A model generated the notes under the pieces. It searched no databases. It had not been told where the DNA came from and worked only from the letters and a program-made list of their open reading frames with translations. Position numbers and translations under genes: made by a program. A DNA stretch of 64,000 nucleotides, taken from positions 1 through 64,000 of the forward strand of contig JAFGIN010000056.1 of assembly GCA_016929595.1 (NCBI GenBank). Reading direction: 5' to 3'. This document shows positions 1 through 64,000 of the stretch, in pieces; the first letter of the stretch is position 1, and every line of letters starts with the position of its first letter. The stretch is from Chitinispirillaceae bacterium. GTDB taxonomy: Bacteria; Fibrobacterota; Chitinivibrionia; Chitinivibrionales; Chitinispirillaceae.

Positions 1-258
1 AAAGATCAAATTGAACTGTAAAAACGATTACTTGTAAACGCATTTTCAAACCGGTCGAAAACCTACATTTTCAGACCGGTGCCCGCACTTGATTGTTGAA
101 ATCATCCCTTTTTATCTCCCTGAAAGCAATCCAGCTGTTAATTTCAGTGTTTTAAATATTAATTAATTGGCACACCTGCCTTGACCCTACGCGGGATATG
201 AAACAATCATCCTGAAAACGCTTCAAATAGACTGAACAGCCACGAACCGATTGCGAAT
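1..258. other. Non-coding left edge with a short direct repeat
   Basis: I see no convincing gene here. Two near-identical 15-mers (cattttcaaaccggt at 41-55 and cattttcagaccggt at 66-80) are spaced 25 bp apart. The rest is AT-rich and may be the downstream flank of the minus-strand gene that ends at 259. Confidence 0.4.
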
Positions 259-834
259 TTATTTTGTAAGGGACAACGTATCAAACGGAGGTACCGGACT
301 GATATCTCCAAGGGGTGCGACATACACAATTTTCTTTTTTTTCATGTCGTAAACTTCAAAAAAAGGGCGCGCAACCTTCGCGGGGGATTTTGACAAATAT
401 TTATTCAGCGCATCTTCGAATTTGTGAAAACCGTTTGTATACGAAAACCAGTTTCTGATCGGATACTCTCCGGATAGAACTTCCATGGTATCAAAATAGA
501 TATACCGGTATGGCTGCTCAACGGATATCAGACTATCAACAATGACACCTGCTGCAAATCTCAGGCTGTCCTGGGGTCTGTTCAATTGATCATCATAAAA
601 AACGGCAAAGCCACGATAGATTGAACCCACACCTTTACTACGGACATACGTTGCAACATTCTTTACAAGGAATCTGAATCCTGTGTTGTTACCCTGCAAA
701 GTTCTATAGACAGAATGGTACGGCCCGATCGTCGTTCTTTGTATTACTACCCGATCGAAAACACCACCAAACCATGAAAAACCGGCAAAGAGACAAATAA
801 TAATTGCACTTATTATAGCAACTGTTTTCAGCAT
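259..834 (-). CDS. Membrane-anchored GyrI-like (AraC effector-binding fold) protein
   Basis: This 191-aa protein starts with a hydrophobic segment (about residues 4-22) that acts as a signal anchor. The rest resembles GyrI-like small-molecule-binding domains: the early strand VVIQRTTIGPYHSVYRTL and the later FAVFYDDQLNRPQDSLRFAAG match the family pattern in which a Gly-Pro-Tyr strand is followed by a YYDDP-type segment. No helix-turn-helix is fused, so it is probably not a transcription factor. Exported or anchored GyrI-like proteins are common but their ligands are mostly unknown. It lies downstream of smc on the same strand, separated by about 110 bp that contain a strong hairpin, so it may have its own promoter. 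The fold call is by motif memory; the function is unknown. Confidence 0.6.
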   Translation of the reverse strand: MLKTVAIISAIIICLFAGFSWFGGVFDRVVIQRTTIGPYHSVYRTLQGNNTGFRFLVKNVATYVRSKGVGSIYRGFAVFYDDQLNRPQDSLRFAAGVIVDSLISVEQPYRYIYFDTMEVLSGEYPIRNWFSYTNGFHKFEDALNKYLSKSPAKVARPFFEVYDMKKKKIVYVAPLGDISPVPPFDTLSLTK

Positions 835-908
835 GTTAAACTTTGAATATTGTTTTGTGTACTGTAAGCGAATTACATCTGTTTTTTAACTATTCAGATA
901 CATACCGA

Positions 909-942
909 GGTATCACGATCGATGGTCATCGACCGTGCTACC
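909..942 (-). terminator. Strong hairpin downstream of smc
   Basis: A nearly perfect stem forms from GGTA-CACG-TCGATG on one side and CATCGA-CGTG-TACC on the other, starting 4 bp after the smc stop codon. No T-run follows it, so it may be a weak terminator or a transcript-stabilising hairpin rather than a classical intrinsic terminator. Confidence 0.5.
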
Positions 943-945
943 CGC

Positions 946-3900
946 TCAGGCAGCCTGCAGAGCCGCACCGTCTTCGAATTTAACAGACACGATCGTTGAA
1001 ACACCCTTCTCCTGCTGCGTAACTCCGTACAGAAGATCCGCAGCTTCCATAGTACGTTTATTATGAGTAATAACAATAAACTGTGTCTTCTCTGCAAACT
1101 TTCTCAATATTTTGACAAAACGACCGATATTGGCATCATCAAGCGGTGCATCGAGCTCATCGAGGATGCAGTACGCTGAGGGCTTTACCAGATAAAGCGC
1201 AAACAGAAGACTTATCGCTGTCAGTGCGCGTTCTCCTCCGGAAAGCAGTTGAACACCACGCATCTTCTTTCCGGCAGGGCGCACATTGATATGAATCGGC
1301 GCTTCAAGCGGATCAACATTTTCTTCAAGTGAAATTGTAGCCTCTCCACCTTCAAAGAGCGTCGTGAACATGTCAGTGAAATTTTTCTGAACCTGTTCAA
1401 ACGTTGTCAGAAACTGTGCACGTGCTTCTTTGTCGAGTTTTGTAATCGCTTTTTCAAGTTCATCAACTGCGTTCTGAAGATCGTCACGCTGAGTTGTGAG
1501 CTCATTGAGACGTTTACTTTCGTTTTCGTAATCCTCAAGAGCAGCCATATTGACCTGTCCCACATGCTTTATTCTCTCTTTAAGCATCTGGATATTCTGG
1601 AGAACTTCACTATCCTCTTCCTCAATGATCATGATTCCTTCAGAAGGCGACTCAAGATCTATTTCGTACGCTTCCCAGATCCTCTCACGAATTCTGCGCT
1701 GTTCCTGCTCATCACGGGTCTGCTTGATTTCTGCATCATGGAGCTGATTTGAAACTTCGTTATTCTCTCCCTGATCTGCTCGTGTTGACTTACGCATATC
1801 TTCAATTTCGATAAGTATACCATTGTATGTTTCACGAACAACATCACGCTGTTTTTCAAGTTCGATCCGATTTTCACGCTGTACCTCAAGCTCACTCCTG
1901 AGCCCCTGAAGTTTTTCGCCCAGATCACCAATTTCACTATTGGATCGGTTCTTGTCTTCCGCCTTGACCTGTTTCTTTTCTGCAAAGGACTTCATGTCAC
2001 GACCGAGACGTTCAATATCCTGACGGTCCTGATTGATCCTGTTTTTAAGCCCATGCGCTTCAAGCTCGATATTCTTCTGGTGCTCAATCAGTTTACGGCG
2101 CTGAGCATCCATCGAAAGGACCTCGCTACGGGCGGCTTCGACCTTTTCTTCAAGGGTGTCCCGACGATTTTCGGTTGTCGCGACTTCAGCTTCACGCAGC
2201 GTGATCTCTTCTTCCATCTGTGTAATACGGGAGTTGAGCTCTGAGAGTTCCGGATGGAGTTTCTGTACCCTTCCGAGAATATTCTGGATCTCATTCTCAT
2301 AATGTTTGATGGTAGTTTGCTGCTCCTGCTGCCTGCGCTGTCCTTTATTGATGTTATCGTCAACCTCGATCAATGCCGACTTGGCTTCATCACGGTTAAT
2401 GATACAGTGATCTTTTTCCTCAATGATTTTAAGGTATTCGGAATCAAAACGAACTATATCAGCATTGAGTTTTTCCATCTGCTGTTTACGCTGAAGAATA
2501 CCAGCTTTTTCCTTGACCGGATTACCTGCGATAACCACACCATCCTGTCTGCAGATGATACCTTCACGGGATGCAAAAAGGTATGTACCGGAGAATTTCC
2601 TTGATGCCTCGATCGCTTCGGCATTTGTTTCGGTAATTCGTATGTGCCCAAGGAACTGCTGCGCAAGTTTATCACATCCGTCAGCAATCCGAACCATGCT
2701 GATCGCGGGTATTCCCGGTACAGTTGCATCATCAAAAGCACTTGTATTCAAACGTTCAAGGGATATGATTCCCGCCTGACCTAAACGCCCCTGCTGAAGA
2801 TGTCCGGTTGCATCAAGCAACTGTGCTTCAGTATCAAAAACAACCGACTGAATGGTGTTACCCAGAATCTTCTCGAATAGACCAACCGACGATTCGTCGT
2901 TTACCGCAATGAGATCAGCGATAATACCTTTAAGACCGGGTAATTTACGTGTAAGTAGTTCTTTAACACCCGCATCATACCCCTCAAATGATGATTCCAG
3001 TCCGGCAAGAAATTTCAGTTGCGATTTTGAGGTGGAGATCTGAGCTTCAAGAAGTTTCTCATTTTCAAGAAGTCTCTGATACCGCTCATCCTCTTTTTCT
3101 ATCTGCGCAAGTAACACCTCACGTGATGCATGAAGAGTACGGTTTTCTTCATCAGCATCTGCAAGCTGTTTTCTGCATACCGTAACGGCATCCTGATACT
3201 CTTCCATACGGACTTCAAGGTTCTGAACCTCGCGCTGATCACGGTCATGTCGTTCGATCGCATTGCTCAGGTTACTTTTAAGCGTGCTCAAACGATTGCG
3301 CACTTCACCAAGCTCATTGATAATCTCTATCTGATCGCGTCCCAGCTGATCGGCATCTGCACGACGCTGCTGCATTTGTACATCAAACCGTGCCAGCTCA
3401 TCATTGGCTCCATTGACACGTTCAAGGCTCTTCTGAAGCTGTGTTTCACGTTCAATAATACTCAGTTCTATCTGAGAACGCAGCTGAGCTGCATCATCGA
3501 TCTGCTTTTCAAGTGACTGCATATCCTGATCAAAACGCTGCACATTCTGAGTAAGGTTTGCACTTCGCTCATTACATACTGAGATATCTCTGTCAAGTCG
3601 TACAATTTTCTCGTTGGCTTCACTGACCACCCGTGATGCGATCTCAAGCTCTTTTTCCTTCTCAAGTGCCTGAAGCTGCATTTTCTCGATTCGGGATTCA
3701 GCAGTGGCAATGCGAGCCTTGGCCGTTTCTTTACGACTTTCGAGCTCCTGAATCAGTACCTTGCGGTTTTTAAGTGTTTCAGCAAAGACCTGATACCTGC
3801 GATTTTCAAACCCGACCTCAAGCCCCTTGAGATCCTCATAATAACTCTTGTACCGTTTTGCCTTTTCCACATGTCGAGCAAGCATTCGCACCTGACGGTC

Positions 3901-4494
3901 CGCTTCCTGAACCTTATCGTTGATTCGAAGAAGGTCCTGCCGTGTTTTCTCAAGCTGCCGCTGACTGTCTTTTCGGCGCTGTTTATACTTACCTATCCCT
4001 GATGCTTCCTCAAAAAGAACCCTCCGCTCCTCAGCCTTATCACTGAGAATGGAATTGATCATAGTATTCTCTATAGTAGTATATGCGCTGCTGCCGACAC
4101 CTGTATCGAGGAATAGATTATGAATGTCCCGCAGACGACACGGAACTTTATTGATCCGGTATTCACTCTCACCGCTGCGATAAACACGCCGGGTGATCGA
4201 AACCTCACGGAATTCAACGGGTAAAATACCCCGATTGTTTTCTATAGTAAGAGTAACCTCTGCAATGTTGAGTGGAGAGCGGTTCTGCGTTCCGGAGAAA
4301 ATCACATCCTGCATACTGCTGCTTCGAAGCATCGACGCCTTAGTTTCACCAAATACCCAGCGAATCGCATCAACAACATTACTCTTACCGCAACCATTTG
4401 GCCCGATAACAGCAGTCATACCTTCACCAAACTGAAGTTCTGTTTTCTCTGCGAAGGATTTGAAGCCGAAAATTGTAAGCTTCCTGAGAACCAT
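946..4494 (-). CDS. smc: Chromosome segregation protein SMC
   Basis: At 1182 aa this has the full length and architecture of bacterial SMC, the ATPase of the condensin-like SMC-ScpAB complex that organises and segregates the chromosome. The N-terminal head has Walker A GPNGCGKSN at residues 31-39. Two long coiled-coil arms rich in Glu, Lys, Arg and Gln flank a hinge at about residues 500-660. The C-terminal head carries the ABC signature LSGGERALTAI (from residue 1084) and Walker B CILDELDAPLDDAN (about 1109-1122), followed by the switch-like VITHNKRTME. The ATG at 4494 gives the canonical start MVLRKLTIFGFKSF. No scpA, scpB or ftsY lies next to it. The upstream 436-bp intergenic region carries one copy of a recurring short element (4771-4842). 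Confidence 0.97.
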   Translation of the reverse strand: MVLRKLTIFGFKSFAEKTELQFGEGMTAVIGPNGCGKSNVVDAIRWVFGETKASMLRSSSMQDVIFSGTQNRSPLNIAEVTLTIENNRGILPVEFREVSITRRVYRSGESEYRINKVPCRLRDIHNLFLDTGVGSSAYTTIENTMINSILSDKAEERRVLFEEASGIGKYKQRRKDSQRQLEKTRQDLLRINDKVQEADRQVRMLARHVEKAKRYKSYYEDLKGLEVGFENRRYQVFAETLKNRKVLIQELESRKETAKARIATAESRIEKMQLQALEKEKELEIASRVVSEANEKIVRLDRDISVCNERSANLTQNVQRFDQDMQSLEKQIDDAAQLRSQIELSIIERETQLQKSLERVNGANDELARFDVQMQQRRADADQLGRDQIEIINELGEVRNRLSTLKSNLSNAIERHDRDQREVQNLEVRMEEYQDAVTVCRKQLADADEENRTLHASREVLLAQIEKEDERYQRLLENEKLLEAQISTSKSQLKFLAGLESSFEGYDAGVKELLTRKLPGLKGIIADLIAVNDESSVGLFEKILGNTIQSVVFDTEAQLLDATGHLQQGRLGQAGIISLERLNTSAFDDATVPGIPAISMVRIADGCDKLAQQFLGHIRITETNAEAIEASRKFSGTYLFASREGIICRQDGVVIAGNPVKEKAGILQRKQQMEKLNADIVRFDSEYLKIIEEKDHCIINRDEAKSALIEVDDNINKGQRRQQEQQTTIKHYENEIQNILGRVQKLHPELSELNSRITQMEEEITLREAEVATTENRRDTLEEKVEAARSEVLSMDAQRRKLIEHQKNIELEAHGLKNRINQDRQDIERLGRDMKSFAEKKQVKAEDKNRSNSEIGDLGEKLQGLRSELEVQRENRIELEKQRDVVRETYNGILIEIEDMRKSTRADQGENNEVSNQLHDAEIKQTRDEQEQRRIRERIWEAYEIDLESPSEGIMIIEEEDSEVLQNIQMLKERIKHVGQVNMAALEDYENESKRLNELTTQRDDLQNAVDELEKAITKLDKEARAQFLTTFEQVQKNFTDMFTTLFEGGEATISLEENVDPLEAPIHINVRPAGKKMRGVQLLSGGERALTAISLLFALYLVKPSAYCILDELDAPLDDANIGRFVKILRKFAEKTQFIVITHNKRTMEAADLLYGVTQQEKGVSTIVSVKFEDGAALQAA

Positions 4495-4770
4495 TCTAAG
4501 CTACCCCCTGAACCCTTTAAACGGGTTAAATCGTAATATCCATTCAACCACTACGGATTGATCTTCAAACCATTTCAAGATACAATATATTGGGCTCAGA
4601 GTCAAGGGGCCTGTTAAAATATCTCTTCTGAATGATCGAATAGGTGAGAAAAATCCCTCGTAAGTTTCTTGCAAAAAAGATGTTATAAAAATATCAGTAA
4701 ATACATTTTAAATCAATCTTTTTTTTAAGCCAGTTATAGAGTAAAACAAAATCAGGTTTTAATAGTTTTT

Positions 4771-4842
4771 GCTCAAATACCCTGTCAGGGGTCACAGGAC
4801 CACACAATTGTCATTATGACATATAATTTTGTTATTAAACCC
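4771..4842 (-). repeat. Intergenic element, copy A
   Basis: This roughly 70-bp segment aligns with 56319-56393 and, more weakly, with 33446-33508. Shared parts are a core CCTGTCAGGGGTCACAGG that can fold as a short hairpin, a following ACACAATTG, and AAACCC about 60 bp after the core. In the orientation where all copies agree it points toward smc, 277 bp away. The copy also contains a perfect TGTCAT-T-ATGACA palindrome. The function is unknown. Confidence 0.55.
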
Positions 4843-4875
4843 ACTATAAGTGTGAGCGGGACGAGAAACATAAAG

Positions 4876-4916
4876 ACTCTTATGCTGATCCCTGACTCGG
4901 AATGGTGCGTAAGAGT
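4876..4916 (-). terminator. Probable terminator of the C25 peptidase gene
   Basis: A ten-base stem (ACTCTTATGC with GCGTAAGAGT, one G-T pair) encloses a 21-base loop 14 bp beyond the peptidase stop codon. On the minus strand it is followed by CTTTATGTTT, a weak T-rich tail. On the plus strand it is followed by five Ts. Confidence 0.5.
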
Positions 4917-4930
4917 TTTTGTAACAGATA

Positions 4931-7900
4931 CTATTTCGGCGGATGAATTACCACTTTACCGATTTTACTTTTGATCATTTTTTTCTTTTGAGGGGAATAT
5001 GCCTGTATCTGATAGAGATAAACATCCGGACTAAGCAGCCTGCCTCTCTGGTCACGACAATCCCATATCACGCCATTTGAAGCATCCTTAAACACTTTTA
5101 CCAGTTTTCCACTCAAGGTATAAATTTTTACAACAAAACGGTAATTTGCCGGCAGATACCGTTCATTGACTTCAGATCTATAGAAAAAGAAACGGGTCGT
5201 CTTTCCCAATTGTACAGGATTTGGAAAATTGAATGCATTATCTAAATTTGGTGATAACTCATTCTCTGCAACTTTAAGTGCAGTAAAATCGACTGGAAAT
5301 GTAGTAACCGAAAGATTACCAAGAAGATCGCGGGAAGTAATAATCAGCGCATTGGATTGCTCTGCCACCGAAGGAACCGGGATTTCAACCAGTGCCGTAC
5401 CATTCTTAAAATCACCTTCCTTAAACTGGAAATTACTGTTAATGCTACGTTTTAATAAAACTCCGGGTATTTCCATCGTCAGACCATCATCCGGATCGGT
5501 TCCGATAATATCCACTCCGCTGGGATCGTAAATTGACAGTTGTACAACCATTATCTCGTCTTTCGAATCAGCGTAGGTACTCGATGTATCGACATACATT
5601 TGAACTGATATAGCTGGTCCTGTGGTATCATTAGTAATTGCATCCGCCGATCCGTTGAAGATGTAGTCTGACCGATACCCGTTACCGCAATCATTCTCAC
5701 CCTCGAGCCAGGAAAATGCCGTTAATCGTACACCGGATTCATTGAATGCAACCTTTTTTGGAACAAGAACGGTTTGCTCAAATCTGCCATTGGATACTTT
5801 TGTCTTACCGAGAAAGACCGGGTTTCCCGGAAGCACATATTGCATCGGCCTGGTTCCGCCATCTTTTCGGGACACAGAGTCATCGGGATTAAAAAAACCG
5901 ATCTGCACATATGCCGGTTTTCTGTCTGTTCCATATCCCTGATCTGTTATACCTTCCCCCGAAAGAACACTTCCTTTTACTTTAACAAGCTGCATGGACT
6001 TCACTTCTGTCAGAGCACTATCTTTCTGATCGACAATTTCAAGCTCAACATCTCTTGCAGAGTTAACAATTCGTATTGATGGATCACCGAGAAGTATATA
6101 GGTTCTGTTTGCATCGCTTGACAAAGCTACTTTGGCTTTTACAAACATTGCACCGATACTTTTAATCTGTCTGGTAGAATCCATCAGTTGACTGTAAAAA
6201 TTAACGGCCAGTTTTTCATTTGAATAAGCATACGATGCGCGGGTAGCGGAAATTGAAGCGATAGCTCCAGCATTCTCAAGCTTTACCAGACCACCTGAAA
6301 GACATTCGACCCCCGGATGATCAAACTTACCTACTGAACAGGAAAATGATGATACAAGCGGATACTGTTTTCTGTTGTATAGCTTTCCAAAATCACTCAG
6401 ATTCAATACTTCCTCATCAGCCCATATATAATAGGAACCGTGTCCGAAATAATTTACAAAGAAAACCCCGTCATTGATCTGATTCAAGACAGCTCTTGCT
6501 GCCGACGGTTTGCGTTCAGCAGCGTCCCAGGGATATTCGTAAAGAAACACCTTTCTCAAGTCCAGAGACTTCCAGACCGACAATAGCGCGTCTGAAGCAT
6601 AATCTGATGATACATGATGAGGAGTCATTGACGTAATGGGATCATCTATACCACCATGCTGCATATCGTCATCCGCAACGAACAACGCCCGGTTCCTCCA
6701 CGCGCCATAATCAGCAATGTCCGGATCCTCAAATTCTCTGATTTTTCTGACAACTGCCATAGCCTGTTCTTTTGTTTCACATGTGATACGCCCGATCGCA
6801 CAGGATGGTTTCACATAAAACGATGTGTCCGTTATCGTGAAATAGTCATCAACGGGCACTTCTCCCCCTTTGTAGTAAGCCGGAATGAATGAAGGCCAGG
6901 CTGCTTTTCTCTGTTTTATATCGTAATGGGCAGTTCCCATCAGAAGCACATAGTCAAGATTATCACCATTGATCCATGGTTGATTTTTGACATAAAGGAC
7001 AAAATTTCTTATAGCCGTCGGATCGATATTTCCACCACTGAATAACCGGTAGATATCGGCAACATCAACTACTGCCGGACGTGCAAACCCCATTTTTTCC
7101 TTGTGGACAGCAAGACTTTCTGCCTGTGCAATGAAGTCTCGATGAGTTATTATAAGGTACCCCGTGCTGTTAGAACTATTTCTGAGATCATGAATACTGT
7201 GAGCGACACTTGCTGCATTCTGATAACCCTTATGTGCAGGAAGCGGCAGCAGGTTCTTTTGACGGCTGACAATATAACGGGCACCTGTCTTTCCTGAATC
7301 GGTCCAACTGTACGTTCCGGATGGAGTGGTTCTCACCGTATCAATCAGCTCAACATGATCCTCAGCAGTAACCCTGATGACATATACAAGTTCACCATCG
7401 AGTTTATTAAGAGTGTAAGTGAAATTGCCCGTGTCAATGCTGGAAAAAACTATAAGATTTCCACTATCCGGTACGTCCAGCTTTCTCTGATAGTGAACCG
7501 TTATACTTTTCATTTCGCAACGGCCTTTACTATCATCATCAACACTAAGTTCGCACCGCAGCTTCTTATCGCCCCATGAAGTAACCCTGTAAACCATACT
7601 GCCCGCAGAGGATTCATTGATATCACCGAACCTCATTCTCAGGGAACTATAACTTGTGTTGAAATTACACAACAAGGCGCCCGGAAATAACGTATCTATA
7701 CCAGGAAGTAATAGTTGTTCAGAAAAATTTGGTGACGACCTGGTCATCGCATACCAGATCCAGTCGAGCCCGCCCTCCGTTCCATTAGGAATATCTACGC
7801 CTTTAACAAAAAAGGCAGGCTGAACAAAGTGATGCAAGACAGTATCTGAAGGCAAATCCCCATAAAACTGTCCCATCGAACGCCCGCCGATGCCGGTTGT

Positions 7901-8938
7901 TAACCAGTAATTACGATAATCATCATACCGGTTGATTGCCATCTCATACTCCCCTGCGAATTTCCAGTCAGAAGCTCCGGTAACAAATGCTACAAAATAA
8001 TCCCCATCATCCACAATACCATCACGGTTACTGTCTACTCTTAACAGAGGTACTTCAACTATCCCCAAAGGTAAAGAATCCACAAGCGGAACGCCTGCAT
8101 CAAGCTCACCTTTTACAGACGCGTACAACTTTACATTAGCAACAGGTACTACCCCGAAAATTGAATCGATGGTTTTTCCGGGTATTTTCATCAATCCGTT
8201 TTCCAGTGTAGACCCCTCATTAAACCCGCCATGACCATCGCCGACCTTGAAATGATACACTTTTGCGTTATCCAGCGGAAAAACTGAACCGACTTTTCTT
8301 TTTTTCAACCTTGACGGTACAGAACGCCATCCTTTTGCAACCGGATAGTTACACAAAAGTTCTGCTACCATATCCTCAAACTCCGATTTACCGGCAATTG
8401 AATTCTGGCGCACCGCAGGAGGAAATTGTATAATGATAGTTCCCCGTTTCATCACTTTTAATTCATTAGTTGTACGATCATAAACAGCCGGACGAAGCAA
8501 TATAGAAACGGTCCTGATTCCCCTCATCTGTTCATAAATCGGCTTTGAAACCCAGGGTGAAACAAATTCAGGCTGTTTCAGATCGAAAGCTCTGCCTCTT
8601 TTTTCCTGAATCAGAGGGGGACCGCTAAGCGCCATCCTTGTTACCTCTTCTGCAGTAACGGATATGTCTACATCACCCTGTGGCGGGACACCGGCGAACA
8701 GAGAATAGGCAGGAAGCGCCACCTCTCCATCGGCACCAATGACCGCATTCTGTCCTTTAAATGATAACACAACAGCATTCTCGTTACCAGAACGGATAAC
8801 AACTGTATCGATTTTTTCAATCTCCCAGCTGAGCTTAAGTCTTGAAGGGGAACTCTCTTCAACCCTTATCTGTGCAAAAGTGATTGCAAACAACAAAAAA
8901 ATACCCGAAAAAACCCTAAAACAGCTGAAACAGTTCAT
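4931..8938 (-). CDS. Secreted C25 (gingipain-type) cysteine peptidase with FlgD-like C-terminal module
   Basis: This is a 1335-aa secreted protease-like protein. The start is placed at the ATG at 8938 because AAGGA sits 5 bases upstream and the next residues form a clear signal peptide; the frame also stays open to 8998. The middle carries the C25 caspase-like domain: NYFGHGSYYIW holds the catalytic His near residue 831, and SSFSCSVGKFDHP holds the nucleophilic Cys near 866. The N-terminal third resembles the propeptide region of PorU/gingipain proteins. The last roughly 90 residues form a FlgD-like or type IX-style module (NFPNPVQLGKTTRFFF, then IYTLSGKLVKVF, WDCRDQRGRLLSPDVYLYQI). By family knowledge such C-termini guide sorting to the cell surface in FCB bacteria. 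It could be a PorU-like sortase or an ordinary surface protease. No other type IX component is in the window. Confidence 0.85.
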   Translation of the reverse strand: MNCFSCFRVFSGIFLLFAITFAQIRVEESSPSRLKLSWEIEKIDTVVIRSGNENAVVLSFKGQNAVIGADGEVALPAYSLFAGVPPQGDVDISVTAEEVTRMALSGPPLIQEKRGRAFDLKQPEFVSPWVSKPIYEQMRGIRTVSILLRPAVYDRTTNELKVMKRGTIIIQFPPAVRQNSIAGKSEFEDMVAELLCNYPVAKGWRSVPSRLKKRKVGSVFPLDNAKVYHFKVGDGHGGFNEGSTLENGLMKIPGKTIDSIFGVVPVANVKLYASVKGELDAGVPLVDSLPLGIVEVPLLRVDSNRDGIVDDGDYFVAFVTGASDWKFAGEYEMAINRYDDYRNYWLTTGIGGRSMGQFYGDLPSDTVLHHFVQPAFFVKGVDIPNGTEGGLDWIWYAMTRSSPNFSEQLLLPGIDTLFPGALLCNFNTSYSSLRMRFGDINESSAGSMVYRVTSWGDKKLRCELSVDDDSKGRCEMKSITVHYQRKLDVPDSGNLIVFSSIDTGNFTYTLNKLDGELVYVIRVTAEDHVELIDTVRTTPSGTYSWTDSGKTGARYIVSRQKNLLPLPAHKGYQNAASVAHSIHDLRNSSNSTGYLIITHRDFIAQAESLAVHKEKMGFARPAVVDVADIYRLFSGGNIDPTAIRNFVLYVKNQPWINGDNLDYVLLMGTAHYDIKQRKAAWPSFIPAYYKGGEVPVDDYFTITDTSFYVKPSCAIGRITCETKEQAMAVVRKIREFEDPDIADYGAWRNRALFVADDDMQHGGIDDPITSMTPHHVSSDYASDALLSVWKSLDLRKVFLYEYPWDAAERKPSAARAVLNQINDGVFFVNYFGHGSYYIWADEEVLNLSDFGKLYNRKQYPLVSSFSCSVGKFDHPGVECLSGGLVKLENAGAIASISATRASYAYSNEKLAVNFYSQLMDSTRQIKSIGAMFVKAKVALSSDANRTYILLGDPSIRIVNSARDVELEIVDQKDSALTEVKSMQLVKVKGSVLSGEGITDQGYGTDRKPAYVQIGFFNPDDSVSRKDGGTRPMQYVLPGNPVFLGKTKVSNGRFEQTVLVPKKVAFNESGVRLTAFSWLEGENDCGNGYRSDYIFNGSADAITNDTTGPAISVQMYVDTSSTYADSKDEIMVVQLSIYDPSGVDIIGTDPDDGLTMEIPGVLLKRSINSNFQFKEGDFKNGTALVEIPVPSVAEQSNALIITSRDLLGNLSVTTFPVDFTALKVAENELSPNLDNAFNFPNPVQLGKTTRFFFYRSEVNERYLPANYRFVVKIYTLSGKLVKVFKDASNGVIWDCRDQRGRLLSPDVYLYQIQAYSPQKKKMIKSKIGKVVIHPPK

Positions 8939-9068
8939 AACATTCCTTACAACCTGCTGAAGGTTCCCCTTAGAGGGAAATATGCGCTTAAACAACACGA
9001 AAATATACCCTTGTGCATGGGTATAGTAAAAGATTATTTGTATTACGGAACATGCCTCTCATAATTGG

Positions 9069-12000
9069 TCAATTTCCAACATTAGTTTTTATTTTTCTAC
9101 TCTTTCTTCGGCGTGCTTTCACCATCAGCTCATGCACTCGCAATGCCTGTATAACAAAAGCCTCCATATTCGCTTCAACAATCTGTGGAAAGGGTGAGCC
9201 ATCAGTTTCAATCGCAAGAAATGGCAACTTATCGATATCCTTATAGACGGTCTGATCAATACGGTTGCCATCACATCTCCTTTTACCCTCCACTGTCATC
9301 TCTTTTTTGAGGATCGATTCAGCCATTCTCGAAGGCATACAGCCAAAAGGACCGATCGAAATGATACCGCAACTGTCTGCCAGTATCTCTCTCAATCCAA
9401 GACCAACAGTAAGAATCGTTTCACCTCTGAAATTCTGATCCATCAAATGTGTGGCTGAATTGATTGTTTTTTCGACCTCGATGCTCTCAGCATGATACAG
9501 ACCACTTGCACTCATAATGTTTTTTATTCTTGTTTCCCACCACTCCTGTACTTCTGCAGTGAGCCTCATCTTTATTTTTTCCTTCAGTGTAAACTCCTTC
9601 TCACCAAGTCCGGTATTTACAACAAAGTTACTGTAACAAAGGTACTCACTTATGGGTGCCACCCGCACACGTATCCCTTCCTGTTCAAGATAATCGACAA
9701 TATTTTTACGCGAGAACTCATCGAGACGAACATAGATCTCACCAATCAACGAAACGGTCGGAATCTGATCCAGTGGTTTTTTAAGCTCTATCGTTGAGAG
9801 CCTTTGTGCACAATTAGACAGAAATGTAGAAAATCGCATTGAATACTTCCCTTCAAAATGGGCCAGAAGGTCATTCCACACCTCTTCAATCAATGCAAGT
9901 GATTTTTCAGGATCCCGGGCAGCCACAGCAACAGTACTGCGAATGCTTTCAATGACATCGCCAGTTACCATAGCTTGCCATCCACGCAGCAGTGTGGCAT
10001 TTCCAAGACCGGCATACCCATTCTCATCAGAAAGTACAAACAGTGCAGTATTTCTTATCTGTTCCTTTTCTATCAGGTAGTGAAGAGCACGGCAATACTG
10101 TCCCAGTCTGCAGGGTCCACCACCGGTAGGTAGAAAAAACAGACTGACTCTGGACGGATCTCTTTTCACCCGGGTGTAGTTGCCAAGAGATCCCGCAATA
10201 AGGATATAAGGAAGACATTCTTTACATGTAGATGACTTCCTTCCGGTAAGAAGTACCTCCCTGTCGGAGACCGGCAACGGAACAGTTCTAATACCCTGCG
10301 ATCTGAAAATTGCAGCAATAGAGCTGGTATTTCTCCTTCCCATAGAATGAAGAACAACTTCAACATCAGGATGCCGCAACGGCAGACGTCTTCCGTCGGA
10401 ATCGACGACCTCTATCTCTTTACCATAAACAACTTCAGTCTGTCTGAACTGTTTTTGGGCAGATCTCCTTTCTTCTCTATAAAATGCAGCCATGATATCC
10501 AGAGCTGCTTCAATACGTGTATCAATACCCGCATCGGCAGTATGCTGATCGAGTTCCAGTGTCAATGATGGCTTCGTACCCATCTGGCGTCTGAAAAAAT
10601 TGAGAAGAAATGAATCCGGTCCGCACGAAAAGTTTGTAATATAAAAACCGAAGAGATTTTTCTTTTCGGCTATAAATGCAGCACTTTTCATTATCTTCTG
10701 TCCATTAGCCCAGAACATTTTGTAATCGACTTCATAAGAGGCTGAGGGGAGCATATCATGAGGAATGATGAAGTACCCCCGTGATGCCGTTTTATCCGGT
10801 ATTCCCATATTGGCATCTTTTGTAAAAGAATTGTAAGGTCTTCCAAAAAGAACTATTCCGAAAATGTCATCATTTGCATCGAGATATTCAAGAACTTTTT
10901 TACCAATATCGACGCACTCCTTTTCAAATTCTCTTTGGCGACAACAGGCCTGAAGATATGCTTTTCGGGCAACGCTTTCACCAACCCCCATCGTCCGGGC
11001 CACATCGATCATAGTATCAAGCGCAGCCTCGTAACCGTTCTCCATCTTTTTTATTACGGGACTGATTATATTTACTGGTAATTGTTCAAGCTCCTCCCGG
11101 AATGTTGTTTTAAGATAATACGGTTCCCCCTGTACAAAAACACACATTCTGCTGTAGGTTGGAACATTAGCAACAGGAAGCTGCATAACTTGAGGAAGGA
11201 ATATGAAATCAGGGTTTTTTTTCAGCAATGCATAAAAACTGCCATGAGCGATCTCTGCAGGGAGACAGAATTCAGATTCTTTACGGGAAATCCCCTCCTG
11301 GTCGATTTTTTCGGGAAAAACGATAGTAAATCCCATCGCACTGAAAAAATTAGAATAGAGCGGATAAAGTGAATGCATGATAAATGAATTCATCAACCCT
11401 ACTGTTTTTGCAGGTTGATCGGGATTTACCTTGCTCATTGACGGTTTCACTCCGTACTTTTCGAACAGTAACTTTTGACGAAGTGCAACAAGATCAAATT
11501 TTCCGGTTATAACATTTTTCTTCAAACGAAGATTATAAAATCTGTTGCACACGCCACCGAACAGGTAATTTTTATTATCAATTTTAATTCTTCTGATCTC
11601 ACATCCACGATCACACTTCCCGCCGCCATTACATCTGAATGACCCGTTATTCACTGCTTCACGTAAGGATAATTCCTTAAGGTCGTACCGTTCTTCTTTC
11701 AATGCACCGGACCTGATCCGTTTCAAAACTTCAAGTGCGACACCGAAAGCACCCATCAGGCCGGGATCAGGCGGAACTATCACTTCTGCATCCATCAGAG
11801 ATGCCATCGCCAGAGGAACAGCTTTGTTGTAGCACACTCCCCCCTGCATGAAAATTTTTTTTCCAACCGGTCGTGAACCTTTCACTCTGTTAAGGTAATT
11901 CAGACAGATTGAATATACCAGGCCAGCCAGAATATCATCCTTATCTATGCCTTCCTGACCAGCCAGTTTGATATCACTGGAGATAAACGCAGCACACTGA

Positions 12001-13400
12001 TCGGTAAAATCCGGTGGATTCTCACCCAGTAATGCCCGTTCACCAATCTGCTCGGTAGTAATACTGAGCGATTCGCGGGCAGCTTCTTCCAGAAATGAGC
12101 CTGTCCCGGCACTACAGGCTTCATTCATTGCGTAATCAGAAGGAATCCCCGCATTGAGCAGGGTATATTTCGCATCCTGCCCGCCGATTTCGAAAATGGT
12201 ATCAACATCTTTATCAAAATAAACCGCAGCCCCCGCATGCGCTACAATTTCATTTACAATACAATTGCTTAACGAATGGAGTCCTGCGATCTGACGACCT
12301 GATCCTGTCACACCCAGACCTGAGACTGTATACTGCACGCCTTGAGTCTGTTGAAGAATCGATGAATAACATTGACGCGACGCTTCAACCGGATCTCCAT
12401 TTGTACGCAGATATACCGATGCAAGCATGCTTGAATCATCAATGCGCATGAGCACCGCTTTGGTCGTTGTCGAACCGACATCAAGACCGATGACGCACCT
12501 GTCACCCTCACAGACAGAACCTTTCTCCTGCAATCTGAAACTGACCAGATGCATTGCATTACGCAACGGTTTATGTTTCCCGAAAGAGGTTCGAACAATG
12601 TTTATAAGTTCTTCGTAATTATCGTCCAGCCGGATACAGGTATTGTCAAGTGCATAGAGCGCAGCACCAAACGCCTCAAAGCACGATGAATTCTCAGGGA
12701 TATCAAAACGCTCAAACCGCTCTTTCAGTATATCAATCACCGCATGATTCAGAGAGCCTCCTCCTGTAAAAGCAGCAGATTCCACATGCAGTTTCTTTAC
12801 TAAATCACTCACCTTATCAGCCATCATCAAACAAAGACCGGCCGCGATATTTGCCCGGCTCTCCCCTTTATTGAGTGCATGGGTACAATCACTTTTACAA
12901 AACACACTGCAGCGACCGGCAATCCGATGTGGTACCCCTCCCCGGGCTATCCTGATCGCCTCATCCAACTCAAGTCCCATACGACGTATCTGCTGCAGAA
13001 AAAATTCTCCGGTACCTGATGCACACTTATTGCCGGAATGCACCGATGTGATCCCTCCATGCCTGCCAACCGAATAAACCAGAAGTGTTTCCCCTCCCGA
13101 ACTGATAACAATTTCAGGGAAATCTCTTTGAGAATAGGTCTGTTTGAGAGCATATTCCACAGCCAGCGGCTCTGTTATCGTAGTGAGCGCTACATTTTTT
13201 CTGAAAGAACGACCGGTAATAACAACGTCAGCGATATTGTCATGACGATACTCTGCAAACAAACCCCGTACAACCTCCCCCGGGCTTCCTTCATGTAGAA
13301 CTCTCGATGATGAAACAACCTCTTTTATTCCATTGTTCTCCGAAATTACAACCGACTGAACAGTGGTTGAACCAATACAGATTCCAGCCGCTTTTCTCAT
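9069..13400 (-). CDS. Giant acyl-CoA dehydratase activase (BcrAD/BadF/HgdC type, tandem ATPase with DUF2229)
   Basis: At 1443 aa this matches the large activase family in which two ASKHA ATPase domains are fused to DUF2229 and HgdB-like regions. The first ATPase domain (about 1-255) has CIGSTTVQSVVI and GNKCASGTGEFF. The second (about 295-560) has GLDVGSTTTKAVL, GGQDAKYTLL and NEACSAGTGSFLE, whose Cys near 428 is the expected ligand of the bridging [4Fe-4S] cluster. A Cys-rich GGKCDRGCEIRR follows near 600, then the DUF2229-type half with many further cysteines. Family members use ATP to drive low-potential electrons into 2-hydroxyacyl-CoA dehydratases or benzoyl-CoA reductases. No dehydratase subunit lies nearby, so the partner is unknown. 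The ATG at 13400 follows AGGA. A 295-bp divergent intergenic region lies upstream. Confidence 0.88.
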   Translation of the reverse strand: MRKAAGICIGSTTVQSVVISENNGIKEVVSSSRVLHEGSPGEVVRGLFAEYRHDNIADVVITGRSFRKNVALTTITEPLAVEYALKQTYSQRDFPEIVISSGGETLLVYSVGRHGGITSVHSGNKCASGTGEFFLQQIRRMGLELDEAIRIARGGVPHRIAGRCSVFCKSDCTHALNKGESRANIAAGLCLMMADKVSDLVKKLHVESAAFTGGGSLNHAVIDILKERFERFDIPENSSCFEAFGAALYALDNTCIRLDDNYEELINIVRTSFGKHKPLRNAMHLVSFRLQEKGSVCEGDRCVIGLDVGSTTTKAVLMRIDDSSMLASVYLRTNGDPVEASRQCYSSILQQTQGVQYTVSGLGVTGSGRQIAGLHSLSNCIVNEIVAHAGAAVYFDKDVDTIFEIGGQDAKYTLLNAGIPSDYAMNEACSAGTGSFLEEAARESLSITTEQIGERALLGENPPDFTDQCAAFISSDIKLAGQEGIDKDDILAGLVYSICLNYLNRVKGSRPVGKKIFMQGGVCYNKAVPLAMASLMDAEVIVPPDPGLMGAFGVALEVLKRIRSGALKEERYDLKELSLREAVNNGSFRCNGGGKCDRGCEIRRIKIDNKNYLFGGVCNRFYNLRLKKNVITGKFDLVALRQKLLFEKYGVKPSMSKVNPDQPAKTVGLMNSFIMHSLYPLYSNFFSAMGFTIVFPEKIDQEGISRKESEFCLPAEIAHGSFYALLKKNPDFIFLPQVMQLPVANVPTYSRMCVFVQGEPYYLKTTFREELEQLPVNIISPVIKKMENGYEAALDTMIDVARTMGVGESVARKAYLQACCRQREFEKECVDIGKKVLEYLDANDDIFGIVLFGRPYNSFTKDANMGIPDKTASRGYFIIPHDMLPSASYEVDYKMFWANGQKIMKSAAFIAEKKNLFGFYITNFSCGPDSFLLNFFRRQMGTKPSLTLELDQHTADAGIDTRIEAALDIMAAFYREERRSAQKQFRQTEVVYGKEIEVVDSDGRRLPLRHPDVEVVLHSMGRRNTSSIAAIFRSQGIRTVPLPVSDREVLLTGRKSSTCKECLPYILIAGSLGNYTRVKRDPSRVSLFFLPTGGGPCRLGQYCRALHYLIEKEQIRNTALFVLSDENGYAGLGNATLLRGWQAMVTGDVIESIRSTVAVAARDPEKSLALIEEVWNDLLAHFEGKYSMRFSTFLSNCAQRLSTIELKKPLDQIPTVSLIGEIYVRLDEFSRKNIVDYLEQEGIRVRVAPISEYLCYSNFVVNTGLGEKEFTLKEKIKMRLTAEVQEWWETRIKNIMSASGLYHAESIEVEKTINSATHLMDQNFRGETILTVGLGLREILADSCGIISIGPFGCMPSRMAESILKKEMTVEGKRRCDGNRIDQTVYKDIDKLPFLAIETDGSPFPQIVEANMEAFVIQALRVHELMVKARRRKSRKIKTNVGN

Positions 13401-13695
13401 GTTTTATTTTCCTGATAAATGTACACTTTAACCATTTTTCTTCGTAACTGTGAACTGAAAGTAAAAAAGCAAAAGTTCTCAATTTATAAGAACAGAGATC
13501 AAGGTTACGGAAATTATATTACCTGAGTTTATGCTACCGGTAATTTTTCCCGAATCATTATCTAAAACGGAAATTTCAAATAGCAAAATAGTATACGAAA
13601 TATATAACAATGTCAGATTTGTTTAAACTTAAATCCCTATACATGTTTTCGGTAACAATTTAAAGAGTCCAGTAATTTTTAGGAGAATTAACTAT

Positions 13696-15420
13696 ATGTA
13701 TGCTAAAAATGATCCAATGTCGCTCGAGCGATACTCCTCGGCAGTCACACTCTCGGACATGGAAGTATTTATCTTCCCGGAGCTGATGTATTCTCTGGTT
13801 TTAGCAAATATGATGTCAAAAAGGATATGGAACTGGAAAAACGACAGCTGGTTTGAGAAACTCGAAAAGCAGAATCCTCAACGACGGATGCAACGGCTCA
13901 AACAGTATATCATGGATCATTTCGCATTCAACCTTGATCTTGACACATGGGGTCTAACCACCAAGCCACGTGAACTTTCCCGGTTCAGTGCTTTCATAGA
14001 TGAAGGTATTCTTGCTCAGAGCAATGCTCTATTCGGATACGAAGGTGACAAGTATTATTTTGATATTGACATAAGAAAACATTTCGGTCTAGACAAATAC
14101 ACAACGGACATAATCCCCTACTGGAAAACCGAAACTATTGAAGCGATGGAAGCGTTCCGGTACAAGGATGGCTATGAAAGTGGCGCCGGTGAATGTGTTT
14201 CTCTCGCTGCACTCTACGCATCAGCTGCGTTTATCGTAGCCCAGATACCGCTTGATACAATCTATTTTTACGCCACGCCTCTTCATTCTCAGGTGTATTT
14301 TGATATCAGTAACGGCATTATCGCAAATAATCGCAGAATCGTTACAAAAAACATGTGGTTCAATGGAACAGAGCTTTCCGGAAAAGCCCGAAGAGCTCTC
14401 GAGCATGAAAAAATTACCATTGTCGCTCACCGTAGCGGTTATATTCATACGATTTATGATAGTGCAACAATAGCACAGTCATCATATAAAAAATTCAGGG
14501 ATAAACTTCACTCTTTTTGTAAAGCACCTATCGACTATGAAATTCTGTCCAATTTTCTCAGGCAGAACTCACAATTCCAGAAATGTTTCCAGATCATACA
14601 TAGCTGCTGTGGTAAACCAAGGTTTATCGAATCGGAAAAAGTGTTCCATTATGAACACTCCAGTAAAGCACGGGTTGGGGATACAACTCAGAATCAGTTA
14701 CTCCATGAAATCGAAGAAGATGAGTACTATCCAGATCCACTTCCTAACCGTCTGCTGTTCAGTGAACTCGAAAACTTCTTCAAACAGAATGGTGTCATTG
14801 ACGACAATAACACCACCGTTGAAAAGCTGAAAACATTTCTTCACCATGGCTGCCCCAAAATTGACGAGATACTGAAAGGCCTGAAGCAGTTCTCCCAGAT
14901 TAATCCGCGCTTACCCGACAGCACTAAAGCATGGGTTGACAATGGTTGTATAGATCTTGACGGAGTCAGATCACCGGAAGAAGTTATTGAGAAGATCGAA
15001 CCACTCCGCTCCAGCAATATGACCGTTGACCTGGCGTTCACCGCCTTTCGGGATCTGAGCCGGAGTGCCTGGCGCCCATTTTTGAAAGCAGCACTCGAAC
15101 GAAACCCGGTTGCACTCAATGCCATGGATAAAATGAGTATTGATCAGGCATACTCCTTCCTCGAATCTTTAGACGCAGAATCTATCTATGATGAATCATT
15201 CCGGCTTGCGCAACCAGATGAAGTGGTAAATTTCGGCCGGGGTGACGGGCTTGAAAAAGCTATTTCACTCATAAACCACATTAAAAATGCGATGCCACAG
15301 GACGATTTCGAACTTTGTGAATCGAATGATTCTTATGTGGTAAAAACAGGCCGGAAGGAGTTTCGCTTCCCCTCGAATAAAAAAGTTCCGCTTCCGGAAC
15401 GGGATGATTTCGCAGGATAA
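13696..15420 (+). CDS. Unrecognised 574-aa protein, possible transglutaminase-like fold
   Basis: I do not recognise this family. It has no signal peptide or membrane segment and looks cytoplasmic. The start is supported by AGGAG 10 bases upstream of the ATG. The segment GAGECVSLAALYASAAFIVA (around residue 160-180), followed by PLHSQVYFDISNGI (about 191-205), has the Cys...His...Asp order of transglutaminase-like thiol hydrolases, where a Cys begins a helix and the His lies in the next strands. That assignment is inference from spacing only. The C-terminal half is helical and has no motif I can name. It stands alone, converging on asnS with a shared bidirectional hairpin between them. Confidence 0.5.
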   Translation: MYAKNDPMSLERYSSAVTLSDMEVFIFPELMYSLVLANMMSKRIWNWKNDSWFEKLEKQNPQRRMQRLKQYIMDHFAFNLDLDTWGLTTKPRELSRFSAFIDEGILAQSNALFGYEGDKYYFDIDIRKHFGLDKYTTDIIPYWKTETIEAMEAFRYKDGYESGAGECVSLAALYASAAFIVAQIPLDTIYFYATPLHSQVYFDISNGIIANNRRIVTKNMWFNGTELSGKARRALEHEKITIVAHRSGYIHTIYDSATIAQSSYKKFRDKLHSFCKAPIDYEILSNFLRQNSQFQKCFQIIHSCCGKPRFIESEKVFHYEHSSKARVGDTTQNQLLHEIEEDEYYPDPLPNRLLFSELENFFKQNGVIDDNNTTVEKLKTFLHHGCPKIDEILKGLKQFSQINPRLPDSTKAWVDNGCIDLDGVRSPEEVIEKIEPLRSSNMTVDLAFTAFRDLSRSAWRPFLKAALERNPVALNAMDKMSIDQAYSFLESLDAESIYDESFRLAQPDEVVNFGRGDGLEKAISLINHIKNAMPQDDFELCESNDSYVVKTGRKEFRFPSNKKVPLPERDDFAG

Positions 15421-15450
15421 AAACGAAAACAGTATCTATCATTTCTCCAT

Positions 15451-15485
15451 AAAAGCGTTTCTGACCGTTTTCAGAAAACGCTTTT
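15451..15485. terminator. Bidirectional intrinsic terminator
   Basis: AAAAGCGTTTCTGA pairs with TTCAGAAAACGCTTTT. The stem starts with an A-run and ends with a T-run, so it can end transcription in both directions between the convergent 574-aa gene and asnS. Confidence 0.8.
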
Positions 15486-15532
15486 GGGGAAATGAAAGCA
15501 ACAATGTGTTGCACCTCAATATATCTTACATA

Positions 15533-16921
15533 TCAAAACTCTGCATTTCCAGGATAGCGGGGGAATGGTATGACATCACGAATGTTCTGCATACCAGTTA
15601 CAAGTAGTAACAGCCGTTCAAATCCAAGACCAAAACCCGCATGCGGCGTACTCCCGTACTTTCTCAAATCAAGGTACCACCAATAACTCGCAGGATCCAG
15701 CCCGACCTCACCCATTCTATTGATAAGGACATCATACCGTTCTTCACGTTCGCTTCCCCCGATCAACTCGCCTATTCCCGGAACGAGCAGATCCATCGCC
15801 CTCACCGTTTTACCATCATCATTGAGATGCATGTAAAAAGCTTTGATTTCTTTAGGGTAATCATAAACGATAACCGGCCTATTAAATACCTTTTCAGTAA
15901 GATACCGCTCATGCTCGGATTGAAGATCTGAACCCCACGATACTTTATATTCAAATGTATCATTGTGTTTCTGAAGGATATTTACTGCATCGGTATATGA
16001 GAGCCGTTCAAAGGAATTTGATGCAATCAACTCAAGCCTTGCAAGCAGTTGTGTTTCAATGCGTTCATTAAAAAATGCTATGTCATCACTGCATTTTTCA
16101 AGAGCATACCGTACACAGTACCTCACAAATTTTTCTGCCAGATCCATATCATCAGGTAATCTGAAAAAAGCCGCTTCAGGCTCCACCATCCAGAACTCAG
16201 CTAAATGTCGGGGGGTGTTTGAGTTTTCAGCTCTGAATGTTGGACCGAATGTATACACCTTCCCGAGGGACAACGCAAATGCCTCACCTTCAAGTTGACC
16301 ACTAACAGTGAGCCCCGCCTGTCTTGCAAAAAAATCCTTTGTAAAATCTACCCCGCCTTCAGGATTGCGAGGCATCTTATCATAATCAAGTGTTGTTACA
16401 TGAAATATACTGCCTGCACCTTCACAGTCGCTTGTGCTTATTATCGGTGTATGAACATAAAAGAAACCGTTCTCCTGAAAAAACGTATGTACCGCATAAC
16501 TCATGGCACTGCGTACCCTCATGACAGCACCAATTGTATTGGTACGGGCCCTGAGATGACTGATCTCACGAAGGAATTCAAACGAATGACGTTTTTTTTG
16601 TAAAGGATACTCTGCGGGAGTGTTTCCGAACATTACTACGCTTTGTGCCAATATCTCAAAACGCTGCCCTTTTCCCGGTGACTCCTGCACAACCCCGGTA
16701 ACAGAAACACTTGCACCCGTAGCCATCTTCACAACCACAGTATCATATCCTTCTATTGAGTCAGGAGCTATCACCTGAATAGTTGCAATACAGGATCCAT
16801 CATATATTTCCAGAAAAGAAAATGTCTTCGAATCGCGCCTTGTCCGCAACCACCCATTAATCTGTACTGTATTACCAGCCTTCTCTAACCGCAGTAATTC
16901 CTTAATACTGATCGTGTTCAT
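15533..16921 (-). CDS. asnS: Asparaginyl-tRNA synthetase
   Basis: This 462-aa class IIb synthetase charges tRNA-Asn with asparagine. The N-terminal OB-fold anticodon-binding domain covers about residues 1-110 ([20 protein letters not shown]). The catalytic core has motif 2 [22 protein letters not shown] and motif 3 [21 protein letters not shown], ending with the typical [10 protein letters not shown]. AsnRS is distinguished from AspRS by the AENSNT signature in motif 2. The length is normal for bacterial AsnRS. The gene begins 3 bases after the apt stop codon, so the two are almost certainly cotranscribed from a promoter upstream of apt. Confidence 0.96.
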
Positions 16922-16924
16922 TTT

Positions 16925-17446
16925 TCATTCACCTTCATAGTCAACTAATGTTATTGGATTGTATTGACCAATTTTGTCATGGTACCTGAGAAATGGCAAT
17001 CCAATGATCGAAAAAATACCTGCGACCTCTGCCCCAACCGACTCTATCATGTTTGCCACCGCTTTAAGTGTTCCACCTGTGGCAATAAGGTCATCAATGA
17101 TAAGCCATCTTTTACCCGGCAGAAGATCTTCTTTGTGAATTTCGAGAGTAGCGGAGCCGTATTCCAGATCATAACTTTCTGAAACCGTCTTACCCGGAAG
17201 TTTCCCTTTCTTACGCGCCAGAACAAGAGGAAGTCCTTTCTTATATGCAAAACAGGCACCCAGCAAAAAGCCCCTGCTCTCGATTGCAATAATTCCATCA
17301 ACCTTCTGGGCAGAATACGATTCAACCATTGTATCAACAACATACTGAAATGCTTCAGCATTAGTAAAAACACTGGTAACGTCATAGAAAAGAATCCCCG
17401 GCTTGGGAAAATCGGGCACTTTACGAATTACTTTATCCAGATCCAT
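16925..17446 (-). CDS. apt: Adenine phosphoribosyltransferase
   Basis: APRT salvages adenine with PRPP to form AMP in the cytoplasm. The type I PRTase signature LIIDDLIATGGTLKAV is present, and the N-terminus VPDFPKPGILFYDVTSVF is typical of the family. I place the start at the ATG at 17446, giving 173 aa, because GGAGG lies nine bases upstream and this matches the usual family length. The frame stays open to 17509, but that would add 21 residues without homology. It is immediately upstream of asnS on the same strand. The intergenic region to the divergent lipoprotein gene contains a short hairpin (CACCT-gaa-AGGTG near 17609). Confidence 0.95.
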   Translation of the reverse strand: MDLDKVIRKVPDFPKPGILFYDVTSVFTNAEAFQYVVDTMVESYSAQKVDGIIAIESRGFLLGACFAYKKGLPLVLARKKGKLPGKTVSESYDLEYGSATLEIHKEDLLPGKRWLIIDDLIATGGTLKAVANMIESVGAEVAGIFSIIGLPFLRYHDKIGQYNPITLVDYEGE

Positions 17447-17707
17447 TAAACCAACCTCCAAAAAACTGTAAAAATCAGGATTGAAACGCCTCCGAAAAAC
17501 CCCAGCCATTTGTAGGCTTTTAAAATTCGAACAGATGTTTTTTTAATCCTGATTGTATAAAATAGTGTTTTCCGTTCAAATCTCAAAATTTTTACCGTAG
17601 GTTCCAGCACCTGAAAGGTGGTATATTCCGGATAAAAACATATTTTCTGCTATTTCACTGCCTGCGGAATACCTGTGTGAGCAGTCCTATACCTGGAAGG
17701 GAACTTT

Positions 17708-18667
17708 ATGCGACGTAAAAAAAACATGCTGATTCTGATGCCATTTGTAGTCTCCTGCACATCATTATTCCTTTCATGCTCTCTTTCGGGTATGGCCACA
17801 AGAAAAATTACTGACACTCTTGCGAACAGTTCAGGGGGTTCTTTTACCAGTGATGATGATCCGGAGCTCATCGCCGATGCTCTTCCATTTACAATAAAAT
17901 TGTACGAATCCCTGATTGAAAAAGACAGTACGAATCCAGCACTCTATCTTGCGACATCAAAGCTCATTTGCCTCTATTCCCAATATTTCATTTCTGCCCC
18001 CCTTGATACGATCAGTGACCCCTTGCAGAAAAAAGCTATTGGTAAACGTGCAAAAAAGCTGTTTTTACGTTCCAGAGAGTACGCATTGAAAAGTCTTGAC
18101 ATTAAAATACCTGGAATCAAAAAAGCAATTCTGAGTGAATCTATAGACTCATCACTGAAAAAAATTACCGCCGCAGACACTACCGCACTTTTCTGGACTT
18201 CAGTGGCCTGGCTGGGAGCGATCGGTGCGGACAGATCGGATTTTTCACTGGCAATGGGAATCAAAAAGCCTCTTTCTATTGCAAGAAAAGTTATTGAAAT
18301 AAACCCCACGTTTTATCAGGGAATGGCTCATGAGCTTTTAGGAATTGTATCGGTTAATATACCGAAATCTCTTGGAGGTGGTCTTGATACGGCAGCATAT
18401 TACTTCCAGAAAGCATTAGAGCTCTGCGACAGCTCGCGCGCATCAGCATTTGTTCTCTACGCAACCAATGTTGCTCAAAAAAAGAATGACCGTTCACATT
18501 ACATTTATTTACTGCAGAAAGCATCGTCAATTTCTGTCGAATCATATCCGCAACTGCGACTCCAGAATACACTCTATCAGCAGAAAACCCGGACACTTAT
18601 TGCGAATGTTAACTCTGTTTTTCCAGAACCTGACATTGAAAAATCTCAACCTGATACAGCTAAATAA
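17708..18667 (+). CDS. TatT-type (TRAP transporter T-component family) lipoprotein
   Basis: This 319-aa lipoprotein has a signal peptide and lipobox (FLSC, Cys at about residue 24) and a body of TPR-like helices. The pattern matches the TatT/Tp0956 family: the N-terminal LANSSGGSFTSDDDPELIADALPF, the WTSVAWLGAIGADRSD segment and the late SLGGGLDTAAYYFQKALEL are typical. In Treponema, TatT is a periplasmic trimer thought to work with a TRAP-type binding protein. No TatP, DctP or DctM gene is nearby, so its partner is unknown. GGAAGGG precedes the ATG at good spacing. Identity is inferred from remembered family motifs; the transport role is less certain. Confidence 0.75.
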   Translation: MRRKKNMLILMPFVVSCTSLFLSCSLSGMATRKITDTLANSSGGSFTSDDDPELIADALPFTIKLYESLIEKDSTNPALYLATSKLICLYSQYFISAPLDTISDPLQKKAIGKRAKKLFLRSREYALKSLDIKIPGIKKAILSESIDSSLKKITAADTTALFWTSVAWLGAIGADRSDFSLAMGIKKPLSIARKVIEINPTFYQGMAHELLGIVSVNIPKSLGGGLDTAAYYFQKALELCDSSRASAFVLYATNVAQKKNDRSHYIYLLQKASSISVESYPQLRLQNTLYQQKTRTLIANVNSVFPEPDIEKSQPDTAK

Positions 18668-18933
18668 TACTGGATCAAAACTCTATAAAATTAGAAAAAT
18701 GTAAAATTGATGATCGCGAATTATATTCCCCGGGTTTCAGCGCCCCTCCCTTATTAAGAGTCGGGAATCCTGTCTTGAGTAAAATTCGCAATACTCAATC
18801 GAGTTCCCCTATCCAGGCCTTCCCCCGTTTACGAGAGAAAAGTGATATACACAATATACCCAACGTTATCGCCGAGGGATGATTTTGTAATACATTTAGT
18901 GAGTTCTGAAATAACACCGAATATTAAAGGATA
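18668..18933. other. Intergenic stretch without a recognised feature
   Basis: This 266-bp AT/GC-mixed stretch follows the TatT-like gene. I found no ORF with coding character, no clear terminator and no repeat in it. It leads into the hexanucleotide array. Confidence 0.4.
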
Positions 18934-19067
18934 AAGATTGAGATAAAGATTGAGATTGAGATTGAGATTGAGATTGAGATTGAGGTTGAGGTTGAGGTTG
19001 AGGTTGAGGTTGAGGTGCTGAACACATCATTTTCTCCTTAACCTTAACCTTATCCTTAACCTTTTTT
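18934..19067. repeat. Hexanucleotide microsatellite (GATTGA/GGTTGA)n followed by CCTTAA repeats
   Basis: From 18934 to about 19018 the sequence is an array of six-base units that shifts from GATTGA-type to GGTTGA-type. A second short array of CCTTAA-type units runs from about 19036 to 19067. It lies directly beyond the stop codon of the endonuclease/phosphatase-like gene, so length changes here would not alter a protein but could alter the 3' end of the transcript. Confidence 0.9.
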
Positions 19068-19070
19068 CCC

Positions 19071-20723
19071 TTAATAAACCTCATCGATCCACAAATGCAA
19101 CGGTGCCTCTTTACCTGCGCGCACCTCCAGCTCCACATCCTGTGCTGAAAAACACTCCCCGGTAACGTTTAAGTGCGCCCAGTCTCTGAAATCAACATTT
19201 TTGTACCTTGCATTTTTTGATGCTTTGAAATCCGGTGCGTTATAATAGAGCCACTGACCGTCACCGCTTCTGATTCTGAAAGAGAACTTTCCATTCCCTT
19301 TACAATAGAGTCCACTGAGTGTTTTCCCGGATGTTTTCTTTTTCAGATGCACTCTGGCAACCGTTCTGTTTGATTTGATAGCTGGTGTGCTGATACTGAG
19401 ACTGAAAAGTCCCTCTTTTACATCCGTTGAATCACGACGAATCACGACAGCATCAATACAGGCTATCCAGCCATCAGTTGAGTTCTCAAAACAACTATTT
19501 TTTCCCGTCTTTTTATGCAATCGCGATTCAACAGCACGTATTTTTGAGCCATCAGGCCGGGATGAATCAGCTGTAAATGCCCCAATCCTGAATCCGGCAA
19601 CGACCGGAAGATGGTCAGAGTATCCTTTGCCAAGGTGAATTTTCTGATCTTTCACCCATTTAATCTGCCACCGGAATGGTCTTCTGCCTTTGAGTAGCTT
19701 TCCATTCCAGGTGAATGGCGAAAAGCTCTTATCTACATAAGAGATACCCATTGAATCAAGAAGCGTTCCGGGAATCAGTATGTGATCCGGTGTCTGATTA
19801 TTACCTCTGAATACCATACTCATCCGCCTGTTTTCTTCAATATCAATCCAAGGATCGTAATGGTGCAGTGAATTGTAATTTCGTATATCCATCTTTGAGA
19901 TAAATTGAGTTGACGTATTCTGATGAACCGTTGTTCCTAAAATGGTATTAATACCGGTTTTGCCATCCGTATCATTAAGTTTAAATGACGAGAACATCTG
20001 AAACTCATCATAATCGGAATTAAAATCGCCAATGAGTATGTATTCACACTCACAAGGTAACGCTTTAAGTCGTGTGGCAAGTACCTGTGCTGTTTTTAAA
20101 CGATACGATTCTGTTTGTCTTTTTGAAGGCCAGTGGTTTACAAAAACTTTCAGTCTGCGATTACAGATTTCTACATCGGCTTCCAGGATTTCTCTGGTCA
20201 TTAATCTTCCGGGGAGATCGACATGATGAACAAGGATGTTGTGAACAGGAAACTTTGACAAGAGCATCGGACAGGTTGCGGAACGTGTCCGGCCGCATCC
20301 TGATGCGTGATATTTATATAGTACACCATACCGCTGCAGACCCTTTTTTAAATCTACAAGAGCATTTTCATCTTCGATCTCACAGAGCCCGGCGATATCG
20401 GGTTTAAATGCAGAAATGACTTCAGCAATATTGTTGATTTTTATGAGCTGCACCTCGCGGGTCCATGATGAATTTCCTGGAATATATTCAGGATACTCAG
20501 TACCGTCAAACTCAGTATCAAAGCAATTTTCCACATTGTAAAAAGCCACAGTAAAGGAATCTGTTTTACATGGTTTTGTCCTGGGCGCCGCAGCGATGTT
20601 CACATCCAGCATCACCGGAGCATTATCAGCGGGCAATTTTTTACACGAAACAAACAGTAAAAAACAGGGAATGAAAATAGACAATATTTTTAGTATAGGG
20701 GTACACTGGTTATGATTCAACAT
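19071..20723 (-). CDS. Secreted endonuclease/exonuclease/phosphatase-family lipoprotein with C-terminal carbohydrate-binding-like domain
   Basis: I place the start at the ATG at 20723 (550 aa), because it begins a lipoprotein signal (IPCFLLFVSC, Cys near residue 27). The frame is open to 20894 but that would overlap the anti-sigma gene. The central domain shows EEP-fold motifs: FYNVENCFD, LCEIEDENA with the metal-binding Glu, GDFNSDYDE, and the terminal YSDHLPV with the Asp-His pair. Related domains act on nucleic acids, phospholipids or inositol phosphates; the substrate cannot be read here. The last roughly 140 residues form a beta-rich domain resembling CBM or galactose-binding modules (WLYYNAPDFKASKNARYKNV, ending HLWIDEVY). 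It lies 86 bp downstream of the sigma/anti-sigma pair on the same strand, so coregulation is possible. Confidence 0.75.
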   Translation of the reverse strand: MLNHNQCTPILKILSIFIPCFLLFVSCKKLPADNAPVMLDVNIAAAPRTKPCKTDSFTVAFYNVENCFDTEFDGTEYPEYIPGNSSWTREVQLIKINNIAEVISAFKPDIAGLCEIEDENALVDLKKGLQRYGVLYKYHASGCGRTRSATCPMLLSKFPVHNILVHHVDLPGRLMTREILEADVEICNRRLKVFVNHWPSKRQTESYRLKTAQVLATRLKALPCECEYILIGDFNSDYDEFQMFSSFKLNDTDGKTGINTILGTTVHQNTSTQFISKMDIRNYNSLHHYDPWIDIEENRRMSMVFRGNNQTPDHILIPGTLLDSMGISYVDKSFSPFTWNGKLLKGRRPFRWQIKWVKDQKIHLGKGYSDHLPVVAGFRIGAFTADSSRPDGSKIRAVESRLHKKTGKNSCFENSTDGWIACIDAVVIRRDSTDVKEGLFSLSISTPAIKSNRTVARVHLKKKTSGKTLSGLYCKGNGKFSFRIRSGDGQWLYYNAPDFKASKNARYKNVDFRDWAHLNVTGECFSAQDVELEVRAGKEAPLHLWIDEVY

Positions 20724-20809
20724 TTTTTTTCGAACACAATCAACCACATTTATGAGGCAGATGCGCACGGTATTTTTATTTTTAATCTGCAAACCATAAG
20801 CGATCGGTA

Positions 20810-21148
20810 TCATAAAAAGTACGCAAATACAACATAGGAAAGTACCGCTGCAAGCGCTGTAATTATACCGTAAATAAAGGGACGTTTGTACCACTCCAGA
20901 ACAAACATCGGCAATTTCTTTTCCGTGTTTTTATCTTTCATTATAGATAGAATCCGTTCATTAACTGTCGCAGGGATCTCCTCCTCACTATAGGAAACCA
21001 GATCACTTTTAATAGCACGGATTTCATTAACAAGTTCCCTGCAGGAGTCACAATACTGAAGATGACTCTCGATACCGTCACACTTGTCATCAAGCGCACA
21101 AAGGCTGAGAACCTCTTCTGTCGGATGATTGTCAACTGTGTAATTCAT
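20810..21148 (-). CDS. Zinc-finger anti-sigma factor
   Basis: This 112-aa protein has the ZAS motif HLQYCDSC (His-x3-Cys-x2-Cys, residues about 29-36) and one C-terminal transmembrane helix (about 90-111). That is the layout of membrane anti-sigma factors that hold an ECF sigma factor until a signal arrives. Its ATG overlaps the stop of the ECF sigma gene by four bases, so the two are translationally coupled. The signal is unknown. The frame continues normally to its own stop at 20810. Confidence 0.85.
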   Translation of the reverse strand: MNYTVDNHPTEEVLSLCALDDKCDGIESHLQYCDSCRELVNEIRAIKSDLVSYSEEEIPATVNERILSIMKDKNTEKKLPMFVLEWYKRPFIYGIITALAAVLSYVVFAYFL

Positions 21149-21636
21149 ACTTCCCTCTTTGTTAACTGCTCACGTAATTTTTTCAATGCACGGAATGCTT
21201 TCACCCTGACAAGATTTTCTGAGAGTTCAAGCATATCCCCAATTTCCTTATAGGTATACCCTGATTTCAAGTGAAGAAATAGAATACTTTTTTCGATTTC
21301 AGGCAACTCATCAAGCTCTCTCCAGGTAAAGGATGCATCCGGATCGTCTGCAGGTTGATAATACTCTTCAGTGTATTTTGTACGAAACCTGCTGAAACGG
21401 GCACTTTTTCTGAAAAAATCCAGAGATGCATTCCTGGCCACCGTGAATAACCAGCGCTGAGCCTCAATTTCATCCACAGGCACCGAATTGCATTGCCATA
21501 CCTTTATAAATACTGTCTGAAGAATATCGTCTGCTGCAGATTTGTTGTGGGTCAGCCAGATGATAAAATTGTACAGCTTGCGGCCATGGGTGTTATAAAT
21601 TTTTTTGAATTGATGTTCCAGCACGGGGCGCCTCAC
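21145..21636 (-). CDS. ECF-family RNA polymerase sigma factor
   Basis: This 163-aa sigma-70 family factor contains only regions 2 and 4, as in ECF sigma factors. Region 2 includes LYNFIIWLTHNKSAADDILQ and WLFTVARNASLDFFRK. Region 4 is ILFLHLKSGYTYKEIGDML with the helix-turn-helix ENLVRVKAFRALKKLRE. It directs RNA polymerase to a stress- or envelope-responsive regulon, controlled by the overlapping anti-sigma gene. I could not identify a matching autoregulated promoter in the 144 bp upstream. Confidence 0.92.
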   Translation of the reverse strand: MRRPVLEHQFKKIYNTHGRKLYNFIIWLTHNKSAADDILQTVFIKVWQCNSVPVDEIEAQRWLFTVARNASLDFFRKSARFSRFRTKYTEEYYQPADDPDASFTWRELDELPEIEKSILFLHLKSGYTYKEIGDMLELSENLVRVKAFRALKKLREQLTKREV

Positions 21637-21754
21637 TTTTATTTGATTCGTTTGAAGAAATCTACGTTACGAACACAGTAGTTTTCAATCACAACCGTTG
21701 AAATTTTATCTCTCAAGATCCTGCACTGCAATGTAAGGTTTTAAAGTTATGGGA

Positions 21755-21778
21755 AGTACGCATCCGGGATGCGTACTT
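21755..21778 (-). terminator. Hairpin after the TonB-like gene
   Basis: AGTACGCATCC pairs perfectly with GGATGCGTACT two bases beyond the stop codon of the TonB-like gene. The T-run is on the plus-strand side, so termination on the minus strand would be weaker. Confidence 0.6.
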
Positions 21779-21780
21779 TT

Positions 21781-22842
21781 TCAACCGGCTGCAAATACAA
21801 ACGGATACACAATTTCTGTAACATCGCCAGGTTTATCAATTTTTTCAAAACGCCATGCTTTTATTTTTGTAACAACCCTCTGTTCAAGCTCACCATCAGC
21901 CATAGAAGACTCAACGATTTCACAATGAAGGACATTACCGAACTCATCAACTGCGAATTTTACCGTAATTTTACCCTTGAGCCCCGGTTTAAGGTTAAGA
22001 CGGTTGTTGTAAAGATATCTCAGAGCAGGCAGGTTCTGGAATACAACCGCCATTATGCTGTTTCTGCTGCGTCCACCAGCCATGAACGTACCACCACCAC
22101 CAGTCTGAGCATCAAATTTTATTTTGCCTCGCCTCTCTTTAAACCGTAATTCGACCGATTCATAGCTATCGGTAAGTGTCCCGATATCACCGATTCCGCT
22201 TCCATCGTCATCCCCGATTAATCCGTAACCCTTACCGAATCCCAGATTCGAAACACCCCTTCGACCACTGCTGCTGCCGCTACCCTGTTTCAATCCGCCA
22301 AGCCCGCTCAGAGCGGCATCGATGGTCTCCGCAAAACCACCTTTACCTGCAATATCGCCAAATGCGGCATCCACACCTTTTATTTTCTGCTGACTCATCA
22401 TTGCAAATATCCCTGCTTTTGCCACCCTCTCTTTTGGAGAACCGGCTGCTCTTCCGGAGGGTCTTGCATCTCCTCTGGTAACCCGTGGGGTACGCAGAGA
22501 CCTCTTCTCCGCTGTTGCGGGCACGACATTTGTTGTAGGTGGTTTTGGCCGTTCAATTACATCCGGTACAACAACTGCTCTTGCGTCCCGCACCCCGGGT
22601 TCAAGAAAATCGGGGCACACCGCTTTTGCCATCTCCATTTTACAATTACTAAGCAGATATCCGGCGATCAAAGCTGAAACAAGGCAAACACCTTCAATTC
22701 TGCCAGTTAACGTATGACGATCGGCTTTGAAAATATCACCCCGCGCTTTTAAACGATCGATAAATTCTGATAAACTTAAAATGCGACCCGCCTGTTCTAT
22801 CTCTTCATCGTATAGATTGTTTGCAGCAATTGTATATCCCAT
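21781..22842 (-). CDS. TonB-like envelope protein with AgmX/PglI C-terminal domain
   Basis: This 353-aa protein has a single membrane segment near residues 52-68 (GVCLVSALIAGYLLS), a long low-complexity periplasmic part rich in Gly, Ser and basic residues (GGLKQGSGSSSGRRG), and a C-terminal domain matching the AgmX/PglI TonB-like pattern: ALRYLYNNRLNLKPGLKGK, VKFAVDEFGNVLHCEIVESS and KAWRFEKIDKPG ending in YPFVFAAG. Such proteins are thought to span the periplasm and transmit energy or form envelope complexes with ExbBD-like motors. No exbB or exbD lies here. GGAGG precedes the ATG at good spacing. The gene is monocistronic as far as the window shows. Confidence 0.75.
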   Translation of the reverse strand: MGYTIAANNLYDEEIEQAGRILSLSEFIDRLKARGDIFKADRHTLTGRIEGVCLVSALIAGYLLSNCKMEMAKAVCPDFLEPGVRDARAVVVPDVIERPKPPTTNVVPATAEKRSLRTPRVTRGDARPSGRAAGSPKERVAKAGIFAMMSQQKIKGVDAAFGDIAGKGGFAETIDAALSGLGGLKQGSGSSSGRRGVSNLGFGKGYGLIGDDDGSGIGDIGTLTDSYESVELRFKERRGKIKFDAQTGGGGTFMAGGRSRNSIMAVVFQNLPALRYLYNNRLNLKPGLKGKITVKFAVDEFGNVLHCEIVESSMADGELEQRVVTKIKAWRFEKIDKPGDVTEIVYPFVFAAG

Positions 22843-23252
22843 AGATTACCTCCGGCCAACGTTTCTGAATTTTGTTTTCTTCTACGATTCTAACTTGCGG
22901 CCGCATGTCAGCATCCAATAAAACAAACGTGCCCGGAACTGCATTTGTTACACCCGCAAACAAATTACTTTGGGGACTTTATTAACCTGATCAGGATAAT
23001 TTGAACAGATTTTGAATAGCTGATAAACGATATATTATTATATCACGCTCCGTATAACATTGATTATTAAACCTGCAATTATGAAAGCTTTGGCTATATT
23101 AGACACATAAACGGGGAGAGCAATAGTCTCAAATTAGAGTTATTGGACAATTGTGTCTGCCTGAAATATATTTCATAACTAAAACTTCGTTGAGTAAATT
23201 TCAAATTAACCGTTTTAATCACATCAATTTTTTAAGGAAAGGGGAAATTGAT
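22843..23252. other. Divergent intergenic region with no recognised element
   Basis: This 410-bp region separates the TonB-like gene and the sugar porter and must hold both promoters. The frame upstream of the porter is open from 23151 but lacks coding character and membrane content. The ribosome-binding site AAGGAAAGGGG at about 23235-23245 defines the porter start. Confidence 0.4.
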
Positions 23253-24683
23253 ATGTCCGCATCCTCACAGAAAAGTGCTAATCCGGCCATACCCGATGAT
23301 GCACATAATTTTGGATTTATCGTCCTGATTACCATGGTGGCAACTGTCGGTGGCTTTTTATTTGGATTTGATTCCGGTGTTATCAACGGAACTGTCGACG
23401 GACTGAAACAGGCATTCAATTCAGACAGTGTTGTCACAGGGTTTAATGTGGCATCAATGCTTCTTGGTTGTGCTGTTGGTGCTTTTTTAGCTGGTAACCT
23501 CGCCGATAAATTTGGACGTCGCACCATTCTTATCATTTCTTCAGTCTTATTTGCAATCAGTGCCTGGGGATCAGGAATTGCTCACGGTTCTGGTGAATTT
23601 ATTATTTACCGTCTTATTGGTGGTTTTTCTGTTGGTGCCGCATCAGTTCTTGCTCCGGCATATATTTCAGAAGTAGCACCGGCGAGATTACGCGGAACGC
23701 TTTCATCAATTCAGCAGATCGCAATTATCACAGGGCTTTTTGCTGCATTCCTTTCAAATTACTTCATCGCCCGTATGGCTGGCGGCTCTATCAAGCCCTG
23801 GCTGCTTGGTTTTGAGGCATGGCGCTGGATGTTCTGGATGGAACTTATTTTCAACGTTTTATTCTTTTTTGCCCTCCTTCTTATTCCCGAAAGCCCACGA
23901 TATCTCGTTGCTGCAGGAAAGAAAGAAAAAGCACTTGGTGTTCTCAAAAAACTTATGGGTAATCATGCAGAAGCAAAATATAAAGATATCAGTGAAACTA
24001 TCGCAACTGACCACCGTCCAAGCTTAAAAGACCTTCTCAATCCCAAAGGTGGTGTACGCCCTATCGTATGGCTGGGTATTGGACTGGCTGCATTCCAGCA
24101 GTTTACCGGTATCAATATTATTTTCTATTATGGCGCAATTCTCTGGCAGTCGGCAGGATTCACAGAACAGCATTCTCTTTTGATCAATGTTATCAGCAGC
24201 GCACTCAGCATTGTTGCCTGTTTTATTGCGACATTCTCGATCGATAAAATTGGACGTAAGCCAATGCTTCTTATTGGTTCAGTCGGTATGGCGGTTACTC
24301 TTGGTGTCATGTCGCTTATATTCTGGACATCAGCACAGGCAGCAGGTGGCAGCCTTACACTTAAAGGGATTGCCGGTCCGATAGCACTTGTCGCAGGAAA
24401 CCTCTTTGTAATGTTCTTTAACTTCTCATGGGGTCCTGTAATGTGGGTTATGCTTGGTGAGATGTTCCCCAATCAGATGCGTGGAAGCGGTCTTGCTGTA
24501 AGCGGGTTGTCTCAGTGGGTGGCCAACTTTGCTATCACCATGACATTCCCGATCATGCTCTCAGGCATCGGCCTTGGTCCATCATACGGTATCTATGCTA
24601 TCTTTGCAGTTCTCTCATTCATCTTTGTTTCAAAGCTTGCTCATGAGACCAAAGGTATCGAACTCGAAAAAATGGTTGGTTAA
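23253..24683 (+). CDS. Sugar porter (MFS, sugar/H+ symporter family)
   Basis: This is a 476-aa twelve-helix transporter of the MFS sugar porter family (XylE/GLUT-like), likely taking up a monosaccharide with protons. Family motifs are all present: GGFLFGFDSGVING in helix 1, GNLADKFGRRT after helix 2, RLRGTLSSIQQ, PESPRYLVAAG before the central loop, FQQFTGINIIFYYG in helix 7, DKIGRKPMLL after helix 8 and ETKG near the end. The start is set at 23253 by the strong Shine-Dalgarno sequence; the open frame to 23151 adds 34 residues unlike this family. A perfect terminator follows 28 bp after the stop, so it is a single-gene unit. The sugar specificity cannot be assigned. Confidence 0.93.
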   Translation: MSASSQKSANPAIPDDAHNFGFIVLITMVATVGGFLFGFDSGVINGTVDGLKQAFNSDSVVTGFNVASMLLGCAVGAFLAGNLADKFGRRTILIISSVLFAISAWGSGIAHGSGEFIIYRLIGGFSVGAASVLAPAYISEVAPARLRGTLSSIQQIAIITGLFAAFLSNYFIARMAGGSIKPWLLGFEAWRWMFWMELIFNVLFFFALLLIPESPRYLVAAGKKEKALGVLKKLMGNHAEAKYKDISETIATDHRPSLKDLLNPKGGVRPIVWLGIGLAAFQQFTGINIIFYYGAILWQSAGFTEQHSLLINVISSALSIVACFIATFSIDKIGRKPMLLIGSVGMAVTLGVMSLIFWTSAQAAGGSLTLKGIAGPIALVAGNLFVMFFNFSWGPVMWVMLGEMFPNQMRGSGLAVSGLSQWVANFAITMTFPIMLSGIGLGPSYGIYAIFAVLSFIFVSKLAHETKGIELEKMVG

Positions 24684-24710
24684 GAAACCTCTTCTCCGAT
24701 TTTTATTCGT

Positions 24711-24740
24711 AAAAAAGGCCTGCTATGCAGGCCTTTTTTT
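24711..24740 (+). terminator. Intrinsic terminator of the sugar porter gene
   Basis: AAAAAAGGCCTGC-tat-GCAGGCCTTTTTTT is a perfect seven-base GC stem flanked by A and T runs. It can act in both directions. Confidence 0.95.
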
Positions 24741-24829
24741 ACGCCCGCCGTTCTATTGCCAAACAACAAGGTTGTAAATTTTTCCGACAAATTTTGTTTT
24801 TTCTTACAATTCATAAAACCCCTTTTAAT

Positions 24830-25198
24830 GTGAGAATTAATTGTCAAAGCAAGTTAATCAATAATTATGCCAGTTTTTGTGGTAATCATTTCATAGCACT
24901 GAACGTCGGCTGGGCTGAGGATTCAGGGTTAAGTCTTGCTCAATCTTATAAAGATATTTTTCCTGATTCATGGGAATCATTCGCAGGCTCGTTATTGGGA
25001 CATAGTAGTCTTAGCGTTTCATACGAGAATGTTTCGCATATCACATTTGCTGCTAAAATGGACAATCACTCAGAATTTACACTTAAAGGCATTGAAGTTT
25101 CTTCAGCTGAACAGGTACCTGAACCAGGCATGATCTCTCTGCTTGGCTTTGGCGTTCTGGCTTTTTCTGGTGTTAGTTTCTTCCGCAGAAAAAAATAA
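24830..25198 (+). pseudogene. 5'-truncated PEP-CTERM protein remnant
   Basis: The C-terminus EQVPEPGMISLLGFGVL followed by a hydrophobic stretch and RRKK is a textbook PEP-CTERM sorting signal, recognised in other bacteria by exosortase. The upstream part (about 95 residues) looks like an extracellular beta-rich body. No signal peptide precedes it: the open frame runs back into the terminator of the porter gene, and the only candidate starts (an ATG inside the terminator, a GTG at 24830) have no Shine-Dalgarno sequence. I therefore read it as the 3' end of a decayed gene. It is followed after 11 bp by a MITE/REP-like element. No exosortase or other PEP-CTERM gene is in the window. Confidence 0.6.
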
Positions 25199-25209
25199 GC
25201 TGTTTAATA

Positions 25210-25365
25210 CTACAACGTTAGAATTACTAATCCGATCGTCGAGCGGAACGCTGCGTTGAGCGTAGTCGAAATGTCGAGACGACTGCATTTTACGCAAATC
25301 TCGCTTGTCATTTCGACTCCGCTCAATGACCGGAAGTGTGCAATTTCGGTATTCTAACGTTGTAG
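25210..25365. mobile_element. MITE/REP-like element with 15-bp perfect terminal inverted repeats
   Basis: CTACAACGTTAGAAT at 25210-25224 is perfectly inverted at 25351-25365. Inside, GCGTTGAGCGTAGTCGAAATG (25253-25273) pairs with the complement of 25309-25330, giving a second long imperfect stem. The inner arm belongs to a repeat sequence class (TTGAGCG-AGTCGAAATG) that I recall from intergenic regions of many bacteria. It codes for nothing convincing. Confidence 0.75.
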
Positions 25366-25390
25366 AATTAATTAAAAACAACTTTTATTT

Positions 25391-25420
25391 AATAGTTTCC
25401 TTCGGGAAGCTATTTTTTTT
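25391..25420 (+). terminator. Intrinsic terminator with a TTCG tetraloop
   Basis: AATAGTTTCC-TTCG-GGAAGCTATT followed by seven more Ts. The stable UUCG loop and T-tail make it a strong terminator, located after the repeat element and probably belonging originally to the PEP-CTERM gene. Confidence 0.85.
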
Positions 25421-25596
25421 CACCAACCTTTAAACCTTCGGGATTCTCCGTCGTCACCTGCTGCGGTTTTCAGATTTAACCGTGTCATTAGGATAACACA
25501 AAAGCTTTTTCCCCTGAAAGGTAATCTGTTCGAACAAATACCAACTCATCCTTTCCACAATTACCCGCTCCCTGAATTATTTTATTACCCTGAACT

Positions 25597-27516
25597 ATGA
25601 TTACGTTAGAAAACATCTCAAAGCAGTACGGCAGCAAAGTACTTTTCGACCAGGTAACTCTGTCGTTTCATGAAAACCAGCGCACCGGACTGATCGGCTG
25701 CAACGGATCAGGAAAAACCACCATTTTACGAATACTGAGCGGTGTAGAACAGCTCGACAAAGGAACCATCCACTTTCCATCAGGGATGTCGATCGGCTAT
25801 CTCCCTCAGGAGGTTGAAATTCTTGATCACATGACACCTATGGAAATTGTGCTGGAACCGTTTGCGCATATTCTCAACTTTGAAGAAAAACTCCAATCGA
25901 TGTCGGAAACATCAGACCCGGAGTCCCTGGAGAAGGCGCTGAAAAAAATCGATGCACTCTATGATGCAATGCACTTTCATGATGGGTTTTCGTTGGGCTC
26001 CCGTGCTGAAGCAATTCTGGCCGGCTTAGGGGTTCCCAAAGATAACTGGAACAAACCGGTAAAGCTCCTGAGCGGTGGATACCGGATGCGTACCGTACTT
26101 GGACGTCTACTGCTTACCGCTCCCGGTTTTCTACTTCTCGATGAGCCGACAAACCACCTTGATATGGACTCACTGGTCTGGCTTGAAAAGTTTCTGGAAC
26201 GTTACAAGGGCGGCATGCTCATTGTGAGCCATGATCGCGATTTTCTCAATCGGATTACAACCTATACCGCAGAGATCAGCGGCGAAACAATACTGCAACT
26301 AAAAGGGAATTACGATCAGTTTCAACTGCTCAAGGAAGAGTTGCGGGAGAATGAGCTCAACAGGGCAAAAAACCTCGAAACCAAAATCGCTCAGACTGAA
26401 CGTTTTGTGGAACGATTCAAAGCAAAGGCTACAAAAGCAACACAAGCTCAGTCGCGGGCAAAACTGCTTGAAAAATTAAGAGCCGAACTTCCAGTGATTA
26501 TCCAGGATGGAAAAACAATTCATTTTTCGTTCCCCGCTCCTCCGATGTCCGGAACCGTACCGCTTCAACTGTCAAAAGTAACTGCAGGATATGGTGAAAA
26601 CAACGTTTTTTCGAATCTATCTCTCACAGTCAACCGTGGAGACAAAATTGCGATTGTTGGTCCCAATGGTGCCGGTAAATCAACACTATTGAAACTGGTA
26701 ACAGGAATGCTTGTACCAAAATCCGGTGACCTTACTATTGGCCACAAAACCACAGTGCGCTATTTCGGCCAGCACCAGCTCGAGCAGCTTGACATATCAA
26801 AAACGCTCTATGAAACAGTCCGTGCAGAATCGGTGAGAACTGAAACCACTTTTGTACGAAATATCCTGGGTGCGTTTCTGTTCAGCGGCGATTCGGTTGA
26901 CAAAAAGGTTGAGGTTTGCTCCGGTGGCGAAAAAGCTCGCCTGGTTCTTGCTACAATACTTGCCAACCCCGGAAATCTGCTACTCCTTGATGAGCCGACG
27001 AACCACCTTGACATACAATCAATAGAAATGCTCGCCGAAGCAATGGCGGAATTCAAGGGTACCATCCTGTTTGTCTCCCATGATGAATACTTTATTTCGC
27101 AAATCGCTACGCGTATCATTGAAATACGCCCCGGATCGGTACGCGATTTCCCGGGGTCGTTAGCTGATTATCGTACCTATGTCGAGATGATGTTTCCCGA
27201 TGAAAAACAGGATACTCCCCTTCAGGCAAAAGCTACGGCAGCGGCTGGATCTGTATCAAATAAAGAGAAAAAAATTGCTGAACGGGAGCAGCGTAAAAAA
27301 GTGACCCGTCAGATCGAAAAAATAGAACGCGAAATCGTCGTGCATGAGAACACACTGTCCGATCTTCGCACAAAGCTCAACGACCCGGCAAATTCAACTA
27401 ACTTTGAGTTACTGCATTCACTCTCCCGGGAAATCACTAGTGAAGAGTGTGTGCTCAATAAATTGATGAAAGACTGGGAAGTTCTTCAAGATGAACTCTC
27501 GCAACCGGAGCCCTGA
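25597..27516 (+). CDS. ABC-F family ribosome-associated ATPase (YdiF/Uup-type)
   Basis: This 639-aa protein has two ABC domains in tandem and no membrane segments, as in ABC-F translation factors. Domain 1 has Walker A GCNGSGKTT (34-42), signature LSGGYRMR and Walker B LLLDEPTNHLD. An inter-domain linker rich in charged residues follows (about 240-310). Domain 2 has Walker A GPNGAGKST (about 354), signature CSGGEKARL and LLLDEPTNHLD. The C-terminal roughly 90 residues form a coiled coil (REQRKKVTRQIEKIEREIVVHE) like those of Uup and YdiF. ABC-F proteins bind the ribosomal E site and relieve stalled states. The terminal coiled coil suggests a housekeeping role rather than drug resistance, but this cannot be proven here. 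Confidence 0.9.
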   Translation: MITLENISKQYGSKVLFDQVTLSFHENQRTGLIGCNGSGKTTILRILSGVEQLDKGTIHFPSGMSIGYLPQEVEILDHMTPMEIVLEPFAHILNFEEKLQSMSETSDPESLEKALKKIDALYDAMHFHDGFSLGSRAEAILAGLGVPKDNWNKPVKLLSGGYRMRTVLGRLLLTAPGFLLLDEPTNHLDMDSLVWLEKFLERYKGGMLIVSHDRDFLNRITTYTAEISGETILQLKGNYDQFQLLKEELRENELNRAKNLETKIAQTERFVERFKAKATKATQAQSRAKLLEKLRAELPVIIQDGKTIHFSFPAPPMSGTVPLQLSKVTAGYGENNVFSNLSLTVNRGDKIAIVGPNGAGKSTLLKLVTGMLVPKSGDLTIGHKTTVRYFGQHQLEQLDISKTLYETVRAESVRTETTFVRNILGAFLFSGDSVDKKVEVCSGGEKARLVLATILANPGNLLLLDEPTNHLDIQSIEMLAEAMAEFKGTILFVSHDEYFISQIATRIIEIRPGSVRDFPGSLADYRTYVEMMFPDEKQDTPLQAKATAAAGSVSNKEKKIAEREQRKKVTRQIEKIEREIVVHENTLSDLRTKLNDPANSTNFELLHSLSREITSEECVLNKLMKDWEVLQDELSQPEP

Positions 27517-27742
27517 GTTCGACTGTTATTCTAATTTATGTACCTGTAAGAGGGGAAATTTAATATATTCAGTGTCTATTGAAAGAATTACCCTGCACTC
27601 TCAACAGATGTCAGGACAAAAAACAATTAATTAAGCAGACTTCCAGTGCAGAAGACGAAAAAAAATTTCTAACGATAATGGTGGAATTTCATTCCTGCAG
27701 TGGAATTGAACTTAGTGTTGATTGATGAAAGGTGTTTAGCAG

Positions 27743-28951
27743 ATGGCAAAGTATGATGGAAAAGCATTGCTCCCATGGGATTTTGTAAAAAAATATGTCA
27801 TTCCCAACATCCTAACTAATCCCGATTCGTGGCATATGTTTCCACAGCAGATCCGGAAATATTTTGGTAAAAATGATCCCGATAAAAATGTCCCTGTAGG
27901 TCAGATCAGTATGCGGGTAAATGAGGTCTGTAACCTTAGGTGTGGATCGTGTGGTCAGTGGGGTGAAAACGGGCATCTCCGTAAAAAACTCGAACGTGGT
28001 GAAAAACTCAATCAGCTTGATTTTGAAGTAGTAAAAAGGCTTGTTTTTGAAACCCGACGTGACCACCCGTTCTATTATATATGGGGCGGCGAACCAACAA
28101 TGTGGAAACCACTCGTGCCACTTTTTCAGGAAATGGCGAAATACAAACTCAAGGGATCCATTGTAAGTAACTCTCAGGATCTCGATAGAATTATTGAAGA
28201 TCTTATCGACACAGGGGCGCTACAGATTCTGTTTCTCAGCCTTGATGGATGGGATGCAGCATCACAGAACCATCTTCGCTCTCCGGCTAATGGTAAAACT
28301 TCTGATAATTTCGAAAAAACGATGAATATCATCGCTAAAGTTGATGAGATCAAAAAAAGAAAAAACCTTCAGTTTCCGCTGGTAATACCTATTACTGTCG
28401 TTTCAAATCACAACCACGCTCACCTTGCAGATATTCACCGTCTTGTACTTGACAAAGCACAACTTCATCCGTTTTATTTCGGGTGGTTCATTACCGAAGA
28501 GCGAGCTGATCTTCATGAAAAAGTTTTCGAGAATCGATTTGGGTACAAACCAAAAAATCACAGGGGATACCTTAAATCATGTTTCGATGATGTAAATGCT
28601 GCAGAAACCGCCTCTCAGATTAAACTGGTAAAAAAGATGTCAAAAGGGAGAACATGTGTTCCGCAATTTCTACCTGACATCGAAACTGAGGAACAGGTTC
28701 GAAGATACTACAGTGACCACGCCTGGCACTGTGGGTACCCGCACTGTGACAGCATCTATTTCATTGCTGAAGTTACTCCGGAGGGCTTTATGACACCCTG
28801 CCGCGATTATCAGGATTATGTTTGCGGAAACATTTACGAAAAATCCTTCTACGACATCTGGAATGGTCCCGAATACAAGAAGTTCCGCAAAGAAATGAAA
28901 AAAGGGCTGATGCCAGTTTGCACCCGCTGCTGCGGGCTGCAGGGATTTTAA
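27743..28951 (+). CDS. Radical SAM protein with C-terminal SPASM-like domain
   Basis: This 402-aa enzyme carries the radical SAM cluster motif CNLRCGSC (Cys-x3-Cys-x2-Cys, near residues 55-62). The C-terminal region has many cysteines in SPASM-like order (HCGYPHCDS, TPCRDYQDYVCGN, PVCTRCCG), which would hold auxiliary iron-sulfur clusters. SPASM enzymes modify peptides or other enzymes, or act as oxidoreductases; the typical end CGNIYEKSFYDIWNGPEY fits this class. No precursor peptide is evident nearby, and the following gene encodes an outer-membrane-type protein beyond a terminator. The substrate is unknown. The ATG at 27743 begins a long lead-in of about 54 residues before the cluster motif. 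Confidence 0.85.
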   Translation: MAKYDGKALLPWDFVKKYVIPNILTNPDSWHMFPQQIRKYFGKNDPDKNVPVGQISMRVNEVCNLRCGSCGQWGENGHLRKKLERGEKLNQLDFEVVKRLVFETRRDHPFYYIWGGEPTMWKPLVPLFQEMAKYKLKGSIVSNSQDLDRIIEDLIDTGALQILFLSLDGWDAASQNHLRSPANGKTSDNFEKTMNIIAKVDEIKKRKNLQFPLVIPITVVSNHNHAHLADIHRLVLDKAQLHPFYFGWFITEERADLHEKVFENRFGYKPKNHRGYLKSCFDDVNAAETASQIKLVKKMSKGRTCVPQFLPDIETEEQVRRYYSDHAWHCGYPHCDSIYFIAEVTPEGFMTPCRDYQDYVCGNIYEKSFYDIWNGPEYKKFRKEMKKGLMPVCTRCCGLQGF

Positions 28952-29001
28952 ATGTTTTCAACGTTTCTTTCAGCTTTTGCTACAATTTATAGATACATGC
29001 C

Positions 29002-29030
29002 AAATGGGACAGGTTACACTGTCCCATTTT
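29002..29030 (+). terminator. Intrinsic terminator of the SPASM gene
   Basis: AAATGGGACAG and CTGTCCCATTT form a perfect 11-bp stem around a six-base loop, followed by one further T. Confidence 0.85.
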
Positions 29031-29075
29031 CATATCGAACTTTTTTTTGAGTACATGCAGTGAAAGGATAAATAA

Positions 29076-29759
29076 ATGGGCAGATTTCTCAAGACCGTTC
29101 TCTTGTTTTCAATCGCAGTTTTACCCTCATTTGCAGCGCAAACAACGTTACGAGCAGCGAAACCAACTCATTATTTTTATGTACCAACAGCGTATTTAAA
29201 CAATGAATTTGGTCTGGTAGTAAGCCTTCACGAAATCTCATTTGCTCTTCCTGCAAAACTTCAATTACATATGTCTTTACTGGATAATGTTGGACGACTT
29301 AACTTCGGTGCACGTTACGGTTTTGCGGATAACCTTTCGATCGGTGCCGGAATGGCTTGGACATTCGCACAGTTTCCCCGTGGAGGACATGGTATCAAAC
29401 ACTGGGCAGATCCGCGCCTGGGGGCGTTTCTTGCCTGGGGCATTTCAAAAACCAGCACCTTTGAAACATGCCTGGTTCCGCAACTTCAAATCGGTGACCA
29501 TTTTTCACTCGGTGCTGATTTTGCATTGAAAGCAACACCATCGAGTTTCTGGTCGTTCATCTGGGAATTTGGTACATCTCTTGACTTACATGATGGAGAG
29601 CTCTGGATTAACACTGATGGAGGCATCCGTATCCATCCACCTACAATCCCATTCCTTTCTTTTGATGTCGGCATTGATTTAGTGGAGGAAAATCTCAGCG
29701 ATTATAATCCACATGTTGCTCCATACTTTGATGTCATTTTTGCAATCAGAACCAGATAG
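29076..29759 (+). CDS. Predicted outer-membrane beta-barrel protein
   Basis: This 227-aa protein begins with a signal peptide (cleavage expected after SFA near residue 20). The mature part alternates short amphipathic strands with aromatic-ended segments (LNFGARYGFADNLSIGAGMAW, LGADFALKATPSSFWSFIWEFG), the pattern of small outer-membrane barrels. It ends in FDVIFAIRTR. I do not recognise a specific family. AAAGGA precedes the ATG. It is likely transcribed alone, between the terminator at 29002-29030 and the 420-bp non-coding stretch that follows. Confidence 0.6.
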   Translation: MGRFLKTVLLFSIAVLPSFAAQTTLRAAKPTHYFYVPTAYLNNEFGLVVSLHEISFALPAKLQLHMSLLDNVGRLNFGARYGFADNLSIGAGMAWTFAQFPRGGHGIKHWADPRLGAFLAWGISKTSTFETCLVPQLQIGDHFSLGADFALKATPSSFWSFIWEFGTSLDLHDGELWINTDGGIRIHPPTIPFLSFDVGIDLVEENLSDYNPHVAPYFDVIFAIRTR

Positions 29760-30110
29760 CAGACAGCGCACTTATTATCGTGACCGTTTATGTATCCTGA
29801 TGCAGTAGAAATTAACAATATGGGGCTAAAGACTTCAGTGTGGGCTATGCACTGAGCTTGCCGAATGTGTACCCCCCGGGCAATTCCAGGTGAAGGTTGA
29901 AACATATTCAGGGGGGACCCGCGTAGCACTTGGTGTGCATGTTCAGCCGCAAGCGCCCGTTATCGACAAGTTGGCATCTTAAAACCAATTCCGTAGCCGA
30001 ATGCAACCACTCCAACTGAGGAATTAGCTTTAAAAACCAGTATTCGATCCGCTGCCTGCAGTACAGGCATTATTTTTCTGAAAGACTGCTGATGCTGTAA
30101 CAAATCGATA
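29760..30110. other. Non-coding stretch with possible structured element
   Basis: No gene is convincing here. Around 29847-29940 ATGCAC pairs with GTGCAT and encloses CCCCCC (29872-29877) opposite GGGGGG (29911-29916), so a GC-rich stem-loop is possible. A 60-codon minus-strand frame (29960-30142) has no ribosome-binding site and no recognised domain. Confidence 0.4.
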
Positions 30111-30139
30111 TTGAAAAAAAAATTCGCCCATTGTATATT
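30111..30139 (+). promoter_or_regulatory. Promoter of the PerR operon
   Basis: TTGAAA (30111-30116) and TATATT (30134-30139) are separated by 17 bp. The expected transcription start, about 7 bp further on, falls inside the Fur-type box. Confidence 0.65.
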
Positions 30140-30141
30140 CA

Positions 30142-30164
30142 TTAAGAATGATTCCTATTCTTAA
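30142..30164 (+). promoter_or_regulatory. Fur/PerR-type operator
   Basis: TAAGAAT-G-ATTCCTA (30143-30157) is a nearly perfect 7-1-7 inverted repeat, as in Per/Fur boxes. It is nested in TTAAGAAT...ATTCTTAA (30142-30164). It covers the expected transcription start of the operon, so a bound regulator would block initiation. Autoregulation by the first gene is the natural reading. Confidence 0.75.
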
Positions 30165-30178
30165 AAATTCGAGCGTCC

Positions 30179-30550
30179 GTGGCAAAATACAGAGATCTTA
30201 TACTGGAAATAATCAAAGCATCTTCCGGACATATGACCGCAGAAGCGATATACCTGGAAGCAAAGAAATTGCAGCCCTCAATAGCGGTGGGTACAGTGTA
30301 TCGCAATCTGAGGCTTATGACTGAAGCCGGCGAGATCAAACGTGTTGTCATGGCTAATTCGCCTGATATATTTGATATATCTACTCATCCCCACGCGCAT
30401 CTGATCTGCCAGAAGTGCCATACGATAGCGGATTTTTCTATTTCCAACCTGGAAGAACATCTTCAGAAACTGACAGGTTTAGAAATACTTGGTTATGACC
30501 TGAACGTACGATACATTTGTAATATCTGTAAAAAGAAAGGAATTGGATGA
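30179..30550 (+). CDS. Fur-family regulator, PerR-like
   Basis: This 123-aa winged-helix metalloregulator is likely a PerR-type peroxide sensor. The DNA-binding domain includes HMTAEAIYLEAKK and the recognition helix AVGTVYRNLRLM. The structural zinc site is formed by two CxxC pairs (C77/C80 and C114/C117). The regulatory metal site region IFDISTHPHAHLIC carries the expected Asp and His residues. The GTG start at 30179 is the only start in frame after the stop at 30149; no good Shine-Dalgarno sequence is seen. It heads an operon with rubredoxin- and rubrerythrin-type peroxide-reducing proteins and overlaps the next gene by four bases. Genomic context favours PerR over Fur, though sequence alone cannot settle the metal. 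Confidence 0.85.
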   Translation: MAKYRDLILEIIKASSGHMTAEAIYLEAKKLQPSIAVGTVYRNLRLMTEAGEIKRVVMANSPDIFDISTHPHAHLICQKCHTIADFSISNLEEHLQKLTGLEILGYDLNVRYICNICKKKGIG

Positions 30551-31215
30551 GGAAATTCAAATGCACTATCTGCGGTTTTATTTTTGATGAAGCTGTGGGA
30601 ATGCCGGAACAGGGCATTGCACCCGGAACAAAGTGGGAAGATATCCCCGACGATTTTACATGCCCGCTGTGTGGAGCACCGAAGTCTGCTTTTGACGAAA
30701 TGAAGGAGCAGGCAGCCGTTGCAGTTGCACCTGTAACTGAGCCGGATTCAGGGTTTGATGAGTTAAGAGAACTTTCTGCCGGAGAATTGAGTGTGGTGTG
30801 TTCCAATCTGGCAAATGGGTGTGAGAAACAGCACCTTACGGAAGAGATGGGCTTGTTTAACCAGCTGGCTGCCTATTATAAAAGTAAGGAACCTGTGCAA
30901 AAAGGGAAAACGTTTGATGATGCAGGCAGGCTTCTGGATACAGATCTGTCTGAAAGCTATGCAAATGTTACAGCTGCTGCAACATCAAAAACAGACCGCG
31001 GGGCACTTCGTGCTCTGGTGTGGAGTGAAAAGGTAAGCAGAATGATAAAATCACTTCTCGACCGATATTCAAGAGAAGGAAATACGATGCTCGAAAACAC
31101 AAAAATATACGTCTGTGACATCTGTGGCTTTGTATATCTTGGAAACAATCTTCCTGAAATCTGTCCAGTATGTAAAGTACCCAATTACAAAATAACGCAG
31201 ATAGAAAGGAGATAG
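30547..31215 (+). CDS. Double-rubredoxin-domain protein
   Basis: This 222-aa protein has an N-terminal rubredoxin domain (C6-TI-C9 and C39-PL-C42, with [20 protein letters not shown] between), a helical middle of about 120 residues, and a C-terminal rubredoxin-like knuckle pair ([14 protein letters not shown], then [11 protein letters not shown]). The two iron centres would pass single electrons, most likely to the rubrerythrin encoded next, in a peroxide-reduction pathway of anaerobes. Its ATG overlaps the PerR stop codon (ATGA). The middle region resembles the helical spacer of multidomain rubrerythrin-type proteins but lacks the full set of diiron ligands, so it is probably not itself a peroxidase. 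Confidence 0.8.
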
Positions 31216-31219
31216 CATC

Positions 31220-32275
31220 ATGCCAGCAGTTAGAAATATCAAATTATGTACAAAAGATTGCATGTGCCTTTATGTCTGCCCCACAGGAGCAACAGACACA
31301 GAAAACAGTATCATTGATGTAAATAAATGCATAGAAGGCTGTAGAAAGTGTGTTGACGCATGTCCCTCGGGAGCAATTTCACTTCTGCCGGTGAGCTATC
31401 CACCGCAGCAGCCCAAAACAGATCTGGTCGTGAATGCCATGAGATCACTAACACAAAGTAAAGTCAAGCAGGAGCATATCGCTGCTGAAATAGCAAAAAC
31501 AACCGATAACCCTGTTACCCGTCAGTTTGCCGCGGCGATATCAAAATCCTGCAGACTCATGGCGGAAGATTTAGTCAGAGAATCGGGGTACATGCTTCCG
31601 CAGAGCAATGAAGTGCGAAACCTTCTGGAAGAGATGAAGCGGAATAGAAAAAAAGGCTTTCCGGTTGAAACAGTAGAAAAACTCTTAACAAAACTTAATA
31701 AAACAGAATCAGATAACATAAACAAAGGAGAAGGAACGTTGAATCTCAAAGGAACAAAAACTGAGAAAAATCTGGCTGAAGCATTTGCAGGTGAATCACA
31801 GGCAAGAAACAAGTACACCTACTTTGCATCAGTTGCGAAAAAGGAAGGTTTTGAACAGATTGCAGCAATTTTTGAAGAAACCGCACTCAATGAAAAAGAG
31901 CATGCAAAACTGTGGTTTAAAGCTCTTGGCGAGCTGGGTGACACAGCCACAAATCTGCTTCATGCAGCAGAAGGCGAACACTATGAATGGACTGACATGT
32001 ACGAAGGTTTTGCAAAAGATGCTGAAGAAGAGGGTTTTACCGCTCTTGCAGCACAGTTCAGAATGGTTGCAAAAATTGAAAAAGCACATGAAGAGCGCTA
32101 TCGTGCGCTGCTCAGTAATGTCCAGATGCAGAAGGTGTTTGAAAAGGGAGAAGAGACCATGTGGGAATGCCGTAATTGCGGACATCTTGTCATGGGTAAA
32201 AAAGCTCCGCAAATCTGTGCTGTCTGTCAGCATCCGCAGAGCTACTTCGAAGTTCGAAAAGAAAAAAATTATTAA
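31220..32275 (+). CDS. rbr: Ferredoxin-rubrerythrin fusion protein
   Basis: This 351-aa protein joins three parts. Residues 1-60 form a two-cluster 4Fe-4S ferredoxin-like domain ([17 protein letters not shown] and [18 protein letters not shown]). Residues 60-170 form a helical linker. From residue 174 on it is a complete rubrerythrin: [26 protein letters not shown], the EGEHYEW segment and [10 protein letters not shown] supply the diiron ligands, and WECRNCG...CAVCQHP is the C-terminal rubredoxin centre. Rubrerythrin reduces hydrogen peroxide to water. In related anaerobes, as I recall, the ferredoxin-like and rubrerythrin parts are separate neighbouring genes. AAAGGAG precedes the ATG. A second ribosome-binding site lies inside the gene before the rubrerythrin part. 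Confidence 0.85.
31724..31741 (+). promoter_or_regulatory. Internal ribosome-binding site and TTG start for stand-alone rubrerythrin
   Basis: AAAGGAG (31724-31730) lies eight bases before an in-frame TTG at 31739, exactly where normal rubrerythrins begin ([16 protein letters not shown]). Translation from here would give a 178-aa stand-alone rubrerythrin in addition to the fusion. Confidence 0.6.
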
Positions 32276-32288
32276 TCAGCACGTTTGC

Positions 32289-32320
32289 GGGAGGAACGTC
32301 ATTACAGCTACGTTCCTCCC
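32289..32320. terminator. Hairpin between convergent genes
   Basis: GGGAGGAACGT pairs perfectly with ACGTTCCTCCC. The right arm overlaps the end of the minus-strand propeller gene. No strong T-run follows on either side, so it may act as a two-way but weak terminator. Confidence 0.6.
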
Positions 32321-33387
32321 CCTATGCTTACACAGACTACATACAGATTCCGGGCTTTGAAGTCCATGTTAAACGATGTCAACTGAATCAAATTATACCC
32401 TGCATTTCTCTTACCGGCATCGATCGTTCTGACCAGTTGCCCTGTAAGAGTGAAGATTGAGATCGAAACAGATTGTGGAGAATCAAGATACAGCTCTATT
32501 TTTCTATTATTTAAAGATTGAACTTTGAAATAGCGTTGCTTCTGCAGCATTGAACGTACGGCAACTGGATTTACCGCAGATACTGCCGATTGTCCATGCT
32601 TGCAGTAAGCAAGGCCATACGCGCTTGCTACCCAGAATCCATCAGGATCAGATGCAACAGTTTTTATTTCAGAATCAATTATTCCAGAATTAGCGGATGT
32701 AAATAAAGTACCTGTAGAACCATTAAAACGGTACAACCCATCACCTCTGTATCTTTTTGCCAATGCCATGAAATAGATGTCATACGTCAAATTTATTCTA
32801 TTAATCCTACACCACAATTCACCTTTTTTAATGTCATAATGAAGAGGAATCAAAAACGATGCTGCATCGATTCCGGTTTCAAAATGCTGCCACTGTGATC
32901 CATCAAACCGACCGATTCCAGCTTTTTGTGTAACAATCCACACTGTATCTCCACCACCACCCTTGATTTCCTCTACCGTATCATTAACCGGAACCTTATC
33001 ATGTAACTTCATTTTCTCCCACTTTCCATTCTGATACCGGAACAGCTCCTGCGATCCGATCAATGCCCATACAGTTCCGTTTTCTGCTATATCAATTGCG
33101 ATAACCCTTTTTGTTGTATCCTCTCCAGGATAGATAATTTCGCTGCATTGCCCGTTTTCCATAGCATACATATGATTTCCACCCCTGTAAGTGTAGGTAC
33201 TGAAAAACCATATATTCCTAACCGGATCGAAACAGGTCAGATTACACACATCAGCCTTGACTGTACATTGCGTTGCAGACCATAATCCGCCAGGTAACAA
33301 ATCACTCTTCATTGCTGCATGCAGAATCATCTCAGCGGCAGCATTATTCATAAAACCAGCTGCATTGATCCTGCCTTGTTTATCCAA
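32308..33387 (-). pseudogene. 5'-truncated propeller protein with type IX-style C-terminus
   Basis: The readable part (359 aa from a TTG at 33387) contains repeated WxFSTYTY/GTVWALIG/DTVWIVTQ/GFWVASAYGL-type blades, like two-component-regulator propellers. A C-terminal module (SISIFTLTGQLVRTIDAGK...AGYNLIQLT) resembles type IX or FlgD-like sorting ends. There is no signal peptide, no ATG and no ribosome-binding site. The frame stays open upstream to 33498 with plausible protein sequence (WTLSEPFSRASAVDIKLDKQG) and then hits a stop. A secreted protein of this kind should start with a signal sequence, so I read it as a gene that lost its 5' end. Copy C of the recurring intergenic element lies across the break. 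Confidence 0.55.
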
Positions 33388-33445
33388 TTTAATATCAACT
33401 GCAGAAGCTCTTGAAAATGGTTCCGATAATGTCCAGGTTCCAGAA

Positions 33446-33508
33446 TGCCTCTCAGAGGTAACAGGGTCACACGGAACTTGAATTCGGAATCTTATTTTTT
33501 AAAAACCC
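33446..33508 (-). repeat. Intergenic element, copy C
   Basis: This copy shares CCT-TCAG-GGTAACAGGG-CACAC with the copies at 4771 and 56319 and has AAACCC about 60 bp after the core. The core can fold as a short hairpin (CCTCT/AGAGG). It lies between the hppA terminator and the truncated propeller gene, overlapping the latter's open frame. Confidence 0.45.
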
Positions 33509-33520
33509 TACTGGACTATG

Positions 33521-33556
33521 AAAAAAGCGCAGGTGGAAAACCTGTTCCACCTGCGC
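33521..33556 (-). terminator. Intrinsic terminator of hppA
   Basis: On the minus strand GCGCAGGTGGAA pairs perfectly with TTCCACCTGCGC around a six-base loop and is followed by TTTTTT. It lies 26 bp after the hppA stop. Confidence 0.95.
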
Positions 33557-33582
33557 TGAAAGTAACACGTATCCGATAGTAT

Positions 33583-35919
33583 TTACTTACCAAGTAAAGA
33601 GAGTAGTTCAGCCATTTTTGGATAAACAAAAACAATGACCCCCGCAAACACGACCGAAACCATCGACATCAGTTTGATAAGGATATTCAGTGATGGACCG
33701 GATGTGTCTTTGAATGGATCACCAACAGTATCACCCACAACAGCAGCCTTATGATTCGGAGATCCTTTTCCATTGTAATTACCCTTTTCTATGAACTTCT
33801 TTGCGTTGTCCCAGGCACCACCAGCATTGTTAAGCATACATGCAAGCGAGAATCCTGTTGTCAATCCACCAACAAGAAGCCCCAGTACCCCACCGACACC
33901 GAAAAGTATCCCTGTAATTATCGGAACGATAATCGCTATCAGAGATGGAAGAACCATCTCTTTCTGAGCGCCTATCGTTGAGATCTCCACACATTTTCCA
34001 TAATCCGGTTTATCTTTACCTTCAAGAATACCTGGTTTTTCCCTGAACTGTCTGCGCACCTCTTCAACCATAGCTCCTGCAGCTCTTCCCACCGCTTTCA
34101 TGGTCATGGCGCAAAACAGAAAAGCCATCATTCCCCCGATAAAAAGTCCCGAAATGACAAATGGATTCATAAGAGTCACATTAAATGCAGATGTAAGGTC
34201 CATGAGTGTCGCATGATAAGCAGAGACGGCCGTTATTCCCTGATCCCGTAACGATACCACAAGGTCATGAGGTATTTCTCTTGCATAAAACCGGAACTTT
34301 TCAATAGGAAAGAACCCATCCGCGCTCATTGATGCAAACTTCGCCAGCCATATCTTGATCTCTTCAAGATACGCAGAGAGCAGTGCCATAGCTGTCAAAG
34401 CGGCTGAACCGATTGCAAAACCTTTACCCGTTGCAGCAGTTGTGTTTCCCAGCATATCAAGAGCATCAGTTCGCTGACGAACCGATTGTCCCAGTCCACT
34501 CATCTCCGCATTTCCACCGGCATTATCGGCAATTGGCCCATATGCATCGGTAGCCAGCGTGATACCAAGCGTTGAAAGCATACCAACTGCAGCAAATCCG
34601 ATTCCGTATAACCCCATATTTATAGAAACAAACCCGCCAGAAAAGATAAACGCCGCAAGAATTCCAAACACGATCGTAATTACAGGAATCATCGATGAGT
34701 ACATACCAACGGCAAGCCCCTCGATTATAGTCGTTGCAGCTCCCATCTGTGTCTGAGCTGCAATGCCTTTTGTTGGTTTATTTTCATCGGATGTGTAGTA
34801 TTCTGTTGACTTACCAATTATAAGACCTGAAATAAGCCCTGTTATAACGGCTCCGAAAATTCCCCATGGAATAAAACCGGTAAACGCCATGACAGCAAGC
34901 GCAGCAAGAATCAGCGCTGACGAGCCCCAGATTCCCGTATTGATTGAACTGAGAAGGTTTTTCATACTCGCATTCTCTTTTGTCCTTACAGCAAAAATAC
35001 CCGCGATTGAAAAGAATATACCAAGCGCAGCAATAATTATCGGTGCAGTCACGGCGCTGACTCCACTGAATTTTTGAGTTACCGGCAGCGCCGCACCGAG
35101 AGCCGCTGTCGCAAGAATGGATCCTACATACGATTCGTAAAGATCAGCCCCCATACCTGCCACATCACCGACATTGTCACCAACGTTATCTGCAATTGTT
35201 GCAGGATTTCGCGGATCGTCTTCAGGTATGCCTGCTTCTACTTTACCTACAAGGTCAGCACCAACATCGGCTGCCTTTGTGTAAATGCCGCCACCAACAC
35301 GTGCAAACAGCGCCTGTGTTGAAGCACCCATACCGAATGTAAGCATTGTCGTGGTAATCGCAGAGAGTTTCATATGTTCTGTGGAATTCTGCTCGACAAA
35401 TACCATTCCCAGAAACTTGAGACCTTTTACAAGGTTTTCAGGTGTGTAGATTATTTTATCAAGGAAAAAATACCATATTGCAATATCAAGAAGACCGAAG
35501 CCAACAACCACAAGCCCCATAACAGCACCCGAGCGGAATGCCACTTTTAATCCACGGTTCAATGAGTGAGATGCCCCCTGTGCTGTGCGGCTTGATGCAT
35601 TCGTTGCAGTTTTCATCCCCAGAAATCCGCATATACCCGAAAACAGACCACCGGTAATAAACGCAACAGGAACAAACGGGTTCTGAATACCCAGCATTGC
35701 CAACGCAAAAAGAACAATAAAGAGCACGACAAAAACTTTTAAAACCGCACTGTACTGCCGATAAAGATACGCATAGGCACCCTCTCTGACATACCCTGCA
35801 ATCTCTTCCATCCTTGCATTCCCCTTCTCGGAACGCATCATAGAGCGATAAAAGAAAAACGCAGAAACAAGTGCAGTCAAAGCTGCAATCGGAACAATGA
35901 ACATCAGTTTTTCCATCAA
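33583..35919 (-). CDS. hppA: Membrane-bound ion-translocating pyrophosphatase, K+-dependent type
   Basis: At 778 aa with about 16 transmembrane helices this is a membrane pyrophosphatase, which couples hydrolysis of pyrophosphate to proton or sodium pumping. The catalytic signature [16 protein letters not shown] is followed by the acidic motif [20 protein letters not shown], and the C-terminal acidic loop [18 protein letters not shown] is intact. The segment [20 protein letters not shown] has Ala where K+-independent enzymes have Lys, which by family knowledge marks the K+-dependent class. Proton versus sodium specificity cannot be read safely. GGAGG lies upstream of the ATG and a strong terminator follows, so it is a single-gene unit. 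It would save energy from biosynthetic pyrophosphate. Confidence 0.95.
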
Positions 35920-36297
35920 ATCCTCCGCTGAAAAACGTTTAAATGAGTATACTATTTCCAGACTTTTTTATCAAAGAGAATCAGGAAGACTGCTCACCGC
36001 TCCGGACAGAACTGCTTAAAACACTTGAAGGTGAGAAGTCCCATCGGCATCTGCAACACATAATACTGAGTAGCAAAATATTTTATGATAGAACACAAGA
36101 CAAGAAGACTTTTGAAAAAACAGAACGTGCGCGTGTAGAATGAACGGATGTCATAAAACATTTGAGAGGTAATTGCAAAGGTCCGTTTCATACGCGGACG
36201 GGCTCAGAATGAACGCCACAAAACAGCTTAAACGCTCACCCTGATCCCGAGCCCGGTATTGAAAGATAATTACGAATCATTTTTTCAATTACCTTAT
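35920..36297. other. Intergenic region with an inverted GGTAATTG/CAATTACC pair
   Basis: No gene is supported; a 66-codon plus-strand frame at 35943 has no ribosome-binding site. GAGGTAATTGCAAA (about 36169) is inverted relative to TTTTTCAATTACCT (36281-36294). The second arm, with AATTACGAAT 18 bp before it, reappears with the same spacing at 51146-51172. The region presumably also holds the hppA promoter. Confidence 0.4.
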
Positions 36298-37572
36298 TTA
36301 AGCGTTCCTGATTTTCCGCACCCTTCTTATCGTTTTGAACAATGGCCATGTAATAATAAAAGCTGCAATCCCACTCAACGGTGCAAGTAGCAGCGTACCA
36401 AGGAACCATTGAATAAATCCGTGAAGAAACCCGCTTACCATTTTATTGGCCAGAAATTCAAACAATTTTCCAGGCAGTACTCTTTCCAGTGCCTCCGCAA
36501 TCTGTATCGCAGTCTCCATGGGTACAAGCACCTTGCCAAGACCCAGCCCTGCGGCAATCCAGAAAGGGATCAACGGTGCAGATGACACACTGACACCAAG
36601 CAACGCCAGCGGACGGTTCAACCTGCAAAGAAACGCAATCACAAGTAACATCAGAACCTGAAAACCATGAAAAGGCGACACTGCAATGGTCACCCCCACC
36701 CCAAACGACAGTGCAGCTTTAAACGGTGTGGCGTTTGAGGTCAGCTCATTTTTAATCAGATACGAGAGTTTTTTTCTTATCCGCAACCCAGGCACATTGA
36801 TTAGCTGCGATGGGAAAAAAACTCGTGAAATTACAGCCCGGCCATTTACAACACTGATCTGTATGAAATCCCGTATCGAACGAAATAAAGGCAGCCGTTT
36901 CTTCTTGAGTTGACATAACATATGCACCGGTATACTTTTTACAGGAGTATTGCTCCATGCTGCACAAATAAGTACTTCGATCTCATACTGGTAGCGCTCA
37001 CTATAGCAACCGAGGTTCTCAATTGCAGCGAGTGGATAGCTCCTGAATCCCGATTGTGTATCCTGGATCGGAGAACCTGTGTATAATTTGTACCAGAAAG
37101 CCCAGAATCGACGACCTATCTGTAAACTCGAAGGCTGAGTCGCACGATCGGCAAGGGGTATAACACGTGCACCAACCCAGAGTGTCTGCGGCTCATCATT
37201 TATCTTTTGTAAAAATAACGGCAGATCCTCTGCAAGATGCTGTCCGTCAGCATCAACGGTAATCGCATGAGTAAAATGATGCTTAAGTGCATACGCAAAT
37301 CCACTCCTGAGCGCCGCACCTTTGCCACGATTGTGTTCATGACGAAGCACAATTATGGAACTGATTCCACTGCAAACAGCAAATGTACTGTCTGTCGAAC
37401 CATCATCAACGACAACGACATCTCTACAATACCGAAGAACACCAGCGATTACCCCCGCTACAGTAGATCCATCATTGTAGACAGGGATAACCACTATCAC
37501 CCGATTGCCAAGCTTACTTTCAATAGCAGTATCATCGCACACCAGAGCGTTTTTACTACTCACATCACTCAT
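36298..37572 (-). CDS. GT2 glycosyltransferase fused to DUF2062 membrane domain
   Basis: This 424-aa protein has an N-terminal GT-A domain of the polyprenyl-phosphate glycosyltransferase type (VIVVIPVYNDGSTVAGVI, VVVVDDGSTDSTF, HNRGKGAALRSGF, VDADGQH with the metal-binding DxD-like motif). From about residue 285 a hydrophobic DUF2062 domain follows (GVGVTIAVSPFHGFQVLMLL, SAPLIPFW, then a C-terminal helix pair). GT2 enzymes of this class move sugars to lipid carriers or lipids at the inner membrane face. Its ATG overlaps the stop of the upstream PaaK-like ligase gene (ATGA), so the two are translationally coupled and probably act on one pathway. The sugar and acceptor are unknown. Confidence 0.85.
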   Translation of the reverse strand: MSDVSSKNALVCDDTAIESKLGNRVIVVIPVYNDGSTVAGVIAGVLRYCRDVVVVDDGSTDSTFAVCSGISSIIVLRHEHNRGKGAALRSGFAYALKHHFTHAITVDADGQHLAEDLPLFLQKINDEPQTLWVGARVIPLADRATQPSSLQIGRRFWAFWYKLYTGSPIQDTQSGFRSYPLAAIENLGCYSERYQYEIEVLICAAWSNTPVKSIPVHMLCQLKKKRLPLFRSIRDFIQISVVNGRAVISRVFFPSQLINVPGLRIRKKLSYLIKNELTSNATPFKAALSFGVGVTIAVSPFHGFQVLMLLVIAFLCRLNRPLALLGVSVSSAPLIPFWIAAGLGLGKVLVPMETAIQIAEALERVLPGKLFEFLANKMVSGFLHGFIQWFLGTLLLAPLSGIAAFIITWPLFKTIRRVRKIRNA

Positions 37573-38867
37573 GCTGCTGTTACCAGATTTTTTCTCCAGT
37601 CTACAATCCGGGTTTTCTTGCGTGAAATTCCCCTGAATGACTGAATCGTATTAACATTAGAAACAAGAACAGGGAAATTTATCCGCGTAGCAACACGAAG
37701 CTGATTGGCAATCTGCTCGACCGATGATGGGGGAGCGGCAACATGAATCGATACCCGATCGGAACGCGCATCTTCATTTTCAAGAACAATAATGTAATCA
37801 TTGATGGTATCGATGGCATCCAGAACATTTGTCAATGTCAGGGGAAATATCGTTGTACCCTTGATTTTAATAATCTGTGACTTTCGTCCCAGTATCGGAC
37901 CAATCCTTACAGAGTTTCTCCCGCAACTGCACGTTTCCGAAATTCTGAAAGTGATGTCACCTGTTTTAAATCGTACCAGCGGTATACCTTCAACCCCCAG
38001 CGGAGTCGCTACAAGTTCGCCCGGAGTTCCATCAGGGACAACGACTCCTTTGTCGTCCACAATTTCGGTGTATACCAGTTCCGGATGCGAATGGCCGCCT
38101 TGATGAGCCTGACACTCGCAGTACGAAGCCGAAAGTTCGGTTGACGTATAACTTGAGTAGACATCAGCCCCCCACAATTGCTCCAGAGTAGAAGCCAGAG
38201 CGTTTGGTTCCATAGAAGCGGTTTTGAGACTTTCACCAACACACACCAGTTTTTTAACGCTGCATGCACTGGTGTCAAACTTTAACTCATTAAGTTCTTT
38301 GCCAAGTTTTTTAAGAAACGTTGGTACCCCGACAAGCACCTGCGGTTTAAAGAAATCAAGATAATACTTCTGCATCTCCAGTGGAAGCACCCCCACACGC
38401 ATCGTGTTGGCGCCCAGAAGTGATAGCCCGCGGTAATAAGCTATACCTGCAATAAAAAGACGATCCAGACTTACCAGTATGTGCACAGGATCACCCTGTT
38501 TTACACCGATACTATGAAACGAGAGTGCTTCGTTATAAGCAAGCCTTTCAAGATCGTTTGATGTCAATGTCAATGGCACGGGCACTCCGGTTGAACCGCT
38601 TGTCACTACCGTTTCAACTATTTTTTCGGCGGATACAGCTTGAAAATGCTGATAGTGCCTGGCAATATGTTCTTTATTTGTAAAAGGAATCCGTTGAAAA
38701 TCTTCTATTGTTGTTATATCACCAGGTTCAATAGCAGCGTACGCCTCCTGGTAAAACGGCGATACTTCTTTGACGTGTGACACATGATTACGTAAAGCTC
38801 TCAGCGTTTTGGCTGCGATCTCATCCGAAGGCAGAAACTCCCATGAAAATTCAGGTTTAAAAGCCAA
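37569..38867 (-). CDS. PaaK/CapK-like AMP-forming acyl- or aryl-CoA ligase
   Basis: This 432-aa member of the ANL superfamily resembles phenylacetate-CoA ligase and CapK. It shows the ATP-binding loop VVTSGSTGVPVPLTL, the VGVPTFLKKL region, the SSYTSTELSASYCEC segment, RFKTGDITFRISETCSCGR and the late hinge GRKSQIIKIKGTTIFP. Such enzymes activate a carboxylic acid as an acyl-adenylate and pass it to CoA or a carrier. The TTG start at 38867 is chosen because GGAGG sits about nine bases upstream. Translation is coupled to the following glycosyltransferase-DUF2062 gene. It lies 115 bp downstream of radC in a run of same-strand genes that begins with the fused E1. The acid substrate is not readable. 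Confidence 0.85.
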   Translation of the reverse strand: MAFKPEFSWEFLPSDEIAAKTLRALRNHVSHVKEVSPFYQEAYAAIEPGDITTIEDFQRIPFTNKEHIARHYQHFQAVSAEKIVETVVTSGSTGVPVPLTLTSNDLERLAYNEALSFHSIGVKQGDPVHILVSLDRLFIAGIAYYRGLSLLGANTMRVGVLPLEMQKYYLDFFKPQVLVGVPTFLKKLGKELNELKFDTSACSVKKLVCVGESLKTASMEPNALASTLEQLWGADVYSSYTSTELSASYCECQAHQGGHSHPELVYTEIVDDKGVVVPDGTPGELVATPLGVEGIPLVRFKTGDITFRISETCSCGRNSVRIGPILGRKSQIIKIKGTTIFPLTLTNVLDAIDTINDYIIVLENEDARSDRVSIHVAAPPSSVEQIANQLRVATRINFPVLVSNVNTIQSFRGISRKKTRIVDWRKNLVTAA

Positions 38868-38982
38868 TGATCACCCCTCCTGCAGGAAAATGGAAGTTGA
38901 TATTTATTCGCCACTTTTCTATGGTTACAGGAATAAATATAGATGAATGGGCATGCCATGTGCTATACCCGTCATATAACAT

Positions 38983-39744
38983 TCAACGCGGCCAGCGCGA
39001 TTGTTCCCGCAGACTGACTACTTTGTGGCTACAGATAATTATATGGTCGAGCAACGGTATTTCAAGCAGTTTTCCAACGGTAAAAAGTCGTTCGGTGATT
39101 AGCCAGTCAGCATCAGAAGCGCTGACACTCCCACCAGGATGATTATGAGCAAGAATCATCGATGTTGCACTATTTCGAAGTGCCTTTTCAATCACGATTC
39201 TCGGGTAGACAGCACACTGGTTAACCGTGCCCTCAGCAATTATTTCGGTACGAATAATGTGGTTAGCGTTATCCAGAAAAAGAACCGCAACATATTCATC
39301 CCGACGCTGCCCGAAATAAAACCGCAGATACTCTTCAACATCCCGCCGATGTGAAACGACACTCTGTTTTTGATATTTTTCATTGAGACAGTACGCAATC
39401 AGGTCACGAATCAGCAAAAACATTGCCGCAGACCGCTCACCAATACCTTCAACTCCCGCCAACTCATCAATTGGAGTATTTATAACCCCACCTATGGTTT
39501 TGTAGCGGTCGAGCAGTTTGCGGGCGATTGGTTTTGTATCTTTACGAGGGAGTACAAAGGTAAGAAGCAGCTCAAGAATCTCGTGATCATGCAGAGCAGA
39601 GATTCCATTCTGCTGGTATCGTTGAAGTAACCGTTTGCGGTGGCCTTCTACAGAATTTTTTTCTGATGTATCAGTTTTTCGATTAACATCCTGATCGGTT
39701 GTTACCACTGCTTCAGTTGTAAAATTCTGTTCCTGCGCACACAT
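38983..39744 (-). CDS. radC: RadC family JAB-domain protein
   Basis: This 253-aa protein has the RadC layout: an N-terminal UPF0758 region with a helix-hairpin-helix-like segment (GVEGIGERSAAMFLL) and a C-terminal JAB/MPN metalloprotease-like domain with the JAMM motif HNHPGGSVSASDAD preceded by the Glu of IIAEGTVN. It ends in the standard DHIIICSHKVVSLRE. The biochemical role of RadC is unsettled; the old DNA-repair assignment is not well supported. It lies 22 bp downstream of the lipoyl-KASIII gene and is probably cotranscribed. Its length is slightly above average because of a charged N-terminal extension of about 35 residues. Confidence 0.93.
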   Translation of the reverse strand: MCAQEQNFTTEAVVTTDQDVNRKTDTSEKNSVEGHRKRLLQRYQQNGISALHDHEILELLLTFVLPRKDTKPIARKLLDRYKTIGGVINTPIDELAGVEGIGERSAAMFLLIRDLIAYCLNEKYQKQSVVSHRRDVEEYLRFYFGQRRDEYVAVLFLDNANHIIRTEIIAEGTVNQCAVYPRIVIEKALRNSATSMILAHNHPGGSVSASDADWLITERLFTVGKLLEIPLLDHIIICSHKVVSLREQSRWPR

Positions 39745-39766
39745 CGTTTTTTAACTCAAAAGAGAT

Positions 39767-41098
39767 TTACCACTCGATTGACATGCCTGCAGCGGTGACT
39801 CCCGCGCCGACAGTACAGAATATAAGTTTGTCTTTTTTCTGTATTCCCCGTTCGATTTCAGAAAGCGCCACAGGTATACTTGCGCTGGATGTATTTCCCA
39901 AACGGTCTATGTTAATGTAAAAGCGATCGAATGATACACTCGTCTTGGCAGCAGCAGCTTTAAGAATGCGGCTGTTTGCCTGATGCGGTACAACCCACCT
40001 GACTTCATCAGCATCCCATTTACTTTTAGCAATAAGATCATTAATGATAAATGAAAAGCGTTCAGTTGCAAACCGAAAGAGTGCCTTTCCATCTATCCGG
40101 AGCCAGGGGTCACAATTGACACAATTTGCCGGAATTTCATTCCCGAATGTTTCCCGTCGGGCCATTTTAATTCCAGCGGGATCTGCAAGCATTATTTCGC
40201 TGCGTATCAGATGCCCTTTCTTGACACTCGAAACAACAGTAGCCCCCGCACCATCACCAAAAAGAAAGTACGTGCTTCTATCTTTTTTATCCAGTAAACG
40301 TGACTGTATCTCTGCTGCAACAACCAGTATATTCGACCCCATCCCCGATAATATCAACCCTTTTGCAACTGACAGGGCATAGAGCCATCCCGAACAGGCA
40401 GCATTGAGATCAAATGCCAGGGCACCCCTGATTCCAAGTTTATCCTGGAGAATACACGCTGTCGAAGGCATCATATAGTCTGGCGTTGTTGTAGACAGAA
40501 TAATTCCATCGATCTCTTCGGGCTTGAGTCCCGAACGCTCGATGGCAAGTTTTGAAGCTTTCAGCGCCATGTCCGAAGGCATCTCATCGGGTTTTGCCCA
40601 ACGACGTTCGCGAATTCCGGTTACACCAAAAATATAATCATCGTTTATATCTGTATGATCAGCAAGTAGTGTACTGTTAGGAATAACCGTCTCGGGAATA
40701 TACGTTCCGATACCCAGCAGATAAACATCCTTTACCGCTGGTGTACCGCTTGCAGCGGATGCCGGTGGCGTAGAAGCCATTGATGGAAAAGATTCAATCA
40801 CTGGTGCTGCACCAGCAGCGGGTATCTGTGATTTTATCGATTTATCATCTGTTTCAATCTCGATAACTGCTTTTTCGAATGGAACGGAAACACTCTCTTC
40901 AACAAGAAGCCGTACCACTTTACCAGCACAGGGAGCATTGAATTCGAATGTTGATTTTGCACTCTCAACTTCAGCAATCACCTGATCCCTGGAAAAAACA
41001 TCACCGGCCTTAACATGCCATCTGGTAACCATCGCCTCAGTCTCGGCTGCAGCCTGGGCAGGCAAATACAAGGAAATTTTAAAAGTATCGTTACTCAC
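39767..41098 (-). CDS. Lipoyl domain fused to ketoacyl-ACP synthase III
   Basis: This 443-aa protein is an unusual fusion. Residues 1-82 form an E2-type lipoyl domain (WHVKAGDVFSRDQVIAEVES, with Lys48 in ESAKSTFE as the lipoylation site). An Ala/Pro/Ser-rich linker spans about 88-122. Residues 124-443 form a complete KASIII (FabH-like) domain: GIGTYIPETVIPN, the VTGIRERRWA segment, nucleophile Cys235 in LNAACSGWLYAL, His372 in VPHQANSRILKA and Asn402 in RLGNTSSASIPVAL. The GTG start overlaps the stop of the fused E1 gene (GTGA). Inference: the lipoyl arm is acylated by that E1 and hands the acyl group to Cys235, replacing the usual E2 acyltransferase. The product could be a branched or odd starter ketoacyl chain, or the domain could be an acyltransferase. 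No E3 is nearby. Confidence 0.85.
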   Translation of the reverse strand: MSNDTFKISLYLPAQAAAETEAMVTRWHVKAGDVFSRDQVIAEVESAKSTFEFNAPCAGKVVRLLVEESVSVPFEKAVIEIETDDKSIKSQIPAAGAAPVIESFPSMASTPPASAASGTPAVKDVYLLGIGTYIPETVIPNSTLLADHTDINDDYIFGVTGIRERRWAKPDEMPSDMALKASKLAIERSGLKPEEIDGIILSTTTPDYMMPSTACILQDKLGIRGALAFDLNAACSGWLYALSVAKGLILSGMGSNILVVAAEIQSRLLDKKDRSTYFLFGDGAGATVVSSVKKGHLIRSEIMLADPAGIKMARRETFGNEIPANCVNCDPWLRIDGKALFRFATERFSFIINDLIAKSKWDADEVRWVVPHQANSRILKAAAAKTSVSFDRFYINIDRLGNTSSASIPVALSEIERGIQKKDKLIFCTVGAGVTAAGMSIEW

Positions 41099-43056
41099 AT
41101 TGAACTCCCTAATAATGAACGAATAGTCTGATTAATAACAGCTGAATCTGGAATATGTTCCTGTTCCAGTTCTCTGGCAAAAGGAACCGGCATATCCGGA
41201 GCACCGAGAAGAACTGGAGCATCTTTAAGATTTTTAAAGCACTCCTTAACTGTAAGAGCTATTATCCGATCTCCCAATCCACTCATCGCACTACTCTCCT
41301 GAACCACCAGGAGCCTTCCGGTTTTTTTGCACGACTCAAGAATCGGTCCGATCTCAAGTGGTGATAATATAAATGGATTCCACACCTCTGCGGAATAGTT
41401 CTGTGAAGAAACTACAGATAAAACGGTTTCCGCCATCGCCCCGAAAGCTACAATTGTGAGATCAGTTCCATCACAATACTTCCGTGGACGAAAAATTGCG
41501 TCAATATTTCCATCGAAATGAACATCAGAAGGTTTTCCCCAATAGAGCTTTTTGTGTTCGAACACAAGACAGGGATTGGGATCATAAAAGCCAGCAATGA
41601 TGGCCTCAAAATGCTCCTGAGGTGTTGACGGATAAAAAACTTTCAACCCTGGAAATCTCCCCCAGAACCCTTCAAATTCGCCTGAATGAAACGGGCCGAG
41701 GGTTATCCCCCCCCCACTCGGAAGCCTGAAAAGCAGTGATGCGCTCTGATCAGTCCGGTAGTACCAGGTGGCACAATTTAAACTGAGCTGAGTAACTGCA
41801 TCAGTACTGAAATCGGCAAATTGAAACTCCATAATCGGTTTTCGACCAATCTGAGATGCACCAAGACAGAACCCAACTGTCGCTGATTCACAGATTGGCA
41901 TATCAATCACCTGCTCCGATCCAAACTTATTAATCAGACCTTTACAGGTTTTAAATACTGATCCATAGACACCGATATCCTGTCCACAGATAAAAGAGTC
42001 CGGATTGTGCTCTAAAATGTAATCTAAAGCTGCAGCAACAGCGCTTTGATTTCTCAACCCTTTGGCAGAAAATGGAGCGATTTTGATAGTACTTTCACGA
42101 GGTGCATAAGGAGTTGAAGGCAGTGAAGTTACAGATGGTCTGCTGAATGAAAGCGCTTCGGTAACAACCTGATCGACCAACACGTCGATCTCTTCATGCA
42201 ATGATTCGATATCTTCTGAACTCACACCCCTTGCGATCAATGTTTCCTTAAGGCGTACAAACGGCTCCCGTAAAAGCCATTTTTCATACTCCTCTTTTGG
42301 TACATATTCGGCATTATCATAGACAGCATGTCCCTCAAGACGAAGGGTCATGCACTCGATAATGCGAGGAAGCGAATCTTCAGCCATCCCCTGCAACGCA
42401 TCATAAACCGCACTATATACCTCCCAGACATCGGTACCGTCAATGGTTTTACCCTCGATACCATATCCGACTGCCCGGTCAGAAAGTTTTTCACAATTGT
42501 ATTGTAAAGCTGTTGGCGTTGAATAGGCATAATGGTTATTTTCAATTATAAAAAGTACCGGTACTCTGTGAACAGATGCCAGATTGAGCGATTCATGTAT
42601 ATCGCCAGTACTGCTCCCTCCGTCACCAATCGTCGTCAACCCGAAAACCTTCTCTCCCCTGCTTCGGGCAGCCCACACTCCACCAACAGTAAGTGCGACC
42701 ATACTTCCCAGATGACTTATCATCGGAAAACGGCGTTTTAAAATGTCTCCATGATGAACATTCCCCTCCCGGCCATGTGTCGGGCTGTTTGAATTAGCCA
42801 TGTACTGACACATCAATTTGAGAGGATCCGCCCCGGAGACCAGATGTCCCGCAAAATCACGATGCATAAGAGAAAGAACATCGAACCCGCTTCTGAACGG
42901 AAGAGTCATGCCAACTGACGTCGCTTCATTACCCGAACAGATTATAACGGTACCCTTAACGTGCCCTTTTTTAAATAACTCCTTGATTTTAGTCTCCATA
43001 CTGCGTGCTAAGCATATGTAATAATATGCTACCTGATAGAGACTGTCCTGATCCAT
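41095..43056 (-). CDS. Fused alpha/beta E1 of a 2-oxoacid dehydrogenase
   Basis: This 653-aa protein joins E1-alpha (about 1-310) and E1-beta (about 335-653) by a Ser/Pro-rich linker. The alpha part has the thiamine diphosphate motif from GDGG (144-147) to ENNHYAYS (NN at 173-174). The beta part has CGQDIGVYGSVFKTCKGL, the catalytic-site Glu region DMPICESATVGFCLG, EFQFADFS and the late VPFARELEQEHIPD. Such E1 enzymes decarboxylate a 2-oxoacid (pyruvate, branched-chain or acetoin-type) and reductively acylate a lipoyl group. Single-chain alpha/beta E1 proteins are known from the Bacteroidota. The only lipoyl protein nearby is the overlapping lipoyl-KASIII fusion, which is the likely acceptor. 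The substrate is not readable from sequence alone. Confidence 0.9.
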   Translation of the reverse strand: MDQDSLYQVAYYYICLARSMETKIKELFKKGHVKGTVIICSGNEATSVGMTLPFRSGFDVLSLMHRDFAGHLVSGADPLKLMCQYMANSNSPTHGREGNVHHGDILKRRFPMISHLGSMVALTVGGVWAARSRGEKVFGLTTIGDGGSSTGDIHESLNLASVHRVPVLFIIENNHYAYSTPTALQYNCEKLSDRAVGYGIEGKTIDGTDVWEVYSAVYDALQGMAEDSLPRIIECMTLRLEGHAVYDNAEYVPKEEYEKWLLREPFVRLKETLIARGVSSEDIESLHEEIDVLVDQVVTEALSFSRPSVTSLPSTPYAPRESTIKIAPFSAKGLRNQSAVAAALDYILEHNPDSFICGQDIGVYGSVFKTCKGLINKFGSEQVIDMPICESATVGFCLGASQIGRKPIMEFQFADFSTDAVTQLSLNCATWYYRTDQSASLLFRLPSGGGITLGPFHSGEFEGFWGRFPGLKVFYPSTPQEHFEAIIAGFYDPNPCLVFEHKKLYWGKPSDVHFDGNIDAIFRPRKYCDGTDLTIVAFGAMAETVLSVVSSQNYSAEVWNPFILSPLEIGPILESCKKTGRLLVVQESSAMSGLGDRIIALTVKECFKNLKDAPVLLGAPDMPVPFARELEQEHIPDSAVINQTIRSLLGSSM

Positions 43057-43320
43057 TTTTTCAGGATATCTGACTAGAGTCTGGGCTATTTGACCTGAAT
43101 TTAACCGATTTGAGGTAAGTAAACTAATAATGCTCCTCCGCTATTTAAAAAGTATAAAATAAGTATTTTAATTCTAAATAACCATGGATAAATCTAATTT
43201 ACGAAGAGTGACATTAAAAAATTGGTCCTGAAAGCATTTTTAGAGTGATTTATTAATAGTTGAAACTGAAAAAAAGTATATTTTCAGAAAATTTTCACGG
43301 TTGAAAGAGGAATTGTATAT

Positions 43321-45258
43321 ATGGGAAAAAATCTGGTTCAAAAAATCCTTGATGCACATATCATCAAAGGGGATGCAATCATCGGTCAGGAGATCGGTAT
43401 AAAAATCGATCAGACTCTGACGCAGGACGCCACCGGTACCATGGCGTATCTTCAGTTTGAATCGTTAGGCTTTAAAAAAGTACAAACTGAAGTTTCTGTT
43501 TCTTATGTTGATCATAATACGATTCAGGAGGGTTTTGAAAATGCAGATGACCATAAATACCTTGAAACAGTTGCAGCAAAATATGGGATAAAATTTTCAA
43601 AACCGGGCAATGGGATCTGTCATCAGGTGCACCTTGAACGTTTTGGTGCTCCAGGAAAAACCCTGCTTGGCAGCGACTCACATACTCCAACCGGCGGCGG
43701 CATAGGCATGATTGCAATTGGTGCTGGTGGTCTCGATGTAGCAGTCGCAATGGGAGGTGGCCCCTTTTATCTCACCTATCCGAAAGTTATAAAAGTTGAA
43801 CTGACCGGCAGGCTTCAACCATTCGTTTCAGCAAAAGATGTGATCCTTAAAGTTCTTGATATTTTGACAACTAAAGGAAATGTCGGAGCAGTAGTCGAAT
43901 ATAGCGGCCCCGGTATAGCAGGTCTCAGCGTTCCGGAACGATCCACTATCACCAATATGGGTGCAGAGCTAGGGGTTACAACATCAATTTTCCCGTCAGA
44001 TGAAATTACACGACAGTTTCTTGCTGCTCAGGATCGTGAATCAGTCTATGTACCTCTTGCAGCGGACAGTGATGCCACCTACGATAAAACAATTACGATA
44101 AATCTTGATGAACTCGACCCGATGATCGCATGCCCACACTCCCCTGGAAATGTCAAATCGGTGAAAGAGGTTGCAGGTATTGCGGTTGATCAGGTTCTTA
44201 TCGGCTCGTGTACGAACGCATCATTGCGGGACCTCACACTTGTTGCAGCACTTCTCAAAGGGAAAAAAGCCTCTCCTCAGGTTTCACTGGGAGTCGCCAG
44301 TGGTTCCCGCCAGGTAATGGAAATGGTTGGACGTGATGGATCACTGGCGGATATTATTGCATCTGGTGCCCGGATTCTCGAGAGTGCATGTGGTTTCTGC
44401 ATCGGAAACTCTCTTGCCCCACGCACCGATGGTGTTTCAGTACGCACATCAAACCGTAATTTTTATGGCCGAAGCGGCACTCCGAGTGCAAATGTTTATC
44501 TCACATCCCCGGAAACTGCCGTTGCAGCTGCACTTGCAGGAAAAATCGTTGATCCCAGGGAATTCTTTAAAGGTGCATTTCCTGAGCTATCAATACCTAA
44601 ACGGTTCACTATAGATGATACCATGATTCTGGAACCTTCAAAAACACCGGAATCAATAACTATTTTCCGTGGACCAAACATTGGCGATCCCCCCTCAAAT
44701 GAAGCCTGCCCCGATTCAATAAAAGGTGTCGTCACCATCAAAGTCGGTGATAAAATCACGACAGATCACATCATGCCGGCGGGCAGCAGACTGAAATACC
44801 GGTCCAATATTCCCAAATACGCCGAATTTGTTTTTGAACGTGAAGAACCGACCTTTGCATCACGTGCAGCGGAAAATCGTAAAAACGGTATTCACAATGT
44901 GATTGTCGCAGGTGAATCTTACGGTCAGGGCTCATCCCGTGAACATGCTGCAATCTGCCCGATGTTCCTCGGTGTCAAGATGGTCATTGCACGCACTATG
45001 GAACGCATACACAGAGCAAATCTGATTAATTTTGGTATCATCCCTGCCGATTTTGTCAATGCAGCTGATTATGACAAACTCCAGGCCGGAGCTGCAGTTC
45101 AAATCGCCAATGTTCGCAATGCTATTACCGGAAATGGTGAATTGACGCTGGTGTCTGGAAAAGTATCAATCCCACTGAAAGTATCACTCACAGAACGCGA
45201 AAAAGAGATGATCCTTGCAGGTGGGTTGATAAATGCAACAAAACTCGGAAAAGCGTAG
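43321..45258 (+). CDS. Aconitate hydratase (short bacterial type)
   Basis: This 645-aa aconitase converts citrate to isocitrate in the TCA cycle. It has the homoaconitase-like large domain with GSDSHTPTGGGIGM, the first cluster Cys in IGSCTNASL and the other two in ESACGFCIG, followed by the small swivel domain with TTDHIMPAG and the substrate loop GESYGQGSSREHA. The length matches the short class in which LeuC- and LeuD-like parts are joined, as often found outside the proteobacteria. The gene stands alone, divergent from the E1 gene. GAGGA lies 10 bases before the ATG. A minisatellite starts at the base after its stop codon. Confidence 0.95.
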   Translation: MGKNLVQKILDAHIIKGDAIIGQEIGIKIDQTLTQDATGTMAYLQFESLGFKKVQTEVSVSYVDHNTIQEGFENADDHKYLETVAAKYGIKFSKPGNGICHQVHLERFGAPGKTLLGSDSHTPTGGGIGMIAIGAGGLDVAVAMGGGPFYLTYPKVIKVELTGRLQPFVSAKDVILKVLDILTTKGNVGAVVEYSGPGIAGLSVPERSTITNMGAELGVTTSIFPSDEITRQFLAAQDRESVYVPLAADSDATYDKTITINLDELDPMIACPHSPGNVKSVKEVAGIAVDQVLIGSCTNASLRDLTLVAALLKGKKASPQVSLGVASGSRQVMEMVGRDGSLADIIASGARILESACGFCIGNSLAPRTDGVSVRTSNRNFYGRSGTPSANVYLTSPETAVAAALAGKIVDPREFFKGAFPELSIPKRFTIDDTMILEPSKTPESITIFRGPNIGDPPSNEACPDSIKGVVTIKVGDKITTDHIMPAGSRLKYRSNIPKYAEFVFEREEPTFASRAAENRKNGIHNVIVAGESYGQGSSREHAAICPMFLGVKMVIARTMERIHRANLINFGIIPADFVNAADYDKLQAGAAVQIANVRNAITGNGELTLVSGKVSIPLKVSLTEREKEMILAGGLINATKLGKA

Positions 45259-45383
45259 ATTAATGGTGAATGATTAATGGTGAATGATTAATGGTGAATG
45301 ATTAATGGTGAAGGGTGAATGGTGAATGATCAATGGTGAAGGGTGAAGGGTGAAGGGTTAGTCACTCAGTCACTCAGTCACTA
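45259..45383. repeat. Minisatellite: attaatggtgaatg units, heptamers, then gtcactca units
   Basis: Three exact 14-base units (attaatggtgaatg) begin immediately after the aconitase stop. They degrade into seven-base units (agggtga, atggtga) and end with nearly three copies of the eight-base unit gtcactca at 45361-45383. It joins the aconitase gene to a broken reductase gene. Confidence 0.92.
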
Positions 45384-45391
45384 TCGAGCAT

Positions 45392-45709
45392 ATGAACACA
45401 CTGATCTTAAGCGCCAGCCGGTACCGACGGCGAAGCACAACATCCATGTTGCTTAACCCTTTCATGGCAGGACTGCGGGAAGCTGGGGTCACGTATGATT
45501 ATTTTTGCACGTTTGACCTCAAAATCGCTCCTTGCCGTGGAGATCTTGCCTGTTGGTTTAAAACAAACGGGAGATGTGTTCTAAACGATGATATGACAAA
45601 GATTACGCCATTGTTCAGGAGCGCGGATCTGATAATTATTTCTACATTTTTTCATCATTGTACAAGTTTTGTATTGACATTTAACCGATTAAGCTGTAGA
45701 ATATACTGA
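45392..45709 (+). pseudogene. Truncated NADPH-dependent FMN reductase (flavodoxin fold)
   Basis: The first about 85 residues read as the N-terminal half of a flavodoxin-fold reductase: TLILSASRYRRRSTTSMLL (the FMN-phosphate loop), DLKIAPCRGDLACWFKTNG and DDMTKITPLFRSADLIIIST. After ADLIIISTF the family sequence should continue with the flavin-side loop and the second half of the fold, but the frame turns into unrelated residues and stops at 45709. About half of the protein is missing. The junction lies near 45645, where the promoter-like sequence of the pseudopilin operon begins. A minisatellite lies just upstream. It is very unlikely to bind FMN properly. Confidence 0.75.
45674..45702 (+). 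promoter_or_regulatory. Consensus-like promoter of the pseudopilin operon
   Basis: TTGACA (45674-45679) and TAGAAT (45697-45702) are exactly 17 bp apart. The expected start of transcription is at or within a base or two of the ATG at 45709, which suggests a leaderless mRNA. Confidence 0.65.
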
Positions 45710-46275
45710 TGAAACATAAAAACGGTTTTACCTTAATTGAGATGTCATTTGCAGTGATTGTCATTGGAATCATTGGTGCTGGCGTAATGCTCACTCTGAA
45801 CAGCTTCCTGAAATATCATACTCTCGAAAAAACAACATGGACTGTTTTCAAAGAATTTTCGACACTTCGCTCCAAAGCCATGAAAGACAACTGCACTGTC
45901 AAAGTTAACTTTTTATCCATAAACAAGTTTGAGATTCACACCGATCTGAATAACAACCTAACTGCAGATGCAAATGAAAAACGGGATACTGTAGAACTTT
46001 CTTCTTTCGTAGTTTTTGGCCTGCCATCCAAAACGAAACCAAAAACAGCTCCGACCGGAACAACTCTACCGAATGGAAATAAATACGTAACCGGCGACTG
46101 GGCAACAAATGGAATTATTATCGATAACACAGCCTCTGCAGTTGTCAACACTGGTGGTCTCTTTTTAAGCTCACCGGATTTCGAAAAACACACTTTCTGC
46201 GTTGCTGTAACCGATTGCACTCAAATATTCAAATTGTATAAATGGGATGGCAAGACATGGATCGATCTTCGGTAA
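45709..46275 (+). CDS. Type IV pilin-like pseudopilin (GspH/FimT type)
   Basis: This 188-aa protein has a six-residue leader (MKHKNG) followed by FTLIEMSFAVIVIGIIGAGV, the prepilin peptidase site with Glu at position +5 and the hydrophobic N-terminal helix of type IV pilins and type II pseudopilins. The globular part is beta-rich and ends in FKLYKWDGKTWIDLR. It is the first of four consecutive genes of pilin or pilus-associated type. The ATG overlaps the stop of the truncated reductase by one base (TGATG), and no Shine-Dalgarno sequence is present, so it depends either on coupling or on leaderless initiation. No ATPase, platform protein or secretin gene is nearby. Confidence 0.85.
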   Translation: MKHKNGFTLIEMSFAVIVIGIIGAGVMLTLNSFLKYHTLEKTTWTVFKEFSTLRSKAMKDNCTVKVNFLSINKFEIHTDLNNNLTADANEKRDTVELSSFVVFGLPSKTKPKTAPTGTTLPNGNKYVTGDWATNGIIIDNTASAVVNTGGLFLSSPDFEKHTFCVAVTDCTQIFKLYKWDGKTWIDLR

Positions 46276-46607
46276 ATGGTTTCACCATATTGGAAATTTT
46301 TTTCGCAATTCTTATTATCTCGATATCAGCAATAGTAATAGGCTTTTTCACACGAAATTCAGTTGATAATTACTCAACGGCCCAACAGTCAGAACTTGCA
46401 TATACCTGTGGAGAGGAAAAGCTCTCCGATCTCAAAGCAGCTCCATTGCCGGTAAGCGGAAACGACCAATGCATTGTTGATAACTATACTTTTACAAGAG
46501 AGTGGACAGTTGCTTCAAACAGTGCACCCAGAAATGTGGTTGTTAATGTTAACTGGGTAATGATGGGCAAGACAAGGACCATAAAAGTATACGGAGTTTT
46601 GAAGTGA
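46257..46607 (+). CDS. Pseudopilin (PilV/GspI type)
   Basis: This short pilin-like protein carries a leader ending in Gly (SSVNG) before FTILEIFFAILIISISAIVI, which has the +5 Glu and the membrane helix of the pilin class. I prefer the ATG at 46257 (116 aa, eight-residue leader); the frame also allows 46242. It overlaps the end of the preceding gene by 19 bases, which indicates translational coupling. The rest (about 80 residues) contains two cysteines (YTCGEE and DQCIVDN) that may form a disulfide. It is probably a minor pilin in a complex with the neighbouring proteins. Confidence 0.8.
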   Translation: MDRSSVNGFTILEIFFAILIISISAIVIGFFTRNSVDNYSTAQQSELAYTCGEEKLSDLKAAPLPVSGNDQCIVDNYTFTREWTVASNSAPRNVVVNVNWVMMGKTRTIKVYGVLK

Positions 46608-47674
46608 ATAAAAAAGGTACAACACTGCTTGAAATTATAATTTACATATCACTATTTACGATTGTATCGATTTTTATCGGTACACAGGTTAACTCTCTGG
46701 TAAAAGCTTTCAGCGGAGGAACAAAAATGTCGACGCTCCAGGGAACAGCCCGTGATGCCCTTGCTGTGATGGCGCGTGAAATAAAAAATACCGGTTTTAA
46801 GTCCTATCTTGCAGGAACGACTCTTATAATTCATCCGTCGGCCTCCTTTCCCGACCGCTCTTCGTTTATTGCAGGAGAGGGGAATCCGGGAGATACCCTG
46901 ACAATAGTTCATGTGCACCTGGAACAGAACGGCACATTTTCAGATACTGTCAGAACAAAATATTTCTTAAACGGTACAGATCTTTGTAAAACAACAAACA
47001 ATGCGACGACCATCCTGTCAAACAATATTTTTGGTCTTCAATTTCAGTACGGAATACTGGGAGCCAGTGACACATTCATACAGCAGGAACCAATTGTCAA
47101 TAACACCTGGTCACTCACCGGAGGCACCTGGGGTGGATCGCCGGGAGTCATTACAACAACCTCCAATACCAATGTTTCTGCAGAGTGTCAGACGACTTTC
47201 AGTACCACACCCTGCAGATTGTCAATACAGTTCAGGGTAGAACCGAACGGGACAAGTCCTTCTGATACATTGTACTGGAAGGTTGTACCTGGCTACTCGT
47301 CAAATGCTGTCGGCTCGGCAGGTTTTAAGCCATCTCCTCTGGATAACGAAGTAATCATACCGGTTAATGCCCTTAACAATGGAAAGATCGTTCTTAGTTT
47401 TAAAAAGGTCAGGGAAGGCTCTCTGGTGATAAAACATGTAATGGTACGCAGAATAGACCGGGGGGCATTCTCATGGACAGACCTCCCATCTGCGGCAGAA
47501 AAACAATTTGTAAAAGCAATAAGAATCAATATACTATCAAGAAGCGCAGGCAAGACTAACACCAAAGATAATACACCTGTCTTAATTGGTAATGAAACCA
47601 TCCCAAGAGATGGTCCCTATTCGTGGCGAATCAACACCGTAACTGTAGAGATACCAAACAATGGTCTTTTCTGA
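46604..47674 (+). CDS. Pseudopilin (PilW/GspJ type)
   Basis: This 356-aa protein starts with GTG overlapping the previous stop codon (GTGA). The leader MNKKG precedes TTLLEIIIYISLFTIVSIFI, again with the +5 Glu, as in PilW and GspJ. The body is long and beta-rich, with two Cys in SAECQTTFSTTPCRLSIQF that may pair. PilW-like proteins are minor pilins that help to start pilus assembly and can carry a presentation domain. The order H/FimT, V/I, W/J and X matches minor pilin operons in type IV pilus systems. Confidence 0.82.
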   Translation: MNKKGTTLLEIIIYISLFTIVSIFIGTQVNSLVKAFSGGTKMSTLQGTARDALAVMAREIKNTGFKSYLAGTTLIIHPSASFPDRSSFIAGEGNPGDTLTIVHVHLEQNGTFSDTVRTKYFLNGTDLCKTTNNATTILSNNIFGLQFQYGILGASDTFIQQEPIVNNTWSLTGGTWGGSPGVITTTSNTNVSAECQTTFSTTPCRLSIQFRVEPNGTSPSDTLYWKVVPGYSSNAVGSAGFKPSPLDNEVIIPVNALNNGKIVLSFKKVREGSLVIKHVMVRRIDRGAFSWTDLPSAAEKQFVKAIRINILSRSAGKTNTKDNTPVLIGNETIPRDGPYSWRINTVTVEIPNNGLF

Positions 47675-47694
47675 CTGTAAAAGGAAATAATACT

Positions 47695-49272
47695 ATGAAA
47701 CTAAGTGTATGGTACAAAAACGACGGTTTCGCAGTTGTATATGGAATTGTATTGCTTCTGGTTGCTTCAATTGCAGGTGTATCACTAATAACAATTTCCC
47801 AAAAGGATAACATCGCCTCGATTGACCAAGTGAAAATGCGTGCAGCAGCACTATCGGCTGAAGCTGCGCTTACAGCGGTCGAACAACAATGTGAAAAACA
47901 GCCGGAGGTAATTGTTGAGATATTAAACAGCTACATTAATGAACAAAATAACACATCAGGAAAAGGCTGGCTTTTATCAACTGCAGATAAGTGGACACAG
48001 GAAAACAAGATTTCGCTCGATCCAGACGTACCCAATACGCCTCAATATTCCGCAAGAATTTTATCTTATGACAGCACCAGCGGAGTTTTACAAGTGGAAG
48101 GCTATGGCTATGGCGGTGGAGGCGGGAAAAAGAAAGCAATCGGAATATATCAGCTATCAGGACTGGCTCAAAGTGCACCATTCGACCGGCACGCATTCTA
48201 TATGATTGGTGAAGCACAGAGTTTTGATAAACCGGTCAATATATCCGGAAACGTTTACTTCGCTGGCAAAGTAGCATCAAATGGTACCACTCCCAGCGTT
48301 ATCAATGGAACATTTCAGGCAATGTCAACAACCGAAACAGTTCTTTTTCAGAGCAGTTTTACATTTAATGGTAATGCGCTATTTATGGGGCCCACCACCC
48401 TGCAGGGAGTTATGTACTTTAATCAGAAAGCTGGTTTCAACAAAACCGTGACTTTAAATGCCGGCCCGCAACAGGCAAAAGAGGATCTCTATTTCAACAA
48501 TCTGATTTCGGGCAATGACGTCACTAAAGTATTTAATCTCAATGGAAATAAAGCTCACACAACCACCACCTATCCGGTTTCTGCCGCACGGGTTACCAAT
48601 GGTACGATTGTCAAGGATGGCGCTGCGATAGATGTCGCGGCCGCAGTTTCACTCTCACCCACAATAAAAGACCCGTTTCAATTTGATATTTCTGTAATAC
48701 CAGCATCATATATAAAAACGGTCAGTGGAAACATTGATGCAGCAAAAATCAATGCATTATCAAAAAGCAGCACACTCTGGAAAGGGTATCTGGTAATCAA
48801 ACCGGCAGCCTACGCAGCAGTGCAACGAAGCAGCAATGCCAGCACTAGTACATTAACCTGTAATACAATATGGATAATTGAAAAGATGATGTTTTCCAAC
48901 GATGGATGGTATGATTGTGCACCAAATACCATGACGATACTTTACTTTAGGTCAACAGGTCAGTTAAATGGTCTAGGTTCAGGCGGGTATTTTCGCGGCT
49001 ACATTCACGCAACCGAAAATTATAATATAACGTACGCATGGAAAGCGGGTAACAATTTTATCGGAGCCGTACACCATGTTTCTAAAACAGGGAAGTTCCA
49101 GATGAACTCCTGCACCGGTGTATGGAATATCACCTGGAGTGATGAAGTGATTCAACAACTCATAAATGACGGTCTTGTTAAAGTTCCCGGGGGCGGAACT
49201 GCAGCAGGAACTGGTCAGTTAACGCTTTCAGATTTCAGCCTCAAACCGAAAATCATAGGCAAATATTTTTAA
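47695..49272 (+). CDS. PilX-like pilus-associated protein with large C-terminal region
   Basis: This 525-aa protein begins at the ATG at 47695, preceded by AAAGGA; the frame is open from 47623 but lacks a signal there. The N-terminus DGFAVVYGIVLLLVASIAGVS followed by a polar Ser/Thr/Gln helix matches PilX-type N-terminal domains, which resemble pilins but lack the usual cleavage site. The long remainder is a repetitive beta-rich region (SGNVYFAGKVASNG, SFTFNGNALFMGPTTL), reminiscent of parallel beta-helix proteins. It ends the minor-pilin operon and could be a surface-exposed tip or adhesive component, by inference. Confidence 0.7.
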   Translation: MKLSVWYKNDGFAVVYGIVLLLVASIAGVSLITISQKDNIASIDQVKMRAAALSAEAALTAVEQQCEKQPEVIVEILNSYINEQNNTSGKGWLLSTADKWTQENKISLDPDVPNTPQYSARILSYDSTSGVLQVEGYGYGGGGGKKKAIGIYQLSGLAQSAPFDRHAFYMIGEAQSFDKPVNISGNVYFAGKVASNGTTPSVINGTFQAMSTTETVLFQSSFTFNGNALFMGPTTLQGVMYFNQKAGFNKTVTLNAGPQQAKEDLYFNNLISGNDVTKVFNLNGNKAHTTTTYPVSAARVTNGTIVKDGAAIDVAAAVSLSPTIKDPFQFDISVIPASYIKTVSGNIDAAKINALSKSSTLWKGYLVIKPAAYAAVQRSSNASTSTLTCNTIWIIEKMMFSNDGWYDCAPNTMTILYFRSTGQLNGLGSGGYFRGYIHATENYNITYAWKAGNNFIGAVHHVSKTGKFQMNSCTGVWNITWSDEVIQQLINDGLVKVPGGGTAAGTGQLTLSDFSLKPKIIGKYF

Positions 49273-49394
49273 ATAGTATTCCGGCAACTATACACTAGTA
49301 ATTTCGCTATTGCTGATAGATTGTTAATCCAGTCCTGAAGAACAGGCCACCCGTTAGTATTGAATGGGTGCTATTTAATTGCCGACAATTAGTA

Positions 49395-50075
49395 TCAGGC
49401 CGGATAATAAAGTTTGATCTCCTCGATCAACTTCCGGATTGGTAACTGACCAGGAGCAACCACATCCCCAATAAATCCAAACGTAAATAGTGAACCGAAA
49501 AGAGGTGCCATAACCCGGGTCACCGTACCAATCGGTCCCATCCCTATCGCAACAATCGGAACACTACACTGTTTTGTGAAATCCAGAAGCCGATGAACAT
49601 CATCACGGGAATTTGACATGACAGCGATCTTTACAATATCGGCTCCCTGTTTACAGGCACGATCGATCATATCCCTGAGAGCGTCCTCAGAGGGAGTCTC
49701 CTGGTAATCATGTTCAGAAATAATTATCGTTGCGCCTCCAGCATTTGACAAAATTTCATCCGAAACCGGTGATCCCAACTCCACATCGATCGCATCAACA
49801 ACCGATACAATCTTTTTAAACATCATTACACGGTTATTAACCGTTCTTTCGTTTTCACGGACGGTGCCGATCATAGGGAGACCAATCGTTTCCCTGATTG
49901 CGCTGCAATAATCAAGAATCGCATCAAACTGCGCATCGATCAGATCAACACGTATCTCCAGAAGATTCACCCCATCATTTTTGAGTGCATTCAACTCTTT
50001 CAGAGGAATAAGCCTGTCAACAATCGCAACAACTTTCGGATATTCACCTAACGAACAGTAACCAATTGAAACCAT
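49395..50075 (-). CDS. aroD: Type I 3-dehydroquinate dehydratase
   Basis: This 226-aa TIM-barrel enzyme converts 3-dehydroquinate to 3-dehydroshikimate in the shikimate pathway. The catalytic pair is visible: His122 in IISEHDYQETPS and the Schiff-base Lys149 in GADIVKIAVMS. LLEIRVDLID and PMIGTVRENER give the substrate-binding Glu and Arg, and IGTVTRVMAPLFGS is the typical late strand. The length is normal for type I enzymes. The gene lies 30 bp downstream of the SPL-like gene on the same strand and may be cotranscribed with it. No other aro gene is in the window. Confidence 0.95.
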   Translation of the reverse strand: MVSIGYCSLGEYPKVVAIVDRLIPLKELNALKNDGVNLLEIRVDLIDAQFDAILDYCSAIRETIGLPMIGTVRENERTVNNRVMMFKKIVSVVDAIDVELGSPVSDEILSNAGGATIIISEHDYQETPSEDALRDMIDRACKQGADIVKIAVMSNSRDDVHRLLDFTKQCSVPIVAIGMGPIGTVTRVMAPLFGSLFTFGFIGDVVAPGQLPIRKLIEEIKLYYPA

Positions 50076-50105
50076 ATTTTTTACGCCTTATTGAAAAAAC
50101 TCTCT

Positions 50106-51077
50106 TTAACTGAGTCCCAGAATCTTTTCAGCCCGTTTATTCAGATAATGTACAAGACCATCTGGTATTTGTGCACCCATACCAGATTCTTTCCATACTT
50201 CGGGGCTTTCCATGCATAAATATAATGTACATTGTGGATCATGCGTCCAAAAAGTTCTCTTCATACGTTTATACAGCTCTACACGAAGCGGGCGAAAATA
50301 GCGCAATTTTCCATCAGCACCCGTAACAAGTTCTCCGGAAAAAAGAGGTAGATGCGTATTGTTTTGTTTCAAAAGTGTTTTCAAAGATGGCATACTGCGG
50401 AATCCTCCGAGACTGCACCATGCAATTTTTTGTGGATCTTTGATATAAGAATATATCATATCCACGACTTCACTATATTCCTGCTCCCAGCCATCATACA
50501 CAAACATTGGATCAAAGTGAAAAGCAACCGTAAAACCCATCTCGACGCAGGTTCGTGCAGCTTCGAGCCTGTCTTTCAGACTGGCGGTATTACATTCCAG
50601 AATAGAGATCATCGCTGGTGTATTCATGGAAAAGCCAATCACTGCTTTTCGTGGATTACGTATTTCTTGAAGAAGATCGATGTTGGTGGTATTTTTTGTT
50701 TTAAACTCCACCAGAGTATTAGGATATTTATCCAGAATGGCTGCGACCATTCGGGCTGCACCGGTGATGTGCTCTGAATAGAGGCTATCCCCAAATTCCC
50801 CGGTACCAAAGCGGACAACCCCCTTCCAGAGTGCCATTTTTTTTTCGATTTCAGCGGACAAATCATCCGTATTGGTGTACAATACCTGATGTTGATGATC
50901 GAAGTAGGCCTGGAGAATGCAGTATGAGCAGTACATACCACAACCAGTCAGAGGTGTAATTATCTGATACCCACAGCACAGATATCCCTGGGTCGTTCCC
51001 GGACATGGTTTCCAGAACTCACCTTTATTGTCCGTTTTTTCTATGTAATTTCGGTCTTGAGAGTAATTTTGATTCAT
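50106..51077 (-). CDS. Spore-photoproduct-lyase-like radical SAM protein
   Basis: This 323-aa protein has the SPL-family arrangement: TPLTGCGMYCSYCILQAYF contains the radical SAM Cys-x3-Cys-x2-Cys, and later FGTGEFGDSL, VEFKTKNTTNI, IGFSMNTP and FHFDPMFVYDGWEQEY match the COG1533-type barrel. In Bacillus, SPL repairs spore photoproduct, but relatives in non-spore-formers have other or unknown roles. The C-terminus RTFWTHDPQCTLYLCMESPEVW has the Cys pair region seen in related proteins. It shares a 127-bp divergent promoter region with the plus-strand radical SAM gene. Confidence 0.85.
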   Translation of the reverse strand: MNQNYSQDRNYIEKTDNKGEFWKPCPGTTQGYLCCGYQIITPLTGCGMYCSYCILQAYFDHQHQVLYTNTDDLSAEIEKKMALWKGVVRFGTGEFGDSLYSEHITGAARMVAAILDKYPNTLVEFKTKNTTNIDLLQEIRNPRKAVIGFSMNTPAMISILECNTASLKDRLEAARTCVEMGFTVAFHFDPMFVYDGWEQEYSEVVDMIYSYIKDPQKIAWCSLGGFRSMPSLKTLLKQNNTHLPLFSGELVTGADGKLRYFRPLRVELYKRMKRTFWTHDPQCTLYLCMESPEVWKESGMGAQIPDGLVHYLNKRAEKILGLS

Positions 51078-51204
51078 GCCGTAAAAAATAGTTTCAATAG
51101 ATTGAATAAGAAAGCGAATAAAAATAATGTATATTGTCCTGAAGTAATTACGAATGAGTTTTGCAATTACCTCTTCTTTCTGACTTAAAAAGGATTCTCA
51201 TAGC

Positions 51205-52146
51205 ATGAAGCATCCACATCTGTTTGGTCCGGTGAATTCCCGTCGTCTGGGAATCTCTCTTGGCGTTGATATTATAACGCCAAAAACATGCTCTCTGGAT
51301 TGTACCTACTGTGAATGCGGAGTAACCACAAACCTCACCTCAGAACGAAAAGAGTATGTCAGTTCAAAGGAGATAATTTCCGAACTTGATGATTACCTTT
51401 CTAAAAAACCTGTTCTGGATTATATCACCTTTTCAGGCAGTGGAGAACCGACCCTTAATTCAGGCCTTTACAAAATTGTTAACCATATAAAAACGTTTTA
51501 TCCTCATTATAAAACAGCATTACTCACTAACGGAACGCTGTTTCATTGTGAAGACGTTATTAACGCAGCACTGCAGTTTGATCTGGTTGCGCCATCAATG
51601 GACGCTGTTACAGAACGTTCATTCCGGCTGATCAACCGGCCGGCATCAGACATTTCACTTGTAAAAATGTTGCAAAGTCTGATCAGTTTTTCACACAAAT
51701 ACACCGGGACATTGCTGCTTGAACTATTCATCATCCCGGGAGTCAACGATTCAGATGAAGAACTGGCCGAATTCAAAAATAGTATAACACAAATGAAAAT
51801 TACCCGCGTTCAACTCAACAGTCTTGACAGACCAGGAACTGAAAAGAGTGTGGTTACAGCATCTCCAGACCGGTTGAAACAGATCGCACACTATTTAGCA
51901 CCTCTTCCAGTCGAGATCATCTCAAGAAATGTCCTTAAAACTGTTCAGAACAGTGGGCCCATTGAGGAAACTGAAGAGAAAATTCTCAGCCTGATTAAAC
52001 GGCGTCCTGTAACACTACACGATCTTTCAATTCTTACAGCACTACCTCTGGAGCAGCTCTCAGCGGTCATTTCAACACTTGAACACAAAGGTGAAATAAA
52101 AAGAACGGCTGTAGAAAATAACATATTTTTCCAGATTCGAACATGA
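51205..52146 (+). CDS. Radical SAM protein with C-terminal winged-helix-like domain
   Basis: This 313-aa COG0731-type protein has CSLDCTYCECG as the cluster motif (residues about 29-39), the SGSGEPTLNS loop, LLTNGTLFH and a barrel ending in ISRNVLKTVQ. From about residue 240 a winged-helix-like domain follows (ILSLIKRRPVTLHDLSILTALPLEQLSAVISTLEHKGEIKR). Proteins of this type include tRNA-modification relatives, but the substrate of this subfamily is not known to me. AAGGA precedes the ATG. The stop overlaps a hidden 50-codon ORF (ATGA) that leads into the potassium transporter gene. Confidence 0.85.
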   Translation: MKHPHLFGPVNSRRLGISLGVDIITPKTCSLDCTYCECGVTTNLTSERKEYVSSKEIISELDDYLSKKPVLDYITFSGSGEPTLNSGLYKIVNHIKTFYPHYKTALLTNGTLFHCEDVINAALQFDLVAPSMDAVTERSFRLINRPASDISLVKMLQSLISFSHKYTGTLLLELFIIPGVNDSDEELAEFKNSITQMKITRVQLNSLDRPGTEKSVVTASPDRLKQIAHYLAPLPVEIISRNVLKTVQNSGPIEETEEKILSLIKRRPVTLHDLSILTALPLEQLSAVISTLEHKGEIKRTAVENNIFFQIRT

Positions 52147-52295
52147 ACTATCTTATGCCTCTTGATCAGCCAGTCAAACCCGTTACTGATTTTTCAGACA
52201 AAAAGGTCAAAAGCATATGCAACCAGTATGCAGAGGTCTTTTTTGCAGTAAACGCTGTCTCAACAAACGCAATCCAGTTAAAAAGGTATAATTGA
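52143..52295 (+). CDS. Small 50-aa ORF between the radical SAM and Trk genes
   Basis: The ATG overlaps the radical SAM stop codon (ATGA), and the ORF ends 4 bases before the ATG of the K+ transporter, so it fits exactly into the gap. The product is mixed in character (begins MNYLMPLDQPVKPVTDFSDK and ends AIQLKRYN), has one Cys and no membrane helix or signal. I do not recognise it. The tight fit at both ends supports translation, but the size means conservation evidence is needed before it can be called real. Confidence 0.4.
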   Translation: MNYLMPLDQPVKPVTDFSDKKVKSICNQYAEVFFAVNAVSTNAIQLKRYN

Positions 52296-52299
52296 AAGA

Positions 52300-54084
52300 A
52301 TGGAACGCATTCTGAAAAGTTATACTGATGAATATTTCTTTCAGGCATTGCCCCTTGTTAAAGTGCTCAATGTCATACTGGCGCTGGTGAGTTTCATCGC
52401 CGTTGCAAGTTTGTTGATGCAATATGGTTTCTATCTTCCCCCAGCCCTGAATTCAATTCTCATCCGTATCGACCTGCTTGTAGTTCAATTTTACTTATGG
52501 CAATTCATCATAAAGTTTATCATAAGCAAAGACAAGTTTGTATTCCTTCGTCATCGGTGGTTTGAAGCACTTCTGGCATTCTTTATTCTCCTGGAGCTTT
52601 TATTTCTTTTCAAAAATGTCGGTTTCAGTGTTATCAGGGAGTTCTTTTCCGGAATTGATGTCACCGCCATTACAGAAATTTACATAGGAGTTGCCCAGGT
52701 TCTTATTATCGCAAGTATAATCGCTGAGGGAATTCGATATAACACAAAAATAGCCTCTCTCAAGTTTCATCCGTCACAAACATTGATCTTCAGTTTCATT
52801 GCAGTAATTCTCATTGGCACAGGATTACTGATGTTACCACGCGCAGTTATTCCGGGTAAATCTATCCATTTCATAGATGCACTTTTTACCTCCGCCAGTG
52901 CTGTGTGTGTTACCGGACTCGCCATATTCGATACAGGCACCTATTTCAGCCCTTTTGGACAGACTATCATCATGATTTTAATACAGATTGGCGGGTTGGG
53001 CATTATGACACTGTCCAGTTTTCTTGCACTCTTTTTTGGACAGGGCGTTGGAATACGGGAACGAATAGTCCTTAACCAGATGATGAACCTTGACAAAATT
53101 GGCATGATAGCTAAGACATTAAGAAATGTAGTCCTTTTAACGTTTATCGTTGAAGCATGCGGTGCACTGCTATTCATGCTTCTGTGGTCGGATTCAAACT
53201 GGTCAATGAATAAGCTCCTGTTTAACGCTGTATTTCACTCTGTATCAGCTTTCTGTAACGCCGGATTTTCAACTTTTTCAGACAGTCTGATCAGTTTCCA
53301 AAACAACATTCCGGTTCTTGCTGTTTTTTCAATACTGATAATAATCGGCGGACTCGGGTTTACTGTTATAATGGATTTTACACACCTTTTTTCAAAACCA
53401 AAAGGATACAAAAAAAGGGTTAGAGTACTGAAAGTTCAGACAAAGATAGTTTTTATTGTAACAGGAATTCTGCTTTCGGGAGGATTTGCACTTTTATATC
53501 TGCTCAACTCTTCAACTCATGGTATCACAAGAATAACGACAGCAGCATTTAACACGGTCACAGCGAGAACGGCCGGATTTAATTCAATCGATTTCGCATT
53601 GCTCAACACCCCTTCGATTTTGATTATTATGATGCTGATGTTTATCGGTGCATCACCAGGTTCCACAGGTGGAGGTATTAAAACAACAACAATTGGCATT
53701 TTATGGACAAGTATAATTGCGATTATCACTGGACAAAATAGAATTATCATTTTCAAAAGACGCCTGCCATTCCTGATCCTTAACCGGGCACTGGTTATAT
53801 TCGCCTTTTCTGTGATAACGGTAGCTGTCGCAATTACTTTGTTAAGTATTACAGAAAATGCACCAGTTTTGAACATTATGTTTGAGGCCATTTCAGCATT
53901 TGGAACTGTTGGACTTTCATTGGGTTTGACCGGATCACTTTCATTTTCAGGTAAGGTTATAATTATATTGCTTATGTTCATTGGCCGTCTGGGTACATTG
54001 ACACTGGTTTTCGCGATTACATCACCAACAGAACAGCCGCCTGTAAGAATCGAGTATCCGTCAGAATCGGTGATGATTGGATAA
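52300..54084 (+). CDS. TrkH/KtrB-family potassium uptake channel with N-terminal membrane extension
   Basis: This 594-aa membrane protein is the ion-conducting subunit of a Trk/Ktr system. The four pore loops are visible: SASAVCVTGLAIFDTG, SVSAFCNAGFSTFSD, TVTARTAGFNSIDF and EAISAFGTVGLSLGLTG. Each contains the single Gly that lines the K+ selectivity filter. About 160 residues with four or five extra hydrophobic helices precede the core (from MLPRAVIPG on), making it longer than typical KtrB of about 450 aa. The regulatory RCK subunit follows 16 bp downstream. Together they would import K+ with control by nucleotides. Confidence 0.93.
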   Translation: MERILKSYTDEYFFQALPLVKVLNVILALVSFIAVASLLMQYGFYLPPALNSILIRIDLLVVQFYLWQFIIKFIISKDKFVFLRHRWFEALLAFFILLELLFLFKNVGFSVIREFFSGIDVTAITEIYIGVAQVLIIASIIAEGIRYNTKIASLKFHPSQTLIFSFIAVILIGTGLLMLPRAVIPGKSIHFIDALFTSASAVCVTGLAIFDTGTYFSPFGQTIIMILIQIGGLGIMTLSSFLALFFGQGVGIRERIVLNQMMNLDKIGMIAKTLRNVVLLTFIVEACGALLFMLLWSDSNWSMNKLLFNAVFHSVSAFCNAGFSTFSDSLISFQNNIPVLAVFSILIIIGGLGFTVIMDFTHLFSKPKGYKKRVRVLKVQTKIVFIVTGILLSGGFALLYLLNSSTHGITRITTAAFNTVTARTAGFNSIDFALLNTPSILIIMMLMFIGASPGSTGGGIKTTTIGILWTSIIAIITGQNRIIIFKRRLPFLILNRALVIFAFSVITVAVAITLLSITENAPVLNIMFEAISAFGTVGLSLGLTGSLSFSGKVIIILLMFIGRLGTLTLVFAITSPTEQPPVRIEYPSESVMIG

Positions 54085-54100
54085 TATTCAAGGAGTGTAA

Positions 54101-54790
54101 ATGGATAAATATATCATTATAGGTCTTGGAGTTTTCGGCCGCTCACTGGCTGAGAATTTAATTCAGAAGGGTACAGAAGTTATCGTTGTTGATAAGGACA
54201 TGGAACTTATCGAAGAAGTTCGCGATCTGGTTACCTATGCCGTCAGTTTTGACAGTACCGATGAAAAGGCTCTTGACAGCCTCGGACTTAAGGATGTCAA
54301 TGTTGGCATTGTATGTATTGGTGAAGATTTCGAAGCAAACCTTCTTACATCTGTACTACTGAAACAGAAAGGGGTAAAGAGAGTCATTTCACGAGCTTCA
54401 GATCCCCTTCATATCAAAATATTGAAAGCAGTGGGGATCGATCAGATTGTAACCCCCGGAGTTGAAGCAGCTGATAAGCTCGCGTACAGCCTTATTCATA
54501 AAAGTTTACTTGACGTAAGTTATATCAGCGAAACAACTGCAGCTGCAAAAATCAGTGTCCCTCCCAACTTCGCTGGAAAAACACTTGGAAAACTAAACCT
54601 CAGAGCCCGATTTGGTATCAACGTCGTAGCAATTCACCGACTCATCGAGATTGAAACCAGTGATGGAACAACGAAGCAGGAGAAAGTGATAAGTAATATT
54701 CCAGGTGCAGATACGGTATTGGAACCTACTGATATTCTTGTTGTAATCGGAGAAACAGCGGATCTTGAAAAGGTTATCAGAAGTATATAA
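54101..54790 (+). CDS. TrkA/KtrA-type RCK regulatory subunit
   Basis: This 229-aa cytoplasmic protein forms the nucleotide-binding ring that gates the Trk/Ktr channel. The RCK_N Rossmann domain begins with GLGVFGRSLAENL (GxGxxG at 8-13), and VVDKDMELIEEV holds the acidic residue that binds the ribose. RCK_C covers about 140-229 (ISVPPNFAGKTLGKLNLR, LVVIGETADLEKV). One RCK_N/RCK_C pair is the KtrA type rather than the duplicated E. coli TrkA. AAGGAG lies just upstream of the ATG. It is cotranscribed with the channel gene. Confidence 0.94.
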   Translation: MDKYIIIGLGVFGRSLAENLIQKGTEVIVVDKDMELIEEVRDLVTYAVSFDSTDEKALDSLGLKDVNVGIVCIGEDFEANLLTSVLLKQKGVKRVISRASDPLHIKILKAVGIDQIVTPGVEAADKLAYSLIHKSLLDVSYISETTAAAKISVPPNFAGKTLGKLNLRARFGINVVAIHRLIEIETSDGTTKQEKVISNIPGADTVLEPTDILVVIGETADLEKVIRSI

Positions 54791-55035
54791 ACATTTGATA
54801 AACCGTGGGTGTTTTCTACTAAAAAATGTGAACCGATCAATCTATTTACCTCACAATATATGGTTGTATACATTTTTGGTACCGGAATGTGTCCGAGTAA
54901 TACACAAAAGATCAAAAAAGTATCAATTCTTTCACTTTTTCCCGAGTTCATCTTTTATTTTGTTTAGATGCCTTTTTTCGAATTGAAATAAAACCATATC
55001 ACATACGAAATAATACCCGAGAGAGGAGATAAATC

Positions 55036-55884
55036 ATGGAAAAAAGAATGATAATTCCTGATGAGACATCATTGGAGCTTTATCTGAAGGAGATCAGCCG
55101 AAATCAGGCATTACCTGCAGAAGAAGAGGCGCGACTGGCAGTTAAAATTAAAGTTGGAGATAAAAAAGCACTCGAAAAACTGATCAAGGCAAATTTACGA
55201 TTCGTTGTGAGCGTCGCCAGAAACTATCAAAACCAGGGTTTACCACTTGGTGAATTGATCAGTGAAGGAAATCTCGGGCTTATACAAGCAGCAAAACGTT
55301 TTGATGAAAAGCGAAACTTTAAATTTATCTCCTATGCAGTCTGGTGGATTCGCCAGGCAATACTGAGAGCGCTTGCTGACCGTTCCCGTATTACAAGAGT
55401 CCCTCTAAACCGTATCGGAATCATCCATAAGGTTGGAAGAACTCAGAGCAGACTGGAACAAAAATTCCGACGCATGCCTACCATGGAAGAGATCGCTCAG
55501 GAGTTGGGACTTGCTGAAAGTGATGTCATGGAGATTCAAAAAATTGGTAACCGCTATCTTTCTCTGGATACCCCGGTACAGGCTGATGACAGTTCCGAAC
55601 TTATCGATCTTCTTCAGGACGAGAATCAGGAGATGCCCGACACTCGTCTTATCGAAATGTCGATGCAGGATGGGGTTAACAAAATTCTTGATACACTCAA
55701 TGACCGCGAAAAAAAAGTATTAAAACTTTATTTTGGTGTCGGTGAGGATACACCACATACTCTGGATGAGATTGGAAAAAGGTTACATCTGACCCGTGAA
55801 CGAGTCAGGCAAATTAAAGAAAAGGCAATCCACAGACTTAAGAACTCCTACCGCAGCCGCTGCCTGAAAGTATTTACCGACTAA
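55036..55884 (+). CDS. rpoD: Primary-type sigma-70 factor (short RpoD/SigA-like)
   Basis: At 282 aa this factor contains regions 1.2 to 4 without the 1.1 extension or non-conserved insertion. Regions 2.1-2.4 include LIKANLRFVVSVARNYQNQG, LISEGNLGLIQAAKRFD and FISYAVWWIRQAILRALAD; region 3 includes RMPTMEEIAQELG; region 4.2 has the helix-turn-helix TLDEIGKRLHLTRERVRQI. Short primary sigma factors of about 285 aa are typical of Bacteroidota and some other FCB phyla, so this could be the housekeeping factor; a group 2 factor is the alternative. GAGAGGAG precedes the ATG and a terminator follows, so it is monocistronic. Confidence 0.85.
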   Translation: MEKRMIIPDETSLELYLKEISRNQALPAEEEARLAVKIKVGDKKALEKLIKANLRFVVSVARNYQNQGLPLGELISEGNLGLIQAAKRFDEKRNFKFISYAVWWIRQAILRALADRSRITRVPLNRIGIIHKVGRTQSRLEQKFRRMPTMEEIAQELGLAESDVMEIQKIGNRYLSLDTPVQADDSSELIDLLQDENQEMPDTRLIEMSMQDGVNKILDTLNDREKKVLKLYFGVGEDTPHTLDEIGKRLHLTRERVRQIKEKAIHRLKNSYRSRCLKVFTD

Positions 55885-55913
55885 AAGCACAGAACGATTA
55901 TCATTATTTCGCA

Positions 55914-55945
55914 TAAAAAGGAGGCCTTACATCCTCTTTTTTTTT
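55914..55945 (+). terminator. Intrinsic terminator of the sigma factor gene
   Basis: AAAAAGGAGG and TCCTCTTTTT form the stem, followed by further Ts. Confidence 0.85.
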
Positions 55946-56058
55946 GTATTTTCTATCGGGGAACAGCGAAAAGAGTAAAAAGCAGGATCATCCCACAGAT
56001 AGAATCGTAATTATCGCGATTCCAATCCGTTGAAACAAAACTATATAGCATTGTTTTA

Positions 56059-56202
56059 TCAATGGCGCTTAAGATGTGGATGATTAACCATTTGCTTGCT
56101 GGCCTGAAGATGGAACTCATCGTAGGATCGAAACATCGCAATCACCCACGCAACTACAAGCGCTGCAATGATGAAATAGCAAAGAAAAAGAACTATTACC
56201 AT
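56059..56202 (-). CDS. Predicted small single-pass membrane protein (47 aa)
   Basis: The ATG at 56202 is preceded by GGAGGGG with ten bases spacing. The product has one hydrophobic helix (VIVLFLCYFIIAALVVAWVI, residues 2-21) followed by a charged tail with several His (LQASKQMVNHPHLKRH). It lies alone on the minus strand in the 530-bp gap between the sigma factor terminator and the AnmK-like gene. Copy B of the recurring intergenic element lies 117 bp upstream in the same orientation. The ribosome-binding site and clean topology favour a real gene; I recognise no family. Confidence 0.45.
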   Translation of the reverse strand: MVIVLFLCYFIIAALVVAWVIAMFRSYDEFHLQASKQMVNHPHLKRH

Positions 56203-56318
56203 ACTATTCTGACCCCTCCTGCCTTTATGATACCATCGGTAGATTCTGTTTTTCAACATCTAATATACTATGGTTTTCAGGTAATAGAGCATAACAACAG
56301 GATGTTCTGATACCTTTT

Positions 56319-56393
56319 GATCAAATACCCTTTCAGGGGTAACATGGCTACACAATTGCCATTAATTTCTGTATACTATATTGTTAAACCCCA
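56319..56393 (-). repeat. Intergenic element, copy B
   Basis: This is the best match to the copy at 4771: TCAAATACCCT-TCAGGGGT-ACA-GG-ACACAATTG-CATTA is shared with about 80 percent identity over 45 bases, followed by AAACCCC about 60 bases beyond the core. On the minus strand the core reads ACCCCTGAAAGGGT, a small hairpin. Confidence 0.55.
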
Positions 56394-56474
56394 TAAATGA
56401 TTTCTTTATGGACGTATCGTTACGGTTAAGTTATTTTTAGAGTACTTCTCTAAAACTGAAAGCGTGGAAAATCT

Positions 56475-57641
56475 GTGACTGTTGGAATTTCGTCGAAATT
56501 AAAAAAGACTAAGAAGCGCAGAATGCTGATGGTCTACTCCGGTGGTGGCTTCCAGGGGAGCATTCAGTGCCTCTACATTTTCATGCAGCAAAACACGTGG
56601 GAACTAATCTCACATATATCACTGCCATTCACCCAGCGCATTAACACACTATACGAAAAAATCCAGAACGCATCGACGGATCGCTTTACAATCAATGACC
56701 TCTCAGTACTCGATTATAGAATTACTCAATTTTGTCTTGAGGCGATAAAAACCCTTATTACTCCACTTCCTACCCCACTTAAAAAACCACACTACATAGT
56801 TTTTAATAAACCGCAGATTTGGCGGGGACTCAATGGTGAAGGACAAGAACAGAACTATTGGGATTTCTCATCCGGTGATCCCCAGCTTATTGCATCGACA
56901 ATTAAAGTACCGGTATTTACCGATTTTATACGGAATAATATTCTCGCAGGCGGCCCTGGAATTCTACCACTGAACCCCGGTACTCTCTCCATTGCATCAC
57001 GTATAAAAGGTAAGGTTATCCTTATTAACATCGGAATGATCTCACATGTTACAATCGTCAATGTAGACAATTCTCAGATTCTTGCGGATTCAGATGTTGG
57101 ACCTGGCACATGCCTTCTGAATCAATCTGTTTCCGATATTAATTCATCAGAAGCTTTTGACAGAGACGGTACAATGGCTTCTCAGGGAAAAGTTGACAGT
57201 GATTGTGTCGAGAGCCTTGCGTCATTCAACTGGTTTGGGATAACGCCACCAAAATTCACCACCGCCGAAACATTTACCGGACTTCTGAAACATGATTCTC
57301 TTCAGGCACTTTCACCACAGGATAAAGTCGCAACACTAACGGCGTTAACAGCCCGTATTATATATGATTTTTGTAAAAAAGAGTATATTTCACAGGATAA
57401 CTCCTTTTCAATTTACGTTTCTGGCGGAGGCGCCAATAATCAAACCCTGCTTGAGTACCTCACCACCTATTTTGATCCAGTACCTGTGAAAACAATTGAA
57501 GATATTGGTGTTCCGCTGGATCTATACATCCCGCTTGCATTCGGATTGACAGTAGATGCCTGTGTAACAGGAAATGCAGTACCCTGGCAATCTGGAAGCA
57601 CCCCATTAGTGTCTTCAATCGGGCGCTGGGTCACACCATAA
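56475..57641 (+). CDS. Divergent AnmK-like (anhydro-N-acetylmuramic acid kinase family) protein
   Basis: This 388-aa protein has the overall pattern of AnmK: GDPQLIASTIKVPVFTDF, LAGGPGILPLNPG, LINIGMISHVTIVN, DVGPGTCLLNQ, FDRDGTMASQG, WFGITPPKF and the ATP-site loop IYVSGGGANNQTLLEYL. AnmK phosphorylates and opens 1,6-anhydroMurNAc during cell-wall recycling. Two key features are altered. The N-terminal ATP loop, usually SGTSxDGxD, reads SGGGFQGS and lacks the Asp. The catalytic DFRxxD reads DFIRNN, keeping only the first Asp. It may therefore be a divergent kinase or an inactive paralog. The GTG at 56475 gives a basic 16-residue lead-in. Confidence 0.75.
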   Translation: MTVGISSKLKKTKKRRMLMVYSGGGFQGSIQCLYIFMQQNTWELISHISLPFTQRINTLYEKIQNASTDRFTINDLSVLDYRITQFCLEAIKTLITPLPTPLKKPHYIVFNKPQIWRGLNGEGQEQNYWDFSSGDPQLIASTIKVPVFTDFIRNNILAGGPGILPLNPGTLSIASRIKGKVILINIGMISHVTIVNVDNSQILADSDVGPGTCLLNQSVSDINSSEAFDRDGTMASQGKVDSDCVESLASFNWFGITPPKFTTAETFTGLLKHDSLQALSPQDKVATLTALTARIIYDFCKKEYISQDNSFSIYVSGGGANNQTLLEYLTTYFDPVPVKTIEDIGVPLDLYIPLAFGLTVDACVTGNAVPWQSGSTPLVSSIGRWVTP

Positions 57642-57874
57642 GTACCATTTCACGCTTTGAATTTCCGGGCTCATAACCTATATTTGCAGCGCACGTTGGA
57701 TTTAATTCTCAACATTTTTTAACGATGAGGCAATTGCATAACCTCCCGATTATCCCGGCTCCGCTCGACAAACGGTTTCAAAAGTACGACCTGCGAAAAC
57801 GGAAAGGTACCGGAAGTGACTTCTGCAAATGTCTCCGGTTGTAACAATTTTTACCATCTGACGAGGGTTCATTC

Positions 57875-59506
57875 TTGATTACTGTTAATAATGTTTCATT
57901 GATGTTTGGAAAGCGCGTACTATTTAAAGAAGTTTCTTTAAAGTTTACTCCAGGTAACTGTTATGGTCTTATAGGCGCTAATGGATCAGGAAAATCAACA
58001 TTTCTGAAAATACTCAGTGGGGACATCGAGCCATCACAGGGAAACATTATCCCGGGCCCGGGCCTGAGAATGGCGATGCTGCGCCAGGACCATTTTGCAT
58101 TTGATGATTTCACTGTTCTTGATACTGTCATCGTCGGTTACAAACACCTCTATGATATTCTTAAAGAGCGCGAAATTCTTTATGCCAAAGAAGAGATGGA
58201 TGAAAATGATGGGAACAGGGCATCAGAACTTGAAATGGAAGTTGCTGAGATGAACGGGTGGGAAGCTGAATCTGATGCCGCATCACTGCTTGATGGACTT
58301 GGAATCGATGTATCGTTTCATCAGAAAAAAATGAGCGAGCTTGAGGGAGGCCAGAAAGTACGGGTTCTGCTGGCACAGGCGATATTTGGTAATCCCGACA
58401 TTTTGCTTCTGGATGAGCCAACCAACAATCTTGATATTGAATCGATCATGTGGCTTGAAGAGTTTCTATACAAATTCGAAAACACTGTTATAGTCGTCTC
58501 CCATGATCGCCATTTCCTCAACAAAATCTGTACCCATATTGCAGATATTGACTATTCAAAAATAGCAATCTATGCAGGAAACTATGATTTCTGGTATCAG
58601 GCCAGTCAACTTGCGTTATCGCAGAAAAGAAACGAAAACAAGAAAAAGGAAGATAAGATCGCCGAACTTAAGACGTTTATCCAACGATTCAGTTCCAATG
58701 CGTCTAAGGCACGACAGGCTACTTCACGTAAAAAGCTTCTGGAAAATCTCACCCTTGATGAGATCCCTGTCTCATCAAGAAAATTTCCCTATGTTGCATT
58801 TAAGCCTGAGCGTGAATGCGGAAAAAACGTCCTTACATTAGAAAACGTTTCGAAAAAAATCGACTCAGAAAAGATACTTGACAATTTCAGTCTAACTATA
58901 AACCGCGGAGACAAAATTGTATTTCTTGGCCCGACGGTCACAAAAAGTACCTTGTTCCAGATTATCGCCCGGGAACTTGAACCGGACAACGGAACGGTCA
59001 CCAAGGGTGTAACCATAACCCAGTCCTACTTTCCACACGATAACACGGAACTGTTCAGAGAAAATATCTCTATTTTTGACTGGCTGTGCAGGTTTTCGAC
59101 CAATACAGATTCATCCTATATACGTGGCTTTCTGGGAAGAATGCTCTTTTCCGGTGATGAATCGATGAAAAGTATTTCGGTTCTTTCCGGAGGAGAAAAG
59201 GTACGCTGTCTGCTTTCAAAAATGATGCTTTCCGGTGCAAACCTGCTTATCCTTGATGAGCCAACCAACCACCTTGACCTTGAGTCAATTTCAGCACTGA
59301 ACACTGGACTGATCGAATTTCCGGAAGTAGTACTCTTTACCTCTCATGACCATCAGTTTGTCAGCACTATCGCAAACCGGGTTGTCGAATTTACCCCCGG
59401 TGGAGTTATCGATCGTATCATGAATTTTGATGATTACACTGCCGATCAGGATATTAAGCGGCTTCGGGATAAAATGTATCATGGACATACACGAATGCAG
59501 TTGTAA
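57875..59506 (+). CDS. ABC-F family ATPase (YbiT/YkpA type) with degenerate second Walker A
   Basis: This 543-aa ABC-F protein resembles YbiT/YkpA. Domain 1 is canonical: Walker A GANGSGKST, the signature-like SELEGGQKVRVLL and LLLDEPTNNLD. Domain 2 has a good signature (LSGGEKVRCLL) and Walker B (LLILDEPTNHLD), but its Walker A reads GPTVTKST, one residue short and without the Gly before Lys. Degenerate second Walker A sequences also occur, as I recall, in YkpA-like proteins of other bacteria, so this looks like a subfamily trait. The end KMYHGHTRMQL is typical of the group. It likely binds ribosomes. The TTG or nearby ATT region gives no strong ribosome-binding site beyond GACGAGGG. Confidence 0.88.
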   Translation: MITVNNVSLMFGKRVLFKEVSLKFTPGNCYGLIGANGSGKSTFLKILSGDIEPSQGNIIPGPGLRMAMLRQDHFAFDDFTVLDTVIVGYKHLYDILKEREILYAKEEMDENDGNRASELEMEVAEMNGWEAESDAASLLDGLGIDVSFHQKKMSELEGGQKVRVLLAQAIFGNPDILLLDEPTNNLDIESIMWLEEFLYKFENTVIVVSHDRHFLNKICTHIADIDYSKIAIYAGNYDFWYQASQLALSQKRNENKKKEDKIAELKTFIQRFSSNASKARQATSRKKLLENLTLDEIPVSSRKFPYVAFKPERECGKNVLTLENVSKKIDSEKILDNFSLTINRGDKIVFLGPTVTKSTLFQIIARELEPDNGTVTKGVTITQSYFPHDNTELFRENISIFDWLCRFSTNTDSSYIRGFLGRMLFSGDESMKSISVLSGGEKVRCLLSKMMLSGANLLILDEPTNHLDLESISALNTGLIEFPEVVLFTSHDHQFVSTIANRVVEFTPGGVIDRIMNFDDYTADQDIKRLRDKMYHGHTRMQL

Positions 59507-59676
59507 TAATTTCGGAGGGTAGGGCCAATCAACGGCCTCATAATTATCGGCACAGTAGTTAACGGGGTCGGAATCGGGATCAATCCTCAATTACTGTATC
59601 TTTCGATACCGATACCGACTGCGAAATGAAAACCTGTGTAGTGTATTATTAGACAGCTAATAATTTTTAACAGATA

Positions 59677-60381
59677 CTAAATAAAAACCGGAGTATCGAA
59701 TTGTACTCCACTCTCTTTGGTATACTTCAGAATATCAGTAAAATATCCCTCATACACTGCATTGGATTTCGGTGAATCGTGAATGAGAAGAATATCATGA
59801 GAATGTTCGTTTTGAAGACTTCCACCCCAGCGGGGTTCTTTTTCTGAAATGTGCTGGAATATTTCTTCCCGGGAAATACTATTCTCAGCGCTGGCTATTT
59901 TATAATCTTCAAAATCGAATGTCCAAAGAACATCCGCATCTTTATCAAGTCCCATCTCATAATACCATTGATAGGTAATGCCAGCGGGAGCAATCTTTTT
60001 AAAACCCTCAGCATTAAGATACTCCTGAATTTTAAGCCGGTTTTCTCCACCCTTATCTCCGTAGGGAAACCTGAAAATTTTACAGTCTCGCTTGCAGCTT
60101 GCTTTCCTGTAACAATCCCCGATAAGTGCCTCCATCTGTTCAATCTCACTCACAGCCTCGGCAAAAGTACATGAGGAAAGCCTGGAATGGTTCATGGTGT
60201 GATTTCCAATTAAAAATCCTCTTTTAATTGCCTCAATGGCAACATCTGGATATCTTACCACGTTTTTCCCAATGAAAAACATGGCAGCAGGTATCGCATT
60301 AGTGGTGAGGTAATCTATATAACGGACAGTATTTTCAGATGGACCATCATCGATAGTCAAATATGCTATTTTTTTGATCAT
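59677..60381 (-). CDS. Polysaccharide deacetylase (NodB domain)
   Basis: This 234-aa protein is a CE4-type deacetylase. The metal and catalytic residues are present: Asp11-Asp12 in LTIDDGPS, the HxxxH pair His61/His65 in GNHTMNHSRLSS, and FRFPYGDKGG with the Arg and Pro-Tyr motif. Near the end ILLIHDSPK supplies the last catalytic His. No signal peptide is visible, which is unusual for enzymes acting on cell-wall or capsular glycans. I choose the ATG at 60381; a TTG five codons earlier is possible. It acts alone in a gap between the ABC-F and Trm112-like genes. The glycan substrate is unknown. Confidence 0.88.
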   Translation of the reverse strand: MIKKIAYLTIDDGPSENTVRYIDYLTTNAIPAAMFFIGKNVVRYPDVAIEAIKRGFLIGNHTMNHSRLSSCTFAEAVSEIEQMEALIGDCYRKASCKRDCKIFRFPYGDKGGENRLKIQEYLNAEGFKKIAPAGITYQWYYEMGLDKDADVLWTFDFEDYKIASAENSISREEIFQHISEKEPRWGGSLQNEHSHDILLIHDSPKSNAVYEGYFTDILKYTKESGVQFDTPVFI

Positions 60382-60659
60382 TTTTTTGCGTTTCAAAAAA
60401 ATTCAGAGCTCACCTGTATTTATCCACTTTGAAGAAGATACTTTTTGTTCCTTGAGTTTGAATGCTCGTTTCATTAATTATAACTCCTGTTTGATTCACT
60501 TTTATATCATTTCATTAATTGAACTTTGCAGAATCGATCTTAAGAACATACTTTTATTTTCTAAAGCCCACTCAAAATGCATTTTCCTTGTCTCCAGGCC
60601 TGAAGAAAAGTAGATTTAAAGCAGTATTTTAGAATTTTGAATTAAAGGAGTGCCAGACA

Positions 60660-60920
60660 ATGGTAGATAAAGAATTGCTCGACATACTCTGCTGTCCCGA
60701 AACGAAACAGGATCTTACGTTACTGGATCAGAAAAAAGTCGAAAAAATAAATGAAGCAATAGCTCAGGGTAAACTTAAAAATAAAATTGGCGAAGTAATC
60801 AAAGAGCCAGTTGATGGGGCACTGCTTCGTGAGGATAAAAAGTTCTTTTATGTTATCCGTGAAGACATCCCGATTATGCTCCCGGATGAAGCTATCTCTT
60901 TCGACGCTTTTGATGCATAA
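60660..60920 (+). CDS. Trm112/UPF0434-like small protein
   Basis: This 86-aa protein begins LLDILCCPETKQDLTLLD and ends VIREDIPIMLPDEAI, the two ends typical of the Trm112/UPF0434 family. Family proteins are small partners of methyltransferases or zinc-binding stabilisers. The usual CxxC is replaced by a CC pair followed by Glu-Thr, so zinc binding is doubtful. AAAGGAG lies upstream of the ATG. Its last 29 bases overlap the convergent gene that ends at 60892. Confidence 0.85.
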   Translation: MVDKELLDILCCPETKQDLTLLDQKKVEKINEAIAQGKLKNKIGEVIKEPVDGALLREDKKFFYVIREDIPIMLPDEAISFDAFDA

Positions 60921-61512
60921 TTTTTATTCGAAAAACAATATACAACACCAGCAACACTACAATAGCCACTGCCTGAATTATTATTTTTCCTGTAATAATT
61001 CTTTGTGGTGGTTCTTTGCTTCCCGTAATCATTATTGAGGACAGAGTATCCCCGCATCCATCCCGTGCTCTGGTATCAAGTGCATATCTGCCCTTGTTGT
61101 CGAGATCTGCAGCATTCCAGGGTATCACCCACTCGACCGCGAGCCTGGAGGATTCCTTAAACAATTCGTGATCGAAACGGTAGAATTGCTGATGAGGCTC
61201 ATCAGCTGAAGGAATAGTGATGATAAAAGGTTTACCATTCCCTGAAGATTCAATCAAAAAATTCCAGGATGAACAGGGCAGAGCTCTGGTACTTTTAAAA
61301 TAGCCACTTATTCCTTCGGGTGTATTGATGACATCCCACAACCAGACGCCCGCGCTATCCCATTTTTTACTATACTTTTCACTCCATTCAACGAGAAAGC
61401 CATCAAGCTGTATTCTTTTTCCATAACGGTCGATTTCGACACTTTCCTGAGAAAAGAGCTGGACGGAAAGCATTAAAAAGAGTATGAATTTCTTACTGAA
61501 CAGACTACACAT
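60892..61512 (-). CDS. Secreted or membrane protein with CBM9-like domain
   Basis: I place the start at the ATG at 61512 (206 aa), preceded by GGAGG at 12 bases; the frame is open to 61572. A signal peptide (KKFILFLMLSVQLFSQ) is followed by RIQLDGFLVEWSEKY, the opening strand pattern of CBM9-like or DOMON-like sugar-binding domains. The later DTRARDGCGDTLSSI also fits such a fold. A C-terminal transmembrane helix (about 178-198) and a basic tail (KIMHQKRRKR) anchor it, so it is a bitopic protein with an exposed domain. The gene converges on and overlaps the Trm112-like gene. The ligand is unknown. Confidence 0.55.
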   Translation of the reverse strand: MCSLFSKKFILFLMLSVQLFSQESVEIDRYGKRIQLDGFLVEWSEKYSKKWDSAGVWLWDVINTPEGISGYFKSTRALPCSSWNFLIESSGNGKPFIITIPSADEPHQQFYRFDHELFKESSRLAVEWVIPWNAADLDNKGRYALDTRARDGCGDTLSSIMITGSKEPPQRIITGKIIIQAVAIVVLLVLYIVFRIKIMHQKRRKR

Positions 61513-61779
61513 ACAGTATGGAAACCTCCATATCCAACCAAAATACACTACGATCAATTTCTCTAACGTCAAAGCACCTGAGAAGTATGCTGTTTATTGA
61601 CATAAGCCTGTGACCGATGATTATCAGGCAATTTTATTGTTGCAGTATTATATACAATAATATATTTCAATCGAAAAAAATACGATCTTTTTTTTGTAAA
61701 CCAAATTGATAGTATCATAGAACATGCGACATAATCCTCACAGTACAGCAAAGAGAAGTAATAATCAGCCCGGTATTTC

Positions 61780-62529
61780 TTATTTGCGAACGCATCTGAA
61801 CCCGATACTTACTTCCGCTGCATTCGGTGTAAACCAATGTCTGTTTGCAGTTCTCAACTGTTTTTTGTCACTATACCACCCGCCACCTCGAATGACCCTG
61901 TATAATCCGGCATCCGGTCCTGCGGGACCTGATGATTGTTCAAACGAGTACGCATCCCTGCTGTAAAAATCAGATGTCCACTCCCATACATTACCGGTCA
62001 TGTCGTACAAGCCCCATTTATTAGGAGAAAAGGTGCCTGCCGGTGACGGATGATCCGCTCCTGCCATTGTACAGTTACCCGATGATGGCGATTCTTCTCC
62101 CCATGAATAGGTAGTGCCGGAACCTGCAGTTGAAGCATATTCCCATTGTGTTTCGGACGGTAGAGACATTCCTTTTGATCGGCAGTATGCGGCAGCCTGC
62201 TGCCATGTAACGCAAACGACCGGAAAAGAAGGATTTCTATTTTGACGGGGAACCTTAACTAATAAAAATCGTGTACCAGTCCATTGATAACACTTACCAT
62301 CATCATAATGGGCTGGCGTACATTTACCGCAGCTCACACAACTGTCATATTGAGCTTCGGTTATCTCATATGAATTTATCGTAAAAGCAGAAAGTCTGAT
62401 AGTGTGTACAGGCACCTCATCATCTTCGCCCTTTTCGCTTCCCATAGCAAAACTTCCCTGCGGACATTGAACTGTTTGAGCGTTAAGTAACGAAATAACA
62501 AAAATAATCAAAAAGAAAACTACGCTCAC
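61780..62529 (-). CDS. Secreted SUMF1/FGE-sulfatase-domain protein without the FGE cysteines
   Basis: This 249-aa protein has a signal peptide (FLIIFVISLLNAQ) and a complete SUMF1-type fold: FAMGSEKGEDDEVPVHTIRL, YEITEAQYDSC, PVVCVTWQQAAAYCRSKG, LPSETQWEYASTAGSG, GLYDMTGNVWEWTSDFY and VIRGGGWYSD. True formylglycine-generating enzymes have two Cys near the RGGSW motif; here that region reads GGGWYSDKKQLRTANRHW without Cys, so it cannot be an FGE. The GTG start overlaps the stop of the PEGA gene (GTGA), so the two are translationally coupled. SUMF1-fold proteins with this context often act as structural or binding parts of envelope complexes. Confidence 0.8.
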   Translation of the reverse strand: MSVVFFLIIFVISLLNAQTVQCPQGSFAMGSEKGEDDEVPVHTIRLSAFTINSYEITEAQYDSCVSCGKCTPAHYDDGKCYQWTGTRFLLVKVPRQNRNPSFPVVCVTWQQAAAYCRSKGMSLPSETQWEYASTAGSGTTYSWGEESPSSGNCTMAGADHPSPAGTFSPNKWGLYDMTGNVWEWTSDFYSRDAYSFEQSSGPAGPDAGLYRVIRGGGWYSDKKQLRTANRHWFTPNAAEVSIGFRCVRK

Positions 62530-63401
62530 AGATTGTCACGCTCCGCAAGCAGCAGGACGAATGCGAATAATGCAAATGCTGCAGCAACAATAATTCCAGA
62601 ATACTTTTTTACCGACCTGTCTGCATCCACTGAACGTTCTGGAATATCTTTTCTCTTTTCACCTGGCTTTAACATCTCCAGTGTTACCGTATCAACAACA
62701 CCATTTGCAATTGTAACGTTTTTCACTGCAACTTCATACCCATCCAGTGTTCCCTTGATCAAATAATTTCCCGGTTTTACCAGCGAATCAACAAAGGGAG
62801 CCGTACCACGGTTTTTCCCATTTACCGAAACTGCGGCTCCTTCAGGTTTGCTTAAATAGGTTACCACCGCCGGCTTCAGAAGTTCTATTTTGATTTGTTG
62901 CGTATCTTTTGTTGAAACAAGAATTTCTGTTCTTTTCTGGTAATAACCTTTCATTTTAAAAACCAGATTGTGTTTGCCCGGAACTACACTGCTCACCGTT
63001 ATCGGTGTCACTCCAAGCACAGAATCATTCAAAATTACCGCAGCCCCGGCAGGAACAGAACTGATCTGCAAAACAGTTGTGACCGGAACTGATACTACGT
63101 CGGTACTCGAATCTGTCTTCAAATCGCCTGCCTGCAGCTCGCTACCAGACAAACTCCCCTGAACCATTGAAGATGAATCAGCTCCAACACGAGCCGCAGA
63201 ATTGGAATCTGGCAATTGATCTCCAGAAATAGTTTCTATAGCAATATCAGCTCCTTTTGTGCTCAGTGAGTCCCTGATGTTTCCAGTAGTGGAGTCGGTC
63301 ACGGCACCAGAACTGTTTTCGCCCGTTTTTTCCTGAGAAAATGCCGAGAACATAGAAGCTAGCAACAGAAGAGTTATCGTTCCTGAAAAAATTCTGTTCA
63401 T
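62526..63401 (-). CDS. PEGA-domain envelope protein
   Basis: This 291-aa protein has a signal peptide, a Ser/Asp-rich low-complexity stretch (about 25-105) and two PEGA domains. The first has SVPAGAAVILNDSVLGVTPI and GKHNLVFKMKGYY; the second has SKPEGAAVSVNGKNRGTAPF and GNYLIKGTLDGYE. A C-terminal membrane helix (about 268-284) follows. PEGA domains are small surface beta-sandwiches in S-layer-like or envelope proteins of many phyla. It is translationally coupled to the SUMF1-type gene. AAAGGAG precedes the ATG. The arrangement suggests an inner-membrane-anchored periplasmic protein. Confidence 0.85.
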   Translation of the reverse strand: MNRIFSGTITLLLLASMFSAFSQEKTGENSSGAVTDSTTGNIRDSLSTKGADIAIETISGDQLPDSNSAARVGADSSSMVQGSLSGSELQAGDLKTDSSTDVVSVPVTTVLQISSVPAGAAVILNDSVLGVTPITVSSVVPGKHNLVFKMKGYYQKRTEILVSTKDTQQIKIELLKPAVVTYLSKPEGAAVSVNGKNRGTAPFVDSLVKPGNYLIKGTLDGYEVAVKNVTIANGVVDTVTLEMLKPGEKRKDIPERSVDADRSVKKYSGIIVAAAFALFAFVLLLAERDNL

Positions 63402-63588
63402 GAAGTATCTCCTTTAATCAAATATAACCATTACCGCGATCGTTACCCAGGTTCAGGTTACCATGAATATACTAAAGTGTATACAGCATCTTAAAATACT
63501 GCTTGCAAGTACTTCAAAGAATTGAAGACAAGAATTATTTTTAGCTGATAATGATTGTAAAAATATAAAGCCTGGAATAAATTTATTC

Positions 63589-64000
63589 ATGTTCTTTCCC
63601 TTCAGACTCACACCGGGTGTACTACAATACACTTTCTCAATCCTGATCCTCAGTGCTCCATCATACCTTTTCGGTCAGACTCATCCGGATTCGGTTGTTA
63701 CAGTGCCGGAAAAATCAGAAATAAAAGCTGAAACGACATCGCGCAAAAAAAATGAGATAACCGATACGGTTTTTTACGAAGCAGCGACAATTTTTTATGA
63801 TAATGAAGAAAAAGTGCTCAAACTTACCGGAAACGCCAGAGTGCGGTATCAAAAAATGCAACTGCATTCTGATACTATTGTTTACACCATTAACGACAAC
63901 CTGTTTACCGCTTCCGGTTTACCTCTACTGATAGAATCAACAGATACAACTGTCGGTGACCATATGGTTTACAATATAAAAACCAGACGCGGCCGGGTCC
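63589..64000 (+). CDS. LptD/OstA-like LPS assembly protein, N-terminal part (runs off the window)
   Basis: An ATG at 63589 opens a frame that continues past the end of the window (137 codons visible). It starts with a signal peptide (QYTFSILILSAPSYLFG) followed by a polar spacer. The segment FYEAATIFYDNEEKVLKLTGNARVRYQKMQLHSDTIVY is typical of OstA-type beta-jellyroll repeats (base-on-lipid scaffolding in LptA, LptC and the N-terminus of LptD). FCB bacteria often have LptD proteins that begin in this way. The outer-membrane barrel part lies beyond the window, so LptD is likely but LptA-like is not excluded. Confidence 0.7.
   Translation, partial: MFFPFRLTPGVLQYTFSILILSAPSYLFGQTHPDSVVTVPEKSEIKAETTSRKKNEITDTVFYEAATIFYDNEEKVLKLTGNARVRYQKMQLHSDTIVYTINDNLFTASGLPLLIESTDTTVGDHMVYNIKTRRGRV

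Follow-up and report, generated by a model that had tools for sequence, protein, structure and literature searches.

Three short, similar stretches in the window analysed here (the whole stretch of DNA under study, 64,000 nucleotides, contig C120 of the 6.6-Mb, 224-contig draft genome of a Chitinispirillaceae bacterium) raise the question of whether they are signals acting on the neighbouring genes or copies of a mobile repeat. An initial annotation had described them as an intergenic element with a hairpin core that points at nearby genes, and had named a regulatory leader, a protein-binding site and a dispersed repeat as possible readings. The three copies, termed A, B and C, were present as described, all in minus orientation (Table 1). 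The core pattern, with up to three mismatches allowed, matched the window at exactly these three places, and three matches were reached in only 1 of 100 shuffles (expectation 0.31).

The initial annotation had expected further copies from a profile scan of the genome, and these were obtained. R1, a sequence-only model built from 6 copies, found 20 places in the own genome at E < 0.01, 14 of which had not been used in building it. When these places were read in context, the element proved to be longer, with R1 covering just its left two thirds. R2, a second sequence-only model built from 10 copies with copy C left out, returned 25 rows at E < 0.01, which correspond to 20 places because five long copies matched on both strands. 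Copy C was found by R2 in this whole-genome search at E = 7.4e-4. The union of R1 and R2 comprises 22 places with no fixed relation to genes, in agreement with a dispersed repeat, and many of the copies are divergent and half lost.

The corresponding scan of relatives, all of which came from genera other than that of the host, gave no further copies. R1 had no match at E ≤ 0.001 in 30 other genomes (lowest values 0.0028 and 0.0043), R2 had none at E ≤ 0.001 in 39, and R2 with stricter filters had none at E ≤ 1e-5 in the 166 other genomes examined from the phylum. This last absence fits a recent or local expansion. A pattern made of the ends only matched once in each of 2 of 39 other genomes, with 2–3 mismatches, which is near chance expectation.

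Anatomy of the repeat

A complete copy is an imperfect palindrome of ca. 115 bp or ca. 145 bp. Its ends are terminal inverted repeats of ca. 30 bp, TA-YAGGGTTTAACAAAAATAGATTCCG..., whose outer edge is TA in most cases. Read on the minus strand of the window, the left end is TA-YAGGGTTTAACAAAAATAGATTCCGAAATTATT, followed by a spacer and TGTGTGG. The centre is an 8-bp hairpin composed of CACTGTCA or CCCTGTCA, a loop, and TGACAGTG or TGACAGGG, and the right end after a spacer is approximately AAAATATCGGAACGTACTTTTGTTAACTACTCTA-TA, an inverted version of the left end. The extent first given for the element was too short and covered only its middle. The AAACCC noted ca. 60 bases from the core is present, and is now seen to belong to one terminal inverted repeat (GGGTTTAAC, minus strand), the second being located across the core from it. 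The hairpin first proposed, CCCCTGAcAGGG, has to be replaced by CCCTGTCA-loop-TGACAGGG. Different bases had been thought to keep pairing in A, B and C; their pairing is imperfect, and these three copies alone do not demonstrate compensating changes.

R2 matched on both strands in five of the six long copies (C18, C220, C63, C186 and C35; E 1.0e-6 to 0.0034), which demonstrates the palindrome independently of any folding program. In alignments of the two arms, the values of 4 of 16 copies were reached by 0–2 of 500 shuffles, and those of the other 12 were marginal or unremarkable and not individually convincing, indicating that clear symmetry has been lost in most copies. DNA folding of 10 copies gave z-scores between +0.4 and -2.9; stability alone proves little.

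Table 1. Positions of the window copies, their neighbours and the loci with other interiors (window coordinates unless a contig is given)
Feature	Position	Strand	Remarks
Copy A, short form, both ends present	4734..4848	-	R2 match 4734-4846, E = 4.6e-15 (copy in model)
Copy A central hairpin, imperfect	4780..4799	-	sequence and family alignment
Copy A neighbour, peptidase C25 gene	4931-8998	-	
Copy A neighbour, smc	946-4494	-	
Copy C, left end, arm and central hairpin, right end lost	33439..33509	-	R1 match
Copy C core	33447-33466	-	
5'-truncated propeller-like coding sequence, adjoins copy C	32308..33445	-	listed ORF 32308-33387
Copy B, short form, both ends present	56282..56398	-	R2 match, E = 3.2e-19 (copy in model)
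Copy B central hairpin, imperfect	56328..56347	-	sequence and family alignment
Copy B neighbour, sigma-70 factor gene	55036-55884	+	
Copy B neighbour, AnmK-like gene	56475-57641	+	
Other-interior locus L095	C158:25409-25593		family ends, C-rich palindromic interior
Other-interior locus L140	C91:961-1153		family ends, C-rich palindromic interior
Other-interior locus L144	C208:32183-32370		family ends, C-rich palindromic interior

Copy C adjoins a propeller-like reading frame that can be followed upstream to a stop at ca. 33499. From ca. 33445 on, this frame reads ...SGTWTLSEPFSRASAVDIKLDKQGRI..., which by eye is like the later stretch ...GLWSATQCTVKADVCNLTCFDPVRNIWFF.... The name 'propeller' is that of the initial annotation, and the ORF had no match in Pfam. 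Judging from these sequences, copy C is most likely the left half of an element joined to a propeller-like gene whose 5' part is missing; for such a half element at a coding remnant, the stretch of the R2 match that reaches on to 33420 would be due to chance. The repeat in copy C would then mark the breakpoint of the gene truncation.

Six copies (C18, C35, C63, C220, C186:148988 and C47) have the long form, in which the hairpin loop holds an extra 30 bases, TGTCCTCCATAGTTTCAACGAAGGTGGACC or close variants, forming a second hairpin. ACC triplets bracket this block, and in most short copies GTCACC is followed directly by CCTGAC or TCTGAC. A tree of 15 copies (114 columns, the 30-base block omitted) showed two subfamilies, each containing long and short forms, and the long/short label changed 5 times on the tree (4–6 in bootstraps). 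A single clade of short forms was rejected, with a p-value that is to be read loosely since no branch was strongly supported. The short forms are most simply explained if slippage between the ACC triplets has removed the block repeatedly, and repeated gain is a possible alternative.

The exact 23-mer GTCCTCCATAGTTTCAACGAAGG from the long-form loop hairpin was found at four sites in three genomes of other groups (L118, L119 and L120, JAHEIW010000015.1, JANQFQ010000128.1 and JALVIB010000052.1, labelled Deltaproteobacteria, Desulfobacterales and Gracilibacteria). At all four sites it is a free-standing hairpin with the motif GTCCTCCATAGTTTCAACGAAGGAGGA and without the family ends, and the stretch around it had no match in plasmids or phages. 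The own genome contains a single related free hairpin (C172:76-101). The free-standing occurrence in other groups suggests that the loop block may derive from a hairpin repeat that is widespread. In a broader view, the element would be a modular carrier that takes up and loses other hairpins at the tip of its palindrome, with a widespread repeat inserting there and being lost between the short ACC repeats; this appears rather unlikely.

The family ends also enclose other interiors. Three loci carry between these ends the C-rich palindromic interior of a second element type, CCCCCTAAATCCC..., and partial relatives of this type were seen at C24:22718 and C208:7148. At C157:82242 and in C110, the family start is followed by another G/C-rich hairpin. 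The C110 start (L078) and the C87 end (L092), read by eye, have 41 bases in common and probably belong to one element of ca. 390 bp with a G/C-rich interior. The assembly breaks at the C110/C87 repeat.

Relation to genes and regulatory readings

Gene context was examined at 24 places (the 22 places, the weak place C32 and the other-interior place C158) with a simple codon-usage gene caller, which misses short genes such as the 47-aa ORF of the initial annotation. Twenty-two of the 24 places were clear of called genes, and two overlapped a gene end; the family is intergenic to this extent, as had been claimed, but the sequence beside copy C reads as a coding remnant. To the right of the element, 10 of 23 genes share its strand, lying 31 to 521 bp away, and 13 have the opposite strand; to the left, 13 of 24 genes are on the strand of the element. 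This mixed orientation and variable distance are what a mobile repeat gives, not a leader. With regard to a possible preference for insertion behind terminators, terminator-like hairpins were present at 5 of the 24 places as compared to 11 of 600 random stretches of the window, a control that was not limited to intergenic DNA. A scan for promoters and terminators around copy A gave nothing.

According to one reading, the element would be a cis-regulatory RNA leader of the riboswitch or attenuator type controlling the downstream gene. All three window copies have minus orientation and face a gene of that strand, as such a leader would; this common strand is a matter of chance that misled the initial annotation, and neither the strand nor the distance of the right-hand gene reveals a consistent position before start codons across the family. 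The conserved pairing that had been looked for was found in part, in the central stem, where 81.3% of cells pair (20 copies), and one stem pair is A-T in 9 copies and C-G in 9, which would suit a leader, but the covariation lies nearly all in this pair, which separates the subfamilies. Of 500 shuffles, 1 had a whole-stem covariation score as high, whereas 335 had as many covarying pairs and 360 as many pair types. The A-T/C-G exchange largely follows the two subfamilies and may represent few events. Moreover, the RNA folds of 10 copies lay below shuffles by no more than 0.5 to 2.8 sd, the window had no match at gathering score among 4227 Rfam families, and a leader is not expected to be half lost in many copies. 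We consider a leader extremely unlikely.

The pairing of the central stem in most copies could also be explained by a dispersed operator, in which TGTCA-N4-TGACA, a palindrome among the best-kept parts of the element, would be the kept site of a DNA-binding dimer (a regulator or a nucleoid protein). A binding site, however, needs no 30-bp inverted ends, TA edges or other interiors within the same ends; 30 bases separate the half sites in the six long copies, and the copies have diverged, many of them being half lost. An operator is thus very improbable. Integron attC sites, which are single-stranded recombination sites, carry RYYYAAC and GTTRRRY boxes at their ends. Stray attC sites would share with the family a palindromic form, conserved ends and a variable apex, and in some copies (e.g. 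L018) the ends do resemble RYYYAAC...GTTRRRY. By eye, however, most right ends depart from GTTRRRY, as in L019, L020, L021 and L023 with GTTACCT, GTTAATT and GTTAACT, and the copies lie single among ordinary genes and not in arrays. No match to the integron integrase model TIGR02249 exceeded the cut-off in the own genome. On the integrase search and the end sequences, this barely conceivable reading was rejected. The sole candidate scanned, at C39:9841-10644 (L163; an ORF of 439 aa, of which 266 aa were scanned), was below the integron-integrase cut-off and scored best as a XerA-like tyrosine recombinase.

A probable family of miniature transposons

The inverted repeats at the termini, the TA edges and the different interiors within the same ends suggest a transposable element, and a common pair of ends around different interiors is typical of non-autonomous transposons. 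It is highly probable that the dispersed repeat is a family of non-autonomous MITEs of the same kind as Correia, ERIC and RUP elements, which a transposase acting in trans once mobilised. The three window stretches look like decayed copies of this tiny transposon-like repeat, carried along as ordinary hitch-hiker DNA. In the portions of PMC2229807 used here, bacterial MITEs are described as ca. 100–200 bp long with stable stem-loops, inverted ends and TA at the termini, and an excerpt of a 2024 review (PMC10969869) gives the usual definition of MITEs together with their preference for AT-rich intergenic DNA. The present family is short (< 500 bp, namely ca. 115 or ca. 145 bp), non-coding and dispersed over 22 places, and the element is too short for a transposase gene. 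Its terminal inverted repeats, within the ca. 4–30 bp usual for MITEs, are seen in the both-strand R2 matches and the arm alignments, and it is intergenic with no fixed orientation to genes. TA, the candidate target duplication, stands at most outer edges, where it is indistinguishable from conserved end bases, and some copies are without one TA.

An autonomous element with the same ends was not found in the own genome. A search for IS630-type transposases yielded no DDE_3 (PF13358) match, and the 17 regions scanned held miniature pairs only, with no transposase-sized stretch bounded by the family ends. The ends expected of the mobilising IS are TATAGNGTTTAACAAAA...TTCCG. Many bacterial MITEs have no known autonomous partner, as stated in the same portions of PMC2229807. 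A blastn search with one long copy gave no match in plasmid or phage records, and a phage or plasmid origin was dropped on this result. Viral contigs contained 0 matches to the exact end and core patterns and 1 match to a related hairpin variant. A text-string search of the literature gave no record of the core hairpin sequences or a variant.

Based on these features, we propose that the family arose as described below. A TA-targeting transposase supplied in trans, most likely of the IS630/Tc1-mariner type, would have bound the ends of the element and placed copies into intergenic TA sites. The source of this transposase may have been lost from the genome or may be missing in the draft. The extra hairpin of the 30-bp loop would have been lost repeatedly by slippage between the two bracketing ACC triplets, producing the short form several times. 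After insertion the copies would decay, and some, such as copy C, would be cut by deletions.

One of the nearest counterparts is the Correia element (CREE/NEMIS) of Neisseria. As described in the sections of PMC5039591 and PMC2229807 consulted, it has inverted ends starting TATAGNG...TTAACAAAAA, TA termini and an intergenic location, and its long and short forms of ca. 155 and ca. 107 bp (ca. 145 and ca. 115 bp here) differ by an internal block, of 50 bp in Correia. When the family ends were compared with the four Correia repeat variants printed in the excerpt of PMC5039591, one scored above 2000 of 2000 shuffles and a second above all but 5 of 2000; the remaining two showed no unusual resemblance in 2000 shuffles. 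Unlike the present family, Correia elements have an unrelated interior, number ca. 100 to 250 copies (ca. 22 here) and belong to another phylum. A Correia element carries the 26-bp repeat at both ends together with the characteristic core, a combination to which the present family, compared at its ends, did not conform. The family is not a Correia element, and its place among the MITEs rests on features shared with bacterial MITEs. That both families used the same type of transposase is a guess.

The same portions of PMC2229807 describe two further counterparts. RUP of Streptococcus pneumoniae is likewise a non-autonomous intergenic element, of 107 bp, with TA at the insertion site, but a resident IS630-Spn1 has matching ends, whereas no IS630-type transposase was found here. 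ERIC of enterobacteria is an imperfect palindrome of 127 bp, intergenic and with TA termini; it occurs in many genera as compared to one genome here, and is likened to the family by description and not by sequence.

These results remove a candidate riboswitch-like leader and put in its place what looks like an unnamed MITE family of this Chitinispirillaceae bacterium. The family offers a second system, besides Correia, for studying the recurrent gain or loss of an internal MITE hairpin, and its copies flag genome damage such as the truncated propeller-like gene.

Follow-up and report, generated by a model that had tools for sequence, protein, structure and literature searches.

What can a decarboxylating E1 do when the gene that overlaps it encodes, in the place of a conventional E2, a lipoyl domain joined to a ketosynthase? 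The question is raised by two genes on the minus strand of a 64,000-nucleotide stretch of DNA from a Chitinispirillaceae bacterium (GCA_016929595.1, JAFGIN010000056.1:1-64000; the window), whose genome assembly comprises 6.6 Mb in 224 contigs. The initial annotation of this DNA described a single-chain E1, with alpha and beta parts, overlapping by four bases the gene for a protein with an E2-type lipoyl domain (Lys48) and a complete ketoacyl synthase III (KASIII) domain (Cys235, His372, Asn402). Both descriptions were confirmed: the open reading frames lie where they had been placed and overlap by 4 nt, Pfam recovers the domains of each protein, and the named residues of the second are invariant in alignment.

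The first gene (41095..43056, minus strand) encodes a fused alpha-beta E1 of the 2-oxoacid dehydrogenase type, 653 amino acids long, in which E1_dh (PF00676), Transket_pyr (PF02779) and Transketolase_C (PF02780) make up a single chain. Its thiamine diphosphate (ThDP) motif is intact, and the motif, His243 and His457 are all invariant in an alignment with homologues that are 56-65% identical. The nearest structures to the alpha half are branched-chain E1 proteins, and the beta half carries the motif QFAD(F/Y), as in the BCKDH of P. putida, and not the QFFGF of the B. stearothermophilus PDH. Phe66 and Tyr95 of the T. thermophilus E1, alpha-chain positions lining the substrate pocket, align with Thr36 and His65 in the window protein. 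These active-site positions look remodelled, and the substrate of the E1 is for that reason uncertain.

The second gene (39767..41098, minus strand) begins with GTG, is preceded by an AGGGAG ribosome-binding site within the end of the E1 gene (41105..41110), and encodes 443 amino acids in which Biotin_lipoyl (PF00364, residues 12-80) is followed by ACP_syn_III (PF08545) and ACP_syn_III_C (PF08541). An AlphaFold2 model with a mean pLDDT of 80 shows two folded parts, one a lipoyl barrel and the other resembling FabH, with a disordered linker between them. The lipoyl domain comprises residues 1-92 (40823..41098), with Lys48 (codon 40955-40957) in an invariant E-S-A-K motif. A biotinyl identity for this domain was considered and rejected, as it has no biotin AMKM motif and its best relatives are E2 lipoyl domains. 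The linker, residues 93-121 (40736..40822), has pLDDT values below 50, and Pfam matched neither an E3-binding PSBD there nor an E2 catalytic domain (PF00198) anywhere in the protein. The KASIII domain, residues 122-443 (39770..40735), aligns by Foldseek with FabH structures at a target TM of about 0.85-0.89. It keeps Cys235, His372, Asn402 and Arg377 (the equivalent of FabH Arg249), and it has Tyr155 and Val159 in place of FabH Trp32 and Arg36. Across a 26-row alignment of fusions, ESAK48, Cys235, His372 and Asn402 are invariant.

The KASIII domains of 28 fusions were compared by alignment with 44 FabH proteins, 41 of them from Fibrobacterota genomes and the others from E. coli, Phocaeicola and Fusobacterium. 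In CoA-bound FabH the adenine is hydrogen-bonded by Thr28 and stacked by Trp32 on one side and Arg151 on the other, and the pantetheine is held in part by Arg36 (PMC4606726). Each of these four residues is present in 44 of 44 FabHs. In the fusions, Trp32 has become Tyr and Arg36 has become Val without exception (28/28 each), Thr28 is replaced in 27 of 28, and position 151 is relaxed to Arg (13), Lys (12), Met (2) or Glu (1). Of all columns in the domain, just nine are fixed to different residues in fusions and FabHs (at least 90% in each group), and Trp32 and Arg36 are two of the nine. Three further positions, 87, 142 and 189, which belong to the acyl pocket, have also changed (Phe87 to Met in 26/28, Leu142 to Gln and Leu189 to Ala in 28/28). 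Cys112, His244, Asn274, Asn247 and Arg249 (FabH numbering), the last being the ACP-docking residue, are invariant in all 28 fusions and all 44 FabHs. Loss of the CoA contacts with retention of the catalytic and ACP-docking residues is the pattern that would be expected if the donor were no longer carried on CoA and the acceptor were still malonyl-ACP. The loss of Arg36 is not specific to CoA, because this residue also touches phosphopantetheine, and an acyl-ACP donor could leave a similar change at that position.

The fusion is not peculiar to the window. Full-length homologues, 56-66% identical and free of internal stops, occur in 25 further genomes. Among 168 Fibrobacterota genomes the fusion was found in 27, every one from the order to which the window belongs; it is absent from all five genomes of family f7 and from all of the Fibrobacter-like genomes (family f8) examined. 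In a sample of 392 Planctomycetota the E1-fusion pair is present in two (L078; L163/L172), and the genes around the pair on L172 look planctomycetal. For other phyla the search consisted of scanning the lipoyl region with a sequence pattern only, and divergent relatives beyond the Fibrobacterota and Planctomycetota may for that reason be missed. The plasmids searched yielded stand-alone KASIII genes and no fusion, and the viral contigs searched yielded no fusion. In a tree of the 28 fusion domains and 44 FabHs, the fusions form one clade apart from the FabHs with a support of 100/100; one FabH row was mis-framed, which does not affect the fusion clade.

We also asked whether the fusion co-occurs with the fused E1, a check that the initial annotation had proposed. 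Wherever the contig reaches far enough, the same E1 lies directly upstream of the fusion, at 23 Fibrobacterota loci (the window included) and in both Planctomycetota. Of 34 genomes checked for E1_dh, six that are fusion-less (G005, G009, G029, G034, G037 and G038) have no E1 of any kind. The E1 and the fusion are thus strictly linked. The smaller genomes from termite guts retain the E1, the fusion and a neighbouring radC-family gene, with the remaining downstream genes gone, which marks the E1 and the fusion as the core.

Partner genes elsewhere in the genomes narrow the possibilities further. In eight fusion genomes (G003, G007, G014, G015, G018, G019, G020 and G025; completeness 89-99%) the sole strong E1 is the one linked to the fusion, the other matches being weak and transketolase-like, and no PF00198 domain was found. 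Within that completeness, the E1 of these genomes cannot rely on a canonical E2, and the objection that it might work exclusively with a separate E2 falls away there. E3 (TIGR01350) was matched in 32 of 32 genomes, above cut-off in 27. All eight E2-less genomes have an E3 above cut-off and a lipoate ligase, and seven have LipA above cut-off, the eighth (G019) having a fragment only. GcvH, another user of lipoate, was found in nearly all genomes checked. The lipoate machinery is therefore no proof that Lys48 is lipoylated, and the notion that it is kept solely for the fusion was rejected. The window's own genome has canonical PDH genes (E1alpha-E1beta-E2) and a standard fab operon that includes a separate FabH, and a canonical FabH is retained by nearly all carriers of the fusion, so that the module is an addition and not a general replacement of either system. 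On this point the initial annotation is corrected.

We consider the most probable reading, at roughly 0.6, to be that the gene pair is a priming module without E2 or dependence on CoA, running from a 2-oxoacid through acyl-lipoyl and the KASIII cysteine to beta-ketoacyl-ACP. By the chemistry of its family, the E1 with ThDP would decarboxylate the 2-oxoacid and reductively acylate the lipoyl moiety of Lys48. Swinging on the disordered linker, the arm would then bring its acyl cargo to Cys235 in the attached KASIII domain. Malonyl-ACP would dock at Arg377, and His372 and Asn402 would support a decarboxylative condensation whose product, beta-ketoacyl-ACP, would enter fatty-acid synthesis, while a stand-alone E3 would reoxidise the dihydrolipoyl arm. 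That the lipoyl arm passes its acyl group directly to the KASIII cysteine, with no acyl-CoA in between, had been proposed in the initial annotation and is well supported by comparison (the lost CoA contacts, the strict linkage and the eight E2-less genomes); that the acyl group is then condensed, as opposed to simply transferred, we infer from the triad and the Arg249 equivalent. The same annotation held that E3 would be needed only under some conditions. We revise this point, because each acyl transfer would leave the arm reduced; E3 would be required at every turn, and E3 genes are present.

The likeliest substrates would be branched 2-oxoacids, among whose products 2-methylbutyryl would prime anteiso fatty acids. 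Carriers would then probably initiate fatty acids with 2-oxoacids that derive from amino acids, no acyl-CoA being made beforehand. The dominant fatty acid of Chitinispirillum alkaliphilum ACht6-1 is ai15:0, whereas Chitinivibrio has 16:0 and 16:1, and F. succinogenes 13:0 and 15:0 (PMC4814513). The module is present in the putative C. alkaliphilum genome (G007) and was not found in the groups of Chitinivibrio or Fibrobacter. Its presence and absence agree with ai15:0, a correlation across three cultured species that is suggestive only, and ferredoxin-dependent oxidoreductases could instead supply the branched primers. Should the module work as proposed, it would account for the possible synthesis of anteiso-15:0 in an anaerobe that lacks E2, such as Chitinispirillum.

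The genes downstream of the pair hint at a different product. The next gene on the same strand (38983..39744) encodes a RadC-family protein by Pfam, adjacent in 22 loci. It is the sole radC copy in most fusion genomes, so that its adjacency may be plain synteny, and we rejected the idea of a specialised paralogue serving as a part of the machine. Beyond it, in the same run and on the same strand, lie a PaaK/FlxY-like AMP-dependent acyl ligase (37569..38867; 16 loci) and, as the last gene, a fusion of a GT2 glycosyltransferase with DUF2062 (36298..37572; 10 loci), the latter identified by Pfam. Eleven relatives have a TonB-dependent-receptor-like gene between radC and the ligase and GT2 genes, which the window does not. 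The ligase and GT2-DUF2062 neighbours point faintly to some particular lipid and away from fatty acid in bulk, and we regard it as possible, though less probable than membrane branched fatty acids, that the same chemistry serves to make, by way of these two enzymes, a pigment or a specialised lipid of the aryl or acyl type. This alternative concerns the product only, and its mechanism overlaps with that of the priming module. The best model for the ligase is the flexirubin ligase FlxY (NF053551), which it matches at 421 bits, below the cut-off of 520, and the strong remodelling of the pocket residues also speaks for this alternative. However, several termite-gut and other genomes have neither ligase nor GT2 gene beside E1-fusion-RadC, so that the core pair works without them, and no aryl-polyene ketosynthases, ACP or DarA/DarB were seen among the window ORFs around the locus or in the flanks of relatives.

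The step assigned to the KASIII domain is also open to another interpretation, namely that it is an acyltransferase only, standing in for the E2 core and passing the lipoyl-borne acyl group to ACP or another acceptor with no carbon-carbon bond formed. The domain does occupy the position of an E2 core, and some KASIII-like enzymes, such as CerJ and DpsC, are acyltransferases. Pure acyltransferases of this kind often lack part of the triad, though, and the full decarboxylative Cys-His-Asn triad is invariant in 28 of 28 fusions. CoA is moreover an unlikely acceptor, because the residues that would contact it are lost. We judge this interpretation improbable.

Far less probable still is the idea that the KASIII domain continues to draw on acyl-CoA or acyl-ACP, with a lipoyl domain that has nothing to do with acyl transfer and serves as an appendage for docking or redox purposes. 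The canonical catalytic core is compatible with it, and the lipoylation of Lys48 is a prediction; yet CoA-contact residues are changed in every fusion, the lipoyl motif at Lys48 is invariant, and the E1 always lies next to the fusion, with no other strong E1 in eight genomes. As for an E2 fragment joined to FabH by faulty assembly or gene calling, a possibility that the initial annotation had raised in the form of a frame break and that the fusion's absence from the literature searched might seem to favour, it is refuted by the relatives: the 25 further full-length homologues have no internal stops, and the fusion stands in a single frame in 27 genomes drawn from several families, as well as in two Planctomycetota, forming one clade (100/100).

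How does the proposed priming module compare with known systems? With the PDH and BCKDH complexes it shares a ThDP-dependent alpha/beta E1, a flexibly linked lipoyl arm that can swing, with a lysine of the modifiable type in the motif ESAK48, and E3 for reoxidation, which is available in these genomes. Those complexes have a CAT-type E2 core and a PSBD and release acyl-CoA, whereas the module has neither domain, ends in a ketosynthase and is expected to yield beta-ketoacyl-ACP. With FabH the fusion shares the fold, the triad, the docking arginine and 35-40% identity; it differs in its fused lipoyl donor domain, its replaced or relaxed CoA contacts (Thr28, Trp32, Arg36, Arg151), its altered acyl pocket and its separate clade. 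Because the E2 core and PSBD of the one and the CoA-binding residues of the other are missing, the module is strictly neither a 2-oxoacid dehydrogenase nor a FabH, and it may best be pictured as working like the front half of the former joined to the latter. Bacillus and Staphylococcus use a BKD complex and a branched-chain-specific FabH, with a free acyl-CoA intermediate made by the E2. The net conversion of a branched 2-oxoacid into a branched beta-ketoacyl-ACP is the same, but there the halves are separate and linked through acyl-CoA, while here they are fused and CoA is apparently skipped. Flexirubin and aryl polyene clusters (PMC3992019) likewise place a FlxY-like AMP ligase near a KASIII; the window locus differs in that no DarA/DarB or aryl-polyene cluster was seen beside it. 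The parts of that paper's text that were searched contain no dehydrogenase or lipoyl term, and the searched parts of the celluxanthene and flexirubin papers mention no lipoyl-KASIII part.

The module is a real, conserved system with no counterpart described in the literature searched, where lipoyl-KASIII fusions are likewise undescribed, in agreement with the earlier statement that no such architecture was known. Judging from sequence comparison, we lean towards regarding it as an enzyme complex of a new type, a 2-oxoacid:malonyl-ACP ketosynthase that would use a lipoyl-tethered acyl group directly for carbon-carbon bonds, without an E2 and without passing through acyl-CoA, and prime fatty-acid or related lipid synthesis from amino-acid-derived 2-oxoacids. 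Were this so, it would be a 2-oxoacid decarboxylating complex with its E2 core swapped for a ketosynthase, turning ThDP and lipoyl chemistry to chain initiation; acyl-lipoyl would be added to the acyl donors of KASIII enzymes, and engineers would gain a way of supplying branched or unusual primers without drawing on CoA pools.

Several minor observations were made along the way. Several relatives (L026, L028, L031; cluster c11) have, close to the E1 gene, a gene for a protein resembling the large subunit of RuBisCO. Many records of Clostridioides difficile plasmids (NZ_CP149745.1 65376-67307, hit H18, and its sisters) carry adjacent E1 alpha and E1 beta genes of the 2-oxoacid dehydrogenase type. 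The window's genome has a third KASIII-like gene (G000:C157; L053 9764-10816), beside radical-SAM-like and flavodoxin/ferredoxin-like genes. Elsewhere in the window, positions 9069-13400 encode a very long protein (1443 aa) that resembles a 2-hydroxyacyl-CoA dehydratase activase, and two adjoining open reading frames at 30547-32275 are rubredoxin/rubrerythrin-like hybrids.
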